DNA from: a virus
Length of the DNA: 25,731 nucleotides
Reading direction: 5' to 3' (one strand)
Virus record (IMG/VR): IMGVR_UViG_3300021961_000569
Coordinates: 1-25,731 of that record
Made by a program: the position numbers and the translations under genes. Below, one piece after another: positions 1 to 25,731 of the stretch (position 1 is the stretch's first letter; every line of letters begins with the position of its first letter). The notes beneath the pieces were generated by a model. It saw only the letters and a program-made list of their open reading frames with translations. It did not search any database and was not told the DNA's origin.

Positions 1-365
1 AGTGGGAATCACATGGTATGTGTGGTCGTTTCCAATATTGTACTGCCCAGGACTCTCTTGTTTATCATAATGATGGGCAAACTTGGGCGGCTATGATATA
101 TCTCAACCCAGATGCTCCTTATTGTACAGGAACTTCTCTTTTCGCTAGTAAGAATGGTGCTAGGAGAACAAGTGACCCCAACTTTACAGATGATGTGTTT
201 GCTGGCGGTTTTTATGATGAAACCAAGTTTGAACTAGTTGACTCTATTGGTAATGTGTTCAACAGACTATTCATCTTTGATGCTCAAAACATTCACGCAG
301 CATCAAAATACTTTGGTCAGACCAAAGAAGACTCAAGACTTTTCCACATTTTCTTTTTCGACTAA
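1..365 (+). CDS. 2OG-Fe(II) oxygenase-like protein, 5' partial
   Basis: The reading frame is open from the window edge (W-E-S-H-G before the first Met at 18), so the gene starts upstream and only its C-terminal part is seen. Counting from that Met, the 2-oxoglutarate/Fe(II) dioxygenase signature is visible: an HxD motif (H17-N-D19), a distal His (H93, in N-I-H-A-A-S) and an Arg 14 residues later (R107) that would bind the 2OG carboxylate. The pattern fits the double-stranded beta-helix oxygenases common in cyanophages, some annotated as DUF6445-like. The substrate is unknown; protein or nucleotide hydroxylation are both possible. The stop overlaps the glutaredoxin start as TAATG, so the two are probably translationally coupled. 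The fold is fairly sure, the exact family less so. Confidence 0.75.
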   Translation, partial: WESHGMCGRFQYCTAQDSLVYHNDGQTWAAMIYLNPDAPYCTGTSLFASKNGARRTSDPNFTDDVFAGGFYDETKFELVDSIGNVFNRLFIFDAQNIHAASKYFGQTKEDSRLFHIFFFD

Positions 366-607
366 TGAATTTTACAGTTTATTCGAAGGACAACTGTCCT
401 TATTGTGTTAAGGTAAAACAAGTTTTAGAGTTGACAGGTTCACAGTTTGTCGTGTATACTCTAGGTCAAGACTTTACTAAAGAGGGGTTTTACTCTGAAT
501 TTGGTCAAGGTTCAACCTTCCCACAGGTTGTTTGTGATGGTAAAAAGTTAGGAGGTTCAGTTGACACAATCAGATTCCTCAGGGAGCAACAAGTCATCAA
601 GTCCTAA
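365..607 (+). CDS. grx: Glutaredoxin
   Basis: An 80-residue thioredoxin-fold protein, the usual length of a phage or bacterial glutaredoxin. It has the dithiol active site C11-P-Y-C14, the cis-proline segment T51-F-P53 and a G-G-S-V-D glutathione-binding segment at 63-67. Glutaredoxins of this type reduce disulfides using glutathione; in T4-like phages they typically supply electrons to ribonucleotide reductase, which is not in this window. The ATG overlaps the previous stop by one base (TAATG). A GGAGG at 551-555 near its 3' end looks like a ribosome binding site for a possible TTG-initiated reading frame at 561. Confidence 0.92.
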   Translation: MNFTVYSKDNCPYCVKVKQVLELTGSQFVVYTLGQDFTKEGFYSEFGQGSTFPQVVCDGKKLGGSVDTIRFLREQQVIKS

Positions 608-812
608 CATAAATAAACACAAGAGCCACGTAAACCGTGGTGTTGATTTACTGCTTAATGGAGGTAAGAGAAAGCAAACGCAACCATTCCACATCATCTT
701 TGAGAAGATGGTTTGCTTTCTTAACAGGGAAGTTACCATCTATTTTGAATTTTCCTTTAAGTCAAGGAAAAGAATAGTAGTTTCCCGAGGCAAAAGAAAT
801 GTTAGCAGTTAG
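561..812 (+). CDS. Possible small basic protein with TTG start (uncertain)
   Basis: An open frame of 83 codons fills the gap between glutaredoxin and the membrane protein at 799. The only plausible start is TTG 561, five bases after GGAGG (551-555) and inside the glutaredoxin gene; there is no ATG or GTG until a Met deep inside. The segment from about codon 24 on (R-G-V-D-L-L, then F-H-I-I-F-E-K-M, then Y-F-E-F-S-F) reads like a real phage protein rich in Phe and Lys/Arg, but I cannot name a family. Against it: the same bases form several long stems (see 626-786), and a late-promoter-like motif at 608 lies downstream of the start. It may be a gene, a structured RNA, or both. Confidence 0.35.
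   Translation: MTQSDSSGSNKSSSPNINKHKSHVNRGVDLLLNGGKRKQTQPFHIIFEKMVCFLNREVTIYFEFSFKSRKRIVVSRGKRNVSS
608..615 (+). promoter_or_regulatory. Late-promoter-like motif CATAAATA
   Basis: This octamer matches the T4-type late promoter -10 element (TATAAATA) except at the first base. It begins immediately after the glutaredoxin stop. A transcript starting a few bases downstream would begin just before the hairpins at 626-786 and run into the genes at 799 and 992. The window encodes gp33, the late co-activator expected to act at such sites. Similar octamers also occur by chance inside genes here, so this is suggestive only. Confidence 0.4.
626..786 (+). ncRNA. Candidate structured RNA or structured 5' leader
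   Basis: Four stems can be drawn by hand. P1: 626-630 with 636-640 (5 bp, 5-nt loop). P2: 670-679 with 711-720 (10 perfect bp, extended by 669-721), enclosing a 6-bp hairpin 695-700/705-710 with UGAG loop that abuts its 3' strand. P3: 727-736 with 777-786 (10 bp including two G-U pairs), enclosing P4: 750-757 with 764-771 (8 perfect bp, 6-nt loop). P3 ends directly before the ribosome binding site GAGG (787-790) of the gene at 799. This could be a regulatory leader or an independent small RNA. I do not recognise it as a known family, and covariation has not been tested. Confidence 0.4.
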
Positions 813-1032
813 TCTAGTTTTTGGTTCATTCATGACCGTATTGTTTCTTATTGTGGGACTTATAGGAGGTTGGGTTGCACGAGAATACATGATGAACTAT
901 CGGGAGATTCCAAGACCTCACCCCGAAATGTTTGATAATCAGGGTAACCTGATTCCAGATGAGGTGATCGCATTTAACTTTGAAAACTATCATGACTACG
1001 AAAGCAACGACGAAGAAGACATCGACGAGTGA
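799..1032 (+). CDS. Small membrane-anchored cyanophage protein
   Basis: A 77-residue protein with one hydrophobic segment at about residues 3-27 (rich in Val, Leu, Ile, Gly), followed by R-E-Y-M-M-N-Y and a hydrophilic tail ending in a strongly acidic run (E-S-N-D-E-E-D-I-D-E). This suggests a single-span inner-membrane protein with the acidic tail in the cytoplasm, by the positive Arg/Glu boundary. Proteins of this layout are common and unnamed in T4-like cyanophages; the function is unknown. GAGG at 787-790 is a good ribosome binding site, and it directly follows the last stem of the hairpin-rich leader, so its access may be controlled by RNA structure. Its 3' end overlaps the DUF6433 gene by 41 bases. 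Confidence 0.75.
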   Translation: MLAVSLVFGSFMTVLFLIVGLIGGWVAREYMMNYREIPRPHPEMFDNQGNLIPDEVIAFNFENYHDYESNDEEDIDE

Positions 1033-1606
1033 TACAACCAAAAAGCCAAGGACGGTAAAGGTTTCCACTTCATTGGAACTTCCTAAGAACCCCTTGACTT
1101 TTGAAGTTCTTGACCTTGTTTCAAAACAGCGCAGCAAAGCAAAGAAGGTCGAAGTTCTGAAAAAGTATGAGGATATGTCTCTTAAGATCCTCTTCGTTTG
1201 GAACTTTGATGAGAGTGTTGTGAGCGTTCTCCCAGAAGGAGATGTTCCATACTCTTCTTATGACGAACAAACTGTAAACTCTGGTACACTTTCTACCCGA
1301 ATCACGGAAGAAACACGTAGAATGTATGAGACTGGTTCGTTCTCCATGGGAGTAACTGACCAGCAGGGTAGAACTACTATTCGTAAAGAGGCAAAGAACT
1401 TCTACTTCTTTGTTAAGGGTGGTAATGATGGTATGAACAAGATGCGTAAAGAAAGCATGTTCATCAACCTTCTCCAAGGTTTGCATCCACTTGAAGCAGA
1501 GATTGTTTGTCTTGTTAAGGATAAGAAACTATCCGACAAATACAATCTTACTCAGGATGTTGTCGCTGAGGCATATCCTGATATTCAATGGGGTAACCGT
1601 TCGTAA
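992..1606 (+). CDS. DUF6433 family protein
   Basis: A 204-residue protein starting at ATG 992; an in-frame TTG at 980 is the only earlier alternative. The first 25 residues are Thr/Lys-rich and probably disordered. The body, beginning L-P-K-N-P-L-T-F-E-V-L-D and containing L-K-I-L-F-V-W-N-F-D and Y-F-F-V-K-G-G-N-D, matches my memory of the DUF6433 family of T4-like cyanophages, whose role is not known. The end includes a helical stretch (L-H-P-L-E-A-E-I-V-C-L-V-K-D-K). The sequence shows no membrane segment or known catalytic motif. It overlaps the membrane protein upstream by 41 bases and the next gene by one base (TAATG), consistent with one operon. Confidence 0.8.
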   Translation: MTTKATTKKTSTSDTTKKPRTVKVSTSLELPKNPLTFEVLDLVSKQRSKAKKVEVLKKYEDMSLKILFVWNFDESVVSVLPEGDVPYSSYDEQTVNSGTLSTRITEETRRMYETGSFSMGVTDQQGRTTIRKEAKNFYFFVKGGNDGMNKMRKESMFINLLQGLHPLEAEIVCLVKDKKLSDKYNLTQDVVAEAYPDIQWGNRS

Positions 1607-1866
1607 TGGGAAAAGGCATTAACATCATTTATGTAAACTGTCAACCAGAAGCTGCTAATGATAGGAGTCTCCCACGGGACTCTTATCTAGTAACCTATGG
1701 TGATAACAACGAACAAAAGCACGACATTGTTCAGGGTCTTCAATCAGATATCTTTGATCAATATTGGGACAAGTATCGTGACTTTAGAGGAATGGAATGG
1801 ACTGAGGGAACAGTCAACCCTAAGATGTGGGGTTACAAACCATCCGAATCCAAAAAGCGGAAGTAG
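1606..1866 (+). CDS. Conserved hypothetical cyanophage protein
   Basis: An 86-residue soluble protein starting at the A of a TAATG overlap with the DUF6433 gene, so co-translation is likely. It is rich in Asp, Tyr and Trp (F-D-Q-Y-W-D-K-Y, M-E-W-T-E-G-T-V-N-P-K-M-W-G) and ends in a basic tail (E-S-K-K-R-K). I recognise the pattern as a conserved small cyanophage protein usually found next to DUF6433, but no function is known. It is the last gene before a promoter-containing gap and a weak terminator-like hairpin. Confidence 0.7.
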   Translation: MGKGINIIYVNCQPEAANDRSLPRDSYLVTYGDNNEQKHDIVQGLQSDIFDQYWDKYRDFRGMEWTEGTVNPKMWGYKPSESKKRK

Positions 1867-1877
1867 TTTCCATAATC

Positions 1878-1904
1878 GTCGGAAAAAAACCCGGCAAAAT
1901 TTTT
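1878..1904 (+). terminator. Weak terminator-like hairpin
   Basis: GTCGG (1878-1882) can pair with CCGGC (1891-1895), including one G-U pair, around an A-rich loop, with a T-run at 1900-1904 after AAAA. The stem is short and the T-run is not immediately adjacent, so termination would be inefficient. Its position after the 1606-1866 gene and before a strong promoter makes sense for an operon end. Confidence 0.3.
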
Positions 1905-1914
1905 AGTCTGTAAG

Positions 1915-1938
1915 GTTTTGTATCACATTTTACAAAAC
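1915..1938 (+). repeat. 8-bp inverted repeat upstream of promoter
   Basis: GTTTTGTA (1915-1922) and TACAAAAC (1931-1938) are perfect inverted copies with an 8-base spacer, ending four bases before the -35 box at 1943. This could be a protein binding site (dyad operator) or an RNA hairpin ending the upstream transcript; there is no T-run on the + strand after it. Confidence 0.4.
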
Positions 1939-1942
1939 TCAC

Positions 1943-1971
1943 TTGATAAATACTTGCATCGGGGGTATAAT
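1943..1971 (+). promoter_or_regulatory. Consensus sigma70-type promoter, overlapping a late-type motif
   Basis: TTGATA (1943-1948), a 17-base spacer and TATAAT (1966-1971) make a near-perfect bacterial vegetative promoter, as expected for early phage genes read by the host polymerase. The -10 box lies in a perfect 13-base palindrome (1963-1975). GATAAATA at 1945-1952 overlaps the -35 box and resembles a T4 late -10 element, so the site might be used at two stages of infection. It drives the gene at 1989 and the small genes beyond, up to the terminator at 2626. Confidence 0.7.
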
Positions 1972-1988
1972 ACCCTTACGTTCATCTT

Positions 1989-2177
1989 ATGATTTTACCT
2001 TTACTGCTAGCACTGTCTCAACCAGAACCAAAACTACTTCTCACTTGTGAGCAATATGAATGGTTGGCGGGAAGGACCATGAGTTCTAAGATTCTCACTG
2101 TATGGGAGAAAATAGAATTCATCGCTAGATATGCAGAAGGAACCGATCCTGCCTGCTTTCCAGAGGTAAAAGAATAG
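1989..2177 (+). CDS. Small conserved cyanophage protein
   Basis: A 62-residue protein with a short hydrophobic start (M-I-L-P-L-L-L-A-L-S) followed by L-L-L-T-C-E-Q-Y-E-W-L and a C-terminal helix-like segment (W-E-K-I-E-F-I-A-R-Y) ending near C-F-P-E. Proteins of this layout recur in T4-like cyanophages without known function. The hydrophobic start could be a signal or anchor but is short. The first 18 bases upstream show no strong ribosome binding site. It is the first gene after the promoter at 1943-1971 and so is probably expressed early. The frame immediately after its stop, shifted by +1, stays open into the DUF4278 gene. Confidence 0.6.
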   Translation: MILPLLLALSQPEPKLLLTCEQYEWLAGRTMSSKILTVWEKIEFIARYAEGTDPACFPEVKE

Positions 2178-2249
2178 GACGCAAGTAGGACGACGCGGAA
2201 CGGATCGTTCATCCCATAAGGGACGCAAACGCCGCCCGAAGGAACGGGA
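2177..2249 (+). repeat. Imperfect 44-bp-period direct repeat in DUF4278 leader
   Basis: GGACGCAA occurs at 2177-2184 and 2221-2228, each followed after exactly 12 bases by GGAACGG (2197-2203 and 2241-2247). Between them lie short hairpins GAACG/CGTTC (2198-2210) and TCCC/GGGA (2212-2223). The segment is much more G+C- and purine-rich than its surroundings and precedes the DUF4278 gene. No ATG-initiated gene is seen in it, although the frame is open into the DUF4278 protein and would encode a very basic peptide. A structured leader is the simplest reading. Confidence 0.5.
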
Positions 2250-2280
2250 TTTAACAATCTCATTTCTTTGGAGTATTCTC

Positions 2281-2433
2281 ATGTCTCAAGTTACTTATCG
2301 TGGTGTTGTCTACAATACCGAGAGCCGCCCTAATCAAGCAGATCAACCTCCCGCTCATGTAGAAGTTTACCGTGGTGTAAAGTTCTACGTTAATGAGCAA
2401 GGACACAAGTCCGCTATGGTAGGAGGTAAGTGA
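2281..2433 (+). CDS. DUF4278-like small protein
   Basis: A 50-residue protein starting at ATG 2281 behind TTTGGAGTATTCTC, where GGAG (2270-2273) is a good ribosome binding site. It contains two copies of a Y-R-G-V pattern (V-T-Y-R-G-V-V-Y at 4-11 and E-V-Y-R-G-V-K-F at 28-35), which is the hallmark of the DUF4278 family found in cyanobacteria and their phages. The function is unknown. The frame extends open upstream of this ATG to about 2178, but the ribosome binding site supports the start used here. The stop overlaps the next start (TGATG). Confidence 0.75.
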   Translation: MSQVTYRGVVYNTESRPNQADQPPAHVEVYRGVKFYVNEQGHKSAMVGGK

Positions 2434-2540
2434 TGCAAAAACTTAACGTTCTACAACTTATCAAACTGCAAAAGCAGAAAGAAGAGAGACAGCATAAAGC
2501 TGCTCTCTGCTCAATAGGTCACTGTGGAGTAAAGAAATGA
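2433..2540 (+). CDS. Tiny basic protein, 35 aa
   Basis: ATG 2433 shares a base with the DUF4278 stop (TGATG), and AGGAGG at 2421-2426 lies at ribosome-binding distance. The product is a short Lys/Gln-rich helix (L-I-K-L-Q-K-Q-K-E-E-R-Q) followed by C-S-I-G-H-C-G-V-K-K, whose two Cys and one His are too few to claim zinc binding. No family is recognised. The support comes from the start context and the tight coupling on both sides (ATGA overlap with the next gene). Confidence 0.5.
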   Translation: MQKLNVLQLIKLQKQKEERQHKAALCSIGHCGVKK

Positions 2541-2623
2541 TTCCTCTAATCAGTGGAATCGTTTTCGGTTCAACAGCATTTATCCTTTTGATATATGCGG
2601 AAGTGATACTATTAGATAAGTGA
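2537..2623 (+). CDS. Tiny single-span membrane protein, 28 aa
   Basis: ATG 2537 overlaps the preceding stop in an ATGA arrangement, with GGAG at 2525-2528 upstream. Nearly the whole product is one hydrophobic segment (I-S-G-I-V-F-G-S-T-A-F-I-L-L-I-Y) ending in a short acidic/basic tail (L-L-D-K). Very small membrane peptides of this type are frequent in cyanophage early regions. The function is unknown. It is the last gene before the terminator at 2626-2653. Confidence 0.5.
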   Translation: MIPLISGIVFGSTAFILLIYAEVILLDK

Positions 2624-2625
2624 TG

Positions 2626-2653
2626 AGAGAGGGTTGACGCCCTCTCTTTTTTT
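2626..2653 (+). terminator. Rho-independent terminator
   Basis: AGAGAGGG (2626-2633) pairs perfectly with CCCTCTCT (2640-2647) around a 6-base loop and is followed by a T-run to 2653. This is a standard intrinsic terminator for the small-gene operon started at 1943. Its loop contains the -35 box of the next promoter. Confidence 0.85.
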
Positions 2654-2662
2654 ATGTAAAAT
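2634..2662 (+). promoter_or_regulatory. Sigma70-type promoter embedded in terminator
   Basis: TTGACG (2634-2639) forms the terminator loop; after a 17-base spacer that covers the descending stem and T-run comes TAAAAT (2657-2662). Five of six bases match the consensus at each box. It would drive the genes from 2685 through thyX and perhaps further. Terminator and promoter therefore share the same 30 bases. Confidence 0.7.
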
Positions 2663-2684
2663 AGTAGGAGTGGATACTACCCCA

Positions 2685-2855
2685 ATGGACAAAGAGAAAC
2701 TCAAACTGCTTGTTCGCAACCTGGAACTCCTAGTAGACTCACTCAAGGCAGAAGTGTACTCTGATGCTCAAAGTTACCTCAATTATGAAGAGGTAAAGAC
2801 AGGTTTGCACGATTACGACGAAATTTTTGATGATGATGATGGATACCCCGACTAG
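2685..2855 (+). CDS. Small acidic conserved cyanophage protein
   Basis: A 56-residue protein beginning M-D-K-E-K-L-K-L-L. ATG 2685 is preferred over an in-frame GTG at 2670 because the protein is a clean amphipathic helix from this Met on, and an upstream start would lie very close to the promoter. The C-terminus is a run of acidic residues (E-I-F-D-D-D-D-G). The Asp codons are tandem GAT, which in the next frame read as four ATG codons and supply the start of the following gene. I recognise the pattern from cyanophages, but the function is unknown. Confidence 0.65.
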   Translation: MDKEKLKLLVRNLELLVDSLKAEVYSDAQSYLNYEEVKTGLHDYDEIFDDDDGYPD

Positions 2856-3012
2856 TAGAGCACGTAGGATGATGAAACTACTAAAACGTCTCATCAAACA
2901 AGAACATCTCTATACTGATGATCAGTTGGTAGAGATGAAAGGACAACTGAGGATCCTGGAACAAGAACTCTCAGACTTGGATAAGAAACTTTCAAAAGGA
3001 TTTGGTAAATGA
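2839..3012 (+). CDS. Small basic coiled-coil protein
   Basis: A 57-residue, Lys/Arg-rich helical protein (R-A-R-R-M-M-K-L-L-K-R-L-I-K, then E-Q-E-L-S-D-L-D-K-K-L). Four in-frame ATGs occur in a row at 2830, 2833, 2836 and 2839; the last is chosen because M-D-T-P-T matches the start I remember for homologues. It overlaps the preceding acidic protein gene by 17 bases or more and the thyX start by four (ATGA). Heptad-like spacing suggests a coiled coil. The acidic upstream product and basic product here might interact, which is only a guess. Confidence 0.65.
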   Translation: MDTPTSRARRMMKLLKRLIKQEHLYTDDQLVEMKGQLRILEQELSDLDKKLSKGFGK

Positions 3013-3644
3013 GTGTAAAACTGGTCAGTGTAACTCCTGATGCGGAGAAGAACATGGCGTATGTCGCCCGTGTTTCTAACCCCAACAACCAGGAAAACCC
3101 CAACTATGCTAAGTTGTTGGGGTATTGTATTAAGCACAACCACTGGTCTGTGTTTGAGCAGAGTTTCATGACTCTGGAGATTGAGACTACTCGTGGTCTC
3201 GCAGCTCAAATTTTGCGTCACCGTAGTTTCACATATCAAGAATTTTCGCAACGCTATGCTGATTCTTCCCTACTCGCGGAGACGATCCCAGTCCCAGAAC
3301 TTCGTCGTCAAGATACCAAGAATCGCCAGAATTCTATTGACGACTTGGATCCAGAGTTCGTGGAACTGACTAACAAGCAGATTGAGACTTACTTTGCTCA
3401 AGGTATGAGTTTGTATCAGCACCTGCTTGATAATGGAGTCGCAAAAGAGTGTGCTCGTTTTGTGCTTCCTCTGGCAACTCCTACCCGACTCTATATGTCC
3501 GGTTCCTGCCGTTCGTGGATTCACTATATCCAACTGCGTTCTGCTAATGGCACCCAGAAGGAGCATATGGAGATCGCAGAGGCATGTAAGCAAATCTTTG
3601 CCGAACAGTTTCCCACAGTGGCAGAAGCACTGGAGTGGGTCTAA
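3009..3644 (+). CDS. thyX: Flavin-dependent thymidylate synthase ThyX
   Basis: A 211-residue protein that matches ThyX in length and motif. The signature R70-H-R followed by seven residues and S80 is present, with Q-R-Y next, as in FAD/dUMP-binding ThyX enzymes. The enzyme makes dTMP from dUMP using methylene-tetrahydrofolate and NAD(P)H, supplying thymidine for phage DNA synthesis in the host cytoplasm. C-terminal R-L-Y-M-S-G-S-C-R-S-W and R-S-A-N-G-T-Q-K-E-H fit the second substrate-binding region. Its ATG overlaps the upstream stop (ATGA), so it is probably read from the promoter at 2634-2662. Arg codons are almost all CGN, as in gp32 and unlike the tail genes. Confidence 0.95.
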   Translation: MSVKLVSVTPDAEKNMAYVARVSNPNNQENPNYAKLLGYCIKHNHWSVFEQSFMTLEIETTRGLAAQILRHRSFTYQEFSQRYADSSLLAETIPVPELRRQDTKNRQNSIDDLDPEFVELTNKQIETYFAQGMSLYQHLLDNGVAKECARFVLPLATPTRLYMSGSCRSWIHYIQLRSANGTQKEHMEIAEACKQIFAEQFPTVAEALEWV

Positions 3645-3647
3645 ATA
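3641..3647 (+). promoter_or_regulatory. Late-promoter-like CTAAATA
   Basis: CTAAATA straddles the thyX stop and lies 23 bases before ATG 3671. The same heptamer appears in the divergent region at 10796 and 10829, next to late genes, which is the reason for listing it. The evidence is motif only. Confidence 0.35.
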
Positions 3648-3670
3648 TCATTACTTGAAAACATAATTCT

Positions 3671-3919
3671 ATGGCGACTTATCCTGTTGTAAATACATCC
3701 ACTGGTGAACAAAAAGAAGTGACGATGAGCGTCAACGAATGGGACCAGTGGAAAGCGGAAAACCCAGAATGGATTCGAGACTGGTCTGATCCTTCTACCT
3801 GCCCACAACCTGGTGAAGTGGGTGAGTGGAAGGACAAACTCAGAAAGAAGAATCCTGGATGGAACGATGTGCTTCATCGAGCACAGAAAATGCCTGGTTC
3901 ACGAGTTAAGAAAATCTAA
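3671..3919 (+). CDS. Conserved small cyanophage protein
   Basis: An 82-residue protein starting M-A-T-Y-P-V-V-N, with M-S-V-N-E-W-D-Q-W, a central W-S-D-P-S-T-C-P and a basic tail (K-M-P-G-S-R-V-K-K-I). The beginning and end resemble FmdB-type single zinc ribbon proteins of cyanophages, but only one Cys is present, so a zinc site cannot be formed. It looks like a small conserved protein with a lost or absent zinc ribbon. The function is unknown. It is followed directly by phoH with no spacing. Confidence 0.7.
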   Translation: MATYPVVNTSTGEQKEVTMSVNEWDQWKAENPEWIRDWSDPSTCPQPGEVGEWKDKLRKKNPGWNDVLHRAQKMPGSRVKKI

Positions 3920-4678
3920 ATGGCAAGAAGAAAGAGAGCATCTGCAGAGCAACCAATCGGGGTTGGACTCACGGCAAAGCAGATGAAGCGGAAGAAACCG
4001 CTCAGTTCAGAGTACATGGTGGATATTGATCCACTTACAGACAACCAGACCCGTTTATTTGACTCATACAAAGAAGGTAAGCACATTGTTGCTTATGGAT
4101 GTGCTGGTACAGGTAAGACCTTTATCACACTCTACAACGCCCTCCAAGACGTTCTTGATGAGAGAACTCCCTATGAGCGTATCTACCTTGTACGCTCCCT
4201 TGTAGCAACCAGAGAGATTGGTTTCCTCCCTGGTTCACATGAAGATAAGGCAGACATCTACCAAATTCCATATAAGAATATGGTGAAGTATATGTTCCAA
4301 ATGCCTTCTGATGCTGACTTTGAGATGCTCTATGGTAACCTTAAGTCACAAGAAACTATCAAGTTCTGGTCTACTTCATTCCTTCGTGGAACCACTCTTG
4401 ATAACTCTATTATCATTGTGGATGAATATCAGAACCTTAACTTCCACGAACTGGACTCTATTATCACCCGTGTTGGTGAAAATACTAGGATCTGTTTCTG
4501 TGGTGATGCTGTCCAGTCTGACTTACAGAAGTCAAATGAGCGTAATGGTATTCATGACTTTATGAGTGTGTTGCGTAAAATGCCTTCTTTTGATATAATT
4601 GAATTTGGGGTCGATGATATCGTCCGCTCTGGACTTGTTAAAGAGTACATTCTCGCAAAAATGGAAGCAGGTTTTTAA
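3920..4678 (+). CDS. phoH: PhoH-like P-loop ATPase
   Basis: A 252-residue protein with Walker A G60-C-A-G-T-G-K-T67 and Walker B I-I-I-V-D-E (164-169), followed by Y-Q-N, the usual PhoH arrangement. A basic, probably flexible N-terminus precedes the ATPase core. PhoH-like proteins are among the most widespread cyanophage auxiliary genes. They are predicted ATPases, possibly RNA helicase/nuclease related, and their role in phosphate stress is inferred mainly from the E. coli name. The ATG follows the previous stop directly. A TTGCGT-17-TATAAT sequence lies inside the 3' part of the gene (4571-4599). Confidence 0.93.
   Translation: MARRKRASAEQPIGVGLTAKQMKRKKPLSSEYMVDIDPLTDNQTRLFDSYKEGKHIVAYGCAGTGKTFITLYNALQDVLDERTPYERIYLVRSLVATREIGFLPGSHEDKADIYQIPYKNMVKYMFQMPSDADFEMLYGNLKSQETIKFWSTSFLRGTTLDNSIIIVDEYQNLNFHELDSIITRVGENTRICFCGDAVQSDLQKSNERNGIHDFMSVLRKMPSFDIIEFGVDDIVRSGLVKEYILAKMEAGF
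4571..4599 (+). promoter_or_regulatory. Possible intragenic sigma70-type promoter
   Basis: TTGCGT (4571-4576), a 17-base spacer and a perfect TATAAT (4594-4599) lie within phoH. The -35 box is poor (three matches). If active, it would feed the nuclease, gp33, gp59 and DUF1825 genes, for which no other promoter was seen. AT-rich coding sequence makes such matches likely by chance. Confidence 0.3.
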
Positions 4679-5355
4679 TGTTTGATCATGTTGATATTAG
4701 TCTCCCTTCTCTTGAAAGGGAGACTATTGATGGTGTAAGGTATTACAAAGTACCCGATGACGAAGAACTCCTCCGACTGGTCTCCATCACTTCGGTGACC
4801 AGTCATTTTAATAAGGAGATCTTTATCAACTGGCGAAAGAAAGTTGGTAATGAAGAGGCAGATCGTATTACGAAGGCTGCAACAAGTCGTGGTACGGACA
4901 TGCATACTTTGGTAGAACATCATCTGAAGAATGAAGACCTACCAAAGGTGCAACCTATCTCAGATTTTCTTTTTAAGATTGCTAAACAGAACCTAAATCG
5001 TATAAATAATATTTACACCCTTGAAGGGTCCCTATATAGTAAGCAACTAGGTATTGCTGGGACAGTTGACTGCATCGCTGAATATGACGGTGAGTTGGCT
5101 ATAATCGACTTTAAAACTTCTAAAAAACCCAAACCACGCGAGTGGATTGAACACTATTTTGTACAGTGCATGGCATATGGTTGTATGCTGTACGAACTGA
5201 CTGGTATTTCAGTCAAAAAACTTGTAATCATCATGGCTTGTGAAAATGGAGAATGCGTCGTCTATGAAGAACGAGACAAATCAAAGTACATCAAACTACT
5301 CAGCGAATACATTAGAAAGTTTGTTAGAGATAAACTGGAACTCTATGGAAAATAA
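4678..5355 (+). CDS. PD-(D/E)XK superfamily exonuclease
   Basis: A 225-residue protein with the ordered motifs of RecB/MGME1-like nucleases: R71-G-T-D-M-H76 in a helix, E116 in L-E-G-S, D131 in G-T-V-D, D144-F-K146 in I-I-D-F-K-T-S-K, and Q163 with Y167 in the following helix. D131, D144 and K146 would form the metal-dependent active site. It probably degrades or trims DNA during replication, recombination or host genome breakdown in the cytoplasm; the exact substrate cannot be read from sequence. It starts in a TAATG overlap with phoH and overlaps gp33 by 11 bases, so it belongs to the replication/recombination operon. Confidence 0.88.
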   Translation: MFDHVDISLPSLERETIDGVRYYKVPDDEELLRLVSITSVTSHFNKEIFINWRKKVGNEEADRITKAATSRGTDMHTLVEHHLKNEDLPKVQPISDFLFKIAKQNLNRINNIYTLEGSLYSKQLGIAGTVDCIAEYDGELAIIDFKTSKKPKPREWIEHYFVQCMAYGCMLYELTGISVKKLVIIMACENGECVVYEERDKSKYIKLLSEYIRKFVRDKLELYGK

Positions 5356-5605
5356 CAAAGAACTAGAACAAGCAATAGAAAGTAAGTTTCTGACTCCTTC
5401 TAAATTCGCCCTTGAAATTGAGAAAATTGTAATTGAAGAAAACTTCAACTACATTGATGCGATTTGTCACTATTGCGAAATCAATAATCTTGAGGTAGAA
5501 TCGGTAACGAAGCTCATTTCAAAACCATTGAAAGAGCGTCTTAAGTGGGACGCAACTCGTCTCAACTTCATGAAACGCACTTCAAGAGCAAAACTTCCTC
5601 TATGA
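5345..5605 (+). CDS. 33: Late-transcription co-activator gp33
   Basis: An 86-residue protein starting at ATG 5345, inside the end of the nuclease gene. The core, with F-N-Y-I-D-A-I near 38 and V-T-K-L-I-S-K-P-L-K-E-R-L near 56, matches cyanophage homologues of T4 gp33 as I remember them; T4 gp33 is somewhat longer (112 aa). gp33 bridges host RNA polymerase and the sliding clamp and permits transcription from TATAAATA-type late promoters together with gp55. Its position directly before gene 59 is as in T4. It overlaps gp59 in an ATGA arrangement. This gene supports reading the CTAAATA/GATAAATA motifs in the window as late promoters. Confidence 0.82.
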   Translation: MENNKELEQAIESKFLTPSKFALEIEKIVIEENFNYIDAICHYCEINNLEVESVTKLISKPLKERLKWDATRLNFMKRTSRAKLPL

Positions 5606-6198
5606 CCGTGACACCCTTTGAAACTTATCAACATTATCTGTCACTAAAAAATCATTTCACAAATCCCAAATACGACTTCTTTAAATACGGTGCGAAGACC
5701 CGTGCTAGTGTAACGTCCTTCAACAAACGAAAGGACAAGTACTGGTTCGAAAAGACTTCCCGCAAGTATTCTGATAAAGAAGTCGTAGATTTTTTAGTAT
5801 CCAATTTCACCGCCACCGACAACCCGCAAAACTTATGGATTGGAGAAATTATCAATTCTGGCGAAAGAAACTATTCCGAGTGGATGAGACGCCAACAGAG
5901 TTTGACGTACTTGTTCAAAGAGCAAAGCAGCGAATTGTTATCGGAGAACGAGTTAGAGAGTTTGTTCAACTGTACCAAAGGTCACCCGCTGATACTCAAA
6001 AGGTTTCTAAGCGGGAACGTATCGCTAGAAACATTAACAATCTTCGACAAAGTATTCCATTTTTCAAAAAACTTCGATAAGAAGTTGACTGATCCAGTGT
6101 GGGAATCCGTAAGTTTGAAATTGAAGAAGTATTCTCCCTTTCTAAATATTGATATGTTTCATTATAAAAAAATCTTAAGGGACATTGTAAATGAGTGA
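5602..6198 (+). CDS. 59: Helicase loader gp59
   Basis: A 198-residue protein starting at ATG 5602 (ATGA overlap with gene 33). The beginning, M-T-V-T-P-F-E-T-Y-Q, then F-T-N-P-K-Y-D-F-F-K-Y and the central L-W-I-G-E-I-I, match the T4 gp59 family; T4 gp59 is 217 aa. gp59 loads the replicative helicase gp41 onto gp32-covered single-stranded DNA at forks and recombination intermediates. Highly basic and helical, as expected for a fork-DNA binder. The neighbourhood 33-59-(DUF1825)-32 preserves the T4 order. Its 3' end overlaps the next gene by eight bases. Confidence 0.9.
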   Translation: MTVTPFETYQHYLSLKNHFTNPKYDFFKYGAKTRASVTSFNKRKDKYWFEKTSRKYSDKEVVDFLVSNFTATDNPQNLWIGEIINSGERNYSEWMRRQQSLTYLFKEQSSELLSENELESLFNCTKGHPLILKRFLSGNVSLETLTIFDKVFHFSKNFDKKLTDPVWESVSLKLKKYSPFLNIDMFHYKKILRDIVNE

Positions 6199-6523
6199 AT
6201 TTTTTAAATCTGATATTATTCAAGATGAACTTGAAGAAATCAATATTCTTCAAGAAGAAATCTACGGAAGTATTCTCACTTTCGGCACGATGTCCAATGA
6301 GACCAAAATGGAACATGTTGAGAAGTTACAGACCTTGCTAGAAAAGCAAAGGATCATGTATACTAGGTTATCTCTTTCAGACGACCCTCAAGCGGTTGAG
6401 ATGAAAGAGAACCTTCGCAAGTCGGTTGCCCTGATGGGATTCCCACCAGACACAGACATGCAAACTTTATTCGACAGTATGAATGAAACAATCGAATCCC
6501 TCAAGAACTATCTTGACGACTGA
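6191..6523 (+). CDS. DUF1825 family protein
   Basis: A 110-residue, mostly helical and acidic protein: F-F-K-S-D-I-I-Q-D-E-L-E-E-I at the start, K-M-E-H-V-E-K-L-Q-T-L-L-E-K-Q-R in the middle, and L-F-D-S-M-N-E-T-I-E near the end. This layout matches DUF1825, found in cyanobacteria and their phages, of unknown role. It sits between genes 59 and 32, so a replication-linked role is plausible. The last codons contain the -35 box of the gene 32 promoter (6513-6518). Confidence 0.8.
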   Translation: MSEFFKSDIIQDELEEINILQEEIYGSILTFGTMSNETKMEHVEKLQTLLEKQRIMYTRLSLSDDPQAVEMKENLRKSVALMGFPPDTDMQTLFDSMNETIESLKNYLDD

Positions 6524-6541
6524 GGGCATCCTTGCTATACT
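6513..6541 (+). promoter_or_regulatory. Sigma70-type promoter for gene 32
   Basis: TTGACG (6513-6518), exactly 17 bases, then TATACT (6536-6541); five of six bases match at each box. It overlaps the end of the DUF1825 gene and would start a transcript near 6548, giving gp32 its own strong, independently regulated message with a leader of about 40 bases. Confidence 0.72.
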
Positions 6542-6584
6542 ATCCGAGTAAATCCCCCGAATCCAAATTAATCCGAGGTAATCC
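6542..6584 (+). repeat. Decameric ATCC repeats in gene 32 leader
   Basis: ATCC recurs at 6542, 6552, 6561, 6571 and 6581, that is with spacings of 10, 9, 10 and 10 bases, in units resembling ATCCRARNTA. The units fill the space between the -10 box and ATG 6587 and include the ribosome binding site GAGG (6575-6578). In T4, gp32 represses its own translation by binding cooperatively to an unstructured leader; a regularly repeated, weakly structured leader here would suit the same mechanism. The repeats are seen directly; the role is inferred. Confidence 0.6.
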
Positions 6585-6586
6585 AA

Positions 6587-7516
6587 ATGTCTTTCGCAGA
6601 CCTTAAGAAGCAATCCAAGCTTGGCTCCCTGACCGCGAAACTGGTCAAGGAAGTCGAAAAGATGAATAACAATGGCGGTTCCAGTGGCGATGAGCGCCTG
6701 TGGAAACTTGAATGTGATAAGAGCGGCAACGGTTATGCCGTTATTCGTTTCCTCCCCGCCCCTAATGGTGAAGACCTTCCCTTCGTGAAACTCTACAGTC
6801 ACGCATTCCAAGGTCCTGGTGGTTGGTATATTGAGAACTCTCTGACTACTCTTGGTCAGAAGGATCCTGTGTCCGAGTACAACACGATGCTGTGGAACAA
6901 CGGCACCGACGCAGGTAAGGAAGCAGCACGCAAACAGAAGCGTAAACTGACCTACATTGCTAACATCTATGTGGTCAAGGACCCTGCTAACCCTTCTAAC
7001 GAAGGTAAGGTGTTCCTGTACAAGTTCGGTAAGAAGATCTTCGACAAACTCACTGCTGCTATGCAACCTGAGTTTGAAGACGAGGAAGCAATCGATCCGT
7101 TCGATTTCTGGCAGGGTGCTAACTTCAAACTGAAGGCAAAGAACGTTGCTGGTTATCGTAACTATGACTCCAGTGAGTTTGCTCGCCCTGACGCTCTCCT
7201 GGATGACGATGACGCCATGGAAGCAGTGTGGAAGAAAGAGTATTCTCTTGCTGAACTCGTTGCTGCCGATCAGTTCAAGACTTATGATGAACTGAAGACT
7301 CGTCTGGACTATGTTCTGGGTAACAAGGGCACTCCTCGCTTCCAAGATCCTGACGAAGGTGAAGAGGAAGAGTACACTCGTGGTTCTTCCCGCGAACTCA
7401 CTGAAGATCTTCGCGGAGAACTGAACTCTCTCCAACCCACCCGTACTGTGTCTTCTACTGACGAAGATGAAGACGACGATACCCTTTCCTACTTCGCACG
7501 TCTTGCTGAAGAGTGA
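6587..7516 (+). CDS. 32: Single-stranded DNA-binding protein gp32
   Basis: A 309-residue protein close to T4 gp32 in length (301). The basic N-terminus (K-K-Q-S-K-L-G-S-L) would mediate cooperative binding; the core has G-Y-A-V-I-R-F-L-P (49-57) and G-G-W-Y-I-E-N-S (78-85); the C-terminus is a very acidic tail ending in D-E-D-E-D-D-D-T, which in T4 recruits replication partners such as gp59. It coats single-stranded DNA at forks. The T4 zinc ligands (one His and three Cys) are not conserved: a His is present at 72, but the only Cys is C43, so this gp32 is probably zinc-free. All 13 Arg codons are CGC/CGT, a bias expected of a very highly expressed gene. Confidence 0.95.
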   Translation: MSFADLKKQSKLGSLTAKLVKEVEKMNNNGGSSGDERLWKLECDKSGNGYAVIRFLPAPNGEDLPFVKLYSHAFQGPGGWYIENSLTTLGQKDPVSEYNTMLWNNGTDAGKEAARKQKRKLTYIANIYVVKDPANPSNEGKVFLYKFGKKIFDKLTAAMQPEFEDEEAIDPFDFWQGANFKLKAKNVAGYRNYDSSEFARPDALLDDDDAMEAVWKKEYSLAELVAADQFKTYDELKTRLDYVLGNKGTPRFQDPDEGEEEEYTRGSSRELTEDLRGELNSLQPTRTVSSTDEDEDDDTLSYFARLAEE

Positions 7517-7529
7517 ACTACAACCAAAT

Positions 7530-7555
7530 CTGCCTAACACTTTTAGTGGTGGCAG
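7530..7555 (+). terminator. Hairpin downstream of gene 32
   Basis: CTGCC (7530-7534) pairs with GGCAG (7551-7555), enclosing CACT (7538-7541) paired with AGTG (7545-7548), with a small internal loop. It lies 14 bases after the gene 32 stop. No T-run follows, so it may protect the 3' end of the message or attenuate rather than fully terminate. Confidence 0.35.
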
Positions 7556-7577
7556 CATATATTAACTTACTGTTCAA

Positions 7578-8165
7578 GTGAAAACCGATTATTACATTGA
7601 TAGAGTAAGTAAGACCGAAGCCGCAGAGTTACTTCTGCGGTTTCATTATCTTAAGGACTTCTCAAAAGGTTTTAAATCAGGTTACAACTACGGACTCTAT
7701 AAGTCCAATGATTTCAGTCCGCTGAACATTGGCGGCATTCAGGGAGTCTGTATCTTTACGGGTCTCCCTGTTCCTGAAGTTGCACAAGGCGCATTTGGTT
7801 TAGAGAGGAATGAGCAAGAAGGACTATTTGAACTTTCACGACTTTGCATCCACCCTAACACACAACAAGATGAATACAACATTACATCGTGGTTTGTATC
7901 GAGATGCATCAGACAACTCCGAAAAGATACAAGGGTCAGAGCCATCATATCTTACGCTGATAGCGATTTTCATGGCGGCACAATTTATCGCGCTTGTAAC
8001 TTTAAATATTGTGGGCTTACAGATGCTAAAAAAGATTTCTACTATTCAGACGGCACCAAGCATTCACGCGGCAAAATAAAAGGTGCTGAGGGAGAATGGA
8101 AAGATCGCTCCCGCAAGCACCGATACGTTATGATGTTTGATAAAAAACTAGAGTTACTCTGGTGA
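7578..8165 (+). CDS. Mom-like DNA adenine modification protein
   Basis: A 195-residue protein starting at GTG 7578. It shows the pattern of phage Mu Mom and related GNAT-fold proteins: F22-H-Y near the start, E85-L-S-R-L, then S125-Y-A-D, and G134-T-I-Y-R-A-C-N-F. Mom converts adenine in DNA to a carbamoylmethyl form that blocks restriction enzymes; Mu Mom is somewhat longer (231 aa). Here it might protect phage DNA, but activity and target base are not shown by sequence. It follows the gene 32 hairpin and has no obvious own promoter. The 3' end overlaps gene 53 on the opposite strand by 12 bases. No Com-like regulator is adjacent. Confidence 0.75.
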   Translation: MKTDYYIDRVSKTEAAELLLRFHYLKDFSKGFKSGYNYGLYKSNDFSPLNIGGIQGVCIFTGLPVPEVAQGAFGLERNEQEGLFELSRLCIHPNTQQDEYNITSWFVSRCIRQLRKDTRVRAIISYADSDFHGGTIYRACNFKYCGLTDAKKDFYYSDGTKHSRGKIKGAEGEWKDRSRKHRYVMMFDKKLELLW

Positions 8166-8804
8166 AGTGTTTCTGGTGTTTTCAGTAGCAGCAATTCTCT
8201 TATTAACGTATTGAGAAGATTTTTCATACTTCATAATTCTTCTCATATCATTCAGATACTGCTGTAAGTATTCTGGTTTTAGAATATAAATTTGTCTCTT
8301 CTCTTCATTCAACCTTACTTCGTACTCATAGTTAGTGATACCACCAACAGGATTTAAGTTTGCAGTTGGTGTGCTTGGGTCTGGAATAGCAAAATTTGAA
8401 TCAACAATTTTACCTTTGGGAAGGATAAGTCTTCCAGAAGAATCTTTTACTTCAGTTGTTTCATAAAATCTAATAGCGTTCAGATCACTACCATATTTGT
8501 TGTAGGCATACTTATAAAGTTCGTAGTCTGAAAGGGGCCATTGGTCTCTTACATTTACAATACCAGCAGTCAGTAAGACAACCCAATCATAAGATACATC
8601 TCCATATATTCTATTAGCAACCGTTTCTGGTCTCTCACCCTGTTGGATTTGAAACTTATTGAATAGAGTAAAAACATTCTGTAAGTCATCACGAAGTTTT
8701 ACCCTTCTAAAAAGGTTCTTGACTCTTACATATTCTGTTGAAGAGTTTCTATCCTTTAGAGGTGACTGATATAATAAGTCTGGTAGTTCTCTGAAGTAAC
8801 TCAT
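8154..8804 (-). CDS. 53: Baseplate wedge protein gp53
   Basis: A 216-residue protein whose start (M-S-Y-F-R-E-L-P), N-I-Y-like G-E-R-P-E-T-V-A-N-R-I-Y-G-D and the following Y-D-W-V-V-L-L-T match the gp53 family. The Y-G-D-x-x-Y-D-W stretch resembles a LysM-like module found in gp53. In T4, gp53 holds wedges together around the hub during baseplate assembly; the length is similar (196 aa in T4). It follows gene 48 on the same strand after one base, so the two are co-expressed. It converges with the Mom-like gene, overlapping its end by 12 bases, with no terminator between. Confidence 0.88.
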   Translation of the reverse strand: MSYFRELPDLLYQSPLKDRNSSTEYVRVKNLFRRVKLRDDLQNVFTLFNKFQIQQGERPETVANRIYGDVSYDWVVLLTAGIVNVRDQWPLSDYELYKYAYNKYGSDLNAIRFYETTEVKDSSGRLILPKGKIVDSNFAIPDPSTPTANLNPVGGITNYEYEVRLNEEKRQIYILKPEYLQQYLNDMRRIMKYEKSSQYVNKRIAATENTRNTSPE

Positions 8805-8805
8805 T

Positions 8806-9966
8806 TTAGTAACCTACGCTCTCCTCATTTCCTTTGTAGATGGCGTCATAATCTTCACTGTAGATAGGATTGAGTTCCTTGAATGATAGAGTCATTACTA
8901 TGTGTGAAGGCATTCCATCATGGAATGTTGAATATGTATTAGAACCTGTGTAGTTCACCTGCATATCAACTAAAGCCATTGGTAAGAACTTATTCAAGAT
9001 TGGGTGTGGGTTATTTCCTTTCATATATCTTAGTTGGAATATGTCTGGAGCACTGATGAATACGCCACCAACAGAAGTATTTCCAGCAGCACCTTTTTTA
9101 GCACTCATAGAACGCTTCAGACAACGAATAATCCTAATGATTTCCTGAGCTTCTCTTTTGCTTCTAGCAAAAAATTCAAAGTTGAATGAGAAGTTTCTCA
9201 GACCAACACCATCAAAGAGTAGTTCTAAGTTTGGGTTGAATACTTGTCCAGTTGCTCTAGAGATGAGTTGGTTAGCACTAACGTTTCCACCTAGGGCAGA
9301 TACTGCTGTAGCAGAAAGAGCATTTATTACTGCATTTTTAAGTTGAGGGTCTTGTAGAACAGTATTACCCCTTGATGTAATTGCGTTTATAACACTATCC
9401 AGAGTTTTGGTTGGACTATCTACAAACTCTTTAGCAAATGTTATACCAAGAGCTTCAGCAGGATTTAGAGTTCCTTCACCCCAACTAATTTGAGTTGTAT
9501 CAGATATACTCTCTGGTATTGGTAGACTGATTGTATGTTTTATTTTTTTAGAATCTTTAGCAAAAGACCCTTCAACTGCTTTTGATTGCGTTGGTAATTC
9601 TAAATTTATGTTTCCAAGTTTTTCTGGATCTATAGATTTATATGGATTACCCTTTTCGTCTGTAGCATCTACAAATGCTCCTGATATATTTCCCAAAGCT
9701 GCATCAATATTTAAATTTGAAGGAACAAACTCCGCTATTTGAATCATCAAATAATCTGAGTTATTATCAATTCTTGTGTATGGATATCTAAGGAACTTTT
9801 CTTGCGTATACTCTGGTCTTGGTCCAGTTTGTCTTGTTCCAGTTGTATTAGTATCTCCAGGATAAGTGGGATTACTTCCCTGATCTTGAGGGACAGATGG
9901 GGGTGGAACTGGCCAAGGAGTTCCGTTAGAACTTACGGCTGGAATTACTGGTATGGATATCGCCAT
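8806..9966 (-). CDS. 48: Baseplate tail-tube cap gp48
   Basis: A 386-residue protein (T4 gp48: 364). The N-terminus is Pro/Gly/Thr-rich (to about residue 50). The C-terminal half carries F-N-P-N-L-E-L-L-F, then F-S-F-N-F-E-F-F-A-R-S and E-A-Q-E-I-I-R-I-I-R, a pattern shared by gp48 and gp54-type proteins with a tail-tube fold. gp48 sits on the hub and starts tube polymerisation. gp54 is the alternative name that cannot be excluded, but a separate tube-like protein at 10837 fits gp54 better. It is read between the small structural protein at 9978 and gene 53. Confidence 0.82.
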   Translation of the reverse strand: MAISIPVIPAVSSNGTPWPVPPPSVPQDQGSNPTYPGDTNTTGTRQTGPRPEYTQEKFLRYPYTRIDNNSDYLMIQIAEFVPSNLNIDAALGNISGAFVDATDEKGNPYKSIDPEKLGNINLELPTQSKAVEGSFAKDSKKIKHTISLPIPESISDTTQISWGEGTLNPAEALGITFAKEFVDSPTKTLDSVINAITSRGNTVLQDPQLKNAVINALSATAVSALGGNVSANQLISRATGQVFNPNLELLFDGVGLRNFSFNFEFFARSKREAQEIIRIIRCLKRSMSAKKGAAGNTSVGGVFISAPDIFQLRYMKGNNPHPILNKFLPMALVDMQVNYTGSNTYSTFHDGMPSHIVMTLSFKELNPIYSEDYDAIYKGNEESVGY

Positions 9967-9977
9967 TACAGGACTTT

Positions 9978-10358
9978 CTAGTTATTTAGACGGAAGTTAG
10001 CAAAAGGTATCATCTGTAAGTCTTTTACTTCTGGTGGATAGACTTCATACAACCCACCAGCAACTTCATTCCAAGTATATTGTCTGGTCTCACCCCAATG
10101 GAAGTTCAGACCACGAAAACCCCACTGGAATACATCAGTAACAGCAACAAAGGGGTTTTGATCATAGTTTAGTGATGCTGTCTTAGCATTATAAACAAAG
10201 ATATAAATCTTACCTGCTTCAGGTATCTTAGGTCCTTCATTCAGAACTGCTAAGAGTTCTACCATAATATCATCAGGATCTCTAATACCAATAATACTAT
10301 CACTTATCCCACGGACTCGGTTTACGTTTGTATCTGTATCTGTGGGTCTTTTTGCCAT
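9978..10358 (-). CDS. Conserved small virion protein
   Basis: A 126-residue protein with R-V-R-G-I-S-D-S-I-I-G-I-R-D-P-D-D near the start, then Y-I-F-V-Y-N-A-K-T and F-Q-W-G-F-R-G-L-N-F-H-W-G, ending F-A-N-F-R-L-N-N. Proteins of this pattern accompany gp4 and gp48 in T4-like cyanophages and are likely virion or assembly proteins; no T4 equivalent is known to me. Start and gp4 stop overlap by one base. Its last codons contain CTAAATA, which could serve gene 48. Confidence 0.7.
   Translation of the reverse strand: MAKRPTDTDTNVNRVRGISDSIIGIRDPDDIMVELLAVLNEGPKIPEAGKIYIFVYNAKTASLNYDQNPFVAVTDVFQWGFRGLNFHWGETRQYTWNEVAGGLYEVYPPEVKDLQMIPFANFRLNN
9982..9990 (-). promoter_or_regulatory. Possible late-promoter motif before gene 48
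   Basis: The reverse strand reads TCTAAATAA here, inside the last codons of the upstream gene. Gene 48 starts at 9966, so the leader would be only about 10 bases, shorter than at the other candidate sites and awkward for a ribosome binding site. It is kept as a weak candidate. Confidence 0.2.
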
Positions 10359-10795
10359 TACTTGATACCTAGTTCTTTCTCAGTAAAGACTTTAAACTCA
10401 TAACCTCTATCAAGACACCATTCTTTTGCTGCTTCCCACTTTGCCTGGTTTTTAGCATACTCATATGCCTCGCGCAAATAACCTTTGGTTTGTCTTTTTG
10501 GTTTTGCTGGAGGAGCAGTTTGTCGTAATGGTTTGATTTCAATGATGTATTTTTTAATTTTCCCAGACGACTCTTGTACTTTGATATAGAAGTCTGGAAA
10601 ATATCTATGTGGTTTATTGTCTATTGGAGACTTATACCACACATACATTTCTTCACTACCCCATTCTAAAATACGTTCAGTCAAGTCACAGTATCTCATG
10701 AACTTTCGTTCCCAAAGAGAACGATATATTATATTGCTTGGATCACCTTTATATTTCTTTGGATTCGATGGTTGATATTTACCCTTATAGGACAT
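10358..10795 (-). CDS. 4: Head completion protein gp4 (nuclease fold)
   Basis: A 145-residue protein (T4 gp4: 150). It starts M-S-Y-K-G-K-Y and includes N-I-I-Y-R-S-L-W-E-R-K-F-M and a PD-(D/E)XK-like active site: P67-D68 in Y-F-P-D-F-Y and E86-I-K88 in I-I-E-I-K-P, spaced as in restriction-type nucleases. In T4, gp4 (also called gp50) completes the filled head before tail joining; the nuclease-like site may trim packaged DNA ends. It is the first gene of the minus-strand group, with a CTAAATA motif on its own strand at 10829-10835, about 34 bases from its start. Confidence 0.88.
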   Translation of the reverse strand: MSYKGKYQPSNPKKYKGDPSNIIYRSLWERKFMRYCDLTERILEWGSEEMYVWYKSPIDNKPHRYFPDFYIKVQESSGKIKKYIIEIKPLRQTAPPAKPKRQTKGYLREAYEYAKNQAKWEAAKEWCLDRGYEFKVFTEKELGIK

Positions 10796-10802
10796 CTAAA
10801 TA
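10796..10802 (+). promoter_or_regulatory. Late promoter candidate, rightward
   Basis: CTAAATA on the + strand, 34 bases before GTG 10837. A start site about six bases downstream would give a leader of about 29 bases with a ribosome binding site AAGG (10825-10828). It overlaps the start of gene 4 on the other strand. Confidence 0.55.
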
Positions 10803-10828
10803 ACTAATAATGTAAGACTCGTATAAGG

Positions 10829-10835
10829 TATTTAG
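10829..10835 (-). promoter_or_regulatory. Late promoter candidate, leftward
   Basis: The - strand reads CTAAATA here, 33 bases before the gene 4 ATG (10795), mirroring the + motif at 10796-10802. A start near 10823 would give a leader of about 28 bases. The two motifs serve divergent late transcripts from the same 41-bp gap. Confidence 0.55.
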
Positions 10836-10836
10836 A

Positions 10837-11619
10837 GTGGCAGCACCTAGACCAAGAAGGATATCAGATTTCAAACCAGCACTAACAAACCTAGCGCAAA
10901 CTTCACATTATCAAGTTATCTTCAGTGGTCTTCCCCTACCACTAAGAAAACATTTGAACGTTAGAGGAGTTGGATACAGGTTTATCACAGAAACATCAGG
11001 ACTTCTTTGTTACTCCGCTTCCTTACCTGGAAGTTCCCTTGCTACTGCTAACGTCAAGGGAAACTTTATGGGAGTCGTTGAGAATATGGCTCACACAAGA
11101 CTATTCACAGAGATAGGTCTTGAGTTTTATGTTGATAATGAGTATAGAACTCTCAAGTTCTTAGAACATTGGATGGAGTTTATCGCCAATGGTTCTGCTC
11201 ATAGGAAAGCATCCGATGACTATTACTTCAGAATGGAGTATCCATCAGACTATAAATCAAACCAAACAAAGATTATCAAGTTTGATAGAGACTACAGTGA
11301 GAATATAGAATATACTTTCTGGGGACTATTCCCAAGAGACCTATCATCAACGACTGTTAAGTATGATAGTTCTGAAATATTGAAAGCATCTGTTCGTTTT
11401 AGTTACGACAGATATATCTGTGGTAGAAGTGATAGTTACTCTATTCATAGAGGAAATGAAGAGAACAAGGAAGAGGAGAAGAGTTCACCCACTGCAAGTG
11501 AATCTAGAAGAGTTAATCTTTCTGCTGGGGCAGCAGGTGCTGGTGGAGTTAGATCGGCAACATATGGTAGAGTTACTGAAGATATAGTAAATGATAGATT
11601 AGGTCCCCCTGGTCGTTGA
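10837..11619 (+). CDS. Tail-tube-fold baseplate protein (gp54-like)
   Basis: A 260-residue protein from GTG 10837 (the frame has no nearby ATG; AAGG at 10825-10828 supports this start). The segment E-T-S-G-L-L-C-Y-S-A-S-L-P-G-S at about 52-66, then F-Y-V-D-N-E-Y-R-T-L-K-F-L-E-H-W at 97-112, matches the gp19-type tube fold shared by tail tube and baseplate-tube proteins. In this place, between gp4/gp48 and gp26, it is most likely the T4 gp54-like initiator that starts the tube, rather than the major tube protein. The C-terminal 50 residues are low-complexity (E-E-N-K-E-E-E-K, then A-G-A-A-G-A-G-G). Arg codons are almost all AGA/AGG. Confidence 0.6.
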   Translation: MAAPRPRRISDFKPALTNLAQTSHYQVIFSGLPLPLRKHLNVRGVGYRFITETSGLLCYSASLPGSSLATANVKGNFMGVVENMAHTRLFTEIGLEFYVDNEYRTLKFLEHWMEFIANGSAHRKASDDYYFRMEYPSDYKSNQTKIIKFDRDYSENIEYTFWGLFPRDLSSTTVKYDSSEILKASVRFSYDRYICGRSDSYSIHRGNEENKEEEKSSPTASESRRVNLSAGAAGAGGVRSATYGRVTEDIVNDRLGPPGR

Positions 11620-11625
11620 TAAATA
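11618..11625 (+). promoter_or_regulatory. Late promoter candidate GATAAATA
   Basis: GATAAATA overlaps the stop codon of the upstream gene and lies 26 bases before ATG 11652, differing from T4's TATAAATA in one base. It could raise expression of gp26 and the hub genes that follow. Confidence 0.45.
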
Positions 11626-11651
11626 TTCCTAACTGAACTTTTTGGGTTGTT

Positions 11652-12368
11652 ATGCCTTTACCAAAGATCTCTACGCCAACTTATGAGTTGGAACTACCTT
11701 CTACTGGAAAGAAAATTAAATATCGCCCCTTTCTTGTAAGAGAGGAAAAAATTCTTATCATTGCAATGGAAAGTGAAGATGATAAGCAAATCACTGGTGC
11801 TGTAAAAGAAGTTATCTCTAACTGCATCTTAACCAGAGGCGTTAAGATAGAACAACTATCTACATTTGATATTGAGTATCTGTTCCTGAATATCAGAGGT
11901 AAGTCTGTTGGTGAAGAAGTAGAAGTACTTGTAACTTGTCCAGATGATGGAACTACCCAAGTTCCAACTTCAATCAACCTGGATGAAATTAAAGTTCAAA
12001 CTGCAAAAAATCACAGCAGAGATATTAAACTAGATAATGATCTTATTTTGAGAATGAAGTATCCTTCGATGGAGGAGTTCATAAAAAATAACTTTAGTGT
12101 TGAAGAAATTAATCTAGAGAATACTTTCGATCTTATCTCTTCTTGTATTGAGCAAGTTTATTCTGAAGAAGAGTCTTGGTCAGCGTCTGATTGTACTAAG
12201 AAAGAACTGAGAGAGTTTCTTGAGCAGTTGAGTTCAAAGCAGTTCAAGGAGATTGAAACTTTCTTTGAGACTATGCCTAAGTTATCTCATGTAGTTAAGG
12301 TCAAAAATCCTAACACTGGGGTAGAGAATGAAATTGTTCTGGAGGGACTAAACGCTTTTTTCGGGTAG
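11652..12368 (+). CDS. 26: Baseplate hub assembly protein gp26
   Basis: A 238-residue protein (T4 gp26: 208) starting M-P-L-P-K-I-S-T-P-T-Y, with Y-R-P-F-L-V-R-E-E-K-I-L-I-I-A-M-E and V-L-V-T-C-P-D-D-G-T, which matches the T4 gp26-type baseplate hub family. These proteins help assemble the hub and behave like tail assembly chaperones. The end of the gene holds a perfect -1 slippery heptamer, T_TTT_TTC (12356-12362), two codons before the stop TAG; the -1 frame is open straight into the small protein at 12371. The T4 gene 51, which would follow, is replaced by that small gene. Confidence 0.8.
   Translation: MPLPKISTPTYELELPSTGKKIKYRPFLVREEKILIIAMESEDDKQITGAVKEVISNCILTRGVKIEQLSTFDIEYLFLNIRGKSVGEEVEVLVTCPDDGTTQVPTSINLDEIKVQTAKNHSRDIKLDNDLILRMKYPSMEEFIKNNFSVEEINLENTFDLISSCIEQVYSEEESWSASDCTKKELREFLEQLSSKQFKEIETFFETMPKLSHVVKVKNPNTGVENEIVLEGLNAFFG
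12356..12362 (+). other. Candidate -1 programmed frameshift site
   Basis: In the gp26 frame the codons are GCT TTT TTC GGG TAG. The heptamer T-TTT-TTC fits the X-XXY-YYZ rule, so both tRNAs can slip back one base and re-pair. The -1 frame then reads CGG GTA GGT ATG GCT and continues in the 60-residue gene at 12371 to 12553, giving a fusion of about 300 residues. No strong downstream stem or pseudoknot was found by eye. Confidence 0.45.
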
Positions 12369-12370
12369 GT

Positions 12371-12553
12371 ATGGCTCATGAAGATCTTGAGTCATACTTT
12401 AAGGTAAATTTTGCCTTGATACAGCATCATAAATACTCATTGACTGAGATAGAAAACATGATACCTTGGGAAAGAGAAGTTTACCTCACTTTCCTAAAAC
12501 AACACATTGAGGAAGAGAATTTAAAACAACAGCAAGCTGAACTAAATGGCTGA
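12371..12553 (+). CDS. Small hub/tail assembly protein, gp51 position
   Basis: A 60-residue helical protein: S-Y-F-K-V-N-F-A-L-I-Q-H-H-K-Y-S-L-T-E-I near the start, M-I-P-W-E-R-E-V-Y-L in the middle, and a Glu/Gln-rich end. The ATG lies two bases after the gp26 stop; a convincing ribosome binding site is not seen, and the frame is -1 to gp26. It may be made separately by re-initiation or as a C-terminal extension of gp26 by frameshift, the arrangement of G/GT-type tail chaperones in other phages. It stands where gene 51 (hub assembly catalyst) stands in T4-like maps, but is far shorter than T4 gp51. The end overlaps the next gene by eight bases. Confidence 0.7.
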   Translation: MAHEDLESYFKVNFALIQHHKYSLTEIENMIPWEREVYLTFLKQHIEEENLKQQQAELNG

Positions 12554-13889
12554 GTTTTCGCCAATTATAACTGGTTTAAGACCTAGGAGAACTAGAGTCT
12601 CTTCATTTACGTTTTTAAATCGTCCCCAAGAAACCCCAAGGGACGATTATAGAACTACGCTTGCACTGCAACAAAATAGAATTGCTTTTGAAAGCATAAA
12701 CTCTTCCATTACAAATTTATCAGCACAAGTTTCCGCACTCAATAGTTCTCTAATTGGTATTGCTCAAGAGGTCAAGCAAACATCAGCATTAGATCAGGCA
12801 AGAGAGGCACAAAAGAGAAGGCAAGAAGAGATCTTAGCAGAACAACAACTCAGAGAAGGTAAAGAGAGTGTTGTTGAGCGTAAGATGCAAACCTCACTCC
12901 TTGTCCCTGTTAGAAAGGTAGGAGCAAAGGCGCAATTTACTTTATCCAGGTTAGGAAACTTCTTTATGATTCTCCTGGGAGGTTTCCTAGGAAACATGGC
13001 GATACAAACTCTGGGTGCTTTGATATCTGGAGACAAAGAAAAACTAGAAGAACTTAAGAAGAAGTTTTTAGATAATATTGGAGTTGTAAGTGGGATATTC
13101 CTACTGTTTAGTGGTGGATTTGGAACCATACTTGGATCCATCAGTAGACTAACTGCTACTTTAGGAGGAGCACTATTTAAAAATCTTTTACTCAGACCAG
13201 TAAATGCTTTATTGGGATTGGTAAAATCTGGTGCTGCTTTAGTACCAGGAGTAACTAGATCTGGTAAACTAACTAACAGTAACGCTGGAACATCAGCAAA
13301 ACAATCTAGATCAACTAAACCAGCAGCAACAAGAGCAAAAGGATTTGCTGGGGGTGGAATCTTTAAAAGACTACCAATTTTAGCTGGTACTATTCAGGGT
13401 GTATCAGATATAATGTCTGGTGAAAGTATGGGAAGAACTGGTGCTGGATTGCTTGGAATGGGAACTTTGGGTGTAGCAGCATCCTTTATGAATCCATATG
13501 CTGGTCTTGCAGTATTCTTACTTGGATCTGGATCTGCTTCAAACTTCGCAAAAGACATATATGAACAGAGTGGTATTGAGCAGCAATTCCCAGAACTAGG
13601 AACTAATGTAAAAGATATTAAAGGTGGAATATTTAATATTTTCCAGGGCATGGCTGGAACACAAGTTGATATTCAGAGAAGTAGTAATCAACAAACACCA
13701 GATTTAGTTTCTACTGATTCTCAAGGTAATGTAACAATAATCAATACTGAATCTCAGACTAATGGTGGAAAAATAGTAGCGCCACAAAAAGATCTTGGAA
13801 GAGCAAATTATCTACCTAATGTTCCAAGTTCAAATCCAGAAAACTTCTACGTCATGTATTCAAGAGTACAATACAACGTGGTAGGATAA
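12546..13889 (+). CDS. Tape-measure/hub-like structural protein
   Basis: A 447-residue protein. Residues 40-115 are helical, probably coiled coil (Gln/Ala/Glu-rich, A-R-E-A-Q-K-R-R-Q-E-E). Two hydrophobic stretches follow, about 136-160 (N-F-F-M-I-L-L-G-G-F-L-G) and 178-230, with further Gly-rich hydrophobic segments at 290-335. This is the layout of tape-measure and hub proteins that insert into the host membrane. No T4 homologue is clear; by position it may replace gp28/gp29. The next gene has the same plan (basic helical start, then a Gly-rich hydrophobic stretch), so the two may be distant relatives or partners. Confidence 0.65.
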   Translation: MAEFSPIITGLRPRRTRVSSFTFLNRPQETPRDDYRTTLALQQNRIAFESINSSITNLSAQVSALNSSLIGIAQEVKQTSALDQAREAQKRRQEEILAEQQLREGKESVVERKMQTSLLVPVRKVGAKAQFTLSRLGNFFMILLGGFLGNMAIQTLGALISGDKEKLEELKKKFLDNIGVVSGIFLLFSGGFGTILGSISRLTATLGGALFKNLLLRPVNALLGLVKSGAALVPGVTRSGKLTNSNAGTSAKQSRSTKPAATRAKGFAGGGIFKRLPILAGTIQGVSDIMSGESMGRTGAGLLGMGTLGVAASFMNPYAGLAVFLLGSGSASNFAKDIYEQSGIEQQFPELGTNVKDIKGGIFNIFQGMAGTQVDIQRSSNQQTPDLVSTDSQGNVTIINTESQTNGGKIVAPQKDLGRANYLPNVPSSNPENFYVMYSRVQYNVVG

Positions 13890-13890
13890 T

Positions 13891-15456
13891 ATGGCGTATA
13901 CCTCTTCTCTTAACGTAAGATCAATTGGACGTTCTATGTCCAATTTAAACAAGAGTCTCTTGAAGGCTAGAGACTCTGCAAAGTCTGTTAGGACAACTAT
14001 TCTGCAGTCAAACAGAGATAAAAGAAAATCATTTTCAAGTAGTCTGAGTGCATTCAGGAAAAGAAGAGAGGCTGCAAGAAGAAGAGAACGAGAAGATATT
14101 GTTGAAGCATCTACGGTTGGTGGCGCAATACAAAAATCTAGAACCGCTGTGGTCACTAGCACAAAAGGATTTCTAGGAAGAATACTTGATTTCTTAGGAA
14201 CATTATTAGTTGGGTGGGCACTCACAAATCTACCAAACATCATAAAGATGGGCGAAGATTTGATGGGTAGGATGCAAAAATATTTCGATATATTCAATGA
14301 ATTCAAGTCAGGTCTTCAAGAGTTCTTGATAACCTTTGGAGATATGGTTGGTGAAGTTGGTACAGCACTTCAGAATAATGATTTTATTGCAGTTCAAAGA
14401 AGTACTCAGAAATATATGGGTAGATTGCAGGATTCATTTAAGAAGATGGAGGGTTCTGTAGAATCTGTTATTAGGCAACTAAGAAAAGATGTTTATGAAT
14501 TGCTAGGAATAGATCCACCACCTGATGAAGAACCTGATAGCACTACTACTGGTGGCGGTGGAAGTGGAGACCCTGCAGGGGTGCCTGCTGCTGGTGGAAA
14601 CAAGTTTAGTGGAGAAGCTGCTAAGATTCCACCAGAGGGTAAAGCACTTCTAGATGCTATTGCTGGTTCTGAATCTGGTGGATATAACCGTAGATATCCA
14701 TCTAAGACGTTTAGTGGATATAATGATCACCCAAGAATTCGTGAACCAATTTTGGGTGGTCCAAACAAGGGTCTTACAAGTGATGCTGCTGGTAGATATC
14801 AGTTTATATCTACAACTTGGGACCAGTACAAACGACCAGGTGCTAAGTTTACACCAGAAGAACAAGACCTTGCAGCATATAAATTAGCAATTGCTGCTTA
14901 TGGATATGGTGAACAAGGATTGTTGAAGGCACTTAGAGAAAATCCTTTAAAGGTAGCAAACAAACTAAGTGGAACTTGGACTTCTCTACCTGGTGGTATT
15001 GAACCAAACAACGCAACTAATGGTTTCCTAAACAGATATAATTCAAGCGTAAAAACATATAGACAGTCGCAACAATCCGCACCAAAAACTATACAAAAAA
15101 CAGAACAGAATAAGTCCGAATATAAAGGTGGATATACTCCGGAAGAAATTGAAAAACTTAAGAGAGAAAATCCAGGTTTCAACTGGGGAGACTTTCTTAA
15201 CCAGAATAGTAGCAGTAGCAAGACAATCCAAGAATTTGAGTTTGCTTCATCTAAACAAAAGTTCTCACCAGAAATTGCACAGTTTAAACCGAAGAGACCT
15301 ACGAATACTCTAATAATAAGAGAAAAAATAAAAGAACCTCCACAGATTATTGCTACTGGTGGTGGATCTCAGGGTTCTTCATTCCCCTCTGTTACTGAGG
15401 TAAATAGTACTGGAGACTTATTCAAGCAAATAACCCTCACACACGCAACGGTATAA
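13891..15456 (+). CDS. Tail hub protein with muraminidase-like domain
   Basis: A 521-residue protein. Residues 1-75 are very basic and helical; 93-120 contain a hydrophobic stretch (F-L-G-T-L-L-V-G-W-A); about 210-240 is a Pro/Gly linker. From about 250 to 390 lies a lysozyme-like domain: L-L-D-A-I-A-G-S-E261-S-G-G-Y-N, then F-S-G-Y-N-D-H-P-R and S-D-A-A-G-R-Y-Q-F-I-S-T-T-W, the pattern of lambda R/P2 K-like (GH104-type) muraminidases, with E261 the likely catalytic acid. The C-terminus is Ser/Lys-rich. It probably opens peptidoglycan during DNA entry, the role of the lysozyme in T4 gp5, whose homologue here lacks it. Confidence 0.82.
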   Translation: MAYTSSLNVRSIGRSMSNLNKSLLKARDSAKSVRTTILQSNRDKRKSFSSSLSAFRKRREAARRREREDIVEASTVGGAIQKSRTAVVTSTKGFLGRILDFLGTLLVGWALTNLPNIIKMGEDLMGRMQKYFDIFNEFKSGLQEFLITFGDMVGEVGTALQNNDFIAVQRSTQKYMGRLQDSFKKMEGSVESVIRQLRKDVYELLGIDPPPDEEPDSTTTGGGGSGDPAGVPAAGGNKFSGEAAKIPPEGKALLDAIAGSESGGYNRRYPSKTFSGYNDHPRIREPILGGPNKGLTSDAAGRYQFISTTWDQYKRPGAKFTPEEQDLAAYKLAIAAYGYGEQGLLKALRENPLKVANKLSGTWTSLPGGIEPNNATNGFLNRYNSSVKTYRQSQQSAPKTIQKTEQNKSEYKGGYTPEEIEKLKRENPGFNWGDFLNQNSSSSKTIQEFEFASSKQKFSPEIAQFKPKRPTNTLIIREKIKEPPQIIATGGGSQGSSFPSVTEVNSTGDLFKQITLTHATV

Positions 15457-15462
15457 AAATAA

Positions 15463-16740
15463 ATGGCTGCAATAGATGCTTCACTATATGAAGAGATTAT
15501 TATAGAATCTTCGGATGGAAAGAGATCTGTTGATCTTAGATTTGGTATTGTTGCGCTCAAATATTTTGAGGATTTGTTTTCACCAACATTAACAGCACAG
15601 ATGACGATTGTTAATACTGGTGGAACAATTCCAACAGAGGATGGTTCTTATCAGTCAATATACAGTGGTCTACCATTAAGAGGTGGCGAAAGAGTATCTA
15701 TAAAAATCGCTGGTAACTCTGATACCAATAAAGGATTAGATCTTAGCAACAAAGACAATTACATGTATGTTTCTAAGATAACCAACGTTATCAGAGAGGG
15801 ACAGAGAGAAATATTCACACTTCACTTAGTCTCTAGAGAAGCGATTGCTAACGAGACTTCTAGGGTCTATAGAAAGTTTTCAAAAGGACCTATTGATAAG
15901 CATGTTAAAGATATTTTAAAAGAGAACTTACAATCACAAAAATCTTTAAAATATGATCCAGTAGAGTTTCAATATTCTTTCATTGGAAATCTCAGAAGAC
16001 CTTTTAATGTAATGATCTGGTTGGCTGCAAAGTCAATTCCAACTACAGGTATCCCTGGATACTTTTTCTATGAAACTATCGAGGGATACAATTTCAAATC
16101 TGTTGAGAATCTGATTGCCGAAGGAAAACAAAACGTATCGGCAGAATATTTTCATCAGGAAGATCAAGACTTCAACAAGTCAACTGATAGAAGAATATTG
16201 TCCTATAGTATCAGTGTTAATAATGACTTGTTAGAGAATTTAAGACTTGGAACATATGCAGCATTCTTTGCTGAGTATGATCCTTATCTAGCAAGATTTA
16301 GTTTACCTCAAGACGGTAAGAGAACTCTTAGAGATTTTTCTGGAACAAACCTTGGAGATGATCCAGAGATACCACAGATATTGAGTTCTAATGGATTTGA
16401 TCTGAGTAATACACCAAGTAGAATTCTAACATCGGTTCTTGATGTTGGAACATTAGAAAAGAATGTCGCATACAATTATACCAAAACAAATTATAGAGAT
16501 GCTCTGTTTAGATACAATTACCTCTTCACACAAGTCTTGAACATGACTGTTCCCCTGAACACAGAATTGAAAGTCGGTAATGTTGTTAAGTGCAACTTCC
16601 TCAAAATTTCAAATAACAGTAAGGAATTTGACCGTGAGCAAAGTGGTCTATATATGATAAAAGAACTCTGTCATCATTTTGATGGGACTCAATCCCTAAC
16701 ATCTATGAAGTTGCTTAGAGATACATTTGGCGACGTATAA
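15463..16740 (+). CDS. 27: Baseplate hub protein gp27-like
   Basis: A 425-residue protein (T4 gp27: 391). It has an early segment L-R-F-G-I-V-A-L-K-Y-F-E-D-L-F-S-P and a later V-G-N-V-V-K-C-N-F-L-K-I, with Y-M-I-K-E-L-C-H-H-F near the end, fitting gp27/VgrG-type hub proteins. gp27 forms the trimeric ring that links the tube to the spike. It lies directly before the gp5-like spike gene and six bases after the lysozyme-bearing gene. The assignment relies on pattern and position together. Confidence 0.78.
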   Translation: MAAIDASLYEEIIIESSDGKRSVDLRFGIVALKYFEDLFSPTLTAQMTIVNTGGTIPTEDGSYQSIYSGLPLRGGERVSIKIAGNSDTNKGLDLSNKDNYMYVSKITNVIREGQREIFTLHLVSREAIANETSRVYRKFSKGPIDKHVKDILKENLQSQKSLKYDPVEFQYSFIGNLRRPFNVMIWLAAKSIPTTGIPGYFFYETIEGYNFKSVENLIAEGKQNVSAEYFHQEDQDFNKSTDRRILSYSISVNNDLLENLRLGTYAAFFAEYDPYLARFSLPQDGKRTLRDFSGTNLGDDPEIPQILSSNGFDLSNTPSRILTSVLDVGTLEKNVAYNYTKTNYRDALFRYNYLFTQVLNMTVPLNTELKVGNVVKCNFLKISNNSKEFDREQSGLYMIKELCHHFDGTQSLTSMKLLRDTFGDV

Positions 16741-16752
16741 GAATTAAAAAGA

Positions 16753-18804
16753 ATGGAAGAATTTTTACTCAAAAGTAATTTTATAGGTAGAGATGGATTT
16801 GTCTGGTGGATAGGACAGATTGCACCAATAGAATCTTGGATTGAACAAGCTAATGGTCCTGGTTGGGGTGTAAGATACAAAGTTCGTATTATGGGGTATC
16901 ACCCATATACTGAGGCGGAGTTGAGTAATGAAGACTTGCCTTGGGCACATGTAATGCTTCCACCTGGAGTTGGAACTGGGTCCGCTAATACATTTAAGAC
17001 AGTCAAATATAATGAAGGGGATACTGTAATTGGTTTCTTCCTTGATGGTGAAAGTGGTCAACATCCAATTATCATGGGTGCTTTTGCTAACTCTGTGGAT
17101 GTTATAAAGGATGCAGAGAAGTTACCTTTCGCACCGTTCTCAGGATTTAATCAACATATTAAACAACCACCAAAAGGTGTTCTTGCTACTAGCGAATCTG
17201 GAGATCAAAATCGTGCAACTGCACCAGATCCACAACCATTAAGTCCAGCGCAATCAAAACAAGTAGATCCAAACAATCCAGCAGCAAGAAGAACTTCTGA
17301 CGGAAAGATAATATCAACCCCATGTGGATCTGAATCTGAAGAAAGTAAAGGATCCAAAAAAGTTATTAATGAAATCAAGAATACGATACAAGGTTATGTT
17401 CAGTTCCTTCAAGACTTGAAGGCACAGTTTGATGAAAAACTAGAGCACTACAGGGATGAAATTGATAGGGAAATTGATGTTTTAGCAGAAAAAATAGCAA
17501 CCGTAGCATCAAAGATGATCAACGGTATTGTGAACTTTATATTTAAAAAACTTATTCCAATTTTAGGAAAAGGACTTAAACTACTTTATGATGCAGTATT
17601 TGCAAAAGTTCTAGCAGCAACAGGTCTTTTACCAGCAGCACATGCCGCTGGAGTAGCAGCACAGACTGCAATGATTAATCCTGTAAAAATATTACAAGAC
17701 TTAATTCCTTGTATCCAAAACCAGATCAAAGGAAAGGTAAAGGATCTAGTCAAACAACTTCTCAAGTCCATTGCCGACAACGTTCTAAACTTTGTTGATT
17801 GTGTTGCCGACCAAACCATTGGTGCTATGTTAAATGGTATCATTGGTCTTGTCGATAATGCTCTGTTACCTGCAATTAATGGTGTTGGTAAGATCCTACA
17901 ATTCTTCGAAGACTTTAGTGTTGAAGGTCTTATGAGAAATGGTTTTGATGCACTACTTGGTCTTGTTGGACTTAAGTCTTGCAGTAAGACCGATGCTAAA
18001 GATAAGTGGGGTTCTTGTAAATATAGACTTGGATATGGTCCAGTCTTCCAAGATGATTTGGACTTGAAAGGTATTGTCGATAATGCTAACGCAGCAAAGG
18101 CAATATCAACAGCGGCAAAGGTTGCTGGATTCCCACTTGATGGTGTTCAGGATATTGCCGGTGCATTTGACTTCATAACAGGAACAGTCAAGGATCCAAA
18201 CTTTATTGGAGATGTTGGTTCTTGTTACACTGGACCACCTATTGTTTGTGGACCACCAAAGATCAACATATTTGGTGGAGGTGGAACTGGAGCAAGTGCT
18301 GTTCCTATTCTTGGTGGTATTGTTGGTGAGGATAAGTATAAGACTGGAAGTATTATCAGTGTTAAAGTAACAAACCCTGGAAGCGGATATACATTCCCAC
18401 CATTTGTTGAGGTTGTAGATAGTTGTGGTCAAGGATATGGTGGTATTGCTAGAGCCATCGTTAAGAATGGTCAGGTAAGTACAATTTATGTTGTATCAGA
18501 AGGTGAAAACTACCCAGTAGAAGAAGAGATACCATATGTTGTTGAAAGCGTTTCGGTTATCAATCCTGGTCAAGACTTTGAGGATGGAGATACTGTAATT
18601 GATAATCGAGGCAATGAATATGACGTGCTTATTCAGTCTGGTGCTATCATTAAGGTGACCCCAATAAATAGTAGAGATGTAACTAATATTCCTGTACTTG
18701 AGGTTATTTCTAAGAATGGTTCTGGAGCAATTCTTGCTGCTAACCTAGGAGAAAGACCACCATTTGATGGGGAAGTTAAGCAAGTTATTGATTGTATAAC
18801 CTAA
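16753..18804 (+). CDS. 5: gp5-like baseplate spike base (OB-fold, no lysozyme)
   Basis: A 683-residue protein. Residues 8-125 match the gp5 OB-fold: G-R-D-G-F-V-W-W-I-G-Q-I, V-R-Y-K-V-R-I-M-G-Y-H-P, L-P-W-A-H-V-M-L-P-P and E-S-G-Q-H-P-I-I-M-G. A linker and a coiled coil (about 195-245) follow, then hydrophobic helices to about 300. No T4-type lysozyme domain is visible. Near the C-terminus there are G-S-G-Y-T-F-P-P-like units (about 535-640), related to one in the 1326-residue protein downstream. The protein thus keeps the OB part of gp5 while enzyme and needle appear in neighbouring genes. Confidence 0.82.
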   Translation: MEEFLLKSNFIGRDGFVWWIGQIAPIESWIEQANGPGWGVRYKVRIMGYHPYTEAELSNEDLPWAHVMLPPGVGTGSANTFKTVKYNEGDTVIGFFLDGESGQHPIIMGAFANSVDVIKDAEKLPFAPFSGFNQHIKQPPKGVLATSESGDQNRATAPDPQPLSPAQSKQVDPNNPAARRTSDGKIISTPCGSESEESKGSKKVINEIKNTIQGYVQFLQDLKAQFDEKLEHYRDEIDREIDVLAEKIATVASKMINGIVNFIFKKLIPILGKGLKLLYDAVFAKVLAATGLLPAAHAAGVAAQTAMINPVKILQDLIPCIQNQIKGKVKDLVKQLLKSIADNVLNFVDCVADQTIGAMLNGIIGLVDNALLPAINGVGKILQFFEDFSVEGLMRNGFDALLGLVGLKSCSKTDAKDKWGSCKYRLGYGPVFQDDLDLKGIVDNANAAKAISTAAKVAGFPLDGVQDIAGAFDFITGTVKDPNFIGDVGSCYTGPPIVCGPPKINIFGGGGTGASAVPILGGIVGEDKYKTGSIISVKVTNPGSGYTFPPFVEVVDSCGQGYGGIARAIVKNGQVSTIYVVSEGENYPVEEEIPYVVESVSVINPGQDFEDGDTVIDNRGNEYDVLIQSGAIIKVTPINSRDVTNIPVLEVISKNGSGAILAANLGERPPFDGEVKQVIDCIT

Positions 18805-18810
18805 TCAAAA

Positions 18811-19359
18811 ATGGCTAGAAGTAATGAACGCCCAGAAGTAGAATGGATTCTAAGGGACTGTACTTTTGCGTGTCCCAACGTGAGAGAGGTTGTGAACAGT
18901 CCTACTATGGGACTTTTGGGAACTTCTACTCGCTTTTGGTATACAGCGACAAAAAAACAACTAAAAAACTCCATTGATTTTACAGAAGAAGGAAGACAAC
19001 TAATCAATAGTGATAGTGCTATTGAAATGTGTGCTGGAGAGAGAGGTCTTGATGGTGGAGAGACTGTTGTTATTCACTCTAGACGTGGTAATGTAACCAT
19101 TACGGCAGATAGAACTGGATGTGTTAAAATATCTGGTCTTCACATGGTCGTTAGTAGTTCAGGAACTCTTGAGATAACTTCTGGAGATGAAATAAGAATC
19201 AATGGTGGAAATATGGTTCTTGAAGGTAATAGTATTGAATCAGATGCAATGTCTGGAAATTTAGTTCCTCCAGCAAAAACATTTCTAGGTCAGATATTTA
19301 AAGATACTTTTGTTGGTGGTGGACTAATATTAAAAGCACTTGGAGTACTTGTAGGATAA
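18811..19359 (+). CDS. Beta-rich needle-like spike protein
   Basis: A 182-residue protein. From about residue 80 it consists of short alternating beta strands (V-V-I-H-S-R-R-G-N-V-T-I-T-A, L-E-I-T-S-G-D-E-I-R-I-N-G, M-V-L-E-G-N-S-I), the texture of gp5 C-terminal or VgrG-type beta-helical needles. The N-terminus has two Cys in D-C-T-F-A-C-P. The C-terminus is hydrophobic (L-I-L-K-A-L-G-V-L-V-G). It follows the gp5-like gene after six bases and may form the spike tip; the assignment is inference from texture and context. Confidence 0.55.
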   Translation: MARSNERPEVEWILRDCTFACPNVREVVNSPTMGLLGTSTRFWYTATKKQLKNSIDFTEEGRQLINSDSAIEMCAGERGLDGGETVVIHSRRGNVTITADRTGCVKISGLHMVVSSSGTLEITSGDEIRINGGNMVLEGNSIESDAMSGNLVPPAKTFLGQIFKDTFVGGGLILKALGVLVG

Positions 19360-19360
19360 A

Positions 19361-22300
19361 ATGTCATCAGAAAACATCTGGGTACAAGGACAAGAGTCAT
19401 ATTTTAATGAAGACGCCAAGTTCTTCAAAGACGTATATGTATACGGTAAACTTTACTATGACTTTGATGGTACTGGAGATGATTTAACTCTTGATAATTT
19501 AACCGTAAATGAGCAGTCATATTTAAACAATCTGTATGTAGCGGGACTTTCAACCTTTGTTGGTGCAAGTCAATTTAACAGTTCAGTTACTATTGGTGGA
19601 ATAGTTTCTGTTGGAAATACTGCTACTTTCCAAAGTGATGTTAATATTCTAGGAACACTAGATGTAGATAATATTGATGTTGGTATTGCTACTATTAGAG
19701 ATCGCTTTGAAATAACAAGTGATAGTGGAACTAATTACCTAGTTGGTTTTGCTACTGGTTCTCGTGCTGGTAATATTGGTATCGGAAGCACGTTACCTGA
19801 ACAACTACTTGATGTTGGTAACTCTATTCGCATTGTTAGGAATATCTTTGACTCCGCCAATTTCCCTGGCGATAATGGATACTTTCTATCCCGCGATGCT
19901 AATGGTATTCGTTGGATTTCTGCACCACCAAATGCTCAGACTGATGGTTTCTTCGCACAAAATGAAGGCGTAAGCGTAGGTGTCGGTTCATTTACAACCA
20001 TTAACTTCATCGGTAATGGTAGTGGTGGAGACGTTGTTAATGCTGTAGTAAACAGTTCTGATTCCAACATTCTTGATGTAAACATTGTAGACCATTGGAT
20101 AAGAAATGGTGCTGGTATTCATACAACAGTTAATGTTGGTATCAATGTTGTATCACCACAAACAACTCTTGACGTTAATGGAATTGTTTGGGTCAGAGAT
20201 GAACTGAGAGTATCTGGAGTATCAACATTTACTCAGTTAGTTAGAATCGATGCTCCACTGAGAGTACATGATAATCTTATTACAGGTACAGCAACAACAG
20301 CATTATACGCAAACAACTCTGGTATTGCTACCTATGCAGACCAAGCAGGGTTCTCCACAGTATCTGGGATCTCAACTTTCGCTATTCAAGCTGGTTTCGC
20401 TACCGTATCAGGTATATCTACATTTGCTATTCAGTCAGGATTCTCCACAGTATCTGGAATTTCCACGTTTGCTATCCAAGCAGGATTTGCTACAGTCTCA
20501 GGAATTTCCACGTTTGCTATTCAGGCAGGTTTCGCCACAGTAGCAGGAATCTCAACATTTGCTATCCAAGCTGGATTTGCTACAGTATCTGGTATCTCAA
20601 CCTTCGCAATTCAAGCAGGTTTTGCTACCGTATCTGGTATTTCAACATTCGCAATCCAGTCTGGGTTCTCCACGGTATCAGGTATTGCTACCTTTGCTAT
20701 CCAATCTGGTTTTGCTACAGAAGCAGGGTTCTCAACAAATTCTGCTAGAGCAGGCATTGCTACCTTCATTCAAACCACTGAGACTCTCACAAACCAAGAC
20801 TTCTTCATCCCATTTGTTCAGAATTCAACTAGTCAGACGAGTGAGACTGTAAGAGTTGATAGTGGTATTACATACAATCCATCAACCAATGCTTTGGGTG
20901 TTGATGGTACACTTGAAGTTGGTGTCGGTGGAACTGTTATTACCACTACTGGTATTGGTAGTGTTGGTTTTAACAGCACATCACCCACAAGAGATGTTGA
21001 CTTCCAAAAGGACGTTCGCTTCCAGCAAGCAATATATGATACTGATGATAACGTAGGATTCAGAACAGAAAGATATCAGGTTCCAAGGAACGTTCTCACT
21101 ACGGTTGGTGTTGATACTTCTGGAAATATTATTGGTGGTAGATTCTATGATGCCGCCAACCTGATACGTCTGAACCTAGACTACATTGCGAACGAGTCTG
21201 TTGGATTCCTAACAAGCACAGACTATAAGAGTCCTGCATTTGCTCTGTCTTCGGCGGACTATACCTCCTGTAAGGACGACATTAAGGATATTCTAAGGGC
21301 TATCACCTACGACATTACAAGAGGTGGTAACTCCCGTTGTGTTGGTGCTGGTGAATCTTATTATAATGCTGGTGTTTTACAGCACATTACTGGAACTGAT
21401 GTAAATGGTTATAGTATCAAGGAAGCAACCATTGTTGCTATCACCACTGCTGCACAGATATCCAGATATGTTATCAACAACCTACCAGCACCTATATCTT
21501 ATCAGGGCGTAGGTAATAGTGTTCCTCTCATTCGTGATTTAACCCTGCAAGATGACTCTGCTGTTGGTGTTAATACTTCCCCAGATGGATGTGCTAACGT
21601 TGTTTCTGCTATCACCGTTTGTGCTGGTATTGTTACCAATATCATTGAACTAGGTGCTGCTGCATTTACCACTATTGGTTTCACCACAACATCACCAAAT
21701 GGTAAGGTAGTCTGGGCTCCTGCAGGTGCTGATGCTAGAAACCTTGTTTGGGTTACCAAGTATGGTAACGATGATAATGATGGAAGAACTGAAGGTTCTG
21801 CAAAACTAACCATCGGTGCCGCTGCTGCTGTAGCACAACCTGGCGATACTATTATGGTTCGCTCTGGTGTTTATGCTGAGAACAACCCTATCGGTCTAAG
21901 AACAGACGTTTCTGTTATCGGTCAGGACCTGAGACTGGTTACTATCTACCCACAGAACGATGATGATGTCTTCTATGTTAGAAGAGGTTGTTTGATTGAT
22001 AGTTTGAGTTTTGCCTACAGTAAAGATCCTTATGATGATTCTGCACCACTATACATCACTGGTGCTGCTGTTGCCTTCCCACCACCAGCAGGTATTGGTA
22101 GTGCTAGAACTGGATTCCTAGGATTAGGTCCAGCAAACGAAGGACCAAGTGGTAGATGGAGATCGCCATACGTTCGTAACTGTACGAACTTCATGAGCAA
22201 CAGTATTGGTATGAAGATTGATGGAAACCACGTTGCTGCTGCCTTTACAGGTACAAACAACCTTGGGCAAGACCTCAAGTGTATGGTTTGTGACTCATTC

Positions 22301-23341
22301 ACACAATATAACCAGAATGGTATCGGTGTTTCTATCACCAATAAAGCATACGCTCAGTTGGTTTCTATCTTTACTATCAACTCTAAGATTGGTATCTTTG
22401 CTGGTAGTGGTGGTCAATGTGACCTAACAAACTCTAACTCCTCATTCGGTGATTATGGTTTGTATGCTGACGGAACCAGTGGTGATGAGTTTACTGGTAT
22501 TACAACTGGAGCAACAGTTGCTGCAGAACAAGACACATACATCTTCTATGGCGTAAGAGACGACCTATCAAATATAAGAAAACCATTTGATGGTCAGGGT
22601 GCATTCTTTAAGATAAACCTAGATGATTATGCAGATACTGGAGCGAAGAGTGGTATTGTTACCGAACCTCTAAGAACTATTAGATCAATTAACATTACTA
22701 ATGGTGGTTCTGGATATAGTGCATCTGCTCCACCAAACGTAACTGTATCTACACCATTTGGACCTGAGAGTATTCTAGCAGAACTCTCTGCTAATGTTAG
22801 TGCTGCTGGAACTATCAGTTCTATTGATATTATTTCTAGTGGTAGAAACTTCCTCCCTGCAGGTAGTGGATCTAACCAACAGGATATCACTATCACTATC
22901 TCTGGTTCTGGAGGAGCAACGGCAGAAGCACTTACAGATCCTATTCTTTACACTGTAAACACGGCAACAGAACCAACTGCTGTTGGTGTTAGCACAGTTA
23001 CATTCAACGAATTCGTTCCTTATAGTGTTGGTGCTGGAGTTAGTGTTTCGTTCAGAAGACTCAGTAGAATCATTACCAGTTCACACTCCTTCGAATATAT
23101 CGGTGCTGGTGTAGACATAAATAGTGCAAACCCCTTCCAGGGTGGTGTGCCTAATCCTGATAATGAAGTTGTTGCTATCAATGGAGGTCAAATTCCATTC
23201 ACCAGCACTGACCAAAAAGGAAACTTTAGAATTGGACAAGGTTTAACAATCGACCAAACTACTTCTACTATTTCTGGAAGAGATTTCAACAGAGCGATAC
23301 AAGCAAACTTAACACCACTGATACTTGCTTTGGGAGGATGA
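19361..23341 (+). CDS. Giant repeat baseplate/fibre structural protein
   Basis: A 1326-residue protein made of several modules. Residues about 60-325 hold G-I-A-T/G-I-G-S beta-rich motifs; 326-460 nine tandem 15-residue repeats (consensus A-I-Q-A-G-F-A-T-V-S-G-I-S-T-F); 605-790 a helical, Cys-containing module (Y-D-I-T-R-G-G-N-S, found in other cyanophage structural proteins); 795-1000 a parallel beta-helix (Y-G-N-D-D-N-D-G, then G-D-T-I-M-V-R-S-G-V-Y-A-E), as in pectate-lyase-like tailspikes; about 1111 an N-G-G-S-G-Y unit; and an end with F-R-I-G-Q-G-L-T-I-D. It is likely a baseplate-peripheral or short fibre protein (gp10/gp12 function), but no direct T4 match is claimed. Confidence 0.72.
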   Translation: MSSENIWVQGQESYFNEDAKFFKDVYVYGKLYYDFDGTGDDLTLDNLTVNEQSYLNNLYVAGLSTFVGASQFNSSVTIGGIVSVGNTATFQSDVNILGTLDVDNIDVGIATIRDRFEITSDSGTNYLVGFATGSRAGNIGIGSTLPEQLLDVGNSIRIVRNIFDSANFPGDNGYFLSRDANGIRWISAPPNAQTDGFFAQNEGVSVGVGSFTTINFIGNGSGGDVVNAVVNSSDSNILDVNIVDHWIRNGAGIHTTVNVGINVVSPQTTLDVNGIVWVRDELRVSGVSTFTQLVRIDAPLRVHDNLITGTATTALYANNSGIATYADQAGFSTVSGISTFAIQAGFATVSGISTFAIQSGFSTVSGISTFAIQAGFATVSGISTFAIQAGFATVAGISTFAIQAGFATVSGISTFAIQAGFATVSGISTFAIQSGFSTVSGIATFAIQSGFATEAGFSTNSARAGIATFIQTTETLTNQDFFIPFVQNSTSQTSETVRVDSGITYNPSTNALGVDGTLEVGVGGTVITTTGIGSVGFNSTSPTRDVDFQKDVRFQQAIYDTDDNVGFRTERYQVPRNVLTTVGVDTSGNIIGGRFYDAANLIRLNLDYIANESVGFLTSTDYKSPAFALSSADYTSCKDDIKDILRAITYDITRGGNSRCVGAGESYYNAGVLQHITGTDVNGYSIKEATIVAITTAAQISRYVINNLPAPISYQGVGNSVPLIRDLTLQDDSAVGVNTSPDGCANVVSAITVCAGIVTNIIELGAAAFTTIGFTTTSPNGKVVWAPAGADARNLVWVTKYGNDDNDGRTEGSAKLTIGAAAAVAQPGDTIMVRSGVYAENNPIGLRTDVSVIGQDLRLVTIYPQNDDDVFYVRRGCLIDSLSFAYSKDPYDDSAPLYITGAAVAFPPPAGIGSARTGFLGLGPANEGPSGRWRSPYVRNCTNFMSNSIGMKIDGNHVAAAFTGTNNLGQDLKCMVCDSFTQYNQNGIGVSITNKAYAQLVSIFTINSKIGIFAGSGGQCDLTNSNSSFGDYGLYADGTSGDEFTGITTGATVAAEQDTYIFYGVRDDLSNIRKPFDGQGAFFKINLDDYADTGAKSGIVTEPLRTIRSINITNGGSGYSASAPPNVTVSTPFGPESILAELSANVSAAGTISSIDIISSGRNFLPAGSGSNQQDITITISGSGGATAEALTDPILYTVNTATEPTAVGVSTVTFNEFVPYSVGAGVSVSFRRLSRIITSSHSFEYIGAGVDINSANPFQGGVPNPDNEVVAINGGQIPFTSTDQKGNFRIGQGLTIDQTTSTISGRDFNRAIQANLTPLILALGG
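20336..20740 (+). repeat. Nine tandem 45-bp coding repeats
   Basis: Units start at 20336, 20381, 20426, 20471, 20516, 20561, 20606, 20651 and 20696, each 45 bases and in frame. The protein repeats are nearly identical (Ala/Ser swaps at two or three positions), whereas the DNA copies differ at many synonymous third positions (for example GCT ATT CAA, GCT ATC CAA, GCA ATT CAA, GCT ATT CAG). The repeats are therefore protein-level and not recent duplications. Confidence 0.95.
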
Positions 23342-23350
23342 TAAGATAAA

Positions 23351-24010
23351 ATGGCGATTGCACCAGTCAATAAGTTTCTTACGGTTGCTGTTCCTGTGGC
23401 TCCAGGGGAACAGAAGATTTATGAGGTTCCCACTGGTACTTCTGCTATTTTGCTCTACGCACAAGTATCTAATGTAGGAGTTGGAACCTATCCAACAACA
23501 ACTCTGATACACAGAAGAGAAAGTAGAAGCACAGGTAATACAAGAGATATTAGAGTTATAAAAAACATTGAAGTCCCACCAAACGATGCTGCTATTCTCG
23601 TTGATGGTCGTTTGGTTCTAGAAAAAACTGCTACAGTTCTTGATAGACTTTATATCACAGGAACTCAAACGGGTATTGTAACGATTACAAACGTTACTTA
23701 TGATGAACCAACTGGTGTTTCTACATTTACAACATTAACGACACATGGATTCTCTGCTGGTTCAGAGATAACTATGTCTGGTATTGCTATGACCTGCCCA
23801 TCAGGTTCAGGTATTACCACAACTATTTTCCCAAGTCCACAAAAGTCTTATGTTGTGGATAGTATCGTTGATGATGTTGGAACATCTAAAACATTCACAA
23901 CAACTGTAGGAAGTGCTAATGGAATCGCTCATACATATGTAAGCGGTGGTCTTGTAGGACCACTACAAATGGAATTCATTGGTAGTTTTCTAGAAAATAG
24001 CACCACTTAA
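23351..24010 (+). CDS. Conserved cyanophage virion structural protein
   Basis: A 219-residue, beta-rich, Thr/Ser/Gly-rich protein starting M-A-I-A-P-V-N-K-F-L-T-V-A-V-P-V-A-P-G. Other landmarks are R-S-T-G-N-T-R-D-I-R-V-I-K, P-P-N-D-A-A-I-L-V-D-G-R-L-V-L-E-K and T-T-H-G-F-S-A-G. The pattern recurs next to large fibre genes in T4-like cyanophages and is probably a baseplate or fibre-attachment component. It has no recognisable enzyme motif. It starts nine bases after the preceding stop and is followed by the last gene after six bases, so all three are likely one late operon. Confidence 0.75.
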   Translation: MAIAPVNKFLTVAVPVAPGEQKIYEVPTGTSAILLYAQVSNVGVGTYPTTTLIHRRESRSTGNTRDIRVIKNIEVPPNDAAILVDGRLVLEKTATVLDRLYITGTQTGIVTITNVTYDEPTGVSTFTTLTTHGFSAGSEITMSGIAMTCPSGSGITTTIFPSPQKSYVVDSIVDDVGTSKTFTTTVGSANGIAHTYVSGGLVGPLQMEFIGSFLENSTT

Positions 24011-24016
24011 TAGCAG

Positions 24017-25731
24017 ATGGCAGATAATACAAGAAAGCCGACACAAAGATATTTAAGTGGTAGAGTAAAGATTGTTGATAATGTTGGTCTTCATTCAGAC
24101 CGCCACTTATACGTCCACCCAGGTGAGGTAGAACCCAACCTGGGTTATGTTGGTGAGAAAACTTTACCACCAGCAGATACCTACTATCAACTTGTTACCA
24201 TCAACAATGGAACAACTTATGATAGATATTGGACTGATATACCACCAGTAACCCTGGCGAATGGTATCAGTATTTTTGACGAAGGTTCTCTTGTAGGCAC
24301 TGCGAACAGTGTATCGAAGATAAACTTTGTCGGTTCTGCTATTACTGCTACTGCTAGTGGAAGTATTTCTACAGTAACAGTACAAGTAGTTGCTATTTCA
24401 ACATCACCACCAGCAAATGCTAATGCTGGTGATCTGTGGTGGGATAGTGATTATGGTGATCTGAGTGTTTATTATGAAGATCCTGATGGTGCTCAGTGGG
24501 TTTCTGCAAGTAATAGAGTTGGTGGTTTTACTGGAGTAGGAATTGGTTCCACTACAGTAAACCCAGAGTCTGGGGAAATATCTTACTACATCGGAACCAG
24601 TTTCCAAGACCTGAACATTGTTGGTTCTGGTATTAGTATTGTCGGTTACGGTGTTACTGCCGTTCTAGACTTCAGTAGTCTGAGTGCTGGTGGTGCAAAC
24701 GTTTCTATCTCCACAGATCCACCATCTGGTTCAAGAGCTGGTGACCTCTGGTGGGACAGTGACCTTGGCGAACTCTACATTTACTATGATGATGGAGATA
24801 GCAATCAATGGGTTGAAACATCAGGTGGTAGTGAGACTGTTACTATCAGTGATGACGCTCCCACTAATGCTAATTCAGGTGACCTATGGTGGGAAAGTGA
24901 TACTGGTAGACTAAAAATTTATTATGATGATGGTGATAGTCAGCAGTGGATTGACTCCAATGGTGGTTTGCTTGATGAGATAAGAACCCCATGGGCAATA
25001 AATTCTGCTGGTATCAATACTCTAGGTAATGTTGGAGTAGGAACCACAAACCCACTAGCAGCAGTATCTTCATCAAACACTGCAGTTCTTGCTGCTGGTA
25101 TTGTTACTGCCTATAAGTTCTATGGTGATGGTTCTAGTCTAATAGGTGTTGGTGCTGGTGGAACTTGGGCAGTTGATACCATTGGTATCCATACCACAAA
25201 GAATGTTGGTATAGGAACTACCGCCAAGTCTGGATACGCCTTATATGTTGAAGGCGACATGAGGGCTACAGGTATTGTAACTTTTGGTCCCAATTCTATC
25301 ACAATAGATGGTATCAATAATGAGATACATGTAGGAACTGGTGTTACTATTTACGGTAATACTGGTATTATTAGTGCTACTTATCTTTATGGTGACGCTT
25401 CCAACCTAATAAATGTTCAGGGAGCAAATGTTTCTATCTCAGATACTGCACCTTCATCACCAAATAGTGGAGACTTATGGTGGGAAAGTGATAGTGGTGA
25501 CCTGAAGATTTACTACAATGATGGTGGAAGTGCTCAGTGGGTTTCTGCTAACAGTGCCGATACTCTAGTAGCAATAGCACAAACAGCACCATCAGCACCA
25601 CAGTCTGGTGACCTTTGGTGGGATTCTGAGTCTGGTAACCTCCACGTTTATTATCAAGATACAAATACATCTCAATGGGTAACGGCAAGTAATGCTATTG
25701 AAGGACCACAAGGAGCAGTAGGTGCTCAGGG
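24017..25731 (+). CDS. Tail-fibre-like repeat protein, 3' partial
   Basis: ATG 24017 opens a frame with no stop to the window edge (571 complete codons). The N-terminal 50 residues include a segment rich in His/Val/Pro (S-D-R-H-L-Y-V-H-P-G-E-V-E-P). After that come five copies of a G-D-L-W-W-[DE]-S module, each ending about 20 residues later in Q-W-[VI], and two copies of a Y-G-D-[GA]-S-x-L-I motif. The visible end reads G-P-Q-G-A-V-G-A-Q, the start of a collagen-like Gly-x-y stretch, frequent in phage fibres. It is very probably a host-contacting tail fibre; full length and receptor-binding tip are outside the window. Confidence 0.8.
   Translation, partial: MADNTRKPTQRYLSGRVKIVDNVGLHSDRHLYVHPGEVEPNLGYVGEKTLPPADTYYQLVTINNGTTYDRYWTDIPPVTLANGISIFDEGSLVGTANSVSKINFVGSAITATASGSISTVTVQVVAISTSPPANANAGDLWWDSDYGDLSVYYEDPDGAQWVSASNRVGGFTGVGIGSTTVNPESGEISYYIGTSFQDLNIVGSGISIVGYGVTAVLDFSSLSAGGANVSISTDPPSGSRAGDLWWDSDLGELYIYYDDGDSNQWVETSGGSETVTISDDAPTNANSGDLWWESDTGRLKIYYDDGDSQQWIDSNGGLLDEIRTPWAINSAGINTLGNVGVGTTNPLAAVSSSNTAVLAAGIVTAYKFYGDGSSLIGVGAGGTWAVDTIGIHTTKNVGIGTTAKSGYALYVEGDMRATGIVTFGPNSITIDGINNEIHVGTGVTIYGNTGIISATYLYGDASNLINVQGANVSISDTAPSSPNSGDLWWESDSGDLKIYYNDGGSAQWVSANSADTLVAIAQTAPSAPQSGDLWWDSESGNLHVYYQDTNTSQWVTASNAIEGPQGAVGAQ
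24431..25684 (+). repeat. Five GDLWW[DE]S modules
   Basis: The Asp codon of the G-D-L-W-W motif occurs at 24431, 24743, 24881, 25472 and 25610. Two pairs, 24743/24881 and 25472/25610, are separated by exactly 138 bases (46 residues), and the pairs have different material between them. Each module reads G-D-L-W-W-[DE]-S, an I/V-Y-Y segment and Q-W. This suggests duplication of a two-module block. Confidence 0.9.

Follow-up and report, generated by a model that had tools for sequence, protein, structure and literature searches.

The window analysed here is the whole of a viral DNA stretch of 25,731 nucleotides (IMG/VR record IMGVR_UViG_3300021961_000569). It carries a homologue of T4 gene 26, followed in the -1 frame by a small ORF of the family named "gp51, baseplate hub assembly catalyst". 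The features of the locus are:

10837..11619, plus strand: tail-tube family gene upstream, given for context (phrog_45, E 1.8e-40)
11652..12368, plus strand: gene 26 homologue, short product (TAC-N) of 238 aa (PF12322 T4_baseplate, E 7e-76; phrog_150, E 2.6e-82)
12341..12346, plus strand: Shine-Dalgarno-like GGAGGG, its GGAGG core ending 10 nt before the heptamer, a probable upstream stimulator (minimum of anti-Shine-Dalgarno pairing; codon bias at Glu231)
12356..12362, plus strand: slippery heptamer T_TTT_TTC (direct reading; TTTTTTN in 247/251 loci)
12362..12553, plus strand: -1 frame segment after the slip, R-V-G and the 60-aa gp51 domain, the C-terminal part of TAC-NC (open frame; phrog_634, E 3.8e-27; phrog_150 positions 239-279)
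12366..12368, plus strand: TAG stop of gp26 in the 0 frame (direct reading)
12367..12378, plus strand: 5' arm of a stem-loop, including the ATG at 12371 (fold z -4.26; covariation)
12371..12553, plus strand: ORF annotated as gp51 in relatives, own initiation possible but not required (open frame; annotation of relatives)
12379..12387, plus strand: loop of the stem-loop (fold)
12388..12399, plus strand: 3' arm of the stem-loop (fold; covariation)
12546..13889, plus strand: ORF of 447 aa downstream, a tape-measure candidate by position only (sole match phrog_35029, unknown function, E 3e-5)

Direct reading of the gp26 3' end gives GCT TTT TTC GGG TAG, so that the heptamer stands in the canonical X_XXY_YYZ phase. 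Among the 21.6 kb of likely coding sequence in the window this is the single in-frame occurrence of T_TTT_TTN. In the -1 frame the same letters read TTT TTT CGG GTA GGT ATG GCT CAT, that is ...GLNAFF-RVG-MAHEDLESYFK..., and this frame stays open through the 60-codon gene at 12371 down to the stop at 12551-12553. Both the slippery heptamer and the open -1 frame had been pointed out in the original prediction and are confirmed here, as is its remark that the small gene lacks a clear ribosome binding site: the ATG at 12371, which lies 5 nt past the first base of the gp26 stop codon, has no Shine-Dalgarno sequence at normal spacing. The predicted gp26-gp51 fusion is 235+65 = 300 aa long. The predicted tryptic peptides are ...NEIVLEGLNAFFR for the fusion and ...NEIVLEGLNAFFG for the gp26 C-terminus, while a free gp51 would begin with MAHEDL. 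Within the gp26 profile phrog_150, gp26 covers positions 5-232 and the small ORF covers 239-279, directly after it, which implies that the phrog_150 family includes joined proteins.

As to the neighbourhood, a tail-tube family gene stands upstream of gp26, and the 447-aa ORF downstream is not identifiable as a tape measure; in RHph_I1_18 the annotated tape measure lies two genes past gp51. The adjacent ORFs 12546-13889 and 13891-15456 both match phrog_35029 weakly, and the latter also has a lysozyme/endolysin-like region (phrog_90, E 1e-21). They may be proteins of the tape measure or the hub that carry a muralytic domain.

Is the heptamer there for a reason? We gathered relatives by gp26 protein similarity alone, together with annotated phages, and obtained 251 loci in which the end of gp26 is complete; these fall into 72 lineages at 80% protein identity. 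T_TTT_TTN is found in frame ahead of the gp26 stop in 247 of the 251; the four loci without it belong to phage T2 and to three phages of the Ackermannviridae or similar to them. Across the 72 lineages the residue preceding the slip codons varies (S, D, N, A, T, H), and yet its codon (AGT, GAT, AAT, TCT, GCT, ACT or CAT) ends in T without exception. The second slip codon specifies Phe in 63 lineages and Leu in 9, using TTC/TTT or TTA/TTG and never CTN. With the amino acids and codon usage taken as they are, the heptamer would be kept everywhere by chance with a probability of about 10^-36; this estimate is crude, as it leaves relatedness out of account. The same gp26 genes provide an internal control, as T_TTT_TTN is present at only 3 of their 73 other FF pairs. 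Phe236 and Phe237 are encoded by TTT and TTC, respectively, in every one of the gp26 genes close to the window (62/62 each), whereas other conserved Phe codons vary. A chance heptamer is ruled out by the 247/251 conservation, the invariance of these two codons and the FF control.

The relation of the two frames is conserved as well. The downstream domain comes after the heptamer, in a -1 frame that is open from the slip site onwards, in Kyanoviridae, KVP40-like vibriophages, Angelvirus and Menderavirus; the same holds for Emdodecavirus, pf16, Pootjesviridae and a Methylophilales phage. The proposal had been to check conservation across cyanomyoviruses, and both heptamer and frame relation turn out to be kept there and well beyond. 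The Ackermannviridae relatives retain the -1 frame with the heptamer absent, and either have TAATG or lack an ATG altogether. A gp51-like domain in the -1 frame without the heptamer is seen in Escherichia phage Sa157lw (L089 2741-2905), Vibrio phage YC (L088 2714-2920) and Vibrio phage K483 (L087 2579-2755); in Sa157lw it carries no annotation and does not start with an ATG.

The original prediction had noticed no stimulatory structure. In this respect it needs correction, as the heptamer is flanked by a GGAGG 10 nt upstream and, 4-6 nt downstream, by a stem-loop of 12 bp. The energy of pairing with the tail of the 16S rRNA drops sharply to a minimum at the GGAGG offset (mean -6.3 over lineages, -9.5 kcal/mol in the window). 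This signal is due in part to a conserved Glu-Gly, but Glu231 is encoded by GAG in 56/62 of the gp26 genes close to the window against a background of 31%; a caveat is that Glu12 shows a similar GAG bias. Glu12 (11685-11687 of the window) is GAG in 56/60 members of the window's group, where codons 1-16 at the 5' end of gp26 form a second patch of strong synonymous conservation.

The stem-loop at 12367-12399 has a dG of -15.7 kcal/mol and a z of -4.26, and no shuffle was as good. Over the inner 11 pairs in 62 distinct relatives, 94.7% of cells are paired against 29-43% in slid controls, and double-change cells number 17 against 3.2 +/- 1.5 after shuffling. The clearest covarying pair joins the synonymous third base of an Ala codon with a distant codon: Ala GCT goes with GAG as partner in 78 loci and Ala GCG with GCG in 10, the exceptions being four GCA loci, and the GCG/GCG loci are spread over lineages as distant as about 70-75% identity. 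RNAalifold alone recovers only a 5-bp core of the stem, for which pair counting over the full stem is the clearer approach. This structure is restricted to the window's group and a few others. A stem-loop common to all T4-likes was looked for and not found, the mean z being -0.7 over the 47 lineages outside the window's group, where strong hairpins of their own occur in S-PM2 (z -5.9) and OLIVR5. The S-PM2 hairpin (L094 2007-2045) has another sequence and follows the same heptamer, which suggests that the stimulator there was replaced rather than kept.

What the two reading frames encode becomes clearer from phage T2. T2 gp26 (208 aa) consists of the PF12322 domain alone, while T2 gp51 (249 aa) is a PF12322-like domain (residues 1-201, E 4e-55) and, after it, the small domain that also ends the -1 frame in the window; the profile of the latter matches T2 gp51 at 200-244 with E 1.1e-5 and T2 gp26 with E 0.89. 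No separate small-domain gene is present in the gp26 region of T2. Since T2 gp51 is a gp26-like domain plus the small domain, T4-type phages hold the short and long forms as two genes, an arrangement of 26 and 51 that is also found in Tulanevirus. So, judging by domain content, the window's group would encode the T4-type gene 26/51 pair by one gene and a frameshift. The record of the window, a 25.7-kb fragment, contains no second PF12322 gene; a T4-style separate long gene could lie elsewhere in the virus genome. It was noted by Sullivan et al. (2010, PMC3037559) that gp51 of cyanophages and marine vibriophages is without its first ~200 residues. In our opinion these residues are missing because gp26 supplies them. 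For T4, both gp26 and gp51 are classed as chaperones of hub assembly; gp51 is indispensable there and is not found in the particle (PMC3004832).

The predicted structure points the same way. An AlphaFold2 model of the window gp26 (pLDDT 87) has as its best PDB matches 3fgx (Z 8.0), the HK97 tail assembly chaperone 2ob9 (7.9) and 3klu (YqbN, 7.2), with the next at 5.0 and 3.8. We take 3fgx and 3klu to be phage chaperone-like too. The match to 2ob9 is moderate (4.0 A over 84 residues) and Z-scores alone are inconclusive; Foldseek with the same model gave E about 1, and a PDB sequence search with the gp26 and gp51 profiles returned nothing convincing. That the predicted fold ranks phage tail-assembly chaperones highest is supportive. 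Together with the domain make-up of T2 gp51, it favours the G/GT-type chaperone arrangement suggested at the outset.

We consider it very likely that this one gene yields two tail-assembly chaperones, gp26 (TAC-N) and the -1 frameshifted gp26-gp51 (TAC-NC). We infer slippage, its rate and the action of the products as follows. Most ribosomes would stop at the TAG and make gp26, the major chaperone. A minority, held by the upstream GGAGG and the downstream stem-loop, would slip by -1 on U_UUU_UUC and read on through the gp51 domain to give the 300-aa protein. By analogy with lambda gpG/gpGT, the shared N-terminal part would coat the tape-measure protein and the C-terminal part recruit tube subunits, with the long form linking the two. 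For cyanophage gp26 we lean, with some reserve, towards a full dnaX-type cassette that sets the TAC-N:TAC-NC ratio, its stem masking the small ORF's ATG, with the result that "gp51" arises solely or for the most part as the fusion.

A less likely reading, to which we nevertheless grant a real chance, is that cyanophages use both routes: the frameshift to the fusion, and reinitiation at 12371 to a free gp51 peptide. The ATG is kept in the window's group alongside all the evidence for frameshifting, so some free gp51 may also be made there. However, this ATG is without a Shine-Dalgarno at normal spacing and sits inside the stem that would cover it; moreover, other lineages manage without such an ATG, and T2 has no counterpart for a free small protein near gp26.

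Very improbable, in our opinion, is the existence of two separate proteins only, with the 60-aa gp51 made by termination-reinitiation at ATG 12371 and no frameshift put to biological use. It would agree with the ATG found within the first -1-frame codons in about half of the lineages and with stop and start overlapping as TAATG in KVP40-like phages and Vibrio phage YC. But 22 of 71 lineages have none of the codons ATG, GTG and TTG in their -1 frame upstream of the conserved region around YYKTNF, which means that initiation cannot reach the start of the domain there, and the annotated gp51 starts in phages without an early start codon (Melnitz-2 and OLIVR5, for example) cut into the domain. Reinitiation leaves these absent start codons unexplained, and equally the invariant heptamer, the natural fusion in T2 gp51 and the stem that buries the ATG. 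Purely independent translation of gp51 thus appears unlikely from the distribution of start codons. The gp51 stretch is unannotated in the GenBank records of several cyanophages (S-CAM1, S-CAM4, S-PRM1, ACG-2014b and ACG-2014d), as expected if gene callers overlook a frameshifted C-terminal domain.

We find it scarcely credible that RNA polymerase, stuttering on the T run, produces the -1-frame mRNAs. The site is indeed a run of 6-7 T, but the run is short and phased exactly as X_XXY_YYZ, any base (C, T, A or G) can follow the sixth T, and the Shine-Dalgarno-like motif and stem-loop stand at ribosomal spacings. Finally, a single fused gene broken by a sequencing error is practically impossible and was rejected, since hundreds of independent contigs show the same split, as do finished phage genomes.

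If the frameshift reading is correct, the "baseplate hub" gp26 and the "assembly catalyst" gp51, poorly annotated and nearly universal cyanophage genes, are most likely one chaperone gene read in two frames. The puzzle of Sullivan et al. (2010), a gp51 short by about 200 residues, would thereby be explained, and T4 with its two separate genes would be the exception. With conserved stimulators at the site, the proportion of short and long forms lends itself to a simple reporter test.

The abstract of the 2022 study by Vladimirov and colleagues reportedly describes frameshifting as retained in several T4-like groups, T4 itself using genes 26 and 51. According to the papers that cite it, this work (Vladimirov, Gautam & Davidson 2022, Virology 566:9-15, doi 10.1016/j.virol.2021.11.003) identified gp26/gp51 as the T4-like chaperone genes; T4-like TAC-N genes are said to have slippery sequences of poly-T (as cited in PMC12846349), and some T4-like phages a short gene plus a long fusion gene (as cited in PMC10885494). 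Hence the suspicion that such an arrangement was undescribed for T4-like gp26 does not hold, as far as these citing papers relate it. The frameshifted T4-like chaperone is, with good support, of a kind already known, and the window is a further case; a possible new detail is the Shine-Dalgarno-like motif together with the covarying stem-loop.

Among other phages, Vandenendeviridae and Andersonviridae resemble the window in a conserved -1 shift at a poly-T motif in a tail-chaperone gene and in their contractile tails, but their motif is GTTTTT and they belong to another virus family (PMC12846349). In lambda, gpGT is the long minor form with the C-terminal domain, and both gpG and gpGT are absent from virions (Atkins 2016, PMC5009743). 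The comparison with gp26/gp51 of the window holds through the domain make-up of T2 gp51, while the fold similarity of the window gp26 is to the HK97 chaperone only. The slippery sequences differ, that of lambda being G_GGA_AAG. E. coli dnaX is close to the window in its layout: a Shine-Dalgarno sequence about 10 nt upstream, a homopolymeric heptamer, and a stem-loop of about 11-12 bp a few nt downstream. The differences are that dnaX slips on A_AAA_AAG and the window on U_UUU_UUC, and that the frameshift product is the shorter one in E. coli dnaX and the longer one in the window.
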